Source: Candidatus Avelusimicrobium vaccinum (GTDB taxonomy: Bacteria; Elusimicrobiota; Elusimicrobia; Elusimicrobiales; Elusimicrobiaceae). From it: DNA of 64,000 bases. The stretch is taken from NCBI GenBank assembly GCA_902794895.1, contig CADBIY010000004.1, forward strand, positions 1-64,000. The letters are read 5' to 3'. The notes beneath the pieces are model-generated. The model was not told the DNA's origin, did no database searches, and saw nothing but the letters and a program-made list of their open reading frames with translations. Position 1 is the first letter of the stretch. Each line of letters starts with the position of its first letter. Positions 1-64,000 of the stretch are shown piece after piece. The position numbers were made by a program, and so were the translations under genes.

Positions 1-689
1 GTAAAATACGTTTCAAAGGCCGTTGCCCAGGCTATTGGTTTGGAGTGTTGTACCGCGTGATCTTCCGGCGGTATTGGCAATATAAAATAGTGGTAAACGG
101 CGCATCCTGCGAAAAATAGCGCAAGTACCGCAAAGAACACAACCCAATTATAGGGAGCGCGAACATAGTGCGTTTCTAAAAAACCGACTGCCGAAATTAA
201 AATACCGCTGCCCAAAATCATAGCAATGCGATAAAAAATAGTGCGTATGCCTACAAAAAAACCCTGTTGCCGGGGAGTAAGTGCTAACAGATAATATCCG
301 TCCGTGGCAATATCCAGGGTGGCAGATACAAACGCCCCGATCGAAAAACCAATTAATAATGAAAAAACAAAAAAAGGAGGGTTTATTTGGGCGGCATTTG
401 CAAGTGCTTTCCAATAAATAAGACCGGCAAGTAACAGAAAAACCATGCTCATGGCCAGTTGGGAGGCTAATAACCAACGGCGTTTAGTGGCACAAGCATC
501 AATCAGCGGGCTCCAAAACATTTTAAGGACCCAAGGAAGATAAAGCCACCCGGTCCATAGGGTGATTTGTTCGTTAGGGTAACCAAGCGCGGCGTATAAA
601 ATAACAGACACCACGTTGATGATGATATACGGAAATCCTTCCGCTAAATAGAGAGAGGGTATATAAGCCCAAGGTGTTATTTTTTTCAT
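1..689 (-). CDS. AmpG-like MFS permease (partial, 3' end cut off)
   Basis: The reading frame opens at an ATG at 689 and runs off the left edge without a stop (229 codons visible). The translation is strongly hydrophobic with about six membrane spans. It begins with a segment SLYLAEGFPY, followed by LYLPWVLKMFWSPLID and a basic loop (TKRRW). This arrangement is typical of the AmpG/SLC33 branch of the major facilitator superfamily, whose best known members import muropeptides across the inner membrane. The start overlaps the stop of the upstream permease as ATGA, so the two genes are probably co-transcribed and translationally coupled. The family is fairly clear; the substrate is inferred only from resemblance. 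Confidence 0.75.
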   Translation of the reverse strand, partial: MKKITPWAYIPSLYLAEGFPYIIINVVSVILYAALGYPNEQITLWTGWLYLPWVLKMFWSPLIDACATKRRWLLASQLAMSMVFLLLAGLIYWKALANAAQINPPFFVFSLLIGFSIGAFVSATLDIATDGYYLLALTPRQQGFFVGIRTIFYRIAMILGSGILISAVGFLETHYVRAPYNWVVFFAVLALFFAGCAVYHYFILPIPPEDHAVQHSKPIAWATAFETYF

Positions 690-1702
690 TTAAAAGCGTA
701 TTTCCCTGCCAATAGATTAGCCAACGGCTGGGTGGTTTCGTTTTTGGATAGTGCAATTTTGATCATGGCGGTTAACGGTACTGCAAGTAAGGCTCCCATT
801 ACGCCCCATACCAGTGACCAAAAAATTAAGCAAGCCAGCACTACAATTGGGTCCAAATCCATCCCTTTCCCCAACCATTTGGTTTCCAAAATATTTCCGA
901 CAATAAAATGGATCGTAGTTAATAAAATAATTGCCAGGGCAATATGCCAATCAAACCCATATTGTAAAAACAACACCGGTAATGGAAGTGCGGTTGCAAT
1001 AAAAGGGCCGATATTAGGAATAAAATTTAGCACGAAGGTCAGCACCGCCAGCATGGTGGCCAGTTCTGTTTTTAAGGAGGCCAATACGATCCAGGAGCAG
1101 GAAGCGGCTAACAGGGAAACAAAAATTTTAATAATCAGATAAAACGAAATCTGTTTTTGAATACTGCCTACAAGTGAGGGTTTGTTTTCGGTTGCTTTTC
1201 CCATAGCGATAAAAATAACAAAAAGTGTAATTAGTAAAAAATTGGTTAAAATAGACACGACCGTCCCGCCGACGCTTTTTACCATATTAAAAACGGGTAA
1301 TTTATCAATAGAATCAATCACAAATTGTGTGTTCAATTTGATGCCATATTTTTGGGAATGGACGGATATCCAATCCAGGCTGTCATTTAAACGATCCGCA
1401 TAGATGTCTGCCCCGTTGACGAAACTTTCAATAGAGTTTGTAATAAAAAGAACGGCTAACGAAATCAGCCCCAAAAAGGATACAAAACTTAAAATAATGC
1501 CAACCGTATAGGGTACTTTCCCTTTTTGTTGTAATTTTTCTGCTACCGTGCTGGATACCATGGAAATAAACAAAGCAATAACAAACGGCATCAGGATGCT
1601 TTTAGTGTACATTAACACCCAGGTGGCTGCAGTAAAAGCCAAGATCATTAAACAAATGTTATTAATAGGTGCCAATTTTTCAAACATGTTTTTTGTAGAC
1701 AT
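686..1702 (-). CDS. AI-2E family transporter (PerM/UPF0118)
   Basis: 338 residues, polytopic membrane protein. It has two N-terminal spans, a soluble stretch around residues 90-150, and then a run of spans. The C-terminal half carries the family hallmarks NFIPNIGPFIA and GNILETKWLGKGMDLDPI, and a closing segment WGVMGALLAVPLTA. Members of this family (TqsA, PerM, YhhT) act as exporters, or in some cases ion antiporters, in the inner membrane; only the family is secure here. The stop TGA overlaps the start of the MFS carrier that follows. The gene is read away from tRNA-Val and is not obviously linked to quorum-sensing genes. Confidence 0.85.
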   Translation of the reverse strand: MSTKNMFEKLAPINNICLMILAFTAATWVLMYTKSILMPFVIALFISMVSSTVAEKLQQKGKVPYTVGIILSFVSFLGLISLAVLFITNSIESFVNGADIYADRLNDSLDWISVHSQKYGIKLNTQFVIDSIDKLPVFNMVKSVGGTVVSILTNFLLITLFVIFIAMGKATENKPSLVGSIQKQISFYLIIKIFVSLLAASCSWIVLASLKTELATMLAVLTFVLNFIPNIGPFIATALPLPVLFLQYGFDWHIALAIILLTTIHFIVGNILETKWLGKGMDLDPIVVLACLIFWSLVWGVMGALLAVPLTAMIKIALSKNETTQPLANLLAGKYAFK

Positions 1703-1780
1703 AAAACCTCTCTTGTATTTAGTATAGCATACCCGGGTGGGTTTTGGAGTAAATTAATGTCGGGAAGTGCCAAGAACATA

Positions 1781-1809
1781 TTTTCAAAATAAGAAGAAAT
1801 TAGTATAAT
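1781..1809 (+). promoter_or_regulatory. Possible promoter upstream of tRNA-Val(CAC)
   Basis: TTTTCA at 1781 and TATAAT at 1804 are separated by 17 bases. The start of tRNA-Val lies about 35 bases downstream. The -10 box is perfect and the -35 box is weak. Confidence 0.45.
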
Positions 1810-1843
1810 AAAAATATCTTATAAATAGAGTTTAAACAGTTTA

Positions 1844-1918
1844 GGGCAGTTGGCGCAGTGGTAGCGCGTCCGCCTCACACGCGGAAGGTCACAGGTTCGA
1901 ACCCTGTACTGCCCACCA
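1844..1918 (+). tRNA. tRNA-Val (anticodon CAC)
   Basis: A full cloverleaf can be drawn. The acceptor stem GGGCAGT pairs with ACTGCCC. The D arm contains GGCGCAGTGGTAGCGC. The anticodon stem TCCGC/GCGGA encloses the loop CTCACAC with anticodon CAC, which reads GUG. The T arm is ACAGG-TTCGAAC-CCTGT. The 3' CCA is encoded (1916-1918). A terminator follows directly. Confidence 0.95.
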
Positions 1919-1925
1919 TTTAGAG

Positions 1926-1958
1926 AAGTCCCCGTTTATCGTCGGGGACTTTTCCTTT
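1926..1958 (+). terminator. Rho-independent terminator after tRNA-Val(CAC)
   Basis: The stem AAGTCCCCG...CGGGGACTT has a short loop and is followed by TTCCTTTT. Confidence 0.8.
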
Positions 1959-1997
1959 TATCTGCTTGTTATTGGTTTTGGTATCCTTTATTAAAAA

Positions 1998-2165
1998 CTA
2001 TATTTGGGAAGTATGCCCGCAGAACGGACAGACGGTAGGTTCTCTCCCTGCGAGTAAGGCCAGTAATCCGATAGGGAAAAAGCAAATCGCAACTATAATT
2101 TGCCAAGCGGGGATTCCTCCGCGAGTCACCATCTTTCCGCATTTTGGACAAGATATTTGTGCCAT
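1998..2165 (-). CDS. Small LITAF/BRI3-like zinc-ribbon membrane peptide
   Basis: A 55-residue frame with an excellent ribosome binding site (AAGGAGGTG, 5-6 bases before ATG). An N-terminal CPKCG (Cys 6 and 9) and a C-terminal CPFCG (Cys 46 and 49) flank a 25-residue hydrophobic stretch centred on WQIIVAICFFPIGLLALLAG. This is the layout of eukaryotic LITAF and BRI3 proteins, in which a membrane-dipping segment separates the two halves of one zinc site. The gene lies 12 bases after the DUF2752 gene and is probably its operon partner. No function is known; a membrane-anchored zinc ribbon is the structural prediction. An overlapping 60-codon frame in the same region is less convincing because it lacks the ribosome binding site and motifs. 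Confidence 0.75.
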   Translation of the reverse strand: MAQISCPKCGKMVTRGGIPAWQIIVAICFFPIGLLALLAGREPTVCPFCGHTSQI

Positions 2166-2177
2166 ATATACACCTCC

Positions 2178-2564
2178 TTAATAATCTAACAATCTATATA
2201 CCCATTGGATAATCAGTAAACTAAACGTTATCATATTGAGTAATCTAAGAACATAAATTTCTTGCACCCATGAAATTTGCGTTTTGCGAATTACAACATA
2301 TAAAAAGTAGATTGACAATCCGGCGCAAATAAAAAAGACAAATGGACCCATTGGATTGTGCATAACGGATTGGCGCCAATTCCCGCGCAACAGAGATACG
2401 ATAGAAGAATAAATACCACATCCGGGACAAGGAATTCCCAACAGTTTCTCAAACAAGCAAATCCGCGGGATACGAATCGGTAGGAACGGCAGGAAAATCC
2501 CGGCACAAACAAAGGTACCGAACATCATCATTCTTTTCACACGCCACGCTTGCTGTATAGTCAT
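2178..2564 (-). CDS. DUF2752 family membrane protein
   Basis: 128 residues from the ATG at 2564 (MTIQQAWRV). The hallmark of DUF2752, GIPCPGCGIYSS, is present near residue 67, followed by LLRGNWRQSVMHNPMGP, which is the conserved middle of the family. Three or four membrane spans are visible. DUF2752 proteins are small integral membrane proteins with unknown function. The longer frame opening at 2645 is unlikely to be the true start: those codons overlap the tail of the upstream zinc-ribbon gene, and the ATG at 2564 sits in an ATGA junction with that gene's restored stop (see the frameshift entry). Confidence 0.8.
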   Translation of the reverse strand: MTIQQAWRVKRMMMFGTFVCAGIFLPFLPIRIPRICLFEKLLGIPCPGCGIYSSIVSLLRGNWRQSVMHNPMGPFVFFICAGLSIYFLYVVIRKTQISWVQEIYVLRLLNMITFSLLIIQWVYRLLDY

Positions 2565-3591
2565 TCCATATCCTTGCCACAATAAGGCAATTTCTACCCA
2601 TAGGTTGAAACCAAATACCACAGTATTTACAGGGGATTTTCCCATTGGTACGAAAAAACAAAAAGTAAATAGGTACTACTAATAGGAAATTAAAGCAAAG
2701 CGAAAGCAATGCCCAAACTAAACCCCGCTCTCCATGCTTAGGAGCATCTATTGCAAGCCATACGGTAAAACCAAACTGTAATATGACTAGCAGAACAAGA
2801 ATTATTATTCCTACAAACAGGATGTCACTTTCCATATTTTGATACTCCAATTTTTTGTAAATACTATACATATCTGTTACAGAATGCTTTGTCTCAATAT
2901 CAAAAGAGAATGGAGTAGCTGTTTTGTCGGCTCTTATCATATCATGGACGGCCCCACAACCTCCTGCCACGAATCCTATCCCTACCATAATAAATAAAAG
3001 AGTCCGGCATAGATTCACAAAAAAGTCCCTTGAAGTTGTTGATTGTCTTTCTCTGCCAGGTTTTCGCGTTGACAGCGCAATTACAAAGCATATGACCGCC
3101 ACTATAAAACAGAGTGTAAACCAAGGGTCCCCGCTACTGAGTAATCCGCCCCAGTGTCCCCACCCGAACCAACCTGTACTAAAACAATTTTCCAGCCCTA
3201 GTGTTAAACTAGTGCTTATAGGTAAGAGAATTTTATGAAGAATTCCTACTCCCAAAATTACCAATCCTACCATGGTAAATCTATGAGCGATACTAATGGG
3301 CGAGACATGGACCGTCTCAGCTGTCAAAGGATTCGCAAATCCAGTAGGTTGATCTTCCAAAATTTCCTTCGTGGAAGTTTCTATTTGTGATGATGCAGAG
3401 AGATGCAATCCTTGTCCACACGCAAGACACTTAGATTGCTCTGTTACGGGGTAATAAATTCCTTTCCCGCAATGTGGGCAATAGTTTTTTCCGCCAAACA
3501 AGGCCCTACCACAAAAAATACATGCCGTAGCATCCGGTCTCATTTCTGCAGGCATCTTCTTACCGCAATAACTGCAATAATTAGTATTCAT
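2449..3591 (-). CDS. Zinc-ribbon multi-span membrane protein, C-terminus probably frameshifted
   Basis: 380 residues as read. The N-terminus has three Cys-pair units: CSYCGKKM, CIFCGRAL and CPHCGKGI, then CLACGQGL, so two zinc-ribbon domains lie in the first 65 residues. About five membrane spans follow (residues 105-320). Next comes PCKYCG and, 14 residues on, a lone NC before the frame wanders into a non-conserved tail. Adding one C at about 2586 would turn that tail into CPYCGKDME followed by a stop. This completes a final zinc ribbon and makes an ATGA overlap with the DUF2752 gene (intact gene about 2561-3591). The function is unknown; proteins of this type are thought to be membrane proteins with cytosolic zinc ribbons. 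A single-base assembly error is as likely as a real mutation. Confidence 0.65.
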   Translation of the reverse strand: MNTNYCSYCGKKMPAEMRPDATACIFCGRALFGGKNYCPHCGKGIYYPVTEQSKCLACGQGLHLSASSQIETSTKEILEDQPTGFANPLTAETVHVSPISIAHRFTMVGLVILGVGILHKILLPISTSLTLGLENCFSTGWFGWGHWGGLLSSGDPWFTLCFIVAVICFVIALSTRKPGRERQSTTSRDFFVNLCRTLLFIMVGIGFVAGGCGAVHDMIRADKTATPFSFDIETKHSVTDMYSIYKKLEYQNMESDILFVGIIILVLLVILQFGFTVWLAIDAPKHGERGLVWALLSLCFNFLLVVPIYFLFFRTNGKIPCKYCGIWFQPMGRNCLIVARIWNDYTASVACEKNDDVRYLCLCRDFPAVPTDSYPADLLV

Positions 3592-4143
3592 AATAGTTAT
3601 CTTTATCAGTTTGCCAATAAAAAAGAGGTGCCTTGGTTAAAAGCAGTTATCGGAGCCCCTTAACAAATAGTCGCCGCCTACCCAATCCCTAACTTAAAAG
3701 AAATAGGAAGAACAGAGCGGCTATTGGCTGACTGAGAATTTGCGCCGGGAACAATATACTTCCCATTGCTTGGCGCGGTCTTTCTCCACGCTTCAACAAA
3801 TAATCTTCACCAAGTGTATGTGCTATTTACTGTATTTTTGTTTAGTTATTACTTCTTTCAATAATTTCCTTTCAATGTCTCACATTGCTACTAGGATGTG
3901 TATCCATTGCCGGTATAAATCTTTTTTCTTGCTTTTCGAATACTTGTAGAATTTTTTCGGTCATATAAAAAGCACATGCCGCCAACTTGTGCCAATCCCG
4001 CAAGTCCCATTTTTGATGAACAGTTGGCGGATTTTGGCACTAAAAACCATGTTTTGGGTCTTTGCTGCCGGAGAGTCACTGCCAAGTTTCAAAGCGCCCA
4101 AAGAGTGCTTTTTGGAAGCAAAAATGCCGGAAATGATCCCCCT
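3592..4143 (+). other. Gene-poor stretch, possibly decayed sequence
   Basis: No convincing gene is seen in this 550-base stretch. Between 3961 and 4158 short frames are open on both strands (about 60 codons each) without ribosome binding sites. The stretch also contains an inverted pair CCGCCAACT (3979) and AGTTGGCGG (about 4022). It may hold remnants of a gene or an intergenic repeat. Confidence 0.3.
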
Positions 4144-4172
4144 TTGCATTTCATTTGAATTTGATATACTAT
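4144..4172 (+). promoter_or_regulatory. Probable promoter of the marC-family gene
   Basis: TTGCAT at 4144 and TACTAT at 4167 are separated by 17 bases, with an overlapping TATAAT at about 4171. The gene start lies about 60 bases downstream. Confidence 0.5.
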
Positions 4173-4231
4173 AATAAAGAAATTAAGGTCCGCATTTGGC
4201 GGGCTGTTTTTCGTAAAGGAGAATTGAATCC

Positions 4232-4912
4232 ATGGAATGGAGTTTATTTTTTAACTCGTTTATCGGTATCTTAGCGATTTTAAACCCTATCGGTAATATG
4301 CCGATTTTTTTGGAGCACGTAGAAAACGAAAGCCCCAGTGTGCAACGCGCAGTGGCTATTTTAATGGCTTGTTCTATTTTCTTTTTGATGCTTACGTTTT
4401 TCTTATTTGGGAATCGTATTTTAAATGTATTTGGTATTACGTTGCCGGCATTCCGTTTGGCAGGATCGATTATGATTTTGCTCGTCGGGCTGCGCATGTT
4501 ACAGGGAAAAAGTAAATTTGAAAATCACGGGATTGAAACGGCTGCCACCTCCGGTAATACGTTTGACCAAGCCCGCAATAGTTTAAGCCATATTTTGGTC
4601 CCGGTAGGGATGCCTCTTTTCATTGGCCCGGGTACTATTACTACGGTCATTTTATATGCTGAAAAAAGCCCTACTCTTACGATGTCAATCATGATGATTG
4701 CGGTACTCTTTTTAAGTTCCTGTTTAGTGGGCGTTACGTTGTTAAGTTCGCGGTATATTTTTGACCGGATTGGTAAAAACGGGACGCAGATTGTGGTACG
4801 CTTTATGGGTATGATTTTGTGCGCTATTGCCATGCAATTTATGATTGACGGAGTGGCACAACTGCTTCCCGGTGTGCTTAATGCCAATTTTATCCATGGC
4901 GGAAATATGTAA
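4232..4912 (+). CDS. MarC family integral membrane protein
   Basis: 226 residues with six predicted spans. The N-terminal half has the family signature ILAILNPIGNMPIFLEH (about residues 13-29). The second half repeats the fold with LVPVGMPLFIGPGTITTVI (about residues 121-139). This internal duplication and length match MarC/YhgN/SnatA proteins, which are NAAT-family transporters; some carry neutral amino acids, while the original link of MarC to antibiotic resistance was withdrawn. The start is supported by AAAGGAGA about 10 bases upstream. The gene is monocistronic: it has its own promoter-like sequence and a strong terminator. Confidence 0.85.
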   Translation: MEWSLFFNSFIGILAILNPIGNMPIFLEHVENESPSVQRAVAILMACSIFFLMLTFFLFGNRILNVFGITLPAFRLAGSIMILLVGLRMLQGKSKFENHGIETAATSGNTFDQARNSLSHILVPVGMPLFIGPGTITTVILYAEKSPTLTMSIMMIAVLFLSSCLVGVTLLSSRYIFDRIGKNGTQIVVRFMGMILCAIAMQFMIDGVAQLLPGVLNANFIHGGNM

Positions 4913-4930
4913 AAAATAAAATGCTTTTAA

Positions 4931-4957
4931 GGGCGGCTAAGGCCGCCCTTTTTTTAT
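4931..4957 (+). terminator. Terminator after the marC-family gene
   Basis: GGGCGGC-TAAG-GCCGCCC is followed by a run of seven T. Confidence 0.85.
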
Positions 4958-4983
4958 CTTTATAAGAAAAGTAAAATATACCT

Positions 4984-6972
<1,989 letters not shown>

Positions 6973-6984
6973 CAAGGATTTTTT

Positions 6985-7536
6985 ATGGAAGAAACCTCTT
7001 TTCAACTCCAACAAGTTAACCAAGTCGTAAGTGTAGAAAAAACAGAACGGACGGCTGTTTTGGCGCAGGCATTAGCCGCCAGCGGAGTATGTGATGCGAC
7101 TTTAGTGCTTACCTGCGAACAATTGCATACTTTTGAAGTGCGTTCTAAATGGATTAGTTCCGGCGAAGGAGGCATCTATTTTTCGTTAATTTTGCATAAC
7201 GGTCGGTCGGCCTCCCATGCTTTTAATTCCATGATGCATGCCTTGGTTGATTGCTTGCGTGCCGGGTTACCGGTACGTGTGAACCGGGTTGGCAACGCAA
7301 TAAAAGTGTGGGACAAAACGTTCCGCGTTTGGAAACAAATTGCTACTGTCTCTATGCAACCTCTTTCCTCGGCAGGAATCGTGCTGAGTGTGGAATTATT
7401 ACTCAATAATAAACCCCCGCGTTGTGTTAGCGGACAGTATATTTCTGTGAAGCAGTTAGTCGGTTGCGAGGTCAGCAAAGAACTCTTTTTGGAAGATCTT
7501 TTGGAATCGTTTTGGAAATATCAGGCATGGAAATAA
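6985..7536 (+). CDS. Degenerate biotin-protein-ligase-like protein
   Basis: 183 residues. The segment SKWISSGEGGIYFSLIL resembles the biotin-protein ligase core, in which a GRGR loop precedes KW-S-P-GGLYFSL. The following AGLPVRVNRVGNAIKV sits where ligases have LPVRLKWPNDILV, and AGIVLSVELLLNN sits where they have a GIGINVN strand. The catalytic features are eroded: no GRGRRGR loop and no KWPN lysine. The gene lacks the N-terminal DNA-binding domain and the C-terminal domain of BirA. It lies 12 bases after uvrB. The fold assignment rests on motif order only. It may bind biotin or lipoate without ligating it, or be decaying. Confidence 0.45.
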   Translation: MEETSFQLQQVNQVVSVEKTERTAVLAQALAASGVCDATLVLTCEQLHTFEVRSKWISSGEGGIYFSLILHNGRSASHAFNSMMHALVDCLRAGLPVRVNRVGNAIKVWDKTFRVWKQIATVSMQPLSSAGIVLSVELLLNNKPPRCVSGQYISVKQLVGCEVSKELFLEDLLESFWKYQAWK

Positions 7537-7561
7537 AAAGAGTTCCCTTGCAGGGGAACTC
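7531..7561 (-). terminator. Terminator between convergent genes (best for the minus strand)
   Basis: GAGTTCCC-CTGCA/TTGCA-GGGAACTC forms a hairpin. On the minus strand it is followed by TTTTTATTT, so it mainly ends the receiver-domain gene. On the plus strand the T tract is poor. Confidence 0.7.
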
Positions 7562-7567
7562 CTTCTA

Positions 7568-7933
7568 TTAATCGCCAATAGCGTGTTTTACTTTTTCCAC
7601 TAATTCTTTTAACGCAAACGGTTTGGAACAAAAACTTTTTACTTGCGGATAGGGGAGGAACATTTTTTCTGATTCCCGCAACGCCGAAGTTACAATAACC
7701 GGAGTGGAGGATAAAATGTCATCCTCATGCATAATACGCACGATGGAGGCCCCGTCTAAACCGGGGAGCATCACATCCAACAATACTAAATGAGGATGTA
7801 CGCTTTTAATCGCGGCAATAGCATCCCGTCCAGATTGACAGGAATGGATTTCGTATCCTTCTCTTTCTAAGACCATGCGCAGTAAATCAACAATGGCTGC
7901 TTCATCTTCTACAATTAAAATTCGTTTTTTCAT
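7568..7933 (-). CDS. Stand-alone response regulator receiver domain (CheY-like)
   Basis: 121 residues, one receiver domain with no output domain. All switch residues are present: the acidic pair Glu9/Asp10 in LIVEDE, the phospho-acceptor Asp53 in LLDVMLPGLDG, Thr82 in VIVTSA and Lys104 in CSKPFALKEL. Such proteins act through protein contact, as in chemotaxis or phosphorelays. No histidine kinase lies nearby, so the partner is unknown. The gene is alone and is ended by the hairpin at 7531-7561. Confidence 0.9.
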   Translation of the reverse strand: MKKRILIVEDEAAIVDLLRMVLEREGYEIHSCQSGRDAIAAIKSVHPHLVLLDVMLPGLDGASIVRIMHEDDILSSTPVIVTSALRESEKMFLPYPQVKSFCSKPFALKELVEKVKHAIGD

Positions 7934-7969
7934 AAACAGAGCCCCTTATTATTTATTATACTTTTTTAT

Positions 7970-8695
7970 ATGACAAAAAAAAGTTTTAATGCTTCTGTAT
8001 TGCCGAAGATGCGTGCTTTTGCAACGGGGTTATTGACCCCCAGGGATGCCGTATTGGTGGGGCTAAGCGGCGGGGCCGATTCGGTATGTTTACTTCATTT
8101 TTTACATTATTTATCTAAAGAAAAGCACTTCCGTTTGGCGGCGGTCCATATTAATCATGGCTTGCGCGGACGGGCCGCGCGGACGGATCAACAGTTTTGT
8201 AAGCAGTTTTGTAAAGAGCGGGATATTGAATTTTTTAGCCTAAAAGTTGAAGTGAAAAAATTAGCCAGGCAGCAAGATTTAAGTCCGGAGCATGCGGCAC
8301 GCAAAGCGCGCTATGATGCTTTTAAAAAAATTGCCCGTAAATGGGGGGCCACTAAATTGGCGCTCGGGCATCATTTAGATGATCAAGCGGAAACTTTTTT
8401 ATTGAATCTTTTGCGGGGAACGAAACTGAAAGGCCTTGGCGGTATTCCGGTACGTCGGCCCTTGTGTAAAGAAACAGAAATTATCCGTCCGCTCATGTGT
8501 ATTTCGCGGGCAGAAACGGAAGCCTACTTAGCCAATAACGGGTTAACGCATGTTACAGACGAAAGTAATCGCGACGAAGCCTTCCGTCGTAATTGGATTC
8601 GCAATACCCTGTTGCCGTTGCTGGAAACCAAGCAACCGCAAATTCGGGCGCACCTAGCCTTGTTGGCCCGGGAAGTTACGCAACGGCTTTCTTGA
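7970..8695 (+). CDS. tilS: tRNA(Ile)-lysidine synthase, short form
   Basis: 241 residues. TilS converts the wobble cytidine of the CAU anticodon of a minor tRNA-Ile to lysidine, using ATP and lysine. The PP-loop SGGADS lies at 33-38. Family motifs follow: INHGLRGRA, LSPEHAARKARYDAF, LGHHLDDQAETFLLNLLRG and the RNWIRN element near the end. The protein stops after the catalytic N-domain, whereas the E. coli enzyme has about 430 residues with two extra tRNA-binding domains. Compact TilS forms are known in some lineages. The gene is followed after 42 bases by murE. Confidence 0.9.
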   Translation: MTKKSFNASVLPKMRAFATGLLTPRDAVLVGLSGGADSVCLLHFLHYLSKEKHFRLAAVHINHGLRGRAARTDQQFCKQFCKERDIEFFSLKVEVKKLARQQDLSPEHAARKARYDAFKKIARKWGATKLALGHHLDDQAETFLLNLLRGTKLKGLGGIPVRRPLCKETEIIRPLMCISRAETEAYLANNGLTHVTDESNRDEAFRRNWIRNTLLPLLETKQPQIRAHLALLAREVTQRLS

Positions 8696-8737
8696 AAAGT
8701 TATTTTTTTAGACAACCCAATTTGATAGTATATCTAT

Positions 8738-10195
8738 ATGTTGCAAAGTATTGTTTTAGCAAAAGCCAAAGAGCATGGCTTGACGATTCAAGGTCTGACA
8801 TTTTCTTCCCGGGAAGTAAAACCGGGGTTTGTCTTTTTTGCGCTTAAAGGAGCAAATGTAGATGGTAATTTGTTTATAGAAGAGGCGATTTCGGCCGGGG
8901 CCTGTGTGATTGTTTCCGCTTTTCAAGCAAGTAAAAAATATCCTGTTTTATATATTCAATCCGATCATATTGACCGGGATATGGCGGATGCCGCGTATGA
9001 ATTTTACGGCCGTCCGTCCGATTCGTTGGCCATGATCGGTATTACCGGAACCAAAGGAAAAACTTCCATTGCATATTTGGCCGAATCTATTTTTTCGGCG
9101 GCACGTGAAAAAGTAGGGGTATTCGGTACGGTAAATTACCGCCTGGGAGGCCGGAAGATCTGCGATGCGCCTAACACAACTCCGGCCGCGTTGACTCTTT
9201 TTAAACTGCTTGGGCAAATGAAAAAACAGGATTGCAAACGGGTGGTGATGGAAGTTTCTTCGCATGCGTTGGAACTGCAGCGGGTACGTCATATTTGGTA
9301 CGATACGGCGGTCTTTACCAATTTGCAACGGGATCATTTAGATTTTCATGGTACTTTTGAAAATTATTTTCAAGCCAAACAAAAATTATTTGAAAATTTA
9401 TTAAATCCGGATAATCCAAAGCCTCATAAAACGGCTGTCATTAATGCCGACGATTCTTATGGGCAACGTTTACTGACACAAATCAGCGGAAAAATTAAGA
9501 CGATTACTTTTGGTTTATCGGCAAAGGCCGATTTGCAAGCCGGGAATATCCGCGAGTTTTTAACACATACGGAATTTACAGTGAACGGAGTTCCCGCCCG
9601 AATTAATTTGTTGGGGCGTCATAATGTATATAATGCGTTGGCGGCTTGGGCTGTGGCGCAAGCCAATGGGGTGTGCCAAACAGATATTGTGCGCGGTTTG
9701 GCGGCCTTACGGGGGGTGCCGGGACGCATGGAACGGATTGATGAAGGACAACCGTTTTTTACTTTTGTGGATTTTGCCTATACCAATGAATCATTGCAAC
9801 GTGCTTTTGCTACGGTAAAACCTTTTGCAAAAGGGAAAATTTTGCTTGTGTTTGGTTGTGGCGGTCAGCGGGACCGTACCAAACGGCCTTTAATGGGGCG
9901 AACCGCCTGTGAACAGGCCGATTCTGTTTTTTTAACTAACGATAATCCGCGTTGTGAGGACCCGGATCAAATTTTTCAAGATATTTTAGCAGGCATGAAT
10001 GGATTTTCTAATTATCAAGTGGTTCCGGACCGCGCTGAAGCCATTGGCCGCGCGTTGGCAGCCGCACAACCAGACGATATTGTGATAATAGCCGGGAAAG
10101 GTCATGAGACATATCAACTGATTGGTACAGAAAAGAGACATTTTTCCGACCAGGAAACGGTCCGTTCTTTTTTAAAAGGAGAGTTGTGTGTTTAA
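8738..10195 (+). CDS. murE: UDP-MurNAc-tripeptide synthetase, meso-DAP type
   Basis: 485 residues. MurE adds the third residue to the peptidoglycan stem peptide in the cytoplasm. The ATP loop is GTKGKTS (104-110), and the UDP-substrate region has NTTPAALTLFKLL and MEVSSHALELQRV. Near residue 400 the DNPR motif (TNDNPRCEDP) marks enzymes that add meso-diaminopimelate. This agrees with the dapA-asd-dapB genes 4 kb away. One oddity is VDFAYTNESL in place of the usual VDYAHTPDSL, so a normally conserved His is Tyr here. The 3' end overlaps murD by 8 bases. Confidence 0.95.
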   Translation: MLQSIVLAKAKEHGLTIQGLTFSSREVKPGFVFFALKGANVDGNLFIEEAISAGACVIVSAFQASKKYPVLYIQSDHIDRDMADAAYEFYGRPSDSLAMIGITGTKGKTSIAYLAESIFSAAREKVGVFGTVNYRLGGRKICDAPNTTPAALTLFKLLGQMKKQDCKRVVMEVSSHALELQRVRHIWYDTAVFTNLQRDHLDFHGTFENYFQAKQKLFENLLNPDNPKPHKTAVINADDSYGQRLLTQISGKIKTITFGLSAKADLQAGNIREFLTHTEFTVNGVPARINLLGRHNVYNALAAWAVAQANGVCQTDIVRGLAALRGVPGRMERIDEGQPFFTFVDFAYTNESLQRAFATVKPFAKGKILLVFGCGGQRDRTKRPLMGRTACEQADSVFLTNDNPRCEDPDQIFQDILAGMNGFSNYQVVPDRAEAIGRALAAAQPDDIVIIAGKGHETYQLIGTEKRHFSDQETVRSFLKGELCV

Positions 10196-11558
10196 ACCTT
10201 CTGTATGGCACGGAAAAAAAGTGTGTGTGCTCGGTGCGGGGAAAAGTGGCCGGGCGGTAGCCGGTTTGTTGCATGCGCACGGATTTTCAGTTTTAATTAG
10301 CGAAGAAGCCAAAATAAAACCTCCGGTATTAAACGGAATTACCGTGGAAACAGGAGGACATAGCGCGGCTGTATTTGCTTGTGATTTTTGGGTGAAAAGC
10401 CCGGGGATTTTTCCGCATAATCCCATTTTATTAGAAGCCAAGAAACGAAAAATTCCGGTATTTAGTGAGTTGGAAATTGCCCTATCTTTTATCCCTAAAA
10501 CAGCACGTATTTTTGCGGTAACAGGTACGAACGGGAAAACGACTACCACGGCTTTGTTGGGGGATATTTTAAAAGAAGATGCCTTGTATGGTAAAGAGGG
10601 CCGCCAGGTATATATATGTGGAAATATCGGGAATCCTGTTTCCAAATGCGCCGACGAAGTGGGTCCGCAAGATGACGTGGTGATTGAAGTTTCCAGTTAC
10701 CAATTGGAAGACAGCAGTTACTTCCGCCCGCATTACGCCTGTTTGTTAAACGTTACTCCCGACCATTTGGATCATCATGGCGGAATGAAAAATTATGTGA
10801 AGGCTAAAAATAAAATTTTTAAATATCAGCGGGCGGTGGATACGTTAGTCTTAAACGGGGCTGATTTCGTTTGTGCATCAGCGGCAGAAAAAGCAAAAAG
10901 CCGTGTATTGGCTTTTTCTACCCATCCTAAGCACTTGCTTAAAACGGATGTTTTTTTTGACGGGGATGAACTTATTTTTAGTGAAGGGTATCATTTACGG
11001 CCCCCACATTTAAAAGGGATTCATAACGTGGAAAATGCCATGGCGGCTGCGTTAATGGCTTTGGCTGCCGGTGTTGAAGCGAAAACGGTCCAAAAAGTAT
11101 TTAACAGTTTTGCTGCCATGGAACACCGTATTGAACAATTTGCTTATCATAAAAAGGTCATTTATGTGAATGATTCCAAAGCGACCAATCTGGATTCTAC
11201 CATTACCGCACTCAAAAGTTTTGAGCCGGAGCATAATATCTGGCTGATTTTAGGCGGTCGTGATAAAGGTGCCTCTTATGAAGTATTGCTTCCCTATTTA
11301 AAAGAACGCTGTAAACAAGTGCTGACAATAGGGGAAAGTATGGATAAAATTGAGCGGGAATTGGGCGGGTTCCCGGTGGTGCGGTGTGGTACGCTGGAAA
11401 AAGCAGTAAATACCGCTATGAAAGGGGCATCCCCGGGAGATATCGTGTTATTATCACCGGCGTGTTCTTCGTTTGACCAATTTAAAGATTATGAAGAACG
11501 CGGAAGGATTTTTAAGAGGTTGGTAGATGCACGTATTTTTAAAGAGCGAGTAAAATAA
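10188..11558 (+). CDS. murD: UDP-MurNAc-L-alanine:D-glutamate ligase
   Basis: 456 residues from a GTG start at 10188, with AAAGGAGAG about 8 bases upstream. MurD adds D-glutamate to UDP-MurNAc-L-Ala. The nucleotide-binding N-terminus has VLGAGKSGRAVAGLL, the ATP loop is GTNGKTTT (113-120), and EVSSYQLE and the MurD-specific YVNDSKATNLDSTITAL are both present. The murE stop lies inside its first codons, which makes translational coupling likely. The usual murF, mraY and ftsW neighbours of a dcw cluster are absent, so the cell-wall genes are split in this genome. Confidence 0.95.
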   Translation: MFKPSVWHGKKVCVLGAGKSGRAVAGLLHAHGFSVLISEEAKIKPPVLNGITVETGGHSAAVFACDFWVKSPGIFPHNPILLEAKKRKIPVFSELEIALSFIPKTARIFAVTGTNGKTTTTALLGDILKEDALYGKEGRQVYICGNIGNPVSKCADEVGPQDDVVIEVSSYQLEDSSYFRPHYACLLNVTPDHLDHHGGMKNYVKAKNKIFKYQRAVDTLVLNGADFVCASAAEKAKSRVLAFSTHPKHLLKTDVFFDGDELIFSEGYHLRPPHLKGIHNVENAMAAALMALAAGVEAKTVQKVFNSFAAMEHRIEQFAYHKKVIYVNDSKATNLDSTITALKSFEPEHNIWLILGGRDKGASYEVLLPYLKERCKQVLTIGESMDKIERELGGFPVVRCGTLEKAVNTAMKGASPGDIVLLSPACSSFDQFKDYEERGRIFKRLVDARIFKERVK

Positions 11559-11560
11559 AA

Positions 11561-11589
11561 AGGGGAGTTTTTTAACTCCCCTTTTTTTA
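11561..11589. terminator. Bidirectional terminator between murD and the Yip1-like gene
   Basis: AGGGGAGTT-TTTT-AACTCCCCT has A-rich sequence on one side and a run of seven T on the other, so it can serve both convergent genes. Confidence 0.8.
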
Positions 11590-12150
11590 AAATAAGAGTA
11601 CCATTCCCCAAATTAGAAAAATGCCGCATAAAACACACAGCATCAATAATGGTACGATCGTAAACAACCAAGAAGTTAAGGCTTTGCCGGCTCCTGTTTT
11701 GTACAAGCGCATAACTCCGCGTGTTAAATATCCGAGTTGTAATCCAAGGACCAATAATAAAGCAATCGGGGCCAAATATTCAAGTTTCGCAAAGGGGAAG
11801 GCCGCTGCAATTAAGGCAAAGGCAACAAGTAACGCCTTTACAAAGCCGGACGTTCCCGCTAAAATAAAAAGCGAAGCGGCGGATGCTTTAATAGATGAGA
11901 AATCTAAAAATAAACTTCCCAAAGAGGCTGCTACATACCCTGCCGTGATTTCTGCTATGAATAAAATACTTAACTTTAGCAAAAATACCGGTATGGAGAT
12001 CCCACTGCCAATATTGAAAAATAATACCCAACTGAGTGCTGCCACAAAATACCCCCAAAAGGCTTCTTTAAAAGCACGTTGCCGGCACAAAGTCTTGAGT
12101 GCGTTGATAGGATCATTTACATAATGGTAATAAGCCTTAAACGTATTCAT
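11587..12150 (-). CDS. Yip1-like integral membrane protein
   Basis: 187 residues with five predicted spans and a short N-terminal cytosolic stretch that includes INALKTLCRQRAFKEAF. This start (a P-N-x-L-like basic helix before the first span) and the spacing of the spans resemble the Yip1/DUF1282 family. Bacterial members have no firm function. The gene lies 8 bases after sppA and is probably co-transcribed with it. Only the membrane topology is certain. Confidence 0.55.
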   Translation of the reverse strand: MNTFKAYYHYVNDPINALKTLCRQRAFKEAFWGYFVAALSWVLFFNIGSGISIPVFLLKLSILFIAEITAGYVAASLGSLFLDFSSIKASAASLFILAGTSGFVKALLVAFALIAAAFPFAKLEYLAPIALLLVLGLQLGYLTRGVMRLYKTGAGKALTSWLFTIVPLLMLCVLCGIFLIWGMVLLF

Positions 12151-12158
12151 AAGTACTC

Positions 12159-13307
12159 CTAGTTAATCCACAAATAAGACACGCTGGGGGTGGCTAACGA
12201 TTGAATTTGTTTGGACAGGGATTGATTTTCCATGTTCGCTCCGAAAGAGAAAACGAAATCGCGCAAAGAGTCCGCACGTTGGTTTATAATTTTCGGGTCT
12301 TTTAATCCAGCCAGTTCTCCGGCTAATTGACGGGCTTCTTCTTCACCGCCTAATTTATCAATGAATCCTAAATTGTAGGCGCGCTGCCCGGTAAAGACGC
12401 GTCCGTCCGTATATTCCGTTAAATCTTCCGGTTTTACGTTAGGGCGTCCGGCTTTAACGGCTGCAAAGAATTGGGTATAGGTATCGTTGACCATATCTTG
12501 CAAGAGTGCTTTTTCGGCATCTGTCATAGGGCGGTAAGAGGAACCCATATCCTTATATTTCCCCGAAGTAATCGGAGTTACTTTGACCCCGATTTTTTCA
12601 AAGAGTCCTTCCACATTGCTCGTTTGCATAATCACACCGACAGAACCCGTGATTGTTCCCGGTTCAGCTACGATTTGGTCCGCTGCCATAGCAATGTAAA
12701 AACCGCCGGAAGCGGCCACATCCCGGAATAAAGCCACAATTTTTTTACCTTTTTCTTTCGCGGTCAATAATTCGCTGTAAATATTTTGCACGGAGGCCAC
12801 TGTTCCTCCGGGGGAGTTAATATCCAATACGATGGCCTTTACATTTTTGTCGGCCGTTGCTTCGCGGATTTTTTTGGCAATAGCCCCTGCTCCGCTTGGG
12901 CGCGAAAACGGACTTGTATTATTATCTTGGGCGATTACCCCGCGCACTTTAATCCAGGCAATACCGGGTTTGTTTGAGGATTTATTGAAAGCATTTGCGA
13001 TAGCGGTAGAGGTGCTTTCTGCGGGAACGGTAGTTTCTTTCGCAGGGGAAATTTTATCCTTACAGGCCGCGGCAGGATGAATGGTTAGATAAACACCGCA
13101 GCAAGCCGAAATAATAAAGGTCAGCAACAATAACGAGGCCCATGTATTATGGGTTGTCTTTTTGGAAGGAGGAATGTCCATGGGGGGTTGATCATTCGGA
13201 TTTTTTTCTGGGGACTCATGTTCCATCAATTTTTTTTCCCATTGTTCTTTGGGTAAACTGGTGGAGGTGTCTTTTAAAAAGGAATTGTTTTGTTCGTTTT
13301 CAGCCAT
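12159..13307 (-). CDS. sppA: Signal peptide peptidase SppA
   Basis: 382 residues. SppA degrades cleaved signal peptides at the inner membrane. A Pro/Ser-rich cytosolic N-terminus of about 55 residues precedes one span (WASLLLLTFIISACCGVYL). The S49 peptidase core follows: WIKVRGVIAQ, VLDINSPGGTVASV, the nucleophile Ser in DVAASGGFYIAMAADQI, and GTITGSVGVIMQ. The general-base Lys is likely in the KYKDMGSSYRPMT segment. The length matches the single-core form rather than the duplicated E. coli form. The long polar N-terminus before the span is unusual. Confidence 0.92.
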   Translation of the reverse strand: MAENEQNNSFLKDTSTSLPKEQWEKKLMEHESPEKNPNDQPPMDIPPSKKTTHNTWASLLLLTFIISACCGVYLTIHPAAACKDKISPAKETTVPAESTSTAIANAFNKSSNKPGIAWIKVRGVIAQDNNTSPFSRPSGAGAIAKKIREATADKNVKAIVLDINSPGGTVASVQNIYSELLTAKEKGKKIVALFRDVAASGGFYIAMAADQIVAEPGTITGSVGVIMQTSNVEGLFEKIGVKVTPITSGKYKDMGSSYRPMTDAEKALLQDMVNDTYTQFFAAVKAGRPNVKPEDLTEYTDGRVFTGQRAYNLGFIDKLGGEEEARQLAGELAGLKDPKIINQRADSLRDFVFSFGANMENQSLSKQIQSLATPSVSYLWIN

Positions 13308-13394
13308 AAAATATTCTCCGGTTAAAATAATACTTAATTATAGCAATTTAAATTGGTAAAATAGGAACAGTTCTATTTTAAACTAGGAGCAGAT

Positions 13395-14285
13395 ATGTTT
13401 CAAGGTGTTTATACGGCATTAGCCACCCCCATGACCCAAGAAGGGGCCGTGGATTATAATAGGTTAGAATGTTTGTTAACTGCCCAACTGCGGGCCGGGG
13501 TACAGGGTATCGTGCTTTTAGGAACGACGGCAGAAACCCCTACGTTGTCAGCCGCTGAAAAAAATGAAATTTTGAAATTTTGTACAACCCGCTTAACCGG
13601 AAAGGTAAAAATAATCATTGGGACCGGGGGAAACTCCACCGCTGCTACCTTGGAAAATACCCGCGCGGCGCAGGTATTTAATCCGGACGGAGTGTTAGTG
13701 GTAACTCCATATTATAATAAACCCAATCCAAGCGGGCTGATAGAACATTACCGGCAAGTGGCTGCTTTGGGGACGCCGATTGTACTGTATCATATTCCGG
13801 GACGCACGGGGCTAAAAGTGCCGGCATCCGTTTTCGAAAAATTATTACAACAGGTTCCTCAAATAGTAGCCGTTAAAGAAAGTGATTATGATATGGTACA
13901 TGTAACCGGTATGGCGGTAAATTATCAAAATCGGTTGGATTACTTGTGCGGAAATGATGATTTATTTCCCCTGTATTTAGCCATAGGTGCCAGCGGAATT
14001 ATCAGTGCGGCCGCAAATGTATTTGCACCCGCTTTTGTAAAGATTTACAATTTATTTAATGAAGGAAATCCTAAACAGGCTTTTGCGCTTTTTTCAAAGA
14101 TATACCCGCTGATTCAAGCCTGTTATGCGGAAACGAATCCCACCTGCATCAAATATATGTTAAGCAAGTTGGGAATCGGCACGGCCACGGCACGTTTGCC
14201 GTTAGGAGAAATTTCTGCGGAACACAAAAAGCAAATCGACCGTTTGTGGGAATGTGCAGATAAAAATTGGATGATTAGTTTATGA
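13395..14285 (+). CDS. dapA: 4-hydroxy-tetrahydrodipicolinate synthase
   Basis: 296 residues. DapA condenses pyruvate with aspartate semialdehyde, the first committed step toward diaminopimelate and lysine. The GTTAETPTLS motif, the YHIPGRTG tyrosine and the Schiff-base Lys in VAVKESDYDM are all visible. ACTAGGAGC stands 8 bases upstream of the start. The gene opens a four-gene operon in which each junction is an ATGA overlap (dapA-asd-dapB-murC-like), so diaminopimelate supply and wall assembly are expressed together. Confidence 0.96.
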   Translation: MFQGVYTALATPMTQEGAVDYNRLECLLTAQLRAGVQGIVLLGTTAETPTLSAAEKNEILKFCTTRLTGKVKIIIGTGGNSTAATLENTRAAQVFNPDGVLVVTPYYNKPNPSGLIEHYRQVAALGTPIVLYHIPGRTGLKVPASVFEKLLQQVPQIVAVKESDYDMVHVTGMAVNYQNRLDYLCGNDDLFPLYLAIGASGIISAAANVFAPAFVKIYNLFNEGNPKQAFALFSKIYPLIQACYAETNPTCIKYMLSKLGIGTATARLPLGEISAEHKKQIDRLWECADKNWMISL

Positions 14286-15160
14286 AAACAGTAGGCGTTA
14301 TTGGAGCAAACGGAATGGTCGGTCGTAATATGTTGGCCGAATTGGAAAAAGTTAAAATCCCCTTTCAAGTAAAAAGATTTGGACGTAATGATGAAATTAC
14401 CCCGTTAGATGTGGCCGTGTTATGTACCGATAATCCGGTCAGCCGTATCCTGGCAGGACAACTGAAAGATAAAGTCAAATTTATGGTAGATATGTCCTCC
14501 GAATTTCGGTTAGATCCTGCCGTTCCGTTGGTGATCCCGGAAATTAATGCAAACGCGATTACCGCGCAGACCCAGTTAATTGCCAGCCCAAATTGCACAA
14601 CGACCGGTTTAGTGATGAGTTTGGCCCCGCTTCAAGCGCATTATCGGTTTGAGGAAGTCTTTTTTTGCTCGTATCAAGCCATTAGCGGAGGCGGCAAACA
14701 ATTACTGGATGAGTTTAATAAGGCCGGTTCGTACTATGCAAAAAATTGCGTTCCTATGATTGGTTCCCTGCAAGCCAACGGGCATACCAGCGAGGAATTG
14801 AAAGGCGTTTATGAATCACGCAAAATTTTATCTATCCCGGATTTAAAAGTTTATTGTCATACAGTGCGTGTGCCGGTGGAAGTTTCTCACTCGTTAGGCG
14901 TTACGCTCAAAGCCGATAAACCGTTTGATTTAAAACAAGTTAAATCATTATGGAATCAATTTCCCCATTTAATTTACAGCGAAAGTGTGATTACACCCAA
15001 AGAAGTAGCCGGCAAAGAACAAACATTTATCTGCCGCTTACGTGCGGATATTGACGACCCGCGTATCATTCACTACTTCGTTACTTTTGATAATTTGCTG
15101 AAAGGGGCTGCTATGAACGGCCGGCAGATTGTGGAATTGTTATTGGAAAAATACGTATGA
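14282..15160 (+). CDS. asd: Aspartate-semialdehyde dehydrogenase
   Basis: 292 residues, shorter than the usual 330-370. Asd reduces aspartyl phosphate to the semialdehyde used by DapA. The NADP-binding start is VGVIGANGMVGRNML. The catalytic Cys lies in IASPNCTTTGLV, followed by CSYQAISGGG. The substrate-binding region holds HTSEELKGVYESRKIL and CHTVRVPVEVSHSLGV. ArgC was considered, but the YQAISGGG and RVPV elements and the dap neighbours point to Asd. It overlaps dapA and dapB by four bases each. Confidence 0.92.
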   Translation: MKTVGVIGANGMVGRNMLAELEKVKIPFQVKRFGRNDEITPLDVAVLCTDNPVSRILAGQLKDKVKFMVDMSSEFRLDPAVPLVIPEINANAITAQTQLIASPNCTTTGLVMSLAPLQAHYRFEEVFFCSYQAISGGGKQLLDEFNKAGSYYAKNCVPMIGSLQANGHTSEELKGVYESRKILSIPDLKVYCHTVRVPVEVSHSLGVTLKADKPFDLKQVKSLWNQFPHLIYSESVITPKEVAGKEQTFICRLRADIDDPRIIHYFVTFDNLLKGAAMNGRQIVELLLEKYV

Positions 15161-15837
15161 AACAGGTAAAGGTATTGATTAACGGAATAAACGGAAAAAT
15201 GGGGCAAGCCCTTCAACGTTTAATTCAAACGCGTCCGGAGTTTGGCCTTTCGTTTGCAGGAGGCCGGGAAAGCGGAGAAGAAGTGCATGTAGATTTTGAT
15301 GTGTTGATAGATTTTTCTACCCCGCAGGGTGCACAAGAAGCATTTGCACTGGCGAAGCAGCACCGCAAAGCATTTTTGACGGGCACAACGAATTTGCCGG
15401 AAACGTTTTTATTTCAAATGCAAGCGGAAGAAAAAATTCCGGTTTTTTATGCGCCGAACGTTAGTTTAAGTGTATATTTTTTTACCGAATTAGTACGTCA
15501 GGCGGCACGAATGTACGGGGGCTATGCTACCAAACTGCATGAAATTCATCATGTTCATAAAAAAGATGCTCCCAGCGGAACGGCTAAAAATATAGCCGCG
15601 GCTATTGGGTTTCCGACCCAGCAGGTAACCTATGAACGGGTGGGCGAAACGGTGGGCACGCATGTAGCGCAATTTGCAACGGATTTTGATGAGATTACGC
15701 TTTCTCACAAGGCCCTAAACCGGGATTTGTTTGCCGCCAGTGCTCTAGATATTGCACGGTGGTTAGTATCGCAAGAGAAAGGGTTTTATACCATGAAAGA
15801 TTTTGCAAAATTTAAATTGAAGGAACAAACAAAATGA
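15157..15837 (+). CDS. dapB: 4-hydroxy-tetrahydrodipicolinate reductase
   Basis: 226 residues, close to the compact DapB of Thermotoga and shorter than the 270-residue E. coli enzyme. The N-terminal nucleotide loop is NGINGKMGQAL. The signature EIHHVHKKDAPSGTA, with the catalytic His pair and Lys, lies near residue 130. The middle has FLTGTTNLPE and FYAPNVSLSV. It makes tetrahydrodipicolinate for the diaminopimelate pathway. The later dap genes are not in this window. Confidence 0.95.
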   Translation: MKQVKVLINGINGKMGQALQRLIQTRPEFGLSFAGGRESGEEVHVDFDVLIDFSTPQGAQEAFALAKQHRKAFLTGTTNLPETFLFQMQAEEKIPVFYAPNVSLSVYFFTELVRQAARMYGGYATKLHEIHHVHKKDAPSGTAKNIAAAIGFPTQQVTYERVGETVGTHVAQFATDFDEITLSHKALNRDLFAASALDIARWLVSQEKGFYTMKDFAKFKLKEQTK

Positions 15838-17249
15838 AAATTCACTTTATTGGAATTGGCGGAGTTGGAATGAGCGCCTTGGCGCAATTGCACGCTATGG
15901 GAGGAGATACCGTAACCGGCTCGGATCGGTTGATCAGCAAAGGTTATACGGACATGGCTTTGTGGGATTATTTAAAGAAATTAAACATCCGTTTATTTCC
16001 CCAGGACGGAAGCGGGATTGATAAAACAACGGAACTGGTCATTTTATCTTCTGCTATTGAAGAAGATAATCCGGAACTTCAAAAAGCCCGCCAATTAAAT
16101 ATTCCTACGATGCATCGCTCGGAATTATTGGCTAAGCACGTGGCTTCGCACCGCACGATTGCGGTTTCCGGTACCAGCGGAAAAAGTACAACTACGGCCA
16201 TGGTGTATGATATTTTGGCGTTTGCCGGGCTTTCACCCTCTGTTATTACAGGGGCGGCTATTCTGTCTTTGCAAAAAGATCAAGGCGTTTTTGGAAACGT
16301 TTATAAAGGAAGTAGCGATATTCTAGTCATTGAAGCAGACGAAAGTGACGGTTCGATTGTCAAATATCGTCCGCATGTAGGCTTGTGCCTTAATTTGCAA
16401 AAAGACCATAAAGAAATTGCGGTTTTACAAGGGTATTTTAAAGAATTTATTTCGCATTGCAAAACGGCGATTATTAACGCAGAAGAAGATAACTTATGCG
16501 TACTGGCCCCAAATGCCAAAACCTTCGGTTTAACACGCGGAGATATTTGCCCGAATGCAATTAAAGTGGACGGCTTTGGTTCTGATTTTATGATTCAGGG
16601 ACAGCCGTTCCGCTTGCAAGTGCCGGGGCTGCATAATGTGGCGAATGCAACAGCCGCGGTGGCTGCCGCTTTGCAAATGGGGGTAGATTTGGAAACGTGT
16701 GCAAAAGCGCTGAATAAATTTCAAGGTATTGCCCGTCGGTTTGCCAGTATTGGCACCTATAATAAAATTGAAGTAGTAGATGATTTTGCGCACAATCCGC
16801 ATAAGTTAGCCGCTACGATTGCGGCGGCGCATTTGCGCGGGAAACGGGTACTTGCTTTTTACCAACCGCACGCATTTACTTCCATTAAATTGTTAACTCA
16901 TGAATTTGTGGAAAGTTTTTCCAAAAGCATCGGCAAAGAAGATCACTTATGGTTGACGGAAGTATATTATCCGGGGGGAACAATTCCGGCAGGAGTTTCG
17001 TGCCAAACGGTGTACGAGGGATTAAAAGCACGCGGTATTAATGTGACATACGACGGATGCCGGGAGCATTTACTGGCACAGATGGCTGCCGCGGCCCAGC
17101 CGGGAGATATTTTACTCGTATTGGGCGCGCGTGATCCGACTCTTACGGATTTTGCCCGTAAATTACTAAGGGCTTTAAAAGAAAAGCCTGCTAAAGAGAC
17201 ATGTGCTTCTTGTATGTTGGGCAATTGTTGTATGGCCTATCAAAAATAA
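15834..17249 (+). CDS. murC: MurC-type UDP-N-acetylmuramate ligase with Cys-rich tail
   Basis: 471 residues. The start HFIGIGGVGMSALAQL is the MurC/Mpl dinucleotide-like fold. The ATP loop is GTSGKSTTTAM where canonical MurC has GTHGKTTTTAM. EADESDGSIVKYRP, GIARRFASIG and VDDFAHNPHKLAATI supply the acidic, Arg and Asp residues conserved in Mur ligases. MurC adds L-alanine to UDP-MurNAc; Mpl adds a recycled tripeptide. The altered loop and the FAHNP motif leave room for a specialised paralogue. The last 20 residues contain CASCMLGNCCM, a four-Cys cluster not usual in MurC. It is the last gene of the dap operon and is followed by a strong terminator. Confidence 0.7.
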   Translation: MKIHFIGIGGVGMSALAQLHAMGGDTVTGSDRLISKGYTDMALWDYLKKLNIRLFPQDGSGIDKTTELVILSSAIEEDNPELQKARQLNIPTMHRSELLAKHVASHRTIAVSGTSGKSTTTAMVYDILAFAGLSPSVITGAAILSLQKDQGVFGNVYKGSSDILVIEADESDGSIVKYRPHVGLCLNLQKDHKEIAVLQGYFKEFISHCKTAIINAEEDNLCVLAPNAKTFGLTRGDICPNAIKVDGFGSDFMIQGQPFRLQVPGLHNVANATAAVAAALQMGVDLETCAKALNKFQGIARRFASIGTYNKIEVVDDFAHNPHKLAATIAAAHLRGKRVLAFYQPHAFTSIKLLTHEFVESFSKSIGKEDHLWLTEVYYPGGTIPAGVSCQTVYEGLKARGINVTYDGCREHLLAQMAAAAQPGDILLVLGARDPTLTDFARKLLRALKEKPAKETCASCMLGNCCMAYQK

Positions 17250-17273
17250 TGGTTCAGTTTCGTAAATTACAAA

Positions 17274-17306
17274 AAAGCGGCAATTTTAGATTGCCGCTTT
17301 TTTTTA
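17274..17306 (+). terminator. Terminator of the dapA-murC operon
   Basis: AAAGCGGCAA-TTTTAGA-TTGCCGCTTT is followed by further T residues. Confidence 0.88.
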
Positions 17307-17395
17307 GAAACTATCTAAAAGTTTTTAAGTAAATACCGTTTTATAAATAATGAGTTTGGTGAAAAATGAGGGCGCTTTCTGTGTGCGGCTAGTAC

Positions 17396-17570
17396 AAAAT
17401 AAACCCCCGCGTATTATTTCGGGGGTTTAGCTCATTAGTGTCATCATCATGACTTATGTTCCTCTTTCCTAAGGGGACTCCGCTTCCGGGTCTTCACGCA
17501 ATCGGCGATTACGCAGTAACCGCTCAACTGCAACCAAGGAAAATCGGGTGGACCCCAAGTACTTGTACCC
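17396..17570 (-). ncRNA. Candidate structured small RNA, about 175 nt, class unknown
   Basis: A self-contained transcription unit on the minus strand. A promoter (TTGAAA, 16 bases, TATAGT) ends three bases upstream of the likely GGG start at 17570. A terminator hairpin AAACCCCCG...CGGGGGTTT followed by ATTTTG ends it at about 17396. Between them a two-part hairpin can be drawn: GCAGTTG pairs with CGATTGC, and inside it GCGGTTAC pairs with GTAATCGC around a TGC loop. An outer pairing TTTCCT with AGGAAA brackets it. No frame of useful length is present. The size and the long interrupted hairpin are 6S-like, but I do not recognise 6S, SRP, tmRNA or RNase P motifs. Confidence 0.6.
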
Positions 17571-17572
17571 AT

Positions 17573-17600
17573 ACTATAATGGAAATTTTTTTAATTTCAA
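17573..17600 (-). promoter_or_regulatory. Promoter of the candidate small RNA
   Basis: On the minus strand TTGAAA (17600-17595) and TATAGT (17578-17573) are separated by 16 bases. The -35 box overlaps the foot of the hairpin next to the symporter stop. Confidence 0.6.
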
Positions 17601-17630
17601 GGCCTATTTTTTAAAATAGGCCTTTCTTTT
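17600..17630. terminator. Hairpin after the symporter gene
   Basis: AAGGCCTATTTT/AAAATAGGCCTT forms a stable hairpin immediately after the minus-strand symporter stop. The T tract (TTCTTTTTT) lies on the plus-strand side, so it is a stronger terminator in that direction. Confidence 0.6.
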
Positions 17631-19040
17631 TTATGGATGATTGGTATGTGTGTGCCAGGCATAGGTTTTACCGACGGACGGTACGCGGCTGGGATCAAAC
17701 CGCGGATCCACTCCCTTACGGATTTGCAGTCGATAATCGGCCAATGTGTCTAAGGCTTGTTTGCGTAATCGGAAAATAGCATACAGGTTCATTAAAGCCA
17801 TTATGCTCATGAAAAGATCGGCTAAATTCCACACCAGTCCCAGTTGGGCGACGGATCCTAAAAATATCATGGCGCATACACCGGCCCGAAAGAGAAATAT
17901 AGGGGTCTTTTGTGTAGTTAAAAATTCCACATTGGCTTGTCCGTAATAATAGTTTCCGATAATAGAAGTAAAAGCAAATAATAATACGCTTGCCGTTAAA
18001 AAATAATTTCCGAAACTACCTAATTCTTGCGTGAGGGCTTGTTGGGTTAAGGCAATTCCTTGGGAAGAAAAGGATTGGTAATCGGTCAGTAACACAATAA
18101 AAGCGGTACAACTGCAAATAATCAAGGTGTCTACAAACACTCCAAAAGCCTGCACATATCCCTGTTTGACCGGATGAGAAGTGTTGGCGGTGGCGGCAGC
18201 ATTGGGGGCACTGCCCATGCCGGCTTCATTGGAAAACAAACCGCGCCGCGCTCCCATCATCATCGTTGCCCCTAAGGTGCCTCCGGCCACATTCTGCCAC
18301 GAAAAAGCATCGGTAAAGATAAGTGCAAAAATGCCGGGAAGTTTAGAAAAGTTTAAACTCATGACCAGCAAAGTTAGCACAATGTACCCTAATGCAAAAA
18401 CAGGAACAATGACCGCGGAGAATTTAGCAATTCGACGAAGCCCACCGAAAATAATAAGTGCGGTGAATGCGGTCAGCAGAAATCCGGTCAGCGCAAGAGG
18501 AAAATGAAAGGTTGTTTGCAACGATTGGGCAATTGTATTTGCCTGCACCGAATTAAAAGTAAAAGCAAAGGTTAGCGTAATTATAACGGAAAACGCAATT
18601 GCCAACTTGCGTTTCCCTAACGCGTATTGCATATAGTATGCAGGACCGCCGCGGAAATGTCCTGCCGTCGGAACTTTATAAATTTGAGCCAGCGTGCTTT
18701 CTATAAAAGAGGAGGCCGCCCCAAAAACGGCAATAAGCCACATCCAAAATACCGCGCCGGGCCCGCCCAATGTAATGGCTAACGCAACTCCGGCAATATT
18801 GCCCGTTCCCACACGGGAAGCCGTACTGATGGCAAAGGCTTGAAAAGGAGAAATATGCCTGGAAGAAGATGTACTCTGTGTAAGTAACGAAAGAATGGTT
18901 TTCGGACGAAAAAATTGGACGAATCGGGAGGCCACCGTAAAATAAATACCTGCAGCGACTAGAGAGGCCATTAAAATATACCCCAAAAACTGGTCATTGA
19001 GGGTTGAAAGAAGGTGCATAAACATATTTGATTGCTCCAT
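17631..19040 (-). CDS. Sodium:alanine symporter family protein (AGCS)
   Basis: 469 residues, about eleven membrane spans. Family hallmarks are FQAFAISTASRVGTGNIAGVA near residue 65, GGPGAVFWMWLIA, the SFIESTLAQIYK segment, GGPAYYMQYAL, and ARRGLFSNEAGMGSAPNAAA near residue 260. AGCS carriers import alanine or glycine with sodium at the inner membrane. The gene stands alone, with about 75 bases to the next gene upstream. The substrate is expected from the family only. Confidence 0.92.
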   Translation of the reverse strand: MEQSNMFMHLLSTLNDQFLGYILMASLVAAGIYFTVASRFVQFFRPKTILSLLTQSTSSSRHISPFQAFAISTASRVGTGNIAGVALAITLGGPGAVFWMWLIAVFGAASSFIESTLAQIYKVPTAGHFRGGPAYYMQYALGKRKLAIAFSVIITLTFAFTFNSVQANTIAQSLQTTFHFPLALTGFLLTAFTALIIFGGLRRIAKFSAVIVPVFALGYIVLTLLVMSLNFSKLPGIFALIFTDAFSWQNVAGGTLGATMMMGARRGLFSNEAGMGSAPNAAATANTSHPVKQGYVQAFGVFVDTLIICSCTAFIVLLTDYQSFSSQGIALTQQALTQELGSFGNYFLTASVLLFAFTSIIGNYYYGQANVEFLTTQKTPIFLFRAGVCAMIFLGSVAQLGLVWNLADLFMSIMALMNLYAIFRLRKQALDTLADYRLQIRKGVDPRFDPSRVPSVGKTYAWHTHTNHP

Positions 19041-19115
19041 AAAAAAAGAATGTGTGTTAAAAACACACAGCGTATAGTATATCTGTTTTGAAGAAAAAAA
19101 GAAATATTTTTAGAG

Positions 19116-20126
19116 TTATCCGTTGTTTGCAATTTTATTTATTTTACCGGTCAACCAGCGTTCAAAAAACGAATTGCTCAGCCATAATAGGGGGGTAGCG
19201 AGCATGGTAAAATAAATAGTACTTCTTGGAATTTTAACACGAATAGCAGGGTTTAATAAATGGGAGGATTGAAATACTTTGTATAAAGTATCTGCCGTCC
19301 ACAATACAGGCCATGCAACAGCCGCGCGTTGCCCAAATTGGGATTTTGGAATTTGGCGCAAGTAGGGCTTGGCCACCGTTAGGCGTTCTAATCCCCAGCG
19401 GATCCATTTTTCTTTAATCGGTTGAAAACGGATTGAGTTTTCAGCCTTGCATAAATCTTGCGGTTCTAATCCAACCGCCTGTAAATCTTCCAAAGGGAAA
19501 TAGCAGCGACCTAATTGCAAATCTTTGGGTAAATCACGCAAGATGTTCACAATTTGCAAAGCATCTCCGATTTGCTGTCCCCAATCAAAAAAGGTTTCCC
19601 GCGCAACCGATAAAGAAACGGTCTTTTCAATCAGTTGACTCCAAAATAAACCCGGCTTTCCGCCCATTAACCGGCAATAGTGTGCTAAGTCCGCTTGTGT
19701 TTGAAATGCTTTTACCGAACCCGGTTCGGTGGGGAAAAAACTTAGGTCAATTTGCATTCCTTCACAAACCGCATGGACTACCTGCAACACAATTGTTTTT
19801 AACTCTTCCGAGAGATAATTAAATTGTTTCAAGCAACTCGGCAGGTTGCGTATAAGTGCTTCTTCATGTTTGTTATCACTTTTGCCGGATACTTCCTTTG
19901 CTAAGGCGGCGATTTGTTCGGGAGATTGATGTTGTATTAAATCCGGGAATTGTTGGATCCACGCCAGGCGTTTTGGTGCAGGCAACAGCGAAGTATCCGC
20001 AATGGTATCGGCATACCGGCATAAAAGGTAGGCAATCGAAAAGGCCGGCCGGACGGAAGTCGGCAATACTTGAACACTTAAATATAAACTGCGTGAGGTG
20101 TTTTTAAGTAAAAGTTCGGTATCCAT
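19116..20126 (-). CDS. Squalene/phytoene synthase family protein
   Basis: 336 residues. Both prenyl-diphosphate binding motifs of the family are present: the first Asp-rich motif in CRYADTIADT (about 36-45), and the second in QIVNILRDLPKDLQLGRCYFP (about 191-211). LSFF and GKPGLFW lie where squalene synthases have their central helices. The hydrophobic C-terminus (STIYFTMLATPLLWL) could anchor it to the membrane. Such enzymes join two farnesyl or geranylgeranyl diphosphates head to head. No hopanoid or carotenoid genes surround it, so the product is open. Confidence 0.85.
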   Translation of the reverse strand: MDTELLLKNTSRSLYLSVQVLPTSVRPAFSIAYLLCRYADTIADTSLLPAPKRLAWIQQFPDLIQHQSPEQIAALAKEVSGKSDNKHEEALIRNLPSCLKQFNYLSEELKTIVLQVVHAVCEGMQIDLSFFPTEPGSVKAFQTQADLAHYCRLMGGKPGLFWSQLIEKTVSLSVARETFFDWGQQIGDALQIVNILRDLPKDLQLGRCYFPLEDLQAVGLEPQDLCKAENSIRFQPIKEKWIRWGLERLTVAKPYLRQIPKSQFGQRAAVAWPVLWTADTLYKVFQSSHLLNPAIRVKIPRSTIYFTMLATPLLWLSNSFFERWLTGKINKIANNG

Positions 20127-20193
20127 TACTGTTAGGATAGCAAATTAAAGGGATCGTTGGCAGTTAAAAAATATTTGAATCGGTACTGCATTG

Positions 20194-21006
20194 TCAATGA
20201 AATAATACTTGAACTAAACGATCGTAATGATTTTGGGGAATTTCCATGCCGGGGGACGCAATACGTCCGCCATGCGGGCCGTGATAATCGGAACCGGCGG
20301 TACAAAGAAAACCATATTTGCGGGCAAGGGCCAGCAAATCCTGTTTTAAAGAGAAAGTATGTGCCGGATAAAAAACTTCTAATCCGTCCAGCCCGGCTTC
20401 TTTCCACATGGGAAAGTTCCAAACATCACTGACCATGCCCGGATGGGCCAGCACGGCTATTCCTCCGGCCTTCTTAATATATCGGATGGCTTCTAAAGCC
20501 GTTACTCCGGCAGAAGGAACGTACCCAACACAACCGGGAACCAGATATTTTCGAAAACCTTCTTGGCGCGTGGATACAATTTTTTTTGCTTTTAATGCAT
20601 CTGCTACGTGAGCGCGTGAAACCGTATTCGGGGCACGGCTAAATACATCTTCTTCGGTAATGTCCACTCCGGCTTGGGCCAGTTGATGAATAATTTTGCG
20701 GATACGGTTTTGGCGGTTCTGGCGGTTATTGGCGAGAAATTGCTGAAATTCTTCATTTTGTAAATTTAGCCGGTAACCGGTAAAATGGAGATGATCATGT
20801 TCCCGGGTGCTAATTTCTACGGCAGGGGTAAATAAAATTCCCTGCTTCTGGCAGCAGAGCCGGGCCTTTTCCACTCCGTCTGTGGTATCATGGTCTGCTA
20901 ACGCAAAGATTTTTACATTATTTTTTAAGGCACGCAGTACCACTTCTTCCGGCGAGCAAGTGCCGTCAGAAAAAGTGGAGTGCGTATGTAAATCAATTTT
21001 GGGCAT
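20194..21006 (-). CDS. PHP-domain metal-dependent phosphoesterase
   Basis: 270 residues. The PHP fold is shown by DLHTHSTFSDGTCSPEE at the start, ALADHDTTDG near residue 36, PAVEISTREHDHLHFTGY, AVLAHPG near residue 186 and GSDYHGPHGG near the end. These provide the metal-binding His, Asp and Glu residues. The length and spacing match YciV/RNase AM and 3',5'-nucleoside bisphosphate phosphatases, so a small nucleotide or RNA-end phosphatase is likely. The start shares one base with the stop of the Nfu-type gene upstream (TAATG), indicating coupling. Confidence 0.9.
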   Translation of the reverse strand: MPKIDLHTHSTFSDGTCSPEEVVLRALKNNVKIFALADHDTTDGVEKARLCCQKQGILFTPAVEISTREHDHLHFTGYRLNLQNEEFQQFLANNRQNRQNRIRKIIHQLAQAGVDITEEDVFSRAPNTVSRAHVADALKAKKIVSTRQEGFRKYLVPGCVGYVPSAGVTALEAIRYIKKAGGIAVLAHPGMVSDVWNFPMWKEAGLDGLEVFYPAHTFSLKQDLLALARKYGFLCTAGSDYHGPHGGRIASPGMEIPQNHYDRLVQVLFH

Positions 21007-21230
21007 TAAACGCGTTCAACCGCGGTAACACCGGGTACCAATTCTTTGATTTTCTTTTCAACAACGGCTTGCAGGGTCATCTGCGCATGCGGACAACTGC
21101 CGCAGCGGCCGTGAAGGGCCACGGCTACAATGCCGGTTTTTTCATCTACGCTGACGAGTTTAATATCTCCGCCGTCGGCTTGTAAAATCGGGCGGATATC
21201 GTTAATAACTTGTTCCACTTGTTCTTTCAT
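21006..21230 (-). CDS. NifU C-terminal domain (Nfu-type) iron-sulfur carrier
   Basis: 74 residues, the complete Nfu domain and nothing more. RPILQADGGDIKLVSVD is the conserved start. The GRCGSCPHAQMTL loop carries the CxxC that holds a bridging [4Fe-4S] cluster between two monomers. Such proteins deliver clusters to target enzymes. The gene starts 129 bases from a divergent SH3-like gene and is followed directly by the PHP gene, whose metal centre does not obviously need it. Confidence 0.92.
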   Translation of the reverse strand: MKEQVEQVINDIRPILQADGGDIKLVSVDEKTGIVAVALHGRCGSCPHAQMTLQAVVEKKIKELVPGVTAVERV

Positions 21231-21288
21231 ATACGTCTCCTGAAGAGTTTCTATTATTATATCTTTTTCGGTATTACGTTGGGAATGG

Positions 21289-21318
21289 TTGACTTATTCT
21301 TGCAAATATATGTATACT
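21289..21318 (+). promoter_or_regulatory. Probable promoter of the SH3b-domain gene
   Basis: TTGACT at 21289 and TATACT at 21313 are separated by 18 bases, about 45 bases before the start codon, which has AGGAGAAGA upstream. Confidence 0.65.
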
Positions 21319-21359
21319 TTTAAGGTAAGTTTTTCCAGTATCATATATAGGAGAAGAAG

Positions 21360-21827
21360 ATGAAGAAAATAATCGTTTTAACTGTGCTTTCTATCTTTGT
21401 TGCGGCCCCTGTGTTTGCACAAAAATATGCAAGTGTCAATGCCAAACGGGCCAATATCCGTACTTGTGCCGGTACAAAATGCGCTATTAAATGGTATGCT
21501 TGGCGCTATACTCCGGTAATTATGGTAAAAACCAACGAAGATAAATCATGGGTGCTTATTAAAGATTTTGAAGGTTTTAACGGATGGATTTCCGCAGACT
21601 TGTTAAGCCCCAATGGCGGTATGTCTGCTAAAGTAGATGTAAACGTCCGCAAAACACCGTCTGCCAATGGCGAAATTGTTTGCACGGTCGAAAAAGGGTA
21701 TCCGTTTAAATATTTAGCCAAACGAGGCAAATGGATCCAAGTAGTAGATGACCCGGCGGACCCCAAACAAGGAACTTGTAAGGGTTGGATCTATAATGCC
21801 AATTTGTGGGGTTTCTTTAAACAATAA
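21360..21827 (+). CDS. Secreted protein with two bacterial SH3 domains
   Basis: 155 residues. A signal peptide (KKIIVLTVLSIFVAAPVFA) is cut after Ala about residue 20. Two SH3b-like repeats follow. The first starts YASVNAKRANIRTCAG and ends GWISADLL; the second starts AKVDVNVRKTPSANGEIV and ends GWIYNANLWG. Bacterial SH3 domains usually bind peptidoglycan peptides or act as protein modules in the periplasm. The CAGTKC pair of cysteines could form a disulfide. It has its own promoter and terminator. Confidence 0.85.
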   Translation: MKKIIVLTVLSIFVAAPVFAQKYASVNAKRANIRTCAGTKCAIKWYAWRYTPVIMVKTNEDKSWVLIKDFEGFNGWISADLLSPNGGMSAKVDVNVRKTPSANGEIVCTVEKGYPFKYLAKRGKWIQVVDDPADPKQGTCKGWIYNANLWGFFKQ

Positions 21828-21845
21828 GTTTTTACAAAAATAAAT

Positions 21846-21880
21846 GACCGGAGCCCTTTTCTGTGCGGCTCCGGTTTTTT
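21846..21880 (+). terminator. Terminator of the SH3b-domain gene
   Basis: CCGGAGCC...GGCTCCGG is followed by TTTTTT. Confidence 0.85.
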
Positions 21881-21922
21881 ATTGGGTTGCCAAGAGGTTT
21901 CAAAAAAAAGTAAAATAAATAT

Positions 21923-22393
21923 ATGAAAAAGATTTTATTAGCAGTTGCGTTGGCGAGTGTAATTATTTGTGCTATCTGTTCCACACGCACGGTTCGGGAA
22001 AAGCGGTTTTCTATTTCAGGGACCGTAACAGTTCCGGAACGGTTAGTGGCTATGGCCCAAGCGGATAATAATTCCTGCGCTATTATTGTAAAGAACGAAG
22101 CGGATGTTCCAATAGCCATTAAACGGGTAGTAAACCCAAAATTTCCGTTAGAATTTACATTGAGTGAAGCCGATTTATTAACCGCTTCCGTGGAAGGGAA
22201 TTTAAAAATGGAAGTGCAGATTAACAGCCACGGACAATTAGGAATCATCAAACAGGGCGATATTTTTGGTACTTGCGAAGAAATTCTTAACCCCAACACG
22301 CAACAGGTAGTTGTGGCAGCGGATAAAACGTTGGGACGTGTACAACTCGCCAAAAACGTAAAAGGAAATTTTTTCCGCACGGCTGCCCGTTAA
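21923..22393 (+). CDS. Exported protein resembling the CcmI/CycH C-terminal domain
   Basis: 156 residues. The N-terminus is hydrophobic (LLAVALASVIICAICS) and could be a lipoprotein signal or an uncleaved anchor. The rest follows the pattern of the C-terminal domain of the cytochrome c maturation protein CcmI: ISGTVTVPERL, then a strand CAIIVKNE, IAIKRVVNPKFPLEFTL, KMEVQINSHGQLGIIKQGDIFG and VVVAADKTLGRVQL. No other ccm genes are nearby, so it may be an isolated domain with a different role. The match is by pattern only. Confidence 0.5.
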   Translation: MKKILLAVALASVIICAICSTRTVREKRFSISGTVTVPERLVAMAQADNNSCAIIVKNEADVPIAIKRVVNPKFPLEFTLSEADLLTASVEGNLKMEVQINSHGQLGIIKQGDIFGTCEEILNPNTQQVVVAADKTLGRVQLAKNVKGNFFRTAAR

Positions 22394-22410
22394 CGTATAT
22401 TTTTTGAAGC

Positions 22411-22441
22411 AGTTCCCCCATGTAACATGGGGGATTTTTTA
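22411..22441 (+). terminator. Terminator of the CcmI-like gene
   Basis: TCCCCCATGT-AACATGGGGGA is followed by TTTTTTA. Confidence 0.85.
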
Positions 22442-22449
22442 TGATCTAT

Positions 22450-22478
22450 TTGTCCTTGACGAATAGGCCTTATATAAA
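22450..22478 (+). promoter_or_regulatory. Possible promoter upstream of the 22.5 kb exported protein
   Basis: TTGTCC and TATAAA are separated by 17 bases. An alternative TTGACG lies inside the spacer. Confidence 0.4.
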
Positions 22479-22510
22479 GCACAATACCAATAAGAGGAAT
22501 TAAATGGATT

Positions 22511-23227
22511 ATGAAGCGTAGCATGTTTTTATTGGCTTCTTTAATGCTGAGTTCTGCTCTCTACACGCAGGCAGAAGAGTCCTTATTTACGCGTGAACAA
22601 GTGTTGGATCTGTTTGCGCGCTACAATCCGGCGGTGTTAGAAAAGGCCAAACAAGAAGCAGATTATCAAACCTTATTGGAACAGTTTTTAACCGATTTTC
22701 AAGGACCGGATACTCTGCAAAATCGTTTTTCGCTGATAGCCGGCATCCGTAATTTTGATAATTCAATTCGTTTGCATGCACTCACGGAACAATATATAGA
22801 AAAAGCAACATGGGCCCATATGGCGGCGCAAGATGCTTCCGGATTGCGTTCGGTTTACCAACAGGACGTGCAGCAAGTAATGGGCCGCATTTATGCGGTT
22901 ACCTTACAAACAAACCATTGGCAATTGCAAGAATTGAAAAAAGCCGTACACCAAAACCGTCACAGTTCATTAAATCTGGAAGAACGTCTATCTCGCAAAA
23001 TCCATTTGAAAGCAGCTATTAAGGCACAGAAGGAGCAGATTCGTGCACTGGAAGATAATGCCGGCGATATGGTGTTGGCTTTTACACAGCAACATTTGGC
23101 GCAGACAGAACAACAACTAAAAGAAAGTTTACTTGCTGGGCATCAGGCTTCTTCCCAAGAAGATTCCGCCCGTCAAGCCTCCAATTTACAAATCAAAACT
23201 AACCACAAAAAACCGGTTGCAGAATAG
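22511..23227 (+). CDS. Hypothetical exported helical protein
   Basis: 238 residues and not recognised. A signal peptide (KRSMFLLASLMLSSALYTQAEE) is likely cut near residue 21. The mature part is almost all helical and rich in Gln, Ala, Leu and Lys. The stretch at 165-215, rich in KAQKEQ and EQQLKES, looks like coiled coil, and the C-terminus is disordered. The general look is like a periplasmic or OmpH/TolC-helix-type protein, but no family motif can be named. It lies directly upstream of secA with a 65-base gap and no clear terminator, so the two may share transcription. Confidence 0.65.
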   Translation: MKRSMFLLASLMLSSALYTQAEESLFTREQVLDLFARYNPAVLEKAKQEADYQTLLEQFLTDFQGPDTLQNRFSLIAGIRNFDNSIRLHALTEQYIEKATWAHMAAQDASGLRSVYQQDVQQVMGRIYAVTLQTNHWQLQELKKAVHQNRHSSLNLEERLSRKIHLKAAIKAQKEQIRALEDNAGDMVLAFTQQHLAQTEQQLKESLLAGHQASSQEDSARQASNLQIKTNHKKPVAE

Positions 23228-23292
23228 CGGTCGGATCTTGTCTGTTGAAATTAGTAGCAAGTTACTTCCCATTTTTTATTTAAGGAAAAGTT

Positions 23293-25890
23293 ATGATTCG
23301 AACAGTAATTGATAAAATTTTTGGAACCAAAAGTGAACGCGATTTAAAAAAAATTCAACATTATGTAGATGCGGCAAACCGTTTTACCGTTGAATTTGAA
23401 AAATTAACGGATGAGGAATTAAAAGCCAAAACGCAAGAATTTAAAGACCGGTTATCCGCCGGACAAACGCTGGATGACCTTTTACCGGAAGCGTTTGCCG
23501 TAGTACGTTTGGCGGCCCAGAGGGTGATTGGTTTGCGCCCGTATGATGTGCAGATGTTGGGCGGTATTGTATTACATCAAGGGAAAATTGCGGAGATGGG
23601 CACCGGAGAAGGTAAAACATTAGTTGCCGTATTACCTTCTTACTTAAACGCTTTGACCGGAAAAGGGGTTCATGTTGTTACGGTAAACGATTACTTGGCA
23701 CGTCGCGACCGCCAATGGATGGGGCCGATCCATGAATTTTTAGGGCTTACCGTTGGGTATATTAACCATGATATGGACAGCCGGGAACGCCGGGAGATGT
23801 ATGCCAAAGATATTACCTACGTTACCAATAATGAACTTGGGTTTGATTATTTGCGTGATAATATGGTGATTTCACGGGAAGAGCGGGTTTTGCGGCCGTT
23901 AAACTATTGTATTGTAGACGAAGTAGACTCTATTTTAATTGATGAAGCGCGCACGCCGCTTATTATTTCAGGCCCTTCCGAACAAAGCACAGATAAGTAT
24001 TATATTGTGAACCGTTTGATTCCCGCACTTAAAGTACGTTTAATTACCGAAAAAGACGAAGTAAAAGCCAAATACGAAGGGACAAACCTGGATGAAGGAT
24101 ACGATGCTATTATTGACGAAAAAGCGCATACGGCTACGTTAACGGATACCGGAATTGCCAAAGCGGAAAAATTTTTAAATGTTGCCAATCTGTATAATGA
24201 CGTAGAAGCCGAATGGGTGCATCATATTAACCAGGCATTACGGGCCCATCATCTGTATGAACGGGATGTGGATTATGTGGTCAAAGACGGAGAAGTGGTC
24301 ATTGTGGATGAGTTTACCGGCCGCTTAATGCCCGGCCGCCGGTGGAGCGACGGGTTACATCAGGCTGTAGAAGCCAAAGAAGGGTTGCAAATTAAGGAAG
24401 AAAACCAGACCCTGGCTACTATTACTTTCCAAAACTTTTTCAAATTATACAACAAACTTTCGGGGATGACCGGTACGGCCATGACTGAAGCCAACGAGTT
24501 TTGGCAAATTTATAAATTGGATGTGGTGGAAATTCGACCGAACCGTCCTTCCAAGCGTATTGATTATCCGGATTTGGTTTATTTGACGGAACGTGAAAAA
24601 TTTATGGCCATTGCGGATGAAGTAGAGAAATTATGGAAAAAGGGAGCCCCGGTACTGGTGGGAACCCGTTCGATTGAAAAATCTGAAAAACTCAGCCGTA
24701 TGCTTCAAGCGCGTGGCATTCCGCACAAGGTATTAAATGCTAAATATCACGAAATGGAAGCGCAAATTATCAGCCAGGCCGGCCGGAAAGGAGCAGTGAC
24801 GATTGCTACCAACATGGCCGGACGCGGTACCGATATTGTATTGGGCGGAAATCCGGCGGATGCGCAAGAACAACAGGAAGTGGTCGCATTAGGGGGATTG
24901 CATGTAATTGGTAGCGAACGCCATGAATCTCGCCGTATTGATAACCAACTTCGCGGACGTTGTGCCCGCCAGGGGGACCCGGGGTGTTCTCGGTTTTATA
25001 TTTCGCTAGATGATGAATTGATGCGCTTGTTTGCTAATACTACTAAAATTTCTGCTATTTTAAGCCGGATTGGTATGAAAGAAGGGGAAGCCATCGAATC
25101 CCGCTTAATGACCCGTCAAATTGAAGGGGCCCAACGCATGGTAGAAGGGCGTAACTTTGATATCCGCAAACAATTGCTGGATTATGATAAAGTGATGAAC
25201 CAACAGCGTACCGCTATCTATGGCTTGCGCAATGCGATTCTGGACGGCGAAAATATGACGGAAAAATCACTTCAAATGATGGAAGAGGTGGTTGAAGATT
25301 TGGTGGATCAATATTATCAGCCCTCCCATCCGCAACAAAGCGATTTTGAATCGTTGAACATTAATCTGCGCAATTTCTTTCCGGCTGAATTTTCTTATAC
25401 GGATGAAAAAGTAGGCCGCAAAACGCAACAAGACCTGACAGATGAAATTATGGGAACGGTGAAAGAATTGTATCATGCGCGGGTTATTTATTTTACCGAA
25501 CAGGGAATTAATTTTTCGGAAATAGAACGGATGTTATTGTTGCAACTGCTTGATAGTGCTTGGAAGCAAAATCTGTATGAATTGGACCAATTACAAAGCA
25601 GTGTCAGTCTCCGCGGATATGCACAAAAAGATCCTTTAATAGAATATCAAAAGGAATCTTTTAAATTATATTCTTCCATGCTAAACCGCGTGCGCGATTT
25701 AATGGTAAGTTATATTTTTAGGTTGCAGTTGCCTCCCCGCCGTACACCGGCCCAACGTGCCCAGGCAGCCTCCGAGCAGTCCGGTTCGGCCCACGGAGAG
25801 CAGCCGATTTCCAAGCGTATCGGGCGCAATGATCCTTGTCCGTGTGGAAGCGGAAAAAAATATAAAAAATGCTGTGGAGCAAATTTATGA
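23293..25890 (+). CDS. secA: Preprotein translocase ATPase subunit SecA
   Basis: 865 residues, full length. SecA drives unfolded preproteins through SecYEG using ATP. Walker A is MGTGEGKTL (102-110), the DEAD-type box is IVDEVDSILIDEARTP, the preprotein cross-linking region follows, and NMAGRGTDIVLGG and RGRCARQGDPG are motifs of the second nucleotide-binding domain. The C-terminus ends in the zinc/SecB-binding motif NDPCPCGSGKKYKKCCG. The start has TAAGGAAAAG upstream. The stop overlaps the next start (ATGA). Confidence 0.98.
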   Translation: MIRTVIDKIFGTKSERDLKKIQHYVDAANRFTVEFEKLTDEELKAKTQEFKDRLSAGQTLDDLLPEAFAVVRLAAQRVIGLRPYDVQMLGGIVLHQGKIAEMGTGEGKTLVAVLPSYLNALTGKGVHVVTVNDYLARRDRQWMGPIHEFLGLTVGYINHDMDSRERREMYAKDITYVTNNELGFDYLRDNMVISREERVLRPLNYCIVDEVDSILIDEARTPLIISGPSEQSTDKYYIVNRLIPALKVRLITEKDEVKAKYEGTNLDEGYDAIIDEKAHTATLTDTGIAKAEKFLNVANLYNDVEAEWVHHINQALRAHHLYERDVDYVVKDGEVVIVDEFTGRLMPGRRWSDGLHQAVEAKEGLQIKEENQTLATITFQNFFKLYNKLSGMTGTAMTEANEFWQIYKLDVVEIRPNRPSKRIDYPDLVYLTEREKFMAIADEVEKLWKKGAPVLVGTRSIEKSEKLSRMLQARGIPHKVLNAKYHEMEAQIISQAGRKGAVTIATNMAGRGTDIVLGGNPADAQEQQEVVALGGLHVIGSERHESRRIDNQLRGRCARQGDPGCSRFYISLDDELMRLFANTTKISAILSRIGMKEGEAIESRLMTRQIEGAQRMVEGRNFDIRKQLLDYDKVMNQQRTAIYGLRNAILDGENMTEKSLQMMEEVVEDLVDQYYQPSHPQQSDFESLNINLRNFFPAEFSYTDEKVGRKTQQDLTDEIMGTVKELYHARVIYFTEQGINFSEIERMLLLQLLDSAWKQNLYELDQLQSSVSLRGYAQKDPLIEYQKESFKLYSSMLNRVRDLMVSYIFRLQLPPRRTPAQRAQAASEQSGSAHGEQPISKRIGRNDPCPCGSGKKYKKCCGANL

Positions 25891-26318
25891 AAAATAAAAT
25901 AAAGAATCTGACCTATGCGTGCTTAGCGGCGGGCATTTTGTTATTGGTTCCATTGTTTTTATCGCGTGAAAAAGCAATCGAAGTTGATTTGCCGGAACTG
26001 AATTTGGCAGAACTGGAAGCACAGGAAGAAGCCCAGCAAAAAGCAGCTAAAGCATCCGCGGAGCGGACCTTTGTCCGGCGTATTTACCAATGCGAATTGG
26101 ATGAGGATTGTATTATTGTGGAGAGTGACCCGTGCGGTTGTTGGGCAGGGCCTTCAGGTGTAACCGCCATTAATGCAACCCGGGTGGTTGATTTTAATAA
26201 ACTTCATTCCAAATCTGTTGCCAAAACATGTCCGGACGGGGCTCCTTCTGCGGAACGTGAATGCAGTCCTTCAGCGCGTGCCGTATGCCGCGAGAAAACG
26301 TGCAAGATTGAGTATTAA
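25887..26318 (+). CDS. Membrane-anchored Cys-rich exported protein
   Basis: 143 residues from the ATG at 25887, which overlaps the secA stop. A longer frame begins upstream, but those codons lie inside secA. A single N-terminal span (ACLAAGILLLVPLFL) is followed by an Ala/Glu/Gln-rich helical stretch. The C-terminal domain has eight Cys in the order C-x4-DC...C-x1-C...C...C...C...C. The core QCELDEDCIIVESDPCGC...AIN is a recurring pattern in exported proteins of several deltaproteobacterial-like and Elusimicrobia-like genomes. Disulfides in the periplasm are likely. The function is unknown. Confidence 0.75.
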   Translation: MKNKIKNLTYACLAAGILLLVPLFLSREKAIEVDLPELNLAELEAQEEAQQKAAKASAERTFVRRIYQCELDEDCIIVESDPCGCWAGPSGVTAINATRVVDFNKLHSKSVAKTCPDGAPSAERECSPSARAVCREKTCKIEY

Positions 26319-26320
26319 TT

Positions 26321-27952
26321 ATGCACCGCAATTATATGGCCGGTCAGGAGAATAATAAAACAGAACAATCCTTACAAGCGCGGGATTTTTTTCATAGCGT
26401 AATCCGTCCTTTGGGGAGGGGTGTGTTTCTTTTATTCTGTATACTGACAACGGCAATTTTTTGGGCAGTTAGTTTTCCAAAATTATCTTACGCCGGGTAT
26501 GCGTGGATTGCTTTTTTACCCTTTGTTTGGGGGCTTACCAAAATCCGTCATTTTTCGACTTGCGTTGCTTATGGTTGGTTAACCGGATTTCTTTTTTACG
26601 CATTTACACTCTATTGGATCTATTACACTTGCCTTCATGGCGGAAATTTATCCAAAGGACTTTCCCTGGCGGCTTGGTGGGGACTGAGCGGTTTGCTAGC
26701 CATCCAGGTTGCTCTTTTTAGCGGAAGTTGTTTTTATTTAAAGAAAACCGGGATATATTTCCCCTTATTGGCGGCTTTCGGCTGGGTGACTTTTGAGTGG
26801 ATTCATCAAACGGTTGCTTTTTATACGATAGGATTTCCTTGGTTGATGTTAGGGGGAAGCCAGTGGAATTTTCCCGAAACGGTGCAGTTGGTTTCTCTAA
26901 CCGGTGTTTATGGCCTTAGTTTTTGTTTAATGTGGTGTGGGGCCCAACTTGGTTGGATGCTTACGAATCCAAGTGTTAAAAAAATAGCAGGAAGTATGCT
27001 GTTGGTATTAGCGGTATTTTTTAGTGTGTATAGTTTTGGACATTATCGGTTAGAGCGATTTGGAAAAATAAACAAACACCAATCGTTGTTAAGTTTACAG
27101 GCTGCCCTTATGCAACCTAATATTGACCAATACAAAAAGTGGAATGAAGCGTATGAAACGGAAATTAGGGATACGGTGGTTGCGATGGGATCTCAGATTG
27201 CTCCCGGGACGGCGTTGCTGACCGTTTGGCCGGAAAGTGTAGCACCCGGCCCGCTTACGGAGGAAACAGAGTCGTCCGTATTTGAAAAAATAGCGGTTGA
27301 ATCCGAATCTTTTCAGTTGGTGGGATCTTTTTTGCCATCGGGAGAAGAGCAATATGTAGGTGCTTATTTGGTTGCTCCGGATACGGATACGTGGCAGATT
27401 TATCAAAAGATAAAACTAGTCCCGTTCGGAGAATTTATTCCTTTTGCCTCCGGATTGCAAAAACTATTTCCGGACGTGGAAGTGCTGGGAGAATTGGGAT
27501 CATTTTCTCCGGGGCCTGCCAAACAGAAACTATTGGAATTAAACGGGGTATTGTTGGGGAGCACCATTTGTTATGAGTCCATTTTCCCGCAATTGTGGGT
27601 GTCCCAAGCCCGAAAAGGGGCTAAACTTTTTGTCAATATAACCAATGATGCTTGGTTTTTTGATACGGCCGCTCCTTACCAGCATTTGGTAGCAAATGTG
27701 TTACGGGCCGTTGAAACGGGGCGTCCGGTATTGCGTGCTGCGAATACCGGTTTTTCAGCGGTTATTAATCCGGTGGGTACGATTGAACAAAAAAGCAAAC
27801 TGTTTTCTCGAGAAATCCTGATGGCTTCCGTATCATTACCGATTGGAGACCACCAAACTTTCTATGTACAATGGGGCGATTGGTTTGCTTGGCTGTGCGT
27901 AGTGGTATTTTTTACATTATTAATTTCTACGATTGTTTTTGCCTATGAATAA
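26321..27952 (+). CDS. lnt: Apolipoprotein N-acyltransferase
   Basis: 543 residues. Lnt adds the third acyl chain to lipoproteins in the inner membrane, which implies a Lol-type diderm envelope. Several spans precede the nitrilase-like periplasmic domain. The catalytic triad can be placed: Glu in VWPESVAPG, Lys in [13 protein letters not shown] and Cys in [27 protein letters not shown] and [11 protein letters not shown] are further family motifs. A last span ends the protein. No clear ribosome binding site precedes 26321; the ATG at 26336 is an alternative. The stop overlaps prfB. Confidence 0.93.
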
Positions 27953-29063
27953 CATTGAATTTAAAGATGTTGAACAACAATTGGAACAATTGGAGCAACG
28001 GGTCTGCAAGATTGAAAGCATAGATGATATCTCCGGCAAAGAAAAAGAACTTGCTTCCTTGGAGGAGTTATCTGCGGATCCTTCTTTTTGGAATGATACC
28101 AAAAAGGCAAAAGAAGTCAGCCGTCAAATTGATTTTTTGAAAACTTCCATAAATACCTTTCATTCTTTACAGAAGAAAATGGAAGATGCACGTGCGCTAT
28201 TTGATTTATGTAAAGAAATGCAGGATGAATCAGAACTGGTGCAATTATCGGGCTCGCTACGGGAAACGGAAAAACAAGTCGCGCAAAAAGAAGGAGAAAT
28301 CCGCCTGTCTCATCCGAATGACAAACTCAATGCTATTTTAACGATTCATGCCGGTGCCGGGGGAACCGAGTCCTGTGATTGGGCGCAAATGCTTGTGCGT
28401 ATGTATATGCGTTGGGCGGAACAACATGGATTTAGTTTTAAGATATTAGATTCCCAACCGGGGGATGAGGCTGGCCTAAAAACGCTTTCTGCTATGGTAG
28501 AAGGCCCCTTTGCGTATGGTTACTTAAAAGGAGAAAACGGCGTGCACCGTCTGGTACGTGTTTCTCCGTTTGATGCCAATGCCCGCAGGCATACTTCATT
28601 TGCTTCTTGTGATGTGTTGCCGGATATTGAAGAAGATATTAATATTGAAATTCCGGAAAAAGATATTCAATTGGAAACATCCCGCGCCGGTGGTCATGGC
28701 GGACAGAACGTCAATAAAGTGGAAAGCGCGGTGCGGTTATTACATATTCCAACGGGGATAGTTGTTTCGTGCCGCATTGAGCGCAGTCAGTTGCAAAACC
28801 GCCAAACGGCTATGAAGATGTTGAAAGCAAAACTTTACGAATTGGAAATGGATAAAAAACGCAGTGAAGCCGAAAAGCGGTACGGCCAAAAAGGGGAAAT
28901 TGCATGGGGACACCAAATACGTTCTTATGTATTTATGCCTTACCAACTGGTAAAAGATTTGCGTAGCGGATATGAAACCAGCCAAATTAATGCGGTTATG
29001 GACGGGGATTTGGATCCGTTTATGTTGGCTTTTCTAAACTATGAAGCGGAAAATAAAAAATAA
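27945..29063 (+). CDS. prfB: Peptide chain release factor 2
   Basis: 372 residues from the ATG at 27945; the earlier TTG in the same frame lies inside lnt. RF2 ends translation at UGA and UAA. The stop-codon reading SPF motif is in [15 protein letters not shown], and the peptidyl-hydrolysis loop is in [15 protein letters not shown]. The N-terminal helical domain is intact in a single frame, including DPSFWND, so the programmed +1 frameshift found in many prfB genes is absent. The gene overlaps lnt upstream and shares one base with hemW (TAATG). Confidence 0.96.
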
Positions 29064-30166
29064 TGAAAACCGGGTTGTATCTCCATATTCCGTTTTGTAA
29101 ACAAAAATGCAACTATTGTGATTTTGCCTCGTTTGCCGGGTGCGAAAAATGGATGCCGGCCTATGTGGAGGCTTTATTAACGGAAGCCCACTCCTATCGT
29201 TCTCGCCGTTTTGAAACACTGTATATTGGCGGCGGAACGCCCAGTCTGTTACCCTTGAATTTGTTAGAAAAATTAATAGTAGGGTTGGAAAAACAATTTG
29301 GGCCGGTGTCGCAGTTTCAAGAAAGCACCTTTGAAGCCAATCCCGAAAGTTTAAGCCTTGAAAAACTCCGCTTATTAAAGATGGCGGGTTTTAACCGGTT
29401 GAGTATCGGATTGCAAAGTTTTGATGATGAAGAATTAAAAAAATTGGGCCGTGTTCACTGCGTGGCAGATTTTTTGCACGTCTATCAGGCCGCCCGTAAA
29501 CTGGGATTTCAAAATATCAATATAGATTTAATAGCCGGATTGCCTCGGCAGACCTTGACGAAATTTCAAGCAAATATCAAAGCCGTCTTATCCTTACATC
29601 CGGAGCATATTTCCGTTTATGGGTTGCAAATAGAAGAAGGAACCCCCTTTTTTGAACAGGGTGTTGTTTGTGATCAACCGCTAATGCGGAATATGTTGGA
29701 AGAAACTCGCCACCAACTTATTCAAGCGGGATATCATCATTATGAAATTTCTAATTTCGCACGTCCCGGTTATGAAGCCAAACATAATACGCATTATTGG
29801 AATTATGGCGAGTATGTGGGACTCGGTTCTTCCGCGGCTTCTTATATAGGCGGAGTCCGTCGGCAAAATACGCCGGATTTGCGAACCTATATGGAATGTA
29901 TGAAAAGAGGAAAGACCCCCGAAATTTTTCGGGAGCAGTTAACAGGGCCGGCGTTGGAAGGCGAAAAATTATTGCTAGCCTTGCGTCAATTGGACGGAGT
30001 AAAACCGACCCAAAAGCAACTTGCCTATTTCCAACAAGAAATAGAGAAACATATACACAATGGACTTTTAGAACGTGCAGGAAATAAAATCAAACTAACG
30101 GAGGAAGGAATCTATTTAGCCAATGAAGTGTTTTGCAGTTTCGTGGCTCCCTTTGAAAATATATGA
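29063..30166 (+). CDS. hemW: Radical SAM heme chaperone HemW
   Basis: 367 residues. The cluster motif in HIPFCKQKCNYCDFASF is C-x3-C-x2-C without the fourth Cys of HemN, which fits HemW, a heme-delivery protein long annotated as coproporphyrinogen oxidase. YIGGGTPSLL, FEANPES, RLSIGLQSFDDEELKKLGR and NIDLIAGLPRQT follow in family order. The NTHYWNYGEYVGLGSSAAS segment is also typical. It begins inside the prfB stop and overlaps the next gene by four bases. Confidence 0.93.
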   Translation: MKTGLYLHIPFCKQKCNYCDFASFAGCEKWMPAYVEALLTEAHSYRSRRFETLYIGGGTPSLLPLNLLEKLIVGLEKQFGPVSQFQESTFEANPESLSLEKLRLLKMAGFNRLSIGLQSFDDEELKKLGRVHCVADFLHVYQAARKLGFQNINIDLIAGLPRQTLTKFQANIKAVLSLHPEHISVYGLQIEEGTPFFEQGVVCDQPLMRNMLEETRHQLIQAGYHHYEISNFARPGYEAKHNTHYWNYGEYVGLGSSAASYIGGVRRQNTPDLRTYMECMKRGKTPEIFREQLTGPALEGEKLLLALRQLDGVKPTQKQLAYFQQEIEKHIHNGLLERAGNKIKLTEEGIYLANEVFCSFVAPFENI

Positions 30167-30888
30167 AAATTAAGTCAATTCAAACCTCACTTTTTCACGC
30201 GCACGCAAATCTGCCGGAATTTATTGTACGTCATATTTCTTCTGTTGCAGAAAATACAGTATTAGCCGTTGCTTCCAAGTTATTCTGTTTATGGAAAGGG
30301 GATATTTTCCCCTATCAAAACAGGAAGCAAAAAGAAGAATTAATAGTGCGGGAAAGTTCGTTTGCACTACGGACGTCATTGGCCTGGCTGAGTGTAAAAG
30401 ACGGCATGGTGATGACGAATGCCGGTATTGATGAGTCGAACGCGGACGGGAAATTACTGCTTTTGCCTAAGAATTGTTATAAATTAGCGGAGCAATTACG
30501 CAAGGAATTGTGCCAACACTGGAAAGTAAAAAATTTAGGAATCGTGGTTACGGACAGTATGATTTTACCATTACGAGCCGGAGTGATCGCCGGAGCCGTG
30601 GCCTATGCCGGGTTTAAGGGCGTGAAAGATTTACGCGGCAAACCGGATTTATTTGGGAAAAAATTACAAGTAACACTCGTCAATGTAGCCGATACGTTAG
30701 CCAGTGCCGCCGCTTTGGAAATGGGGGAAGGAAACGAAGCCCGTCCGTTGGCATTGATTACGGAGGCCCCTATCGAATTTGTGGACAGAGTTCCCGAAAA
30801 TGAAATAAAATATCCTATGAAGGACGATTTGTATGCCCCGCTTTTTCAAGCGGCGGGTTACGAAGAAAAAGGAGACAATGAACTATGA
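30163..30888 (+). CDS. CofE-like gamma-glutamyl ligase family protein
   Basis: 241 residues. [18 protein letters not shown] and [20 protein letters not shown] are the core motifs of F420-0:gamma-glutamyl ligase (CofE), and [13 protein letters not shown] is the family start. CofE adds glutamates to coenzyme F420. No F420 genes (cofC, cofD, fbiC) are visible here, and related orphan copies in F420-negative bacteria are named putative folate-metabolism glutamate ligases. The substrate is therefore unknown. It overlaps both hemW and mscL by four bases, so it belongs to the lnt-prfB-hemW-mscL run. Confidence 0.82.
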
Positions 30889-31346
30889 AAAATATGATTA
30901 ATGAATTTAAAACATTCATTATGCGCGGCAACGTGATTGATATGGCCGTAGGTATCATCATCGGTGGCGCTTTTACTAAAATCGTAAACTCCATGGTAGC
31001 CGATATTTTGATGCCGCCATTGGGACTTTTGCTAGGAAAAGTAGATTTTTCTAACTGGTTTGTAGTTATCCAAGCCGGGAAAGACGGTGTAAAAGATTTT
31101 GCCACTATGACCGAAGCACAAGCCGCCGGTGCTACCACGATTAATTTAGGGATCTTTTTAAATGCTGTAATTAGTTTTGTGATTGTGGCTTTCTGTGTAT
31201 TTTTGCTGATTAAAGCCATTAACAAGTTGAATTCCCCCGAACCGGCTCCGGCCGCGGCTCCTACCACCAAAAAATGCCCGTTCTGCTGCAGCGAAATTGC
31301 TATTGAAGCCACCCGCTGCCCGCACTGCACGAGCGAAATTAAATAA
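30885..31346 (+). CDS. mscL: Large-conductance mechanosensitive channel with C-terminal zinc ribbon
   Basis: 153 residues. The first 112 are Msc[29 protein letters not shown] is the pore helix, followed by the [10 protein letters not shown] loop and a second span [17 protein letters not shown]. The channel opens under membrane tension to release solutes. After an Ala/Pro linker ([12 protein letters not shown]), the normal cytosolic helix bundle is replaced by CPFC...CPHC, a four-Cys zinc ribbon of about 20 residues. This fusion recurs in some bacterial MscL proteins but is uncommon. The gene is followed by a strong terminator. Confidence 0.95.
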
Positions 31347-31361
31347 ACAATTGAAGTTATC

Positions 31362-31396
31362 ATAACGGCCCACTCGAAGAAAGTGGGCCGTTATTG
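31362..31396 (+). terminator. Terminator of the lnt-mscL run
   Basis: AACGGCCCACT-CGAAGAA-AGTGGGCCGTT is followed by ATTGCTTT. The stem is 11 pairs. Confidence 0.8.
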
Positions 31397-31428
31397 CTTT
31401 GTATAGGGGGATTTTCTACACTATAAAT

Positions 31429-32121
31429 ATGATTTACTTTGCACACCGCGGAGCCAGTTCACTGGCTGTTCAAAATACCCTGCCTGCTTTTGAAAAAGCA
31501 CGCGAGGCGGGCGCGCGGTGCTATGAACTTGATGTGCATCTAAGTGCTGATAAACAACTAGTTATCCATCACGATTATTCGCTGTTAAGTACAGCCGGAG
31601 TAGACGTACCCATAAGCGCATTAACTGCGGCTGAATTAAAGCAAATACCCCTTAAAAATTCATTTTCAACAGAATCTGTTTATGTGCCGCTGTTAAGCGA
31701 AGTGTTACCCATGATTGCGCCGGAATTAGATTTGTTAAATATTGAACTGAAAAATGAAGATAACCGCTACCCGGGGTTGGAGCAACAGTTGCTTACCCAA
31801 TTACAACACTATCCGGAAATTGCTCCTAAAATCCTTTTTTCCAGTTTTGATTATCACACCTTAAAAAGGCTGCGTTCTCTTTCTAAAAATGCGCGTATCG
31901 GGCTTTTAACGCGCTCTTTTGACGTTTCCCAAGCGCTATCCCTGCAGGCGGAAAGTGTTCATTTGAATTATATGCGGCTTACAGGGAAAATTTTGGAATG
32001 TTGCCACCAAAACGGATTGAAAGTGTATTGTTATACCGTTAATTCTAAAGAAACCGCAACCCAACTGGAACAGTTAGGGATAGACGGTATATTTACAGAC
32101 TTTATTCAAAATTTCCAATAA
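31429..32121 (+). CDS. Glycerophosphodiester phosphodiesterase
   Basis: 230 residues from the ATG at about 31429 (MIYFAHRG); a TTG further upstream in frame is ignored because the motif begins right after the ATG. The GDPD motifs are AHRGASSLAVQNTLPAF, ELDVHLSADKQLVIHHDY and NIELKN. The C-terminal half has SSFDYHTLKRLRSL and VYCYTVNSKETATQLEQLGIDGIFTDF. It hydrolyses deacylated phospholipids to sn-glycerol 3-phosphate and an alcohol. No signal peptide is seen, so it is probably cytosolic like UgpQ. It stands alone. Confidence 0.92.
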   Translation: MIYFAHRGASSLAVQNTLPAFEKAREAGARCYELDVHLSADKQLVIHHDYSLLSTAGVDVPISALTAAELKQIPLKNSFSTESVYVPLLSEVLPMIAPELDLLNIELKNEDNRYPGLEQQLLTQLQHYPEIAPKILFSSFDYHTLKRLRSLSKNARIGLLTRSFDVSQALSLQAESVHLNYMRLTGKILECCHQNGLKVYCYTVNSKETATQLEQLGIDGIFTDFIQNFQ

Positions 32122-32436
32122 AAAACCTCTGGCTAGGCGTGGGGTTCCGGTAAGGTTCAACTGATGAACAGGTTGTTAAGATAAATTATCAAGTCATCCT
32201 GAACTTGATTCAGGATCTTCAACGTATATTGTGGTAGTTACGAGACAGCAACGGCAAAAGCGGAAGATTCCAAATCAAGTTTGGAATGACACTTTGTTTA
32301 AAAACAGCAAGAACCAAGCGTGGGCAGTCGCGCGTGGCAGGTAGTTAAGAAGGGACTAAGCCCTTAGGGGAAATAGGTCCTGAATAAAGACATTTACAAG
32401 ACTCCGCTTTACTTCGGTTTTACCCGTATTGTAAAA
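32122..32436. other. Intergenic stretch with a MITE-like repeat
   Basis: No gene is seen. It contains the inverted-repeat element at 32192-32291 (separate entry). The remainder shows no clear promoter or terminator until the hairpin at 32437. Confidence 0.5.
32192..32291. repeat. Palindromic MITE-like element with covarying ends
   Basis: Two end units face each other. The left unit contains TCCTGAA-CTTGA-TTCAGGA. The right unit, read on the other strand, contains TTCCAAA-CTTGA-TTTGGAA. Both are flanked by GTCAT outside and TCTTC inside. The arms differ from one another, but each still pairs with itself, so base pairing has been kept while sequence changed. The whole is about 100 bp. Confidence 0.6.
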
Positions 32437-32465
32437 AACCCCCGGCATAGCCGGGGGTTGGTTTT
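32437..32465 (-). terminator. Terminator of the hpf-to-lipoprotein operon
   Basis: AACCCCCGGC-TAT-GCCGGGGGTT is followed on the minus strand by TTTTAC. A T run also follows on the plus strand. Confidence 0.85.
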
Positions 32466-32466
32466 T

Positions 32467-32880
32467 TTAATAATCATAAGAAGATGATTCGTAGGAGGAA
32501 GAACTGCTTTCTGTTTCGGCAGGGCCTTGCATGCCGTAATATTCTTCCGGAGTATAACGTTTGGGTTTCGTCCATAGCCGTTTTTCACGTTTATAATCCG
32601 TGTCGCTGGGTTGGCCCGGTACTTTGGGTTGTTGGCGTTCGTCAAAGAAATAAACGGCTTTATCCGTTTCCGGCACTGCATTAAAAATATATTCTGATTC
32701 TACAACCGGCGGTGTTTCCCGTCGTTCTTTGACGGCTTCTTGCCCTAAATCTTCCAAATAATCTTCTTCCGTTAAATAAATTTTCCGGTTATATTTTTCC
32801 TTTTTTTTGGCATTCGTATTACAGGCAGTTATAAAACTGACAGCCAGTAAAAGAATAAGACATTTAGCGATTGTTTTCAT
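32467..32880 (-). CDS. Small lipoprotein, function unknown
   Basis: 137 residues. A lipobox (SFITAC, Cys 20) ends the signal peptide (KTIAKCLILLLAVSFITAC). The mature part is polar and rich in Lys, Glu and Tyr, probably disordered, and ends in a Ser/Tyr-rich tail (SSSSSYESSSYDY). I do not recognise a family. It is the last gene of the long minus-strand unit, overlapping the folD stop region by four bases. Confidence 0.75.
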   Translation of the reverse strand: MKTIAKCLILLLAVSFITACNTNAKKKEKYNRKIYLTEEDYLEDLGQEAVKERRETPPVVESEYIFNAVPETDKAVYFFDERQQPKVPGQPSDTDYKREKRLWTKPKRYTPEEYYGMQGPAETESSSSSYESSSYDY

Positions 32881-33749
32881 AAAATCTCCTTACATTTTCT
32901 TTCACCAGATAGTACTAAGTTTTCCAGCAGTACGGCAAGTGTTACAGGTCCTACTCCGCCGGGGACGGGGGAATAGGAAATGCCTCTTTGGGCGAGTTCT
33001 GTTTCGTTTGCGTCGCCGCACAAGCGGTTTTGATACCAGTTGGTAGAAATATCAATAACGGCGGCGCCGGGTTTTAACCAATCGGTTTGTAAAAGCCCCG
33101 GTTTCCCGGCGGCGCAGCAAACCAAATCGGCATCTTTTACCGCACGCGGCAAATCAGTTTTGGTGTGGCACAACGTTACGGTAGCATTTTGGCACGTAAG
33201 CAAATGTGCCAGTGGCCGCCCGACGGTGGACGAACGCCCGATTACTGTTACCGCAGCCCCTTCGACTGCAATTTGATGATACTGCAACAACCGGATGACT
33301 GCCATCGCGGTGCAAGGGACAAAACCGGGCAAGGCGGTTACTTCACTCCATGTTTTGCATAAAAATAAGCGCCCCATATTGGCAGAAGACATTCCGTCAA
33401 TATCTTTGTGCGGAGCCAGTTTGTCGGCAAAATCGGTTGCGGCTAATTGCGCAGGCAGCGGGCGTGGAATTAAAATAGCATCCACGGTTGGATCTGCGGA
33501 AAGTTTTTCCACACGTTGTAAAAAATCAGCCGTTTGGGTTTGATTGTTTACTTCAAAAACTTGGGTTTTTACCCCTATTTTTTCCGCAGCTGCCACTTCT
33601 TTTTGAAGATATACATGCGCACCATAATCTTCCGTGGAACCAATAGCGGCCAGAGAGATCGCGCGCCCTAATTGTTGGCGCACGGCTTCCGCCCTGTTCC
33701 CCAGGGATTGACGAATTTTTTCAGCCAGCGTTTTTCCTTCAAAAATCAT
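32877..33749 (-). CDS. folD: Methylenetetrahydrofolate dehydrogenase/cyclohydrolase
   Basis: 290 residues. FolD interconverts methylene-, methenyl- and formyl-tetrahydrofolate. The substrate region has VYLQKEVAAAEKIGV with the catalytic Lys, LIPRPLPAQL, and PHKDIDGMSSANMGRL. The nucleotide site has VTVIGRSSTVGRPLAHLL, CHTKT, and the C-terminal PVPGGVGPVTLAVLLEN. Usual Gln and Pro residues of the LPLP motif are slightly changed (RPLPAQL). It lies 17 bases downstream of lepA. Confidence 0.95.
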   Translation of the reverse strand: MIFEGKTLAEKIRQSLGNRAEAVRQQLGRAISLAAIGSTEDYGAHVYLQKEVAAAEKIGVKTQVFEVNNQTQTADFLQRVEKLSADPTVDAILIPRPLPAQLAATDFADKLAPHKDIDGMSSANMGRLFLCKTWSEVTALPGFVPCTAMAVIRLLQYHQIAVEGAAVTVIGRSSTVGRPLAHLLTCQNATVTLCHTKTDLPRAVKDADLVCCAAGKPGLLQTDWLKPGAAVIDISTNWYQNRLCGDANETELAQRGISYSPVPGGVGPVTLAVLLENLVLSGERKCKEIL

Positions 33750-33766
33750 AGGTATATTTTAGCAAA

Positions 33767-35596
33767 TTACTCTTCATCAATTTTAAGCATAGCCACAAAG
33801 GCTTCCTGCGGAATATTCAAACTGCCGATGGCTTTCATGCGTTTTTTGCCTTCTTTCTGTTTTTCCAACAGTTTGCGTTTGCGGGTAATATCTCCACCGT
33901 AGCATTTAGCGATCACGTCTTTTCTAAATGCGGGGATTGTCTCGCGGGCAATTACTTTGCCGTTCACTGCGGCCTGTACGGCGACTTCAAATTGTTGGCG
34001 GCCGATTAATTCTTTCAGTTTCGCACATAAGGCGCGGCCCATAGTTTGCGCTTTGTCTTTATGTACCACCACGGATAATGCATCCACTGGCGAGCCGTGC
34101 AGTAAAATTTCCATTAATACTACATTAGAACTTCTAAAACCGGCAACTTCGTAATCAAACGAAGCGTATCCTTTGGAAACTGATTTTAATTTGTTATAAA
34201 AATCAATCACCATTTCACCCATCGGCATTTCATACTTAATAATCACGCGTTGGTTGGAAAGATGATCCATGTTCATAAACGTACCGCGTTTTTCTTTTAA
34301 GAGCGTCATCACACCGTCCATAAACTCCACGGGAGTTACAATCGTAATATGGATGACGGGTTCTTTGATATCAATAATATCCCCGTGCGGCGGGAAATTA
34401 GCCGGGTTATCAATAATTTTATACCCGGGATCATCCGGCGCGTCCGGCAAAGCAGCCAGTTCCTGCGGGTGGGATTTTCGGGGCGTAAACTTTACGTGAT
34501 ATACCACGTTCGGGCTGGTGGCAATCAGCGATAAATTAAATTCGCGTTCCAACCGTTCTTTCACAATTTCAATATGTAAAATCCCCATAAATCCTAAGCG
34601 GAAACCAAAGCCAAGCGCTTTGGAGGTTTCACTTTGGTAATGGAAGGAAGAATCGGATAAATTTAATTTTTCCAGTGCTTTGCGTAATAGCGGAAAATCG
34701 GTCGTTTCCACCGGGAAAATAGAAGCAAAGACCACGGGTTTTGCATCTGCATACCCGGGGAGCGGGGTTTGGGCCGGACGTTCCGCCAGGGTAACGGTGT
34801 CGCCTACTTTTACCTGATGAATATCTTTAATCCCAGCCACGAGGTATCCCACTTCCCCGGCAGAGAGTTGATCATTTTTGTGGAGTTGTTTCGGTGTCAT
34901 AAAACCGATTTCTTCGGTTTTATAAGTCGCACCGGAAGACATAAATTGAATGGTCTGCCCCGGCTTAATAGAACCGTCCACTAAACGGATATACATAATT
35001 ACACCGCGGAACGGGTCATAGTACGAATCAAAAATAAGGGCGCGTAGCGGCGCGTTGGGGTCGCCTTGCGGCTCTGGAATATCGGTTATAATACGGTCGA
35101 GCAAATGCTCAATACCCATCCCGGTTTTTGCACTGACGCGTTCGGCCTCAATGGGTTCATGCAGAATATCCCACAGTTGCTCTTCGGAAGCATCTGCATC
35201 CGATTGGGATAAGTCTACCTTGTTCATGACCGGGATGATTTTAAGGCCTAAACTCTGTGCTAAATGGGCATGAGCGACCGTTTGTGCTTCTACGCCTTGA
35301 GAGGCATCTACTAATAGTAAAACTCCTTCGCAGGCGCGTAAGGAACGGGCCACCTCATACGAAAAATCTACGTGTCCGGGAGTATCAATCAAATTTAATA
35401 TATAATCCTTATATTGAATGCGTACCGCTTTGGCTTTAATAGTAATGCCGCGTTCGCGTTCTAAATCCATGCCGTCTAACAGTTGGGCTTGCATTTTGCG
35501 TTTTGGTACCGTCCCGGTATCTTCTAAAATACGGTCGGAAAGGGTGGTTTTCCCGTGATCAATGTGGGCTACAATGGAAAAATTACGGATTTTCAT
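33767..35596 (-). CDS. lepA: Elongation factor 4 (LepA)
   Basis: 609 residues. LepA is a ribosome-bound GTPase related to EF-G. The GTPase motifs are AHIDHGKTTL (10-19), RERGITIKAKAVR, DTPGHVDF and NKVDLSQSDA. The LepA-specific C-terminal domain has GFRSSNVVLMEILLHGSPVDALS and ends with KCYGGDITRKRKLLEKQKEGKKRM. The first codons overlap the ptsI end by 14 bases. Confidence 0.97.
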   Translation of the reverse strand: MKIRNFSIVAHIDHGKTTLSDRILEDTGTVPKRKMQAQLLDGMDLERERGITIKAKAVRIQYKDYILNLIDTPGHVDFSYEVARSLRACEGVLLLVDASQGVEAQTVAHAHLAQSLGLKIIPVMNKVDLSQSDADASEEQLWDILHEPIEAERVSAKTGMGIEHLLDRIITDIPEPQGDPNAPLRALIFDSYYDPFRGVIMYIRLVDGSIKPGQTIQFMSSGATYKTEEIGFMTPKQLHKNDQLSAGEVGYLVAGIKDIHQVKVGDTVTLAERPAQTPLPGYADAKPVVFASIFPVETTDFPLLRKALEKLNLSDSSFHYQSETSKALGFGFRLGFMGILHIEIVKERLEREFNLSLIATSPNVVYHVKFTPRKSHPQELAALPDAPDDPGYKIIDNPANFPPHGDIIDIKEPVIHITIVTPVEFMDGVMTLLKEKRGTFMNMDHLSNQRVIIKYEMPMGEMVIDFYNKLKSVSKGYASFDYEVAGFRSSNVVLMEILLHGSPVDALSVVVHKDKAQTMGRALCAKLKELIGRQQFEVAVQAAVNGKVIARETIPAFRKDVIAKCYGGDITRKRKLLEKQKEGKKRMKAIGSLNIPQEAFVAMLKIDEE

Positions 35597-37325
35597 GTTT
35601 ATTATTCTGCTCTATTAAATTACGGATTTCGTCAGAACTGCCCATTAAAAGGGCGGCTTGGGCTAAATCCGCACAATGTTCAAAATCGGCGCGGCGAATG
35701 TTATTTTTTACGCGCAGATACATACGCGGTGTGACAGATAAAGCATCCACATTTAATCCTAATAGCAAGGGTAACATTTTAGAATCGGATGCTAACTCTC
35801 CGCAAATACTCACTTCCTTACCGCGTTTATGCGCAGTTTGGATAATGAGATTTAAGGTGCGTGCTACTGCCGGGTGGCAAGGATCGTACATATGGGCGAC
35901 TTCTTGATTGACACGGTCTACCGCTACTAAATATTGTATCAAGTCATTCGTGCCAATGGAAATAAAATCCAAAAGTCCAATCATGCCATCTAATGCCAAG
36001 GCGGCGGAAGGAACCTCGATCATAGCACCTAACGCCACTTTATTGACCGGATGCTTGCCTTGTTTAGCAAATTGTGCAAGCACTTCGTTAAATGCATGTT
36101 TCACGTGCTGTACTTCTTCAACGGATGAAACCATGGGAATCATGATACGTATTTGGGCCGGCACTTCACAAGCGGTCCGGACAATGGCCCGCAATTGGGT
36201 AAACAAAAGTTCCGGATTCTTTAAGAATAAGCGAATTCCGCGGCACCCCATAAACGGGTTATCATCCTGCTGCAGTTCATCTAAGGGAAAAGTAGGAATT
36301 TTATCACCGCCCAAGTCGGCTAAACGAATGGTTGCCGGGCGCATATCAAAGCGTTTTGCGACCGATAAATAAATTTGATATTGTTCCTCTTCTGTGGGAG
36401 GATGGGGCGTGTTCATGAATATAAATTCTGTACGCAACAGTCCCAAACCGTCCGTAATCAAACGTTTGTTATCTTTGTTGTCGGTGCGGGGATCGTAATT
36501 GACGAATAATTTTAAAGGATGCCCGTCTTGGGTGATGACCGGCAAGTGGTTAATGGTTTTGAGTAAGGAATCGGTTTTTTTAATATCTTTTTGAATTTTG
36601 CGGTAATTGGCTAATGTGTAACGGTCCGGATTAATGACTAAGAGACCGTTTTCGCCATCAATAATTAATGTATCGCCTGCATGTACATCTTTGGAAGCGG
36701 TAGCCAGTCCAACCACGGCCGGTATTTTTAAACTTTGGGCCAGTAACGCCGTGTGGCTGGTTTTGCCCCCTACATCGGTACAAAAACCAATAATTTTATT
36801 GGCTTGTAAATTGATCGTATCAGAAGGATAAAGATTGTGTGCCACTAATAAAGAAGGCGTATGGATAGAGGCTAAAAAGTGTTGTTTATCTCCTGTTAAA
36901 TTGGTGGCCAACCGCTTACCTACATCATAAATATCATTGCGGCGTTCTTTAAAAAAAGGGTCCTCAATTTTATCAAAGGGGGCGGCTAGTTCTTGCAAGG
37001 TAAGAAATAATGCCGCCTGGGCTGATAAAAATTCATTTTGAATTTTAGAGGTTAAGGAAGATAATAGAACAGGGTCCTGCAAAATCAATTTGTGTGTGCT
37101 TAGCAGGTTGGCATATTCACTGCCGAGTTCGGCCTGCACCTTCTGTTCACACTCAGTAAGTTCGGCAAATGTTTTTTCAATAGCAGCCTGTATGTGGGAG
37201 AGTTCGCTTTTAACTTCTTGCTTGGATATATATTGTCGTGAGACAGAGAAGACTTCTCCCGGAAGTAATACCGCCGGACCTATGGCAATCCCCGGACTGG
37301 CCGGTAACCCTTTTAATACGAGCAT
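35583..37325 (-). CDS. ptsI: PTS enzyme I (phosphoenolpyruvate-protein phosphotransferase)
   Basis: 580 residues. Enzyme I takes phosphate from phosphoenolpyruvate and passes it to HPr. The phospho-His is His191 in GGKTSHTALLAQSLKIPAVVG. The PEP-binding half has LLRTEFIFM, GCRGIRLFLKNPELL, MIPMVSSVEEV, ISIGTNDLIQYL and the Cys in SICGELASD. The gene follows HPr by nine bases, in the usual order HPr then enzyme I. Confidence 0.97.
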   Translation of the reverse strand: MLVLKGLPASPGIAIGPAVLLPGEVFSVSRQYISKQEVKSELSHIQAAIEKTFAELTECEQKVQAELGSEYANLLSTHKLILQDPVLLSSLTSKIQNEFLSAQAALFLTLQELAAPFDKIEDPFFKERRNDIYDVGKRLATNLTGDKQHFLASIHTPSLLVAHNLYPSDTINLQANKIIGFCTDVGGKTSHTALLAQSLKIPAVVGLATASKDVHAGDTLIIDGENGLLVINPDRYTLANYRKIQKDIKKTDSLLKTINHLPVITQDGHPLKLFVNYDPRTDNKDNKRLITDGLGLLRTEFIFMNTPHPPTEEEQYQIYLSVAKRFDMRPATIRLADLGGDKIPTFPLDELQQDDNPFMGCRGIRLFLKNPELLFTQLRAIVRTACEVPAQIRIMIPMVSSVEEVQHVKHAFNEVLAQFAKQGKHPVNKVALGAMIEVPSAALALDGMIGLLDFISIGTNDLIQYLVAVDRVNQEVAHMYDPCHPAVARTLNLIIQTAHKRGKEVSICGELASDSKMLPLLLGLNVDALSVTPRMYLRVKNNIRRADFEHCADLAQAALLMGSSDEIRNLIEQNNKHENP

Positions 37326-37334
37326 GAAACCCCT

Positions 37335-37604
37335 CTAAAACTCCTCATTAAATTTTTGGTCAAATAACGTTTCAATCGCTTGAAAAGCCGCATTTTCATC
37401 CGGGCCATCTGTAGATAACTTTAATGAGGATCCATATTCCGCAGCCAACATCATGACCCCCATAATGCTTTTTGCGTTGACGGTGATATCATCTTTGGTA
37501 AGGGAAATGTCGCACGTAAAGCCGGCCGCTGTTTGCGCAATGAGTGCCGCAGGACGGGCATGTAGCCCCAAACGATTTTTTATTTCCAGTTCTTTTTGTA
37601 TCAC
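37335..37604 (-). CDS. ptsH: PTS phosphocarrier protein HPr
   Basis: 89 residues. The phospho-acceptor His15 is in RLGLHARPAA. The regulatory Ser46 lies in NAKSIMGVMMLAA, the site used by HPr kinase. With hprK in the same operon, the serine switch should be functional. The gene lies between the IID component and enzyme I. Confidence 0.96.
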   Translation of the reverse strand: MIQKELEIKNRLGLHARPAALIAQTAAGFTCDISLTKDDITVNAKSIMGVMMLAAEYGSSLKLSTDGPDENAAFQAIETLFDQKFNEEF

Positions 37605-37617
37605 AGTGCTCTCCCAA

Positions 37618-38439
37618 TTAAAAATAACATACGATATTAAATACGGCTATCGCCACCAAATATAAGTACATATTGGGGATCCTCAGGCGGCGTGTGATAA
37701 AACTAATACTGATAAAGAATAGCACCAAAATTGCGCGTGTGATAAATTGCACATTTTGGGCAAGCGAAGTTTGCATAAAATAAAAAACCCCGATTCCTAT
37801 CATACAGACGGTAAAAAACAGTCCCAGTTTTTTTGCGTTGTAAATGGTTTTATTCCAGTCGAACTCGGTTAACCCAAAGCAACGGTGATCTTCGTTAAAA
37901 TAACTGATAGAAAGGCCTTTCCAACGGATAAAAAAGGCAATGGCATTAAACGTAATAAATGCTACTGCTCCTGCAAAAAATATATACCAGGAGGAGGTTG
38001 TTGCCGGCAGTTGGATTTCAAAAAAATTAATACCCAGGACCAGTAATACAAATAATGCTACCAGCAAAGAGAGCGGTTTAAGTGTTCCCCAAAATAAACG
38101 GTCTCCAATAGAGGCAGTAGTAATAGAAAGGCTCCGTTTGATTTCCGCCCATAAGGTAATTTGTTCTTCTAATTCTTTCGCATTTTTTGTTTTTAAAACA
38201 TCTTCTTCCTGGCGTGCTAACGCCCCAAAACAAAAAGAGGCCATTACCGGGTGTGTATTAAAATTTTGCAAATAACGTGTTAAGACAGAGGGCAAAGCAT
38301 CCGGGTCTTGTTTGTAAAGTTGTTTTAAAAACGGCCACATTACAAACATCAGTCCGATATTTTGATTTTTTTGGTAGTTCCACCCTGTTTGTAAGAAAAA
38401 AGAACGTAAAAACAAGGAAAGTTGTAGTTTAAAATTCAT
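37618..38439 (-). CDS. PTS mannose-family IID component
   Basis: 273 residues. FLRSFFLQTGWNYQKNQNIGLMFVMWP is the IID start, and NTHPVMASFCFGALARQEED and ASIGDRLFWGTLKPL are conserved. Several C-terminal spans follow. With IIC it forms the membrane channel for the sugar. The gene overlaps neither neighbour but lies 3 bases after IIC. Confidence 0.93.
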   Translation of the reverse strand: MNFKLQLSLFLRSFFLQTGWNYQKNQNIGLMFVMWPFLKQLYKQDPDALPSVLTRYLQNFNTHPVMASFCFGALARQEEDVLKTKNAKELEEQITLWAEIKRSLSITTASIGDRLFWGTLKPLSLLVALFVLLVLGINFFEIQLPATTSSWYIFFAGAVAFITFNAIAFFIRWKGLSISYFNEDHRCFGLTEFDWNKTIYNAKKLGLFFTVCMIGIGVFYFMQTSLAQNVQFITRAILVLFFISISFITRRLRIPNMYLYLVAIAVFNIVCYF

Positions 38440-38442
38440 GGC

Positions 38443-39051
38443 TTACCTCGTCTTTAACCGGAATTCCGGTATCAATGCGGCAAGCCCTATCCAAGGGACT
38501 GCCATATATGCTAATTTACAGGCAATTTGTGCCCGTTCCGGCATATGAGCCGCGATCCATAATATAACAGGGGAAACGGCCCACACAAACGCAAACAAGA
38601 GCAAGAAATTGATAGCAAATGAGGAAAACAGTGAAATCATAATTGCCCGGTTTACGGACGTCGGTTTTTGAACAATTTTTTGCTCCCAATAAATCATCCA
38701 GCGAAATCTGCTTCTGCGACGATATTTTTCAATTTGTGCAAATACTAAGGAAAAAAGCACCCCAAAAATAAACGCAAGATAGAGTTCTGCCCCCAGCATA
38801 TGCAAGGCTAATGTAGTGGCCGAACAAATTACTGCGCTGGGAGGTAATACACCGCCTAATGGATTTACATCAATAAATAACAATTCGGTAAAAACCCCTA
38901 CCTGAATTCCCGCCATAATATCCCCTGTCAATAAAGAAAAAATAGGGGCTGCAATAATCCCACGGGAAAAAGTCAGTTGAAAAGCGTAGGTAGTATCTAA
39001 TTCCAGTAAAGCGGCTAGCACACATACGGAAAAAAGGGCTGGGGTCATCAT
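38443..39051 (-). CDS. PTS mannose-family IIC component
   Basis: 202 residues, about six spans. YAFQLTFSRGIIAAPIFSLLTGDIMAGIQVGVFTELLF fits the IIC core, in which two segments around GGVLPPSA carry the substrate path. It is somewhat shorter than E. coli ManY (266). It overlaps the IIB gene by four bases. Confidence 0.9.
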   Translation of the reverse strand: MMTPALFSVCVLAALLELDTTYAFQLTFSRGIIAAPIFSLLTGDIMAGIQVGVFTELLFIDVNPLGGVLPPSAVICSATTLALHMLGAELYLAFIFGVLFSLVFAQIEKYRRRSRFRWMIYWEQKIVQKPTSVNRAIMISLFSSFAINFLLLFAFVWAVSPVILWIAAHMPERAQIACKLAYMAVPWIGLAALIPEFRLKTR

Positions 39052-39518
39052 AGAGGCAGTACCTCTTGAATGGATATAGAAACTCCGTTTGGAACGGCCC
39101 TTGTTTCGATTGTTATGCCTAAATCGCGGATTAATTTGAGTAATTTTTTATCTTGCTGGTTGAGAAAAACGTGCTCTGCTAATTTTTGTGCGTTTTCCTT
39201 GAAATGCATCCCGCCGATATTAACGGATTTAATCTGTAAGCCTTCTTTGATAAGATCGGCTAACACTTCCAGTGAATCTAAAAGCAAAAAAATACGGCGT
39301 TTTGATTTCACGGCATGGCGGACAGCGGACGCAGCGTCCAAAATAGAAAGTTCATATTCGTACGGCAGACTGAGGCGAAGTAATCCTTCGTTCAACCGGG
39401 AAGAATTCCCGGTTGAACGGGCAATTAATACTTCGTCTATATTCAATTCCGGCAACCAGGCCTGAACTACCTGACCATGGATGAGCCGGTCATCTACACG
39501 TGCGAAAACAATTGGCAT
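39048..39518 (-). CDS. PTS mannose-family IIB component
   Basis: 156 residues. The phospho-His (His14) lies in ARVDDRLIHGQVVQAWLPEL, the family start. NIGGMHFKENAQKL and AVPNGVSISIQEVL are further matches. IIB passes phosphate from IIA to the sugar. It shares one base with IIA. Confidence 0.95.
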   Translation of the reverse strand: MPIVFARVDDRLIHGQVVQAWLPELNIDEVLIARSTGNSSRLNEGLLRLSLPYEYELSILDAASAVRHAVKSKRRIFLLLDSLEVLADLIKEGLQIKSVNIGGMHFKENAQKLAEHVFLNQQDKKLLKLIRDLGITIETRAVPNGVSISIQEVLPL

Positions 39519-39925
39519 TAGAAACCTTTAATTAACAATTCTGTTGCGTTGATAACAGCCCGTTTTCCATCGGGTTCAATTTTTTCTGCCAGTTCTTTGG
39601 CGGATAATTTTTTGCGGCTGTTGATAGCCGTTAAAAGCATGCTCAAATTAAGCCCGGTAATTACGTGGCAGTTTGGAACCTCTTTACAGGCAGTGAGTGA
39701 AATATTGGTAGCACTTCCGCCAAAAATATCGGTTAAGATGACTGCCCCATCTGCACAGGTTATTAAGGTCTTTTTCAGTTTTTCGGCTTCTTTTTCCACA
39801 GAAGCGGCTGCCGTTACCGAGAATACTGCAAACCCTTCGTCTGCAGGTTTTCCGATAATTTGGGCAGCGGTATTTAACATTTCTTGGGCTAAATTCCCAT
39901 GTGTTACTAAAATAATTTTTACCAT
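39518..39925 (-). CDS. PTS mannose-family IIA component
   Basis: 135 residues. The phospho-His is His9 in IILVTHGNLAQEMLNTA. LTDIFGGSATNISL and VITGLNLSMLL are conserved in EIIA-man. It is encoded as a separate protein here, not fused to IIB as in E. coli ManX. It starts a base before the RapZ stop region (39927). Confidence 0.95.
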   Translation of the reverse strand: MVKIILVTHGNLAQEMLNTAAQIIGKPADEGFAVFSVTAAASVEKEAEKLKKTLITCADGAVILTDIFGGSATNISLTACKEVPNCHVITGLNLSMLLTAINSRKKLSAKELAEKIEPDGKRAVINATELLIKGF

Positions 39926-39926
39926 A

Positions 39927-40784
39927 TTAAAGTCCTATATCCCGGTGAAATTCTGAAGCACTCAGCCCCAGTTTGTTTAAATAAACGGCCAGTTGATGTG
40001 CCATAAAAACACTGCGGTGTTTTCCGCCGGTGCAACCCATGGCAATCGTTAAATAACTTTTCCCTTCAGTAATATATTTAGGGATTAAGTATTTAATTAA
40101 ATCCGCAAAGCGCGCGGCAAATTCAGGGGCGTCCGGAAACGACATAATATAATCTTGCACCGGTTTATCTAAGCCGGTTTTTTCTTTTAAATCTTTTACA
40201 TAGTACGGATTGGGTAAAAAACGTACGTCCATGACAATATCACAATCTTTAGGAATTCCGTACTTAAACCCAAAAGACATGACCGAAATTTGCATGTCCC
40301 CGGCGCGTTTGAGTGTAATGAGCGAAGAAAGTTTTTCTTTCAGTTCACCTAATTTTAAATCGCTGGTATCAATGACTTTGTCCGCCATGGTACGAATCGG
40401 AGCGAGTACCTCCCGCTCATGCTCAATGGCGGCTGCCAGTTTTTTATGAATCGGATGTTTATGTTTTGTTTCGGAAAACCGGCGGATTAAACATTCTTCG
40501 GAAGCATCTAAAAAGATTACTTTTACGGAGAAGTCATTTTTAGCCATGGAGTTAAGCAGTTTAGGCATTTCGCGCAGCCGGTCTCCTTCGCGAATATCAA
40601 TGCCCAGCGCAATATCGTTAAGAGTTTCGTTATCGTGGACATAGTTTATAAAATTTTCAAATAAAGCCAGCGGTAAATTGTCTACACAATAAAAACCCAA
40701 ATCTCCAAACATTTTAAGTGCCTGTGATTTGCCGGCTCCGCTCATTCCGGTAATAATAAAAATTCGCCGCTTATTGGTTTGCAT
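39927..40784 (-). CDS. rapZ: RNase adapter / nucleotide-binding protein RapZ
   Basis: 285 residues. Walker A is GMSGAGKS (13-20) in [45 protein letters not shown] and the C-terminal [12 protein letters not shown] are all characteristic. In E. coli RapZ guides RNase E to a regulatory RNA that controls hexosamine synthesis; in other bacteria it is commonly found beside hprK and PTS genes. It overlaps hprK by 14 bases. Confidence 0.96.
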
Positions 40785-41730
40785 TGGGTTTTCCGTTTCC
40801 TTTTTTCATTTTATCTAAAATTTTTTGGCTAAATTCCTTGGCTGAAAAAATTCCCTGACTTTTTAATTGTTGGTTCATGGAGGCTACTTCAATCAAAATG
40901 GCAAGATTCCGTCCCGGAGTTACCGGAAGTACCAGGGAAGGGATTTCAACCCCCAAAATGGTGGATGTTTTTTGTTCTACACCTAAGCGATCCAGCGGTG
41001 CCTTTGACGGAGAGGTTAACACTACTTCCATATCAATTTTAGTTTCATCCAGTGTGGCTCCTACTCCAAATAACAAAGGTACGTCTAAAATACCGAGTCC
41101 GCGTACTTCCATATAATGCTTGAGCATGGTTGGACAAGAACCCAACAGATAGCGCCCGCGGCTTTTTTGAATTTCTACTACATCATCTGCCACAAAAATA
41201 TGTCCGCGCTTGATGAGTTCCAAGGCGCATTCGCTTTTGCCGATTCCGGATTCTCCGCGAATCAACACGCCTACCCCGTTTACATCTACCAACACGCCAT
41301 GCACGTGCGTAATGGGGGCTAATTTTTCATCCAAAAAGCGGGAAAATTCGGCGGAAAAAGCAGAAGTTTCCATGCTCGTTTTTAAAACAGGCACATCCGA
41401 AGCCAAGCAGGTTTTTTTAACGGCAGGTAAAGGGTCCATGTCTGCGGCCATAATTACACAAGGCACATCAAATTCGGTAAGCATTTTGGAAAGATTCGCC
41501 CGCAGACGGGTTTTATTTTCTTTTTGGCAAAAGGCCTGTTCGGCCCGGCCAAATACTTGGACGGCTTTGGCGCGGAAATTGTCCATGTGGCCGCCTAAGG
41601 CCAACCCGGGACGGTTCACGCTTCCCAGCGTAATTTCCCGTTGGATATACCGCTTCCCGCAGACCAGCTCCAGGTTGAGTTGTTTCACCTGGAGCAGTTC
41701 TGCTACCGTAATGGATTTTGTAAATTCCAT
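40771..41730 (-). CDS. hprK: HPr kinase/phosphorylase
   Basis: 319 residues, full length. It phosphorylates or dephosphorylates Ser46 of HPr according to metabolic state. The P-loop is GESGIGKS (159-166), followed by [23 protein letters not shown] and the C-terminal [17 protein letters not shown]. The target serine is present in the HPr of this operon, so the loop is complete. It lies 22 bases after hpf. Confidence 0.96.
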
Positions 41731-41752
41731 GGCCGTCCTTTATTGATACAAT

Positions 41753-42304
41753 TTATTTTTTGCGAACGGGTTTAATCAGTCCGTAAGTGCCGTCTAACCG
41801 TTTGAAAATCAAGTTGATTTGTTTGGAATCTTCATCTAAGAACATCCAGAAAGAATACCCCAGCCGTTCCATTTCATAGGCGGCATCTTCCGGGTTCATG
41901 GGAGAGACTTCCACTTGTTTAATTACGGAAAATTTAACGTCATTTTGCGGCAAAAGTACGGTTTCGGCAAACGGGTTTACATCCGCGGCTTTTACCGATT
42001 TTTTGGAAACTTTGCGGGCTTTTGCTTTGTTTTTAATTTTTTTGGCCTGCGCTTCTGCTTTGACGGCAGCGGCATCAATGGCTTTGTACAAATTGCTTTC
42101 TACGGCGCTGGCATTAATGGTAGTTTTAGCGCCGGTATGTAAAATGATTTCTGCTTTTTGGTTGATTTTCTTTTCAACGGAAATCAACACCTGGGCAGAT
42201 ACGATGTTATCAATGAAATTTTCAATTTTTCCCACACGGGTATTGATAAAATCTTTAATAGCCGGTGTTAATTTAATGTTTTTAGCGGTAATCTTAATAT
42301 CCAT
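41753..42304 (-). CDS. hpf: Ribosome hibernation promoting factor, long form
   Basis: 183 residues from the ATG at 42304, chosen because GGAGG lies 6-7 bases upstream; an ATG four codons earlier has no such site. The N-terminal S30AE domain (MDIKITAKNIKLTPAIKDFINTRV) is followed by a Lys/Ala-rich linker and a C-terminal domain (VEVSPMNPEDAAYEMERLGYSFWMFLDEDS) that pairs two 70S ribosomes into 100S dimers. It is the first gene of the PTS operon, with a promoter just upstream. Confidence 0.94.
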   Translation of the reverse strand: MDIKITAKNIKLTPAIKDFINTRVGKIENFIDNIVSAQVLISVEKKINQKAEIILHTGAKTTINASAVESNLYKAIDAAAVKAEAQAKKIKNKAKARKVSKKSVKAADVNPFAETVLLPQNDVKFSVIKQVEVSPMNPEDAAYEMERLGYSFWMFLDEDSKQINLIFKRLDGTYGLIKPVRKK

Positions 42305-42346
42305 ATATTCCTCCAATACGGTTACGGGAAAATATTCCGTTAATCT

Positions 42347-42375
42347 ATTAAACCATTATAAAGGGCAACTGTCAA
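42347..42375 (-). promoter_or_regulatory. Promoter of the hpf-PTS operon
   Basis: On the minus strand, TTGACA (42375-42370) and TTTAAT (42352-42347) are separated by 17 bases. The start is about 43 bases from the hpf ATG. A TATAAT lies inside the spacer. Confidence 0.6.
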
Positions 42376-42565
42376 CGATTGCGCGCGCTCGCGCGTAAGG
42401 GGGAAACGACGGAAATCAATTACGGCGGAATGAACGGTTCTTTGGGTGCGCCTCCTATCCGGCAGATATTAGTAGTGTAAAAGGAAAAGCAAAAAAATCA
42501 AGGCATCCTATGTCGGTTAGCAGAGGGCCCCTGCGGTCCAGATGTAATTTAATTTGGTAATATAT

Positions 42566-42596
42566 ACTTATGTTCGCGGTTCATGCGAACATAAGT
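42566..42596. repeat. Perfect 12-pair inverted repeat
   Basis: ACTTATGTTCGC, a seven-base loop GGTTCAT, then GCGAACATAAGT. TATACT overlaps its left end, so it might be an operator or the first hairpin of a transcript. Confidence 0.6.
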
Positions 42597-42758
42597 AAGA
42601 TTTGCTGTTTTTTGGAAGCCTGTGAAGAATGGGCGTGCTGCGATAGCAGTTCAGAGAAGTCCAAAGACAGTCGTTTTAGATGCGCGATAGAACAAGGAAA
42701 TCATGAGCCTTGTTCGTCGCCATCCAGTGTTTGTCGTTTCCTTGAGGAGCGGCAGACC

Positions 42759-42812
42759 ACGGCTGTCTAAGTTCGGGCACCTTCTCTGGCTCGGCATAAA
42801 CAGCCGTTTTTT
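42759..42812 (+). terminator. Terminator-like hairpin upstream of the glycosyltransferase
   Basis: ACGGCTGT and ACAGCCGT pair across a 33-base loop region, followed directly by six T and ATT. The long loop makes it a weaker candidate. Confidence 0.45.
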
Positions 42813-42901
42813 ATTGATAATCCCTTCGCAAGCTTCACAAGGAGTTCCGGGACGTTCTCCTTTTCTACGCACTGTAGAACGAAACATATGGAGAGAAGCA
42901 T

Positions 42902-43873
42902 ATGTTACCTACTATATCGGTGTTAATTCCCGTGTATAATGCGGGAAAATATCTTGCGGTTTGCTTAGAGTCTGTGTCCAAACAAAGATTTATGGATTTT
43001 GAAATTGTTTGTTTAGATGATGGTTCAACGGATCATTCATTAAATCTATTGCGTACCTTTCAAAAAAACGAGCCGCGTTTACGCGTATTTACTCAAGCCA
43101 ATGCAGGTGTTGCCATCACCCGCAATCGGTTAATTGAATATGCGCGTGGAGAATATATAGCATTTGTGGATGCGGATGATTTAATTTCGCCAGATTATCT
43201 AAGCACTTTATACCAAGCGGCCCAAGCCAGTGGCGCGGAGATTACAAAATGTTTTTTTAAGGAAATAAGTGAAGACGGTTTGCGGACGTCATCTGCTCAC
43301 TGCGGCAGTCTATTTTATGAAAAACCTTCCAATACGTTGGTGTCACGATTTCGCTGCGGGTATTATGATAGTGTGGTTTGGGGAAAATTATTCCTTCGCC
43401 AATGGCTGCATGCTATTAAGATCTCCTTTTTAGAGGGAAGAATTGCCGAAGATCTCCCCTTCGTGGTGCAAGCCTTTATGGAGGCACGCAAAATTGAAGT
43501 AGTGTCGCAATCTCTTTATTTTTACCGCAAGGGGCTGAGTATGTGTATTACAGCCCAGAGTGAACGAATGGTAATCGATCAGTTAAAAAACTTGTTGGAC
43601 TTGCAGCATATTTTGCAGGAGCGTTCTTTATGGGAAGAGAAGGTCGCTTTACAATGGGTGAAAATGGTGATCTGGCGAATTTGTGCCTTCCGTAAACTGC
43701 CTGTTGTAAAACGGAAACAATATCTTTCACTGCAAAAACAGGCTTTTTATCATGTTGAGAACGTGATGAAGAAGGGAAGTTGGCAGGTTAAACTTCGCTG
43801 GGGAGCCTTGTTTGTTTTGGTGAGATTATGCGGTTGGAAGAGTGTGTATATGTGGACGAAAATTTTTAGATAA
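42902..43873 (+). CDS. Family 2 glycosyltransferase
   Basis: 323 residues. The GT-A fold is shown by ISVLIPVYNAGKYLAVCLESV at the start, VCLDDGSTDHS near residue 40 and the nucleotide-sugar site FVDADDLISPDYL near residue 93. The segment EDLPFVVQAF is a typical acceptor-side motif. No membrane spans are evident. It is likely to build a cell-surface polysaccharide. GAGAGAAG lies before the ATG. It stands alone. Confidence 0.9.
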   Translation: MLPTISVLIPVYNAGKYLAVCLESVSKQRFMDFEIVCLDDGSTDHSLNLLRTFQKNEPRLRVFTQANAGVAITRNRLIEYARGEYIAFVDADDLISPDYLSTLYQAAQASGAEITKCFFKEISEDGLRTSSAHCGSLFYEKPSNTLVSRFRCGYYDSVVWGKLFLRQWLHAIKISFLEGRIAEDLPFVVQAFMEARKIEVVSQSLYFYRKGLSMCITAQSERMVIDQLKNLLDLQHILQERSLWEEKVALQWVKMVIWRICAFRKLPVVKRKQYLSLQKQAFYHVENVMKKGSWQVKLRWGALFVLVRLCGWKSVYMWTKIFR

Positions 43874-44023
43874 AAATCGGCTTTCGCTTACTGACAAAAT
43901 ATCAAAAAAGAGTTATTTCAGTGCAGAACAGCACGCCGGGAGTTGCGTGTGGAGCGAGGGATTGATTCCAATGGAGACGCCAGTACTGAGAGAAATGCCT
44001 ATTTTAATTAAATGCGCATAAAA

Positions 44024-44052
44024 ACCCCCGAATTTCTTCGGGGGTGTTTTGT
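44024..44052. terminator. Bidirectional terminator between convergent genes
   Basis: ACCCCCGAA-TTTC-TTCGGGGGT. On the minus strand it is followed by TTTTTATG, on the plus strand by GTTTTGTTG. Confidence 0.75.
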
Positions 44053-44064
44053 TGTTTATCAAAC

Positions 44065-44289
44065 TTATTTTGCGTTTACCATTTTAGCTCTGGAAATATC
44101 GCCTTTCTTATCTAAGAAATAGAGATATCCTTTTTCTTTTTTGATACCGCATTTTTCTACTTTTTTCGGTTTACCGCCTTTTTTGCCGCCGCGGGCCATT
44201 TGTACGCGGGCGATATCGCCGTCTTTGTCAATGTAGTACAAGAAACCGTCTTCGCGGTCCATGCCTACTTTCAATACTTTTTCTGCCAT
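44065..44289 (-). CDS. Small basic protein with an internal duplication
   Basis: 74 residues with a perfect ribosome binding site (AAAGGAGG, about 10 bases before ATG). Two similar units face each other across a Gly/Lys-rich linker: DREDGFLYYIDKDGDIARVQM and KKEKGYLYFLDKKGDISRAKM. Each is likely one or two beta strands, and the linker KKGGKPKK is very basic, so nucleic-acid binding is possible. I do not recognise a named family. The strong start and the terminator suggest an abundant protein. Confidence 0.75.
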   Translation of the reverse strand: MAEKVLKVGMDREDGFLYYIDKDGDIARVQMARGGKKGGKPKKVEKCGIKKEKGYLYFLDKKGDISRAKMVNAK

Positions 44290-44453
44290 GTTAGATAATC
44301 CTCCTTTAAGGAAATCAGTCTTACGAGAAAAGTCTAATAAAAATTTTTACACTTTGCAAGTGTTTTTTTTCGGCGGAAGTTCCTCGGACCCTTTTTATAT
44401 AGTACGCGTAGGAAGTAAAAAACTTAGTTTTTACCCTATAATAAAGAGGGAAA

Positions 44454-44462
44454 TGGTATAAT
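44454..44462 (+). promoter_or_regulatory. Extended -10 promoter of smc
   Basis: TG-G-TATAAT forms an extended -10 element, 26 bases before the ATG. No good -35 box is seen. Confidence 0.5.
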
Positions 44463-44488
44463 ACAAGAAGTCCACCTAAGGGGAAGTT

Positions 44489-47400
44489 ATGTATTTAAAA
44501 GCAATTGAAATTCAAGGTTTTAAATCGTTTGCCGATAAATCCCGACTTGATTTTGAACCGGGTATTACTTGTGTCGTGGGTCCAAACGGGTGCGGTAAAT
44601 CGAATGTGATTGATTCGGTTCGTTGGACGATCGGTGAGATGAGTTGGAAATCCTTGCGTTCCGCTTCCATGGTGGATATTATTTTTAACGGAACGGTCAA
44701 ACGGGCTCCCTTGAATATGGCGCAGGTGAGCATGGTTTTTGATAATGCGTCCCGTCAACTCCCTTTAGATTTTAATGAAATTACCGTCACCCGTAAAATT
44801 TTCCGCACCGGAGAAAGTGAATATTATTTAAACAAAGTACAATGCCGCTTGCGGGATATCCGCGATCTGTTTTTAGATACCGGTATTGGCGGTGAAGGAT
44901 ACGCTATTATTGACCAGGGCGGGGTGGAAAGTGTGTTGTCCGCCTCGGCGGAACAACGCCGTGAAATGTTTGAAGAAGTGGCCGGAGTTTCTAAGTATAA
45001 AGCCAAACGCGAAGAATGTATCCGCCGTTTAGAGCGCGTAGATTTGGATTTGGCACGGCTGGCCGATACGGTGGCTTTAATTGCCGAACAAATTAAAAAG
45101 TTAGACAGCGAAGCCAAAAAAGCGCGTTTGTATCAAAAATATCGGGAAGAATTAAAAGAAAGTGAAATTGCAATTTCCGTTTGCTCTATTAAAGAAGCAG
45201 ATGCCCAAATTGCCAAGTACGCGGGTGAGTTGGAACCCATCAACCGCAAACAAACCGATTTGGAAAATCGCATTTCCGCCCAAGAAGGTTCTGCGGCTGC
45301 CTTGGATTTAAATTTAACGCATAAACAAAAAGAAGCCGCCGAATTTAACGAAAAAATTTCAGCCTGTAAATATCAAGTAGGTCTTTTGGAAGGAGCCATT
45401 AAGAACTGCGATAACTTAACCGCGGAATTGACGGCACAGATTGCCTCTTCCGGCGCGGAAGCGGCCCGCGGACAAAACCGATTGCAGGAGTTGGCACCGG
45501 CCATTGCCAAACTGAAAGAACAAGTTGTTGCGGTAACCAAGGAATTAGATCCGCTGCAAGAACAATATAATACGCAAACGGCGGCGGCCCAAAAATTAGA
45601 ACAGGATTTATTCCACACAGAAAAAGAAATCCAGCGCACTTCTGCGGAATTGATGAATATCGTTCAGCAACAAATGCAAATTGCGAACCGCATTTCGCTG
45701 GAAGAATCTGCGGCCCAACGCGAACAGGAAGATTTGATTGCGGCTGAAAAAGCCGGTCAAACTCAAGCGCAGGAAATGGCGGAATTGGAAAAAGCATTGA
45801 AGGAAATTTCTGCGCGGCTACAAGAAGCGCAAAATGCTCATGAAAAAGCCAAACAAGCCATTACTTCTGCTGAAAATAATCGTCAGCAATTGCAACAAGA
45901 ACGCACGGCTTTAAATGAACAATTATCTGTTGTAAAATCAGCCTGGGCGGCTTTATCTGCCAAATTAGAAATGATTCAAACCCAAGGGAAAAATGATCCG
46001 TATTGGGTGGGGGTAAAACTGGCGAGCGAAAGCGGATTAAAAGGAGTAAAAGGGACCTTGCGCAAGGCCTTGAAATATCCGGCTAAAATCAAGATGGCAG
46101 TAGAGGAAGCATTTGGAAAATATTTAGATGCAATTTTATGTGCAGATGAAAAAACGGCCGAGGCGGTATTGGATTTGCTCCGCCAAAACGGAAAAGCGCG
46201 TGCACGTTTAATTGTGCTTTCCCATGTCCCTGCCGCTAAAGATACAACAGGAACTCTGCCGGATGAACTAACCTATAAAGCGGAATTAAAAGATTTAATT
46301 CATTATATTGTGGGAGATTATTCGTATCAAGACGGTACTGTTTCCAACGGATTCTTTATCGGAGGCGGTGCTGAAGATGTGCGTATTCCGGAAGCGTATT
46401 GGGGAGAAGAAGAAACGGTTCGTACGGAAATGGAATCCAAAAAAGAGGAAGAAGAAAAAATTTCCCAACAAATTATCAAAAATTACGAGCAACTTTCTGC
46501 AGCGGAAGAAATGTTGAAAAATCTTCGCTTAAAACAGCAGGAAACTGCCGTTTCCTTAAATACAGTGCAAAACGAACAAAGCGGCAAATCCCGCACGTTG
46601 GCACAAGTGCGTTTGGAGGCGGAACGTGCTTCCGCCCGCAAGCAGGAAATTGTATTGCGGGTAGATACCCGTAAAAATACGGTCACTACGCTAAAGCAAG
46701 ATTTAGAATCCTTAAAAATGACCCAGGCAAAGACGGAAAAATCAGGCGAAGAATTTAAAAAGAAACAAACAGAACTCCGTTCCCAGGCCGAAATTTTAAA
46801 AGGCGATCTCAATGCACTGAGTGCCAAATTATATGAAGCCCGCATTAAAAAGAATAATATAGAACTTGATTTAAAAGCGACGGAATATGAGTTTAACAGC
46901 CTGACGGAAAATGAAGGGAAACGCAACGAAAAAATTGCCTCCTCTAACTTGCGTATTAAAAGTTTAGCCGACGAAAAACTGGCTACACAAGCAAAACTTT
47001 CTACCGAACGCGATACCTTGGCCCAGTTAGAATTGGCCGAACATAAAATGCGGGAAGAGTTGGAAGCATTAAAAAAAGAACTATCCGAAAAAACAAATTC
47101 GCTGAATGCCTGTAAAAAGGAATTTGCCGATTTGTCGATCCAAAAAAATAATATCGAAAATTCCCTAGCCAATGCACGCCGTCAGCGAACGACGGTAGCC
47201 AATAATTTATTTGAGAGTTGGAATATTACGCCGGAAGAAGCGCAAATGAATTACGGGGAGAAAACGGTCGATTATGAACGTGTTAAAATGATGCGTAAGC
47301 GTATTGAAAATATGGGTGCCGTTAATATGACCGCCCCGGAAGAATATGATGCGCTGACCGAACGACATAATTTCTTGCGTACTCAAATCGGCGATTTGGA

Positions 47401-47965
47401 AAATGCGAAAAAAGATCTTAAATCCGCGATCAATAAAATTAATCAAACGACCCGGGAAAATTTTAAATATACCTTTGATCAGGTGCGGACTCACTTTAAG
47501 AATATTTACCAAACCTTGTTCCGCGGCGGTGAATGCGATTTGGTGCTGACGGAACCGGATAATTTGCTGGAAACCGGGATTGAAATTTATGCCCAGCCTC
47601 CCGGGAAAAAACTGCTCAATATTACTTCTATGTCCGGCGGAGAAAAAACATTAACGGCCATGTCTTTATTGTTTGCATTTTTTACGCACAACCCGTCTCC
47701 TTTCTGTATTATGGACGAAGCCGATGCCGCTCTGGACGAAGCCAACGTAGAAAGGTATGTGAATTTGATTAAGGAATTTTCCAAAACCACCCAATTCATT
47801 GTGGTTACACACAACAAACGCACGATGGAAGCTGCCCGTATGCTTTACGGAATTACCATGGAAGAAAGCGGTGTTTCCAAAGTGATGTCGGTCAATTTAG
47901 CGGACCGTTCCAACCCCGAAGATGCCAAGAAAAAGCAAGCCATTGAGGCCCTGGCGGAGGCATAA
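44489..47965 (+). CDS. smc: Chromosome segregation protein SMC
   Basis: 1158 residues. SMC dimers compact and segregate the chromosome. The head starts IEIQGFKSFADKSRLDF, with Walker A GPNGCGKS (31-38). Two long coiled coils surround a hinge at about 510-650 (GVKGTLRKAL...LDAILCADEKTAEAVLDLL). The C-terminal head has the ABC signature TSMSGGEKTLTAMSLLFAF and Walker B FCIMDEADAALDEAN. TAAGGGGAAG precedes the start. It shares one base with the phosphoesterase that follows. Confidence 0.97.
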   Translation: MYLKAIEIQGFKSFADKSRLDFEPGITCVVGPNGCGKSNVIDSVRWTIGEMSWKSLRSASMVDIIFNGTVKRAPLNMAQVSMVFDNASRQLPLDFNEITVTRKIFRTGESEYYLNKVQCRLRDIRDLFLDTGIGGEGYAIIDQGGVESVLSASAEQRREMFEEVAGVSKYKAKREECIRRLERVDLDLARLADTVALIAEQIKKLDSEAKKARLYQKYREELKESEIAISVCSIKEADAQIAKYAGELEPINRKQTDLENRISAQEGSAAALDLNLTHKQKEAAEFNEKISACKYQVGLLEGAIKNCDNLTAELTAQIASSGAEAARGQNRLQELAPAIAKLKEQVVAVTKELDPLQEQYNTQTAAAQKLEQDLFHTEKEIQRTSAELMNIVQQQMQIANRISLEESAAQREQEDLIAAEKAGQTQAQEMAELEKALKEISARLQEAQNAHEKAKQAITSAENNRQQLQQERTALNEQLSVVKSAWAALSAKLEMIQTQGKNDPYWVGVKLASESGLKGVKGTLRKALKYPAKIKMAVEEAFGKYLDAILCADEKTAEAVLDLLRQNGKARARLIVLSHVPAAKDTTGTLPDELTYKAELKDLIHYIVGDYSYQDGTVSNGFFIGGGAEDVRIPEAYWGEEETVRTEMESKKEEEEKISQQIIKNYEQLSAAEEMLKNLRLKQQETAVSLNTVQNEQSGKSRTLAQVRLEAERASARKQEIVLRVDTRKNTVTTLKQDLESLKMTQAKTEKSGEEFKKKQTELRSQAEILKGDLNALSAKLYEARIKKNNIELDLKATEYEFNSLTENEGKRNEKIASSNLRIKSLADEKLATQAKLSTERDTLAQLELAEHKMREELEALKKELSEKTNSLNACKKEFADLSIQKNNIENSLANARRQRTTVANNLFESWNITPEEAQMNYGEKTVDYERVKMMRKRIENMGAVNMTAPEEYDALTERHNFLRTQIGDLENAKKDLKSAINKINQTTRENFKYTFDQVRTHFKNIYQTLFRGGECDLVLTEPDNLLETGIEIYAQPPGKKLLNITSMSGGEKTLTAMSLLFAFFTHNPSPFCIMDEADAALDEANVERYVNLIKEFSKTTQFIVVTHNKRTMEAARMLYGITMEESGVSKVMSVNLADRSNPEDAKKKQAIEALAEA

Positions 47966-48702
47966 TGAAAGTTGGCGTGTTTTCGGACGTACACGGTAAT
48001 TTAGAAGCATTAGAGGCTTGTTTAACCCGCTTTCAGCAAGAAAAGGTACAGGGGTATATCTATTGCGGAGACTTTATCGGTTATGGACCGGATCCGGAAA
48101 AATGTGTAAAAAAAATCTTAGAACTACCGTTGTTGGCCTGTGTTTTGGGCAATCATGATGCGGTGTTTGCCCACCCGGAATTGGAAGAATTCTTCAATAT
48201 AGAGGCCCGTAATTCGTTAGAAAAAAGTAAAGGCTATCTTAGCGAAAAATCAATTCGTGCGTTAACTGCATTACCCGTGCGTGTCCAAAAACCCGGCTAT
48301 ACGGTTTTGCATGGCACTCCGCGTGATCCGGTGAAAGAATATTTTGCCAGTTGTGGACAATTTCAAGAGAATTATTTGTTATGGGAAGGGGATATTTGTT
48401 TTGTAGGACATACGCACATCCCTTTTTATATGAAAGGGACTGCTAAAACCTGCTCTATTTATGTAAGTAATAGTGCGGATGCTACGGTACGCTTGGATCC
48501 CAACATGCGTTATATTATTAATCCCGGCGCCGTGGGAAAGCCACGTGACCGTGACCCGAGAGCCTCCTTCGGAATTTGGGATACGCAACTTCATACATTC
48601 CGCTTTTTACGTCAAGAATATGATCTGAAAAAAACGCAGCGGAAGATGGAAAAGGAACGGATGCCGGCTTTTTTGATTGAGACGTTAGCAATGGGGTTGT
48701 AA
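47965..48702 (+). CDS. Calcineurin-like metallophosphoesterase (YfcE type)
   Basis: 245 residues. Metal-binding motifs in order: VFSDVHGNLEAL at the start, CGDFIGYGPDPEKC, VLGNHDAVF near residue 57, VLHGTPRD, and VGHTHIPF near residue 150, then NPGAVGKPRD. The arrangement fits small cytosolic phosphodiesterases of unknown substrate. The start overlaps the smc stop. The 3' end overlaps the convergent membrane protein by 18 bases. Confidence 0.9.
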   Translation: MKVGVFSDVHGNLEALEACLTRFQQEKVQGYIYCGDFIGYGPDPEKCVKKILELPLLACVLGNHDAVFAHPELEEFFNIEARNSLEKSKGYLSEKSIRALTALPVRVQKPGYTVLHGTPRDPVKEYFASCGQFQENYLLWEGDICFVGHTHIPFYMKGTAKTCSIYVSNSADATVRLDPNMRYIINPGAVGKPRDRDPRASFGIWDTQLHTFRFLRQEYDLKKTQRKMEKERMPAFLIETLAMGL

Positions 48703-50013
48703 GCGGTGCAGTACGGCCGTAAATGCGGGGGCAGCTAAAATACACAGCACAAATTCAAAAGGCGCGCGGAACCTTGCATAGGCTCCAAAAAACACAGATC
48801 CGATAGCCCAAAAATAGATACAATACCCTGCTAAAAAATAAGCGATCATTTTATGTTGCTTCCGCAGAAGCCAACTGCCTATAATTCCCAGTAACACCGT
48901 TCCCCATACTTGCAGACAAGAAAGTATTAAAATAATTTTTGTTCCCACGGTCTGCAAATAACGCGTATGTAAAAATTGTGTTTGGTTGAGCGAATGAAAT
49001 GCCATTTCTTGTTCGTTTGCAGGTTTCCCTGTGAGTAAACGGGAAGTATGCAAAAAATTAGTTCCCAATAAGGTCTTGGCTGCCCAACGGGGGGCATGTA
49101 ATAATTTATAGAACCATCCGACACGTAACCAAGGGGTTGCCAAGGCCCGATAGGTTTTTACTTGTTCGGTTGTACGGTATGAACCAAAATTTTCCGGCAA
49201 AGCATTTTGTAAATAATTGTGGGCTTGTGGAATAGATAGACTTAATTTTTGGGCTACCAAATCTTCATTCCAAAAATACAGATTATAGGCGTTGACAGTA
49301 GAAAATCCGGGAAATCCGGTACTCAGGTAATTTCGCAAATGCCAACTTCCCAGTAAAAAAAACAGGGGCAGAAAAAAACATAAGACAATTTGTTTCCAAT
49401 ACGTTTTGCAGGTAATTATTACAAATACAAAAACTGCCGGTGCCAAATAATAGGCGGCTGGCCGTACATAAATTGCAGCGGCTAATACACAAGCGGATGC
49501 TACTAACCAGCGTGCTGAATAACACTTCAAAAATTTAACCAAAAAGAACACAAACCAGGCTAATAAAAAAGTACAAAGAATTTCCGTCAGCACGGCAAAA
49601 GAAAGTGAAAAATACAACACGCTGCCCGCACAGAATATTGCACTCCAGCGGGCGGCGCGCAAGTTCGAAATTTCACGGGTGGTGAGGTAAACCGGGATCA
49701 ATAACCCAAGTGATAATATGTTTTGAAGGATAGCCACCGCCCAGGTGGAATTGCCGGTAATGAGTTGTATAACTGCCAGAAATACGGGGTATCCCGGGGT
49801 GCGTAAAATGAGGGGCGTAGCCGAAACTGCTTCCCAAAATTGGCCGTAGGTAAGCCATGTTTGTGCGGGGTAAATATAACTAAGCGAATCCGGAAAAATG
49901 AGTACGTGTTCTCCTAACGGATTATACAAATAGATAAACGTAACAGCCAGGGCTTTGAAGAAAGCACAAAACCCCAACAGGTACCAGAAAATTTTATCTT
50001 TGTACCAAGGCAT
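48685..50013 (-). CDS. Polytopic membrane glycosyltransferase-like protein (GT-C, PMT-like)
   Basis: 442 residues, about eleven spans. The first periplasmic loop has FPDSLSYIYPAQTWL with a probable catalytic Asp, and LRTPGYPVFLAVIQL follows. This is the pattern of GT-C enzymes using lipid-linked sugars (ArnT/PMT and family 39). A polar stretch at about 215-300 faces the periplasm. Its likely role is addition of sugar to lipid or protein at the membrane, but the acceptor is unknown. The stop region overlaps the convergent phosphoesterase gene by 18 bases. Confidence 0.65.
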   Translation of the reverse strand: MPWYKDKIFWYLLGFCAFFKALAVTFIYLYNPLGEHVLIFPDSLSYIYPAQTWLTYGQFWEAVSATPLILRTPGYPVFLAVIQLITGNSTWAVAILQNILSLGLLIPVYLTTREISNLRAARWSAIFCAGSVLYFSLSFAVLTEILCTFLLAWFVFFLVKFLKCYSARWLVASACVLAAAIYVRPAAYYLAPAVFVFVIITCKTYWKQIVLCFFLPLFFLLGSWHLRNYLSTGFPGFSTVNAYNLYFWNEDLVAQKLSLSIPQAHNYLQNALPENFGSYRTTEQVKTYRALATPWLRVGWFYKLLHAPRWAAKTLLGTNFLHTSRLLTGKPANEQEMAFHSLNQTQFLHTRYLQTVGTKIILILSCLQVWGTVLLGIIGSWLLRKQHKMIAYFLAGYCIYFWAIGSVFFGAYARFRAPFEFVLCILAAPAFTAVLHRLQPHC

Positions 50014-50038
50014 ATAGTAAACCGCTTATGAAATTAAA

Positions 50039-50064
50039 AAGCCCGCACAGTTACGCACGGGCTT
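50039..50064 (-). terminator. Terminator of tRNA-Ala(GGC)
   Basis: AAGCCCGTGC and GCGGGCTT pair around TAACTG, followed on the minus strand by TTTTAATTT. Confidence 0.7.
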
Positions 50065-50068
50065 AAAA

Positions 50069-50144
50069 TGGTGGACCTGACAAGGATCGAACTTGCGACC
50101 TCCTGCATGCCATGCAGGCGCTCTCCCAGCTGAGCTACAGGCCC
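50069..50144 (-). tRNA. tRNA-Ala (anticodon GGC)
   Basis: The acceptor stem GGGCCTG pairs with CAGGTCC. The anticodon stem CCTGC/GCAGG holds the loop ATGGCAT with anticodon GGC. The T arm is GCAAG-TTCGATC-CTTGT. CCA is encoded (50071-50069). Confidence 0.95.
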
Positions 50145-50240
50145 TTAAATCTATATATTTATTATAACAGTTTTTCTGAAAACTTGCAATAAGAACGATC
50201 CCTTTGGCTTCTGCCAAAAGAATTAAAGTATAATAAGTTT

Positions 50241-50960
50241 ATGACCCGCTACACAGACGGTTCCTACCTGAAAGAAAATCCTACCTGGCATGCTGAAGAC
50301 AGCGCTTGGAAACTCATGCATGTTCAACGGGCTTTAGCCGCGGCGGATATTTCTGCCGGTTGTTGTGTATGTGATATGGGGTGTGGGAGCGGTGAACTCA
50401 TTAAGCAATGGGCTTTGCAAGCCCCGGAAGTCTTATTTACCGGATACGATATTTCCCCTCAAGCCATTGAATTGTGTAAAAAGAATATTCCTGCTAATGT
50501 CACTTTTGAAACGGGTCCCTGTCTTCCGTCCGGTACGTTTAGCATAACACTTGCCCTAGATGTATTAGAACATATTGAACAAGAAGAAGTTTGGTTGGAA
50601 CAGATCGCTCAAACGGCACCGTATCTGGTTTTGCATATTCCGTTAGAAATTTCCTTATATACTTTCATGCGTCCCGCGTGGTTAGAAGAAGAAAGAAAGC
50701 GAATGGGGCATTTACATTTTTACACTCCTTCTGCGGTACAGCAATTATTTAAACGCCACCATTTCAACATTCTATCCTGGCACTATACGAATAAATACCT
50801 GGAAAAACCGCCGGTGCTAACTTCTTCCTGGAGCAAATTGGGAATGAGCATTCGCAAATTAATACATCTCATTCTCCCTACCCGGTTGGCCGCATTTTTA
50901 GTGGGGGGATATAGCGTTATGTGTGTGATTAGTCGCGATACAGGGAACGGAGCAGTTTAA
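50241..50960 (+). CDS. Class I SAM-dependent methyltransferase
   Basis: 239 residues. The SAM site is [15 protein letters not shown] near residue 44. [16 protein letters not shown] provides the acidic ribose-binding residue, and [16 protein letters not shown] is motif post-I. The C-terminal helix-rich stretch with [17 protein letters not shown] could bind membrane. Such proteins often modify quinones or glycolipids; the substrate is unknown. The end overlaps the convergent nfo gene by 32 bases. Confidence 0.85.
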
Positions 50961-51759
50961 TTTCCCGCGCGTATCCGTCCAGATCATTTGGGGTTTCCAA
51001 ACAGAAGGGCAACTGTTTTAGGGCGGGGTGGTTGATCACTGCGGATAATAAATCGGTTCCAATTTGTCCGCCGCCAATGACTGCGTGACGGTCTTTATGG
51101 GAACCAAGGGAATTTAAACTGTCATTAAGATGAACAGCTTTTAACCGGGAAAGACCTATTTTTTTATCAAATTCAGTTAACACATCATCCAGTTTGGTAA
51201 TAGAATAGCCTGCATCGTGAATATGACAAGTATCTAAACACACCCCCATTTTATCCGTTAACTGGACTCCGTCCAAGATAGTAGCAAGTTCATCAAAGGT
51301 CCGGCCGATTTCGCTACCTTTACCTGCCATGGTTTCAAGTAATACGGTAGTATGTTGCTGAGGGGTAAGGATTTTGTTCAGCATCCGTTGAATGAGTGCA
51401 ATCCCGGTTTGTGTGCCTTGCCCCACATGGGAACCGGGATGAAAATTATAGAGGTTGCCGGGTACATATTCCATACGGCGCAAATCATCTTGCATGGTGA
51501 GCCAGGCAAATTCGCGGGTCTTTGTATCGGCCGATGCCGGATTTAGCGTATAAGGGGCATGGGCAATAATCGGTGCAAAATGGTGCTCTTTGAGTAAAGT
51601 GACTAAGGCCGCAGCATCTTGAGGATCTATCTCTTTGGCTTTACTTCCCCGGGGATTTCGGGTAAAAAATTGAAAGGTGTTTGCCCCTATGCTCAGGGCT
51701 TGCTTGCCCATGGCTTGGAATCCGTTTGACGACGATAAATGACAACCGATATATAACAT
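50929..51759 (-). CDS. nfo: Endonuclease IV
   Basis: 276 residues. This zinc enzyme cuts DNA at abasic sites. Metal ligands are visible in [47 protein letters not shown], and [16 protein letters not shown] with IGGGQIG. The length is typical. It lies three bases upstream of the end of the aldolase gene region, suggesting the pair aldolase-nfo is co-transcribed. Confidence 0.96.
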
Positions 51760-51762
51760 AAA

Positions 51763-52803
51763 TTAAACGGTTAACCGCTGAAGATCTTGAATAAATTGGG
51801 CTACATCTTCTTCCCGCGTGGCCCAACTGGTGCAAATGCGGATTAACATTTGATTATGCTCTAACGGTTTAATATGCGCAAAAGCATAGGTTTCTTCCAG
51901 CTGCTTTAGTAACGGGTTGGGCAGAATGATAAATTGTTGGTTTGTGTGGGAATCATAAGCAATTTGTAAACCGACTTGCTCGCATGCTTGGCGGATTTGT
52001 AAGGCTAAGCGGTTCGCGTGGGCGCCGAGTTGGAAATATAAATCGTTTTCCAACAAAGCCAAAAATTGGATTCCTAACACACGCCCTTTAGCAAGCATGG
52101 CTCCTTTTTGTTTGACGAAATAGCGGAAATCTTTTTGAATTTTTTCGTTGGGTATTACAACGGCTTCCCCCAATAATGCCCCTAATTTGGTTCCTCCAAT
52201 GTAGAAAGCATCACATAAAGCGGCTAAATCGGGTAACGTAACATCATTTTGTGGAGAAGATAGTCCATAACCCAAACGGGCTCCGTCAATAAATAAATAG
52301 AGTTTATTTTCATCACAAGCACGCCGGATCGCCAATAATTCTTGTTTGGAATATAAAGTCCCGAACTCGGTGGGAAAAGATAAATATACCAGCCGCGGTT
52401 GGGGGGCAAATTCCGGATTATCATCCTGCCAGTGTTCCTTGCAAAGTTGGTTAATTTGGGCAGCGGTAATTTTTCCGTTGGTGGAAGGGGCCGTTAAAAT
52501 TCGGTGGCCGGTTGCTTCAATGGCCCCGGTTTCATGTACATTAATATGCCCGCTATCCGGAGAAATAACGGTTTGGTAAGGGCGTAACATAGCCGCAATC
52601 ACGGTTAAATTAGTTTGCGTTCCGCCGCATAAAAAATGAACTTCGGCATGCGGGGTTTGACAAAGCGATTTGATCAGGTCCGCAGCCTGCCGGCAAAAAA
52701 TATCTTGCCCATATCCGGGAGTCTGTTCTAAATTGGTGTGAATGAGTTTTTCTAAAACGCGTGGATGCGCCCCTTCGCTATAATCGCAGTTAAAACGTAT
52801 CAT
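51763..52803 (-). CDS. Low-specificity threonine aldolase family protein
   Basis: 346 residues from the ATG at 52803 (MIRFNCDYSEG); an upstream start adds six residues. This PLP enzyme family cleaves threonine to glycine and acetaldehyde. FNCDYSEGAHP is the family start. HFLCGGTQTNL, VHETGAIEATGH, LFIDGARLGYGL and the PLP-binding Lys in YIGGTKLGALLGEAVV are in order. The Asp in FIDGAR binds the ring nitrogen. Confidence 0.9.
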   Translation of the reverse strand: MIRFNCDYSEGAHPRVLEKLIHTNLEQTPGYGQDIFCRQAADLIKSLCQTPHAEVHFLCGGTQTNLTVIAAMLRPYQTVISPDSGHINVHETGAIEATGHRILTAPSTNGKITAAQINQLCKEHWQDDNPEFAPQPRLVYLSFPTEFGTLYSKQELLAIRRACDENKLYLFIDGARLGYGLSSPQNDVTLPDLAALCDAFYIGGTKLGALLGEAVVIPNEKIQKDFRYFVKQKGAMLAKGRVLGIQFLALLENDLYFQLGAHANRLALQIRQACEQVGLQIAYDSHTNQQFIILPNPLLKQLEETYAFAHIKPLEHNQMLIRICTSWATREEDVAQFIQDLQRLTV

Positions 52804-52861
52804 ATCTGTTCCGGTTACCAAAGATTTTAATTCTCTATTATTTTACCTTTTTTGAGTGCGT

Positions 52862-54070
52862 TTAGGGTAAGGTCATCTGGGTAACGGTAAGAAAATTTAA
52901 ATCAATCGTATAGGCGCGCTTCGTGTCATCTTCGGCCGAGATAACAATAACCGCTTTTTGAACACCCTCTAAATCAATAAACTCGGACAAATCACGCAAA
53001 GACCACAAAGGGGAAGGTTCCCACTTTTTAATGGGTTTATTTAATGAGTGGGTGTAAATAGCAGTAATTTTCTCATGGATTCCTAATTTACCGATATGGC
53101 GGCCGCCAAATAAGATAATCCTGGATGCACTGTGTGGTTTTTCATATTCTTTAAGAAGATAGAATATTTGCCTAATGGGGATAATTTCGCTTACTTGTTT
53201 TGGTAATGTTGCGTTGGATTTGAGTTGTTTGCGCAGAGGTGTAAAAACCGGGGAATCAAATGAGTGAGAAGAATGATAGATCCCTACCGCTTGACCATGT
53301 TGATCTACTAACAGTCCTCCGCGTTCAAAAGAAGTAAAAGGATCGGTTGGAGCCTGAATAAAGGTTCTTTCGGTTCCTGTTTTAAGCACGGAGTGTCCTG
53401 CTTTGTAGAATTGACCATTTGCACGAATCCCGTAAGCCAGTAATTCTTGCTGGGGCCAAAGAGAGGCGTCAAAATTCAGTGGAATCGGTAACGCTACCTG
53501 AGAAACAGATTGGGGAAGTTCTAATAAAGCGGCATTCCCGCTGGGGGTTTGCAAAACTACTTTAGCGGGAAAAGTAAATGCTTGATGGGGAGTCATAAAT
53601 TGGATCATCAAATCGTCCTCTGTATTTTGAACGACATCTGCCGTTGTTGCACCCCAAAGATGCGCTTCGGAGCCGCTTTGAGTGGCAAATATGAACCCGG
53701 TTCCTAACGGTTTTGCAGGGTGTTTTTCGGCAACAATCGTAAACATATACCGGGATAAGTTTTGTTCTAAGGGTTCGATAGCGGGCGCTCTAAAAGAAGA
53801 TGTCTTTAAACGGGCCTGTTTTAGTAAATGATGCGAAAGAGAAACGGCTTGGTTGGGATTTAACGGATGTTGTAAATTGACGGGAATATGGTACGACGGA
53901 ATCTTCATTATTTTTCGAGTTATTTGTGTAAGTTGGGATTGCAAAACAGAGGTGTTTTTTAATACAACGGATGCTTTTGCGGCGCGCAAAATATCCGCAG
54001 TTTCTGGGATTTGTGCATTTGATATAGGCGCCAAAAATAAAGATAAAATTCCAATAATATATTTTCTCAT
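52862..54070 (-). CDS. Exported trypsin-fold protein lacking catalytic residues
   Basis: 402 residues from the ATG at 54070, chosen because a signal peptide follows directly (RKYIIGILSLFLAPISNAQ); a longer frame upstream gives no signal and overlaps a DUF192 gene. The middle has LGTGFIFATQ...AHLWGATTADVVQN, which resembles the GSGF...TAAHVV strands of trypsin-like proteases with the His missing. SFERGGLLVDQHGQAVGIYHS lies where proteases have GNSGGPLVD, with Ser absent. It looks like a protease-like scaffold that has lost activity. The role is unknown. Confidence 0.55.
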   Translation of the reverse strand: MRKYIIGILSLFLAPISNAQIPETADILRAAKASVVLKNTSVLQSQLTQITRKIMKIPSYHIPVNLQHPLNPNQAVSLSHHLLKQARLKTSSFRAPAIEPLEQNLSRYMFTIVAEKHPAKPLGTGFIFATQSGSEAHLWGATTADVVQNTEDDLMIQFMTPHQAFTFPAKVVLQTPSGNAALLELPQSVSQVALPIPLNFDASLWPQQELLAYGIRANGQFYKAGHSVLKTGTERTFIQAPTDPFTSFERGGLLVDQHGQAVGIYHSSHSFDSPVFTPLRKQLKSNATLPKQVSEIIPIRQIFYLLKEYEKPHSASRIILFGGRHIGKLGIHEKITAIYTHSLNKPIKKWEPSPLWSLRDLSEFIDLEGVQKAVIVISAEDDTKRAYTIDLNFLTVTQMTLP

Positions 54071-54137
54071 ATTATTACTATATTGGATTTTGTCGTCTGC
54101 GACCAGGGTCATTGGGCCTATAATGCGGTTAGGTCTT

Positions 54138-54575
54138 TTATGAAGGCAATGAAAATAATAGCGTCTTCCCAACAGAAAGTTGTTGCTTGTTAATCGTGCC
54201 TGCCGGCAGTTCCAACAAGTATTTAGCCGTAGCAAAAGCGAAAGGAATTTCGGCATCAATCGTATATTTTTCCCGGTGAGGGACGTTTGTGTGCATAGCG
54301 GTAATGCGTTGATTGTTATCCAGAAATACAACATCTAAATCCAGTAACGTATTTTTCCGGTAATAGGCTTGTTCTTCCTCACGCGTGAAGACAAATAAAA
54401 CGCCTGTTTGAAAAGGAGCGCGTTGTTGCTGCCAGGCAAATTCTTGTTTTTTATAACTGTCGGCCACCAATACATTGATGGAATTTCCGTTAGGAAATTG
54501 GATCTGTATTTGATGATATCGCGTACAAGCCGCTAAACATAAAATAACCAGTACAAAAATCACCGTTTTTCTCAT
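54138..54575 (-). CDS. DUF192 family lipoprotein
   Basis: 145 residues from the ATG at 54575, which has GGAGG 6-7 bases upstream and sits in an ATGA overlap with the preceding gene. The lipobox is CLAAC (Cys near 17). The DUF192 core follows: INVLVADSYKKQEFAWQQ, GVLFVFTREEEQAYYRKNTLLDLDVVFLD, and the C-terminal YLLELPAGTINKQQLSVG. DUF192 proteins are small barrels of unknown function. A longer upstream start is less likely. Confidence 0.88.
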   Translation of the reverse strand: MRKTVIFVLVILCLAACTRYHQIQIQFPNGNSINVLVADSYKKQEFAWQQQRAPFQTGVLFVFTREEEQAYYRKNTLLDLDVVFLDNNQRITAMHTNVPHREKYTIDAEIPFAFATAKYLLELPAGTINKQQLSVGKTLLFSLPS

Positions 54576-56206
54576 TGTGAATCCTCCGGGCCCATCTTTT
54601 CCAAAGGACATAAGGTGTAACCTGTTACATAGATATTGAGATTGGTATCAAAATCTTGGCAAGGTTTTGCACTGGCTTTTAATCCTAACGGTTTAAGAAA
54701 TAAGGGATCGAGCATTAAATCCCAAGGGATTGTTAATAAATAGATAGGCCCCGTGTGCGCGTTAATAGTTTGTTGGACCGGTTCCTCAAAATGGTAGGCA
54801 TAGTATAATTTGGTAAGCGGGTAACGCTGTGTGGCCGCAGACCAGTATTTTTGAGGAAATTTAGAAACAGGCAGTTTTATGCCGCCTATAAAGCGGGTAT
54901 CCTTTGGAAAAAAAGGTGCTATAAACGACGTGGGGCTTCCCACTAATAATACCAATGCATTTTTTTCTACTTGCGGCTGTGGGGTTATTTCAATAGCGTG
55001 TTTGCTATACATTTCACGCCCCCAATCGGGGTAAATCGTATGGCAGGCAAGCCCCGTCAAAATAATCAGGACAAGCACCGTAACCAAACGGTTAGAAAAA
55101 AATTGCCGCAAGGCCAGAACGATTAAAAATCCGCTTAAGGCTTCCAAGGTAACCAGATAGCGTAAAATACCATAGAAGTTCATCCATAAAATAAACCCCA
55201 CTGCGCAAAACGCGAGTAGTGCACGAACTAAGCAGCGGGATGTATGTGCCGTAAGTTTACTTGTTAAAGCGGCTGGTAACAAAACCAAAAAAGAAAGTTG
55301 TGCCAAAGCCAAGCGTGCATCTGCCACAATAGGTTCACTGACAACCCACTGGTTGGGAAAAATCCAAAAAAACGGATAAAATAACCATTGCCACACATGA
55401 CGGGGATAGAAGCGGACTTCATCAAAATTGACGGGATCAAAATAAGGCGATTGAAAGAAATCATTGAAAAAAGGGAAAAGTGGATTTCTATAAGAAACAT
55501 AATAATGAAAAATAAAATAACCATTGGTCAACAAAAAACCCGTGATACCTCCCAGAGCAAACAGACAAGTTGTTTTAAGCGGACGTTTGTACGTTGGCAA
55601 ATTGATAAAAAAAGCAACGGTTAATCCCAGTACAAACGGGGCTCCGGTATATTTTAATCCGCCGGCCGCTCCTGCTATAAAAGCCGACCAAAAAACCCAC
55701 TTAATTTTATGGGGTTCTTTTAAAAGGAATACAAGCAGCCAATAGAAGGACAAACATAAAAAAAAGGCCATGGGTACTTCATTATAAGAAAGACCCATTT
55801 GCGAAACCAACATACTGCCGGTTAACCCAATGGCACAGGCTAAGAGGGCGTGGACCTGTTGCTCTTTTTGTGGAAAAACTAATTGCGAAATTTTATAAAC
55901 CACAAAACCCAAAGCACCCCCCCACAAGCCCTGAATAAAGGCAATCAGTTGCGGAAAAGTATTGAAATATTTAATCAGTAGAAATAACGGTATATCCAGC
56001 AATGGGTTGAGAAATGTATGGATACCCGCGGGCATAATATCGGTTTGTAAGCGCCCGGTAAGAAAAGCATAGGGATTGTAGAGGTGGTAATTTAGCAAAT
56101 CCCAAGAAACGTCTTGTCCGCTCATCCAACTAAATAAACCGCTGATGAACATAAAAAGTAGGCAAAGTAGTGTGTTTTTGCAAGAAATTGAACAGAAGCG
56201 TTTCAT
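54572..56206 (-). CDS. Polytopic membrane protein, possibly a GT-C glycosyltransferase
   Basis: 544 residues, ten or more spans. After the first span lies SGQDVSWDLLNYHLYNPYAFLTGR, a charged loop typical of the catalytic periplasmic loop in GT-C enzymes. QMGLSYNEVPMAFFLCL and GAAGGLKYTGAPF follow, then a C-terminal soluble domain of about 130 residues (LVLLVGSPTSFIAPFF...TGPIYLL). I assign a probable lipid-sugar glycosyltransferase without a defined family. It overlaps the DUF192 gene. Confidence 0.5.
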   Translation of the reverse strand: MKRFCSISCKNTLLCLLFMFISGLFSWMSGQDVSWDLLNYHLYNPYAFLTGRLQTDIMPAGIHTFLNPLLDIPLFLLIKYFNTFPQLIAFIQGLWGGALGFVVYKISQLVFPQKEQQVHALLACAIGLTGSMLVSQMGLSYNEVPMAFFLCLSFYWLLVFLLKEPHKIKWVFWSAFIAGAAGGLKYTGAPFVLGLTVAFFINLPTYKRPLKTTCLFALGGITGFLLTNGYFIFHYYVSYRNPLFPFFNDFFQSPYFDPVNFDEVRFYPRHVWQWLFYPFFWIFPNQWVVSEPIVADARLALAQLSFLVLLPAALTSKLTAHTSRCLVRALLAFCAVGFILWMNFYGILRYLVTLEALSGFLIVLALRQFFSNRLVTVLVLIILTGLACHTIYPDWGREMYSKHAIEITPQPQVEKNALVLLVGSPTSFIAPFFPKDTRFIGGIKLPVSKFPQKYWSAATQRYPLTKLYYAYHFEEPVQQTINAHTGPIYLLTIPWDLMLDPLFLKPLGLKASAKPCQDFDTNLNIYVTGYTLCPLEKMGPEDSQ

Positions 56207-56292
56207 GTTGGGTATTATAGTAAAAAAAGAGACGAATATAAAAATCCACTCTTTATAAATGAACGAGACCGTAACCTATATAGCCCTTGATT

Positions 56293-56687
56293 ACAAGTCG
56301 GCTCGTTGACCCTCGCTTCTCGCGACCCCGCCTCACCATGCTCGCCTTTCGCCTTGGCCTACCCGTCAAAACTGGTACAACGCTCCGCCTTTTAATCCCT
56401 GCCGCACACCAAGCAGTTGGTGCGCTACTGACCATTAAAAAACCCGCCAAAAAAGCGGGTTTCTTAATGGTGCCCAGTACAGGGATCGGTCACAAGTCGG
56501 CTCGTTGACCCTCGCCGCTCGCGACCCCGCCTCGCCATGCTCGCCTTTCGCACAGAGGGCGTGCTCAAACTCGCATAAGGCTGCGGCTTTCGCTCCCTGC
56601 CGCGCATAAAGCAGTTTATGCGCTACTGACCATTAAAAAACCCGCCAAAAAAGCGGGTTTCTTAATGGTGCCCAGTACAGGGATCGA
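56293..56687. repeat. Two-copy tandem repeat (about 199 bp) duplicating the tRNA-Val 3' end
   Basis: Copy one starts at 56293 and copy two at 56492 with ACAAGTCGGCTCGTTGACCC. Both share CTCGCGACCCCGCCT, the terminator ACCCGCCAAAAAAGCGGGT (56440 and 56640) and the tRNA end GTGCCCAGTACAGGGATCG. In copy two this end belongs to the true tRNA-Val; in copy one it is a truncated tRNA end. Middle sections differ between the copies. Confidence 0.8.
56636..56660 (-). terminator. Terminator of tRNA-Val(GAC)
   Basis: On the minus strand AAACCCGC-TTTTTT-GGCGGGTTT is followed by TTTAATGG. A copy of it lies at 56438-56462. Confidence 0.75.
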
Positions 56688-56740
56688 ACCTGTGGCCTTT
56701 CCCATGTCAAGGGAACGCGCTACCGCTGCGCCAACTGGGC
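56666..56740 (-). tRNA. tRNA-Val (anticodon GAC)
   Basis: The acceptor stem GCCCAGT pairs with ACTGGGC. The anticodon stem TTCCC/GGGAA holds the loop TTGACAT with anticodon GAC. The T arm is CACAGG-TTCGATC-CCTGT. The encoded CCA lies at 56668-56666. Sequence from the T arm to the 3' end occurs again about 199 bases downstream. Confidence 0.95.
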
Positions 56741-56760
56741 TTAAATCTATTCAAATTTTG

Positions 56761-56784
56761 CCAATTTCTCTTCGAAGAAATTGG
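56761..56784. repeat. Hairpin with a UUCG loop upstream of tRNA-Val(GAC)
   Basis: CCAATTTCT and AGAAATTGG form a nine-pair perfect stem around C-TTCG-A. No T run follows in either direction, so it is a stable hairpin of unknown use. Confidence 0.6.
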
Positions 56785-56922
56785 TTCGCAGTTTTGGGTT
56801 TTCAAGGCATTTTTTGTAACGCGTAAAATAAATATTTACAAAAAATTTACAAAGAACCCCTAAAACTGCCACTTCTATACTATTATTATAGCATAATTAT
56901 CGCCCCAATTGTATTTAGATAC

Positions 56923-58080
56923 CTATTTACCTTTTACAATGGACCACCAAGGTTCAGCCTGAATATCACTTGTCAGGGGTAAGGTATTCGGGCTTAACGT
57001 TAGCACATTTTTGATGGAAGGACCAATTTCTATTTTTTTGAGTGAACTAGCGAAAGCAGATTGAACCGTTTGCGAAGCTTTAATTTCATAAAGCTCAAAA
57101 TCGTTTCCTTTGTCCACGATGATATCTGCTTCTACTTTGTTGTTATCTCGGTAAAAGTATAAGTTATTTCCCGTACGATTATAAAGATTTTCTTTGAAAA
57201 TTTCCATAATAACCATATTTTCAAAGATAGCCCCGGCCATAGGTCCAGCAAGGAGCGTGTCTGCCGTTTGGTATCTCAATAAGTAGGATAATAAACCCGT
57301 GTCTGTGAAATATACTTTTGGAGATTTTACCAAACGTTTACCTATATTGCGGTAATAGGGTTTAAGTAAATAGATGATTCGGCTAGACTCCAAAATGCCA
57401 AGCCAATTTTTAGCGGTAACGTTGGCAATCCCACAGTCGCTTGCAAGCCCTTGCACATTGAGTAAATTGCCCGCACGACTAGCTAGTAACTCCAAAAAAC
57501 GTTGGAATGTAGATAAATCGTGAATACTTTTAACTTGGCGGATATCACGCTCTACGTAGGTTGATAAATAAGAACCATAGAATAACTGTAAGTCTGTTTC
57601 TTGTGTATTGGGCGTTGGATAAAATCCTTTTACAATTTGTTCATAACACGCTATAGGTTCGTGAGGAATAGTTCCTAATTCCTGAAAGGAAAGCGGTAAT
57701 AATTCAAAAAGAGCCACCCTCCCAGCCAGTGTTTCACTCATTCCTTGCATAACATTGAACATCTGCGAACCTGTCAATAGGAAGCGTCCATTGACGCGGT
57801 CTTTATCAATGTGTATTTTGATATAACTTAATAATTCGGGTAAATATTGGATTTCATCAATAATAACAGGAGTTTTTAGTGTGGAAACAAATAAAGCAGG
57901 GTCTTGCGCTGCGATGGAGCGCACGGCAATGTCATCAAAAGTGATATAGTTATAATCGGGGAATAAATATTTTAGTAAAGTTGATTTCCCGGTTTGTCTG
58001 GGCCCGGTTAGGACGATAGCCGGGAATTGATTTACCGCTTGTAAAAGCGATTTTTCTATGGTTCGATGTATATAGTTCAT
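56923..58080 (-). CDS. AAA-type ATPase with DUF4143 domain
   Basis: 385 residues from the ATG at 58080 (MNYIHRTIEK); the earlier start is not near a ribosome binding site. The P-loop GPRQTGKST lies at 26-34, and Walker B is VIIDEIQYLPEL. LLTGSQMF is sensor 1. The C-terminal half has the DUF4143 features: SYLSTYVERDIRQV, a winged-helix region (LASDCGIANVTAKNWLGIL), KVYFTDTGLLSYLLR, and a nuclease-like end NLYFYRDNNKVEADIIVD...ELYEIKAS with Asp, Glu and Lys. Proteins of this type are common in mobile regions; the role is not settled. Confidence 0.9.
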   Translation of the reverse strand: MNYIHRTIEKSLLQAVNQFPAIVLTGPRQTGKSTLLKYLFPDYNYITFDDIAVRSIAAQDPALFVSTLKTPVIIDEIQYLPELLSYIKIHIDKDRVNGRFLLTGSQMFNVMQGMSETLAGRVALFELLPLSFQELGTIPHEPIACYEQIVKGFYPTPNTQETDLQLFYGSYLSTYVERDIRQVKSIHDLSTFQRFLELLASRAGNLLNVQGLASDCGIANVTAKNWLGILESSRIIYLLKPYYRNIGKRLVKSPKVYFTDTGLLSYLLRYQTADTLLAGPMAGAIFENMVIMEIFKENLYNRTGNNLYFYRDNNKVEADIIVDKGNDFELYEIKASQTVQSAFASSLKKIEIGPSIKNVLTLSPNTLPLTSDIQAEPWWSIVKGK

Positions 58081-58096
58081 AGTTTGAGTGTAATAT

Positions 58097-58140
58097 ATTT
58101 TATACAAAATGTAAAGTGTTATTTATATTTTGTATAAAAT
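58097..58140 (-). promoter_or_regulatory. Twin operator-like palindromes before the ATPase gene
   Basis: ATTTTATACAAAAT (58097-58110) and ATTTTGTATAAAAT (58127-58140) are exact reverse complements. Each is also nearly self-complementary (ATTTTRTAYAAAAT). Their centres are 30 bases apart, three helical turns. They lie 17-60 bases upstream of the ATPase ATG, where the promoter must be. Confidence 0.55.
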
Positions 58141-58156
58141 TGGCATGTTTAAGAGA

Positions 58157-59179
58157 TTATTTAGACACATTTAAAGTGAATAAATTGTTCATTACCGCCA
58201 TTTTTTGGGCTACTTCTTCTTTCTTAAATTGCATATACTTTTGGGTAGTTTTGATACTACTATGACCCATTAAAACTTGTAAATCATGTAACTTGCCGCC
58301 CTGATTTAAGAAGTTTGTAGCAAATGTATGACGTAAATCATGTATCCGCACATGAGAAAGCCCCGCTTTTTGAGCTGCATGAGTCAGTTGATAACGCAAT
58401 TGGCTGTTCGTAAGCGTAAATATTGATCCATTGTTTTTGATGCCAATTGTATTAAAAATATCCTCTATGGTTGGAATTAAACCTAATATACGAGACTTTT
58501 GTGTTTTAGTATCGCGTAATAAAATGGTTTTGGCATTAAAATCGATATCTTCCCATTTTAATCCTAATAATTCTTTTTTACGTACTCCTGTCAATATGCA
58601 AAACATAATGGCAGGTTGGATGTAGGTTGCTAAATGCGGTAATATTTTATTAATTTCTTGCTTACTAAGTGGATGGGGTTGGTATGGTTCGGCTGGTTTT
58701 TTATCTACTTCAGTGCAAGGATTTTCTTTAAAAAATAATTTCCATTTTTTCAGTTCATTGAAAAATTTGCTAACTACCGTAAATTGACGGTTGGCGTTGG
58801 AATAGGAAGTCTTTTCAGCAATTTGATGGTAATAGCGGGTCATGTCCAAGGCGGTGATTTTTCCTAATTCTTTATTTCCAAATTTTTTCTGAAAGGCAGA
58901 AAACATAGAGCGGTTACTTTTAGACTTAAGTTTCATTAGATGTTGTTCTATATACAAAGGGGCAACTTCGTTGACTGTTTGTTTTTCAGCAATCCGTGTA
59001 GGATTTTGCTTGAAAGAATAGATTTCAGCTTCGCGTTGACGTTTTATTTCCTTTGCTTCGGATAATGTAGTTGCTACCGTTTCATGAACACGCTTGCCTG
59101 TATGATCGGTGTAGGCAATCCCCCACAGGCCTTTTTTAGTTTGATAAAAACCATTCTTTTCTTTATATTGAAAAATCAT
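58157..59179 (-). CDS. Tyrosine recombinase/integrase
   Basis: 340 residues. The N-terminal arm-binding part contains GLWGIAYTDHTGKR, and a SAM-like core-binding domain lies at about 70-165. Catalytic residues: Arg200 in LTGVRKKELLGLKW, His280 and Arg283 in IHDLRHTFATNFL, His306 in LMGHSSIKTTQKYM and the nucleophile Tyr315. All are present, so it is probably active. AAAAGGGG lies before the start. It catalyses integration of the surrounding element. Confidence 0.93.
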   Translation of the reverse strand: MIFQYKEKNGFYQTKKGLWGIAYTDHTGKRVHETVATTLSEAKEIKRQREAEIYSFKQNPTRIAEKQTVNEVAPLYIEQHLMKLKSKSNRSMFSAFQKKFGNKELGKITALDMTRYYHQIAEKTSYSNANRQFTVVSKFFNELKKWKLFFKENPCTEVDKKPAEPYQPHPLSKQEINKILPHLATYIQPAIMFCILTGVRKKELLGLKWEDIDFNAKTILLRDTKTQKSRILGLIPTIEDIFNTIGIKNNGSIFTLTNSQLRYQLTHAAQKAGLSHVRIHDLRHTFATNFLNQGGKLHDLQVLMGHSSIKTTQKYMQFKKEEVAQKMAVMNNLFTLNVSK

Positions 59180-59192
59180 TATACATACCCCT

Positions 59193-59270
59193 TTTAGTAT
59201 TATTTAGTATTATTATAACATATTTTATAACATTATGAGTAAAATTTAATCATATTAGATCAAATTTGAT
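59193..59270. promoter_or_regulatory. Repeat-rich divergent control region between integrase and RHH gene
   Basis: Three kinds of site stand in about 80 bases: TTTAGTATTA twice in tandem (59193, 59203), TTATAACAT twice (59213, 59225) and a perfect palindrome ATCAAATTTGAT (59259-59270) that ends 11 bases before the RHH start. They look like operators or accessory sites for integration. Confidence 0.5.
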
Positions 59271-59281
59271 AATATATAAAT

Positions 59282-59440
59282 ATGAAACTTCCTAATGAAA
59301 CTCCTATTGTACGTTGTAGCATTACTCTTGAACAGGATTTGTTAGAGCGTGCTAAAAAGTATGCGAAAGAACAAGACCGTAATTTATCTTCTGTATTTCG
59401 GTTAGCTTTGAAACAACTGCTAGAAAATTCTAGCAAGTAG
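59282..59440 (+). CDS. Ribbon-helix-helix DNA-binding protein
   Basis: 52 residues, too short for many gene finders. The pattern PIVRCSITLEQDLLERAKKYAKEQDRNLSSVFRLALKQLL matches the ribbon-helix-helix fold: one beta strand (VRCSITL), helix A (QDLLERAKKYAKEQ), the Asn-Leu-Ser turn and helix B (SVFRLALKQLLEN). No Shine-Dalgarno sequence is seen. A TATATAAA lies directly before the ATG, so the mRNA may be leaderless. It is divergent to the integrase and probably regulates it or itself through the palindrome upstream. Confidence 0.7.
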   Translation: MKLPNETPIVRCSITLEQDLLERAKKYAKEQDRNLSSVFRLALKQLLENSSK

Positions 59441-59460
59441 TTTTCGCATACTTTCTAGTT

Positions 59461-59697
59461 TTAGCGATAAGATCTTTGTTTATCAATCCAAGTGTCTATA
59501 ATTTGTTTATCGAAAAACAATTTAGACGAATGTTCGAATTTGACGATACTTTCCTTTGGAAATAAACCTCGGCATTTTTTTGAATAAATGGTGGATATCG
59601 GCCAACCTATATACTCCGACAGTTCTTTAACGGTAAATAACCGCTTGGGGCCATCACAAGGTATTGACTCAAACAATTCTGGTGCGCTGTTTAACAT
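59461..59697 (-). CDS. AlpA/excisionase-type helix-turn-helix protein
   Basis: 78 residues. KRLFTVKELSEYIGWPISTIYSKKCRGLFPKESIVKF is the usual MerR-like winged helix of excisionases (helix, turn, helix, then a strand with Phe/Lys), and LFFDKQIIDTWID is the typical end. AAGGAG lies eight bases before the start, inside the Rep gene. It overlaps the Rep stop by seven bases, so the two are coupled. It likely regulates excision or integrase. Confidence 0.8.
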   Translation of the reverse strand: MLNSAPELFESIPCDGPKRLFTVKELSEYIGWPISTIYSKKCRGLFPKESIVKFEHSSKLFFDKQIIDTWIDKQRSYR

Positions 59698-60779
59698 AGG
59701 TTAGGCTCCTTATTGTTGCCCATCTCCAACAAGTACTGTCCTGTAGTATTACGTTGCCAAATGGGGGAAGATTCTTCCCCAATGTTTTGGATAGCCGTTA
59801 AAATAGCCTCTTGGAGTATATCTTTATCTCTTGCTTGGCTATATGTTGAAAATAAATTTTTTATTTTTTTACAATATCTATACGCAGTTTTATGATCAGT
59901 CCAATGTTCCAAATATCTAAACAAACTGTTTATTCCAAATTGTTTACATATCCATAGACATCCTACTAAAGAACTTATAGCCTGCAAACCATGGATATTT
60001 TTCTGTTTACACATAATTTCCGTATTTTCAAGAAGATCATACTCCGAAGAATTTACAACATATATATGTTGTAATGCTTCTTTAGCTCTTGAATATAATA
60101 TTTTGCGAGCTATCTCAGGATTGAATGCATTTTCAAGTGTATTTTCTAATTTAATTCCTTGATAAGCATATTCTCGTTCAATTTCTCTCGCTCCTTGTAT
60201 TTGATATTCTACTTGCAATAGAGTAGTACTTGTCTGTTGCAATTCCTGTACTATTTCTTTAGCGGATGGTTGTTTTAATAGCTCCATCGTTTTATCATAA
60301 ATTTTTAATTTACGATGCTTTAGATTATTAAAGATACAAATTCCCTCTTCAGGATATAAAGAAATCCCTTGTTTGAATTTCCTAGTTTTTTCTGCAGTTC
60401 TAAGCATTCTACTACAGGTATCAATTGTTAACGGAACTTTTACCAATTGATTTACATGAAGTGTAGATAATCGTTTAGTACGTAAAGTTTCTTTAGAAAC
60501 CTCTATCCCATGATTCAAGAGTTGTTGATTAGTTATTGTTAGAAAAGTTTCTAAATCTTCAGCAGAAATATTGCGGGCATTATGATTGTATAGAGCTTTA
60601 GCTGGACAGGTTACAATCTGTAGGCAGGGTCCTTTTAATCTTATTGTTGGAAAGTATTTTCCTAGATAAGCCAAAGACGCAAATGTCTTCCACTCATAGA
60701 AATTGGCTCTTTTGGTTAAATCATTTGTTTGAATCTTAAATTCGCCTGGCTCTAGATACCATCCTAATTTATCTATCAT
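59691..60779 (-). CDS. Replication initiation protein, phage/plasmid gene II/X type
   Basis: 362 residues. It starts MIDKLGWYLEPGEF. The middle has RLSTLHVNQLVKV, a hydrophobic strand with the His that could carry the metal site, then CIFNNLKHRKLKIYDKTMELL (the YDK element common in gene II/X proteins) and TTLLQVEYQIQGAREIERE. These features and the length resemble the filamentous phage and plasmid II/X family, which nicks the origin for rolling-circle replication. AGGTTCCT-ATG gives a ribosome binding site. Identification rests on motif order and context. Confidence 0.55.
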   Translation of the reverse strand: MIDKLGWYLEPGEFKIQTNDLTKRANFYEWKTFASLAYLGKYFPTIRLKGPCLQIVTCPAKALYNHNARNISAEDLETFLTITNQQLLNHGIEVSKETLRTKRLSTLHVNQLVKVPLTIDTCSRMLRTAEKTRKFKQGISLYPEEGICIFNNLKHRKLKIYDKTMELLKQPSAKEIVQELQQTSTTLLQVEYQIQGAREIEREYAYQGIKLENTLENAFNPEIARKILYSRAKEALQHIYVVNSSEYDLLENTEIMCKQKNIHGLQAISSLVGCLWICKQFGINSLFRYLEHWTDHKTAYRYCKKIKNLFSTYSQARDKDILQEAILTAIQNIGEESSPIWQRNTTGQYLLEMGNNKEPNLC

Positions 60780-60891
60780 AGGAACCTCCCAGCGTTAAAG
60801 CATTATTGCATTGGGACTTCCTATGATATCCATAACTATTTTTAGTTACAAATACCTCTTTATTGAAACTACGGTTTAACAATTTTTGCAT
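60769..60891 (-). CDS. Small ORF overlapping the Rep start
   Basis: 40 codons (MQKLLNRSFNKEVFV...) with AGGA before the ATG. It ends 11 bases inside the Rep gene, so translation may couple to Rep. No homology is seen. It may be a leader or a small protein. Confidence 0.35.
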   Translation of the reverse strand: MQKLLNRSFNKEVFVTKNSYGYHRKSQCNNALTLGGSYDR

Positions 60892-60912
60892 TTTATTTCC
60901 TATTTGTCGCCT

Positions 60913-60957
60913 TCAAGAACCGTGAAGATGTCGCGGCAGTATTGATTTTGGTTCCAT
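60913..60957 (-). CDS. Possible 14-residue leader peptide
   Basis: MEPKSILPRHLHGS with a perfect AAGGAGGT five to six bases before the ATG. The ribosome binding site is the strongest in the region. A hairpin CTTCA-AGAACCG-TGAAG overlaps its stop. It could control Rep expression. Confidence 0.4.
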   Translation of the reverse strand: MEPKSILPRHLHGS

Positions 60958-61008
60958 AATTTATACCTCCTTGAATGGGTATATATTGATTTTTAGCACC
61001 ATCCGCAT

Positions 61009-61025
61009 AATATTATACTAATATT
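61009..61025 (-). promoter_or_regulatory. Palindrome overlapping the -10 box of the Rep transcript
   Basis: AATATTA-GTA-TAATATT on the minus strand includes TATAAT. It lies about 55 bases upstream of the leader peptide start. Confidence 0.4.
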
Positions 61026-61091
61026 CTGGAAAAATCCTTTTCTTGTTTTATTTATATCTTTAAAGAGGAAAATTAAAGAGGAAAAGAAAAA

Positions 61092-61169
61092 ATGAAGAAT
61101 ATTAAGTTATTGCCAACAAAAACTGGCCAAAAAGAAATCCGAAGTCATATAGTACTACTATACATGTAA
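61092..61169 (+). CDS. Tiny ORF, weakly supported
   Basis: 25 codons starting MKNIKLLPTKTGQ, preceded by two tandem TTAAAGAGGAAAA units that may act as a ribosome binding site. Basic and short; could be by chance. Confidence 0.2.
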   Translation: MKNIKLLPTKTGQKEIRSHIVLLYM

Positions 61170-61295
61170 TAATCTAATCCATTAATTAAATTAAAAATAA
61201 ACGATTTTATGCTTGTTTATTCATAAAATAGTTTTGTCTGTATGAATATTTAATATTACCATCATTTATATTTATATATTCAAAAGGAGATAAAT

Positions 61296-61406
61296 ATGCA
61301 TTTAATTCGTTTATTACATGTAAGAACCAAAGTAAAACCGAAAAAGATAAAACATTTAAGGATTAAACTTAATAAAAAACACGCTTTTATTCGTTTACTT
61401 CCTTAG
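61296..61406 (+). CDS. Very basic 36-residue peptide
   Basis: AAAAGGAGAT lies seven bases before the ATG, and the frame runs MHLIRLLHVRTKVKPKKIKHLRI... to TAG at 61406. Of 36 residues, about a third are Lys, Arg or His and most others are Leu or Ile, giving an amphipathic character. A terminator follows at 61427. This looks like a real small gene of unknown role, perhaps a nucleic-acid binder or a membrane-active peptide. Confidence 0.5.
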   Translation: MHLIRLLHVRTKVKPKKIKHLRIKLNKKHAFIRLLP

Positions 61407-61426
61407 TTGAACCGATGAGCAATAGT

Positions 61427-61462
61427 ACCCGCTAGAATTAAAATCCTAGTGGGTTTATGTGT
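61427..61462 (+). terminator. Terminator after the basic peptide gene
   Basis: ACCCGCTAG and CTAGTGGGT pair (one G-T) around AATTAAAATC, followed by TTATGTGTTTT. Confidence 0.65.
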
Positions 61463-61540
61463 TTTAGTTGCTTATTTATAGTCAAATAAGTAAAAAATTG
61501 ATAAAGTAAGAATATATTGATTTGAAAGGAGTAATACTTT

Positions 61541-61783
61541 AACCCAAGTCTTAAACGTGGCTTGATTACAATTGGTACTGTTTTTGGTGGGGACATAAAC
61601 CTCACTCTTTTACATAAAGTAGAAGTGATTCTGAACCAAAAATAGTCGCTATTGCCAATGAAAACGGACTAATTACCCGTTTGAATTGGCGAGTAATCCT
61701 ATTATTTGATTTATCATCAGTAATGGGTAGGCGGCTGTTTATTTGAGAGTTCAGAATCACTCAAATAACAGCCGTCTTTTTTG
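61541..61783 (+). ncRNA. Highly structured region, candidate RNA or replication origin
   Basis: About 240 bases without a supported gene. GTGGGG pairs with CCTCAC (61587-61605). TTGCCAAT plus AAACGG pair with CCGTTT plus ATTGGCGA (61652-61692). A terminator-like hairpin closes the region (61731-61783). GTGATTCTGAAC (61625-61636) is an exact complement of GTTCAGAATCAC (61749-61760), which forms the loop of that terminator. So an alternative pairing or pseudoknot is possible. It may be a cis-regulatory leader of the operon starting at 61815, a free RNA, or the DNA origin of the element. Confidence 0.45.
61730..61783 (+). terminator. Long terminator hairpin before the TPR-lipoprotein operon
   Basis: GGCTGTT-TATTTGAG and CTCAAATA-ACAGCC pair almost perfectly (one bulge) around a 12-base loop, then CTTTTTTG. 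It lies 32 bases upstream of the 61815 start, so attenuation is possible. Confidence 0.65.
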
Positions 61784-61814
61784 TTGTGAAAATTAAAAAA
61801 AGGAGGAAGTAAAA

Positions 61815-62228
61815 ATGGAAGACAAGGACATGGAAAAAAATCCTTTACACCGGGAAAGATTATATGCTACCGCACGAGACTATGAATACCAAGGCAACTA
61901 TCAAGCAGCCATCGAACAGTATAAAGAGATAGTTGCTTTGGGAAGTAAAGAAGGAATCATAGAAATTGCTAAAATCTGCATTATTTATACACGTTTGACA
62001 ACAATGTCTAACACACGTATTTCTATCGATTGGAATAAATTGTTTCTATGGTTAAAAAAAGTAAGCGTTTTATACCCTCAAGAAGTGTTTAAAACAATTT
62101 ATTTGTTGTTAGCTCTTAAATTGCTTAATGGTATGGAAGAAATAGAATATAAAACTTTTTTAGCACAAAGTACTAATCAAATGGCTAAAAAATATTATCA
62201 ATTACTATTGAAAGGAGAACATAAATGA
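61815..62228 (+). CDS. Small TPR-like protein
   Basis: 137 residues. AAAGGAGGAAG precedes the start. RLYATARDYEYQGNYQAAIEQYKEIVALG is one full TPR-like helix pair, and further helices follow without clear repeats. No signal peptide is seen, so it is likely cytosolic. The stop overlaps the first lipoprotein start as ATGA. It may act with the lipoproteins; its function is unknown. Confidence 0.65.
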   Translation: MEDKDMEKNPLHRERLYATARDYEYQGNYQAAIEQYKEIVALGSKEGIIEIAKICIIYTRLTTMSNTRISIDWNKLFLWLKKVSVLYPQEVFKTIYLLLALKLLNGMEEIEYKTFLAQSTNQMAKKYYQLLLKGEHK

Positions 62229-63064
62229 AAAAATTATTATTTAGTGTAACGATAGTTTTAGTTTTACCTTTATTTTTTGGTTGTGCTTCGTTGACACAAA
62301 CTGCAAATTTACAGGAAGTAATAAGGAAACCAAAAAATTATTGTCAATTGAAAACGGCGGAAAAAATGGAAGTAACGTTAAATGATATAACCAAATATGA
62401 TAGCAGCAGTTGCTATACAGAAAGTGGGAATGGGTTGGCTGAAACAGGTATATTATTGGAGGAGGTGGTTGTGGGAAGGAAAAATGAATATTTTGGAAGA
62501 ATTACTGATCCATGGGGAGATCGTGGGGAAGTAATTATTATGCCTTATCCAGTCAAAGGGGTAACAAGGAAGGACCCCAGAAGTTTTGGAACTATTGGAC
62601 ATTCCGTTCGTATCAAACCTATTCCTGAAGATTTGTGTCTAAAGAAGACTAATGGAAGTTCTTTCACAAGTGTTGAAGAATATGCCCCCTATTATGGAAA
62701 AGCGCTGGTCATTGTTCGGGTAATTAAGAAACGACAATTGAGTCTTGCTGAACGTCAAACACTTTTGAGACAAAAACAAAATGAATTTAATCAAAAATAT
62801 ATACAGAAACAGCAGGAGTATAAAACAGAATACGATGAATGCAATGCATACTACGATGAAATTGTTAATTTTTGGGAAAACAATACAAATATTAAACGAT
62901 TTTGTAATAGCGTTGAAAACACTTGGTTTGATAACGAATGTCTAGCTACAAGTGAAGATAATGAAACATGCCAAACTTTAAAGAGTTTATTTATAGACTG
63001 CTATCAACAGGGAGCTATTAGAGCCGATGATGGATATGTGTCTAAAACTTTTTTTAAGAGTTAA
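62225..63064 (+). CDS. Lipoprotein, paralogue 1 (unknown function)
   Basis: 279 residues. Lipobox LFFGC (Cys about 20) after a signal peptide. The mature protein has VIRKPKNYCQLKT, a central beta-rich stretch with VGRITDPWGDRGEVIIMP-type strands, PEDLCLKKTNG, and then a long helical domain rich in Lys, Glu and Gln (about 185-230). It ends with FCNSVENTW...C...C...FIDCYQQG. The six Cys of the mature part are shared in order with the next gene. Not recognised as a known family. Confidence 0.75.
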   Translation: MKKLLFSVTIVLVLPLFFGCASLTQTANLQEVIRKPKNYCQLKTAEKMEVTLNDITKYDSSSCYTESGNGLAETGILLEEVVVGRKNEYFGRITDPWGDRGEVIIMPYPVKGVTRKDPRSFGTIGHSVRIKPIPEDLCLKKTNGSSFTSVEEYAPYYGKALVIVRVIKKRQLSLAERQTLLRQKQNEFNQKYIQKQQEYKTEYDECNAYYDEIVNFWENNTNIKRFCNSVENTWFDNECLATSEDNETCQTLKSLFIDCYQQGAIRADDGYVSKTFFKS

Positions 63065-63103
63065 GCGAAGAGGAAATACAATTAAAACGAGGAGAAGTTA
63101 AGG

Positions 63104-63817
63104 ATGAAACAATTGGTTATTTTATTATTAGTAGTGATTTTATATTTCAATGGCTGTGCGTCTATGGGAGCAAAAGATGTTTCCGCTCAAGACGTTATAT
63201 CTAAGTCTAAAATATTTTGTCAACGAGGGCAAATAGAAGATATGCCCTTGTATGACGAGGCAGAATGTTATCAATTCCGGGAGCAAATTATTGGGATTAA
63301 TATTCTATCTCAAGGCAGGAACGAGATTGTAGGACAACTAGTTGATAAAAATAAATGGATTGCTTCAGGGACAGAGTATTGGATAATAATGCCAAATAAC
63401 AGGGATTTGCCATTACTAAAACGTGGGAATTTTGATTTGCTTTATCATGAATTACCTGTTGATTTGTGCGTAAAACGTCAGGGGAAGGCTTTTTACAAGG
63501 GAACCCGGAGGTTTAGAGGGGGCGACCATCCTGTGATTGAAATAATTGAAAAAAAAGAAATAAATAAACAGGAAATTAAAAGGGATTTGGAGGAAAAATA
63601 CAACACATGCAAGATACAATACAATAGTATTTTAGAAAAATGGCAGACGGCACCAAATGCGAAAATATTTTGTAATAGCATTTTAGCTGAGTGGCAAGTA
63701 AGAGAATGTCAAAAACCTTTTACTGATGAATGTACGAATTTGGCATTTCCATTTATTGAATGCTATAACAATAAATTTATTAAATTGAATCCCCAATATG
63801 TAAATGCTGTATTTTGA
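63104..63817 (+). CDS. Lipoprotein, paralogue 2 (unknown function)
   Basis: 237 residues. Lipobox YFNGC (Cys about 17). It shares with its upstream neighbour VISKSKIFCQRGQ, a strand VGQLVDKN...YWIIMP, PVDLCVKRQG, a coiled-coil-like stretch (EKKEINKQEIKRDLEEKYNTC), and the end FCNSILAEW...C...C...FIECYNNKFI. The pair arose by duplication and has diverged strongly. GAGGAGAAG precedes the ATG. A terminator follows. Confidence 0.75.
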   Translation: MKQLVILLLVVILYFNGCASMGAKDVSAQDVISKSKIFCQRGQIEDMPLYDEAECYQFREQIIGINILSQGRNEIVGQLVDKNKWIASGTEYWIIMPNNRDLPLLKRGNFDLLYHELPVDLCVKRQGKAFYKGTRRFRGGDHPVIEIIEKKEINKQEIKRDLEEKYNTCKIQYNSILEKWQTAPNAKIFCNSILAEWQVRECQKPFTDECTNLAFPFIECYNNKFIKLNPQYVNAVF

Positions 63818-63833
63818 TATTGTGCCCACAATA

Positions 63834-63866
63834 CCCCGATAATTAAACCTATCGGGGATTTTATTG
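63834..63866 (+). terminator. Terminator of the lipoprotein operon
   Basis: CCCCGATA-ATTAAACC-TATCGGGG is followed by ATTTTATTG. Confidence 0.8.
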
Positions 63867-63911
63867 CCTTCCCGAACAAAAGAAATTAAAAGAAAACAAA
63901 GAAAAAGAAAG

Positions 63912-64000
63912 TTATATTGAATCATCTAAAAATTCTTCTTCCAGGACGGTTTCCTTTTCGTTTTCTAATTCTGATATTTGTTTCTCCAAATCAATTTTGT
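63912..64000 (-). CDS. Partial coiled-coil protein at the right edge (C-terminus)
   Basis: 29 codons upstream of a TAA at 63912 remain open to the edge on the minus strand. They translate to an acidic heptad-rich end: KIDLEKQISELENEKE, then TVLEEEFLDDSI. This looks like a genuine C-terminus of a coiled-coil protein. The start lies beyond the window. Confidence 0.55.
   Translation of the reverse strand, partial: KIDLEKQISELENEKETVLEEEFLDDSI

Follow-up and report, generated by a model that had tools for sequence, protein, structure and literature searches.

A multi-copy family of putative attenuation leader RNAs with copy-private pairing arms in gut Elusimicrobiota

Near the end of the window, i.e., the whole 64,000-nucleotide stretch of DNA from Candidatus Avelusimicrobium vaccinum analyzed here, a terminator-type hairpin carries in its loop a 12-base sequence whose exact complement lies upstream. 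What could such a pairing be for? The original prediction, made from the letters of this stretch, was that it allows either an attenuator with an anti-terminator or a pseudoknot, or else that the hairpins form an origin for the replicase encoded nearby on the other strand. The complementarity is as predicted: GTGATTCTGAAC has its exact reverse complement GTTCAGAATCAC inside the terminator loop (Table 1), and the match grows to 13 bp when extended. Both 12-mers have a single site each in the 1.45-Mb host genome, and a simple estimate gives an expected count of ~0.002 for a perfect 12-bp inverted match within ~240 nt. The further stable hairpins that had been described are also real, two of them being H2 and H3 of Table 1 and the third spanning 61577-61646. 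The terminator-type hairpin (61730-61776) has a GC-rich stem of 17 bp followed by T6. The folding energy of the region is -86.7 kcal/mol, compared to -52.4 kcal/mol in shuffled sequences (z = -7.5), and 0 of 200 shuffles equaled it.

Table 1. Positions of the leader parts, the neighboring genes and the second family copy in the window
Feature	Position	Strand	Remark
AAAGGAG, Shine-Dalgarno-like, 5' of the element	61525..61531	+	in 62/107 copies vs 4.4 expected
P0 hairpin AAGTC/GGCTT	61546..61563	+	kept in many copies, not all
Leader RNA core	61575..61780	+	covariance models R1 203.7 bits, R2 89 bits
P1 left arm ACTGTTTTTGG	61577..61587	+	P1 98.8% of cells paired
P1a hairpin, variable	61588..61604	+	
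P1b hairpin CTTTTAC/GTAGAAG, variable, covarying	61607..61625	+	
5' private arm GTGATTCTGAAC	61625..61636	+	first complementary 12-mer
P1 right arm CCAAAAATAGT + invariant CGC	61636..61649	+	partner: P1 left or terminator left arm
H2 hairpin, conserved loop ACTAATTAC with palindrome TAATTA (61670-61675)	61654..61690	+	
H3 hairpin, variable, covarying	61698..61727	+	
Terminator left arm GGCGGCTGTT(T)ATTTGAG	61730..61747	+	
3' private arm GTTCAGAATCAC, in terminator loop	61749..61760	+	second complementary 12-mer
Terminator right arm CTCAAATAACAGCCGTC + U-tract	61760..61782	+	
First downstream gene, 137 aa, weak TPR similarity	61815..62228	+	start 34 nt past core end
Two lipoprotein-like genes, same operon	62225-63064, 63104-63817 (span 62225..63817)	+	
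Second family copy in the window, more divergent	42602..42812	+	R2 106 bits; upstream of glycosyltransferase-like gene (~42902)

A DNA search located a second copy of the region in the host genome (78% identical) together with a third, partial match, and gave DNA-level matches in 45 of 199 relatives. Alignment of 36 copies resolved two subtypes, type A, which is window-like, and type B, which is commoner. Their common plan begins with an optional P0 hairpin, ACAATT, and the P1 helix (CTGTTTTTGG/CCAAAAACAG) around two variable hairpins and the 5' private arm; it continues with an invariant TCG, the H2 hairpin with its conserved loop, the H3 hairpin and the terminator, which loops out the 3' private arm. 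Every aligned copy keeps the terminator (helix 9, 99% of cells paired). One locus, L021 (G055:C1, locus 1501-1590), has an apparent internal deletion by which the 5' part is joined straight to the terminator right arm. Covariance models were built from 21 type A copies (R1) and from 31 mainly type B copies (R2). By these models, the E-values of which are rough, R1 has matches in 75 of 199 relatives, including a few weaker ones in genus g2, and R2 in 80 genomes out of the 149 searched from the order. A single family, through its genera g1 and g3, accounts for all of the R2 matches; among these 149 genomes the sister family had none. The host genome holds ~17 copies, two of which are in the window. 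Almost all genomes of these two gut Elusimicrobiota genera carry the family, at 1 to at least 16 copies per genome, numbers that are lower bounds in many genomes, as at most 12 (R1) or 16 (R2) candidates were scored in each. The named records that carry it are uncultured Elusimicrobium/Elusimicrobiales MAGs.

Searches of phage and plasmid collections gave no match, and searches of viral contigs no real one: the 17-mer AACGGACTAATTACCCG occurs in 12 IMG/VR contigs, none of which matches the model beyond that word. In Rfam 15 the window had no match at the gathering threshold, and one type A and one type B copy had only chance-level sub-threshold matches. No known Rfam family fits, the best sub-threshold candidate being L20_leader (RF00558) at 21 bits against a gathering threshold of 58.7. 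A catalog of candidate leader/terminator RNAs in gut bacteria has been published (Fremin and Bhatt, 2021; PMC8040213), and its main text makes no mention of Elusimicrobia or pilins. Full-text searches of the open-access literature likewise turned up no account of an RNA of this type from Elusimicrobia. Judged by its sequence, the window region is one copy of a previously undescribed, multi-copy family of structured RNAs, a putative leader of ~210 bases.

The helix formed by the two 12-mers and their counterparts in other copies (the private helix) changes in sequence while it keeps its pairing. In an alignment of 23 copies (A1) it is changed on both sides at 9 of 10 pairs with 92% of cells paired; 10 of 10 pairs are changed on both sides in 10 type B copies (A2) and likewise in 31 copies (A7), where most pairs show at least four pair types. 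For the structure as a whole, the observed covariation score and percent paired were reached by no shuffle, and slid structures were only 35-50% paired. Because compensatory changes keep the pairing in relatives, the complementarity of the 12-mers is evidently not chance. Over 93 copies, the longest exact complement between a copy's own arms averages 9.9 bp, compared to 4.3 bp for arms swapped between copies, and a complement of at least 7 bp is seen for 97% of own arms versus 2.6% of swapped arms. The own-arm median is 10 bp over 109 copies, ~5 of which have a weak or broken private helix, and 104 5' private arms comprise 81 distinct sequences. Between different copies within one genome, the arms have a mean complement of 3.0 bp, versus 2.9 bp for composition-matched random arms, and a match of at least 7 bp is reached in only 2 of 310 ordered pairs, which represent one copy pair. 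Each copy thus has a private pair of arms. It had been proposed that a lack of conservation of the two 12-mers in relatives, along with the lack of a transcript, would refute the prediction; conservation of the 12-mers is a misleading criterion, since what persists from copy to copy is the ability to pair and not the sequence.

A cassette found in four species is >97% identical through the element, with almost no change besides the replacement of both arms together, i.e., CAGCTAGACT/AGTCTAGCTG versus CAATCGTAGT/ACTACGATTG. In another pair of copies, 10 differences fall in the 185 sites outside the arms and 14 in the 20 sites inside. Private arms of near-identical copies are either identical or wholly different; a few copies (L129, L172) have mismatched arms and look recombinant. 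The private helix is almost purely Watson-Crick, with 2 G-U among 229 cells in A1, a scarcity of G-U that might arise if one arm is copied from the other at the DNA level. Such copying at the DNA level would also be in keeping with a phase-variable DNA inversion, where the private arms are inverted repeats and the ~112-bp block between them flips, as would the finding of perfect inverted repeats close to genes of the classic phase-variable set, i.e., those for the cell surface and for restriction-modification. Each copy has different repeats, however, so that no one recombinase could recognize them, and the orientation of H2 is always the same. No convincing flipped copy was present in 91 genomes: a search for the inverted-order pattern returned two matches, which fit antisense overlaps of normal copies (one was inspected). 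We regard inversion as very improbable.

In the stems outside the private helix, G-U cells outnumber A-C cells by 171 to 11 in A1 and by 58 to 18 in A2. From this excess it follows that the transcript of the + strand is the folded molecule. The same bias weighs against the proposal that the element is where the G2P/CRI-type Rep, whose gene lies at 59691-60779 on the - strand, starts replication or nicks the DNA. That protein (Phage_CRI, PF05144) is encoded 760 nt away, three other copies also adjoin Int/Rep genes, and filamentous-phage intergenic regions also carry several hairpins. Set against this proximity, the ~17 copies are scattered over the chromosome, most of them by pilin or surface genes without a Rep, the stems tolerate G-U far above A-C, the distance to the downstream start codon is fixed, and the phage, plasmid and viral collections searched gave no real match. 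A filamentous-phage/CRI Rep origin would be rep-linked and carried by the replicating element, which is not the pattern seen here, and we give the origin reading next to no credence.

The proximity of the Rep to the window copy arises only because both sit on one tRNA-integrated island. A perfect direct repeat of 45 bp, matching a tRNA end, marks both borders of this 11.2-kb island (56701-56745, and host contig position 67929-67973), and its genes encode a DUF4143 ATPase, a tyrosine integrase, an RHH protein, an excisionase (Xis)-like protein, the G2P/CRI-type Rep, lipoproteins and a 1235-aa STAND-like NTPase, which is possibly defense cargo. On the island, the genes that follow the window copy are one TPR-like gene and two lipoprotein-like genes; the description of the region as lying ahead of a lipoprotein operon therefore holds for this copy, but not as a general rule, as other copies precede many other genes. 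In other species the leader is found on similar integrase/Rep islands at L038, L053 and L054, with a type III DNA methyltransferase, an N6/N4 DNA methylase and a SNF2/PLD helicase, respectively, as the cargo behind it. The leader thus travels with mobile cargo.

For 107 copies, the downstream start codon (picked by a simple script) is on the same strand at a median of 44 nt past the element, and within 100 nt in 85%; L020, L022 and L023 are without a close downstream gene. Type IV pilin-like proteins make up 43 of 94 non-redundant downstream proteins (~46%), one of which was confirmed as N_methyl PF07963. Among the others examined are type III and type II DNA methyltransferases, an EcoRI-type methylase, a type IIG restriction enzyme, an HsdR N-terminal protein, a SNF2/PLD helicase, glycosyltransferases, polysaccharide pyruvyl transferases and sulfatase-fold enzymes, as well as lipoproteins, which were recognized by eye. 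Pili, surface glycans and DNA methyltransferases are a gene set that is phase-variable in other bacteria. With respect to a metabolite riboswitch, the conserved core (P1, the H2 loop and the terminator arms) could be a binding site, and the downstream genes share no pathway. The position of the genes also bears on whether the RNA is a stand-alone sRNA, a terminated transcript of ~210-270 nt that acts in trans while the downstream genes have their own promoters. Such an sRNA would be in keeping with the strong terminator, with a -10-like TATAAT/TATACT just 5' of many copies, and with the H2 loop, usually a 6-nt palindrome, which fits RNA dimerization. It is distinctly unlikely when 85% of copies lie no more than 100 nt before a co-directional start codon, usually with just a ribosome-binding site between, and when the private arm of the window copy has no trans partner in the genome, its 12-mer being found only at its two places.

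We consider it probable that the element is a cis-acting transcription-attenuation leader of a new family, in which a nested antiterminator competes with P1 and the terminator. An intrinsic terminator stands before the gene, a co-directional gene follows shortly downstream (107 copies), and a conserved antiterminator pairing excludes the terminator, though the part of it between P1 right and terminator left covaries, by itself, little beyond G-U. The P1 right arm with the next bases (AACAGUCG) is complementary to both the P1 left arm and the terminator left arm. The helix of P1 right with terminator left spans 9 bp in type A, where it is 98.5% paired, and 8 bp in type B (97%), where CCAAA/UUUGG (83%) and then the private arms come next; the UCG/CGC that extends the helix is outside P1, yet nearly invariant. 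This helix varies almost only to G-U and alone does no better than shuffles. The support for this putative pairing is conservation, not covariation, and its complementarity could partly be a by-product of the similarity of the P1 and terminator arms. Given these arm complementarities, the 5' private arm with P1 right and the terminator left arm with the 3' private arm would thus form one nested hairpin.

The private arms could also pair with P1 and the terminator both formed, leaving the nested antiterminator unused; the 12-bp helix would then be a kissing or pseudoknot contact that stabilizes the OFF state or a fold that binds a protein or ligand. P1, the terminator and the private arms all covary and are compatible on paper, and the full-length MFE fold forms P1 and the terminator while both private arms stay single-stranded and free to pair. 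We think such a terminator-locking pseudoknot rather unlikely, as a 10-bp helix using ~10 of the 12 loop bases would probably be sterically tight, and as it leaves unexplained both the invariant CG(C) after P1 and the near-complete complementarity of P1 right and terminator left.

As long as the terminator 3' arm has yet to be made, the antiterminator is predicted to be favored in 99% of 104 copies, with a median advantage of 9.9 kcal/mol. At this stage, the partition function for 45 copies gives the private arms a pairing probability of 0.94, compared to 0.19 with swapped arms. In the full-length RNA of these 45 copies the terminator is predicted at 0.81 (0.88 in the window copy); the partition function is preferred here because the energy comparison leaves the loop arm unpaired in fold A, so that its full-length difference understates the terminator fold. 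As the terminator fold is predicted to dominate once the RNA is complete, the element may do no more than terminate, and the private arms may add a pseudoknot to that fold. For an attenuation leader, the sequence of events would be as follows. During transcription, the 5' private arm and P1 right would pair with terminator left and the 3' private arm, making a long nested antiterminator hairpin that encloses H2 and H3 and excludes P1 and the terminator. Once the terminator 3' arm had been transcribed, the fold with P1 and the terminator would be the more stable, and whichever fold won before the polymerase cleared the U-tract would lead to read-through or stop. The private arms would be the toehold that drives and tunes this switch, and their sequence would differ in every copy because only complementarity matters. 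The predicted folds are what a kinetically controlled attenuator with such a toehold should look like; that termination and antitermination do occur, and which state is the default, we infer from sequence. The attenuator or pseudoknot of the original prediction is well supported in that the pairing covaries in >100 copies, the folds are mutually exclusive, the terminator is present and a co-directional gene starts ~44 nt downstream.

What triggers the switch may be a ligand, a protein, translation, or an RNA-RNA contact via the palindromic H2 loop. This loop (61668-61676 here) is usually a 6-nt palindrome (TAATTA, TTATAA, TCATGA, TTGCAA or TTCGAA), with TGATCC as a non-palindromic class, and is a candidate contact site for RNA dimerization or a protein. 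Its sequence varies between copies yet stays palindromic, as expected of a kissing-loop dimer site. Upstream of many copies there is an AAGGAG motif, spaced about equally far from P0. The motif is followed in 11 copies by an AUG directly before a stop codon (UAA or UAG), a start-stop mini-ORF, and ORFs only a few codons long seem to be present in other copies. Given the Shine-Dalgarno-like motif and the start-stop mini-ORFs, translation may be involved in some copies.

The family is new. Attenuation leaders as a kind are known, and hypervariable arms that are private to each copy are an unusual variation on them. We tentatively raise the possibility that one leader scaffold is reused in each genome, with orthogonal hypervariable toehold pairs that switch at least a dozen accessory genes individually, perhaps stochastically, without cross-talk, and with arm pairs replaced together by concerted DNA-level copying. 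The genes switched in this way would, just as tentatively, be those for pilins, DNA methyltransferases and surface glycans. If the attenuation reading is right, this would be a large, unlisted regulatory-RNA family over genes that are phase-variable elsewhere (pili, surface glycans, DNA methyltransferases), and a natural case of many orthogonal copies of one RNA switch per cell, separated only by their private arms. It would also provide a clean evolutionary system, in which the two arms are replaced jointly against a background of 190 nearly unchanged bases, so that the questions of why the arms are private and how they are replaced in concert become directly testable.

Terminator/antiterminator attenuators and transcriptional riboswitch leaders are alike in being 5' leaders where the terminator left arm re-pairs upstream, with mutually exclusive folds and a nearby downstream gene. 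In contrast to these, the Elusimicrobiota leader has no known ligand or aptamer family, its antiterminator is extended by a hypervariable, copy-private arm pair of 10-13 bp, and it occurs in many copies per genome before unrelated accessory genes. The Rfam L20_leader is likewise a leader with long-range pairing, whereas the Elusimicrobiota family is not upstream of ribosomal genes and shares no sequence core with it. Processive antitermination by RfaH/ops and LoaP has a like gene set (pili, surface glycans, accessory operons), whereas the Elusimicrobiota leader carries its own terminator. A specialized NusG paralog as the antiterminator factor was considered and rejected: the host genome has one NusG-domain protein, and a second such protein was found only in G037 among 101 genomes searched. 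A NusG paralog is therefore unlikely to be what decides the outcome. Synthetic toehold switches and strand displacement are alike in that a single-stranded arm with a private complement drives the exchange of folds, and in that orthogonality comes from the arm sequence alone. The Elusimicrobiota leader differs from these in being natural and intramolecular and in acting, as proposed here, on transcription; the likeness is one of principle, not of descent.
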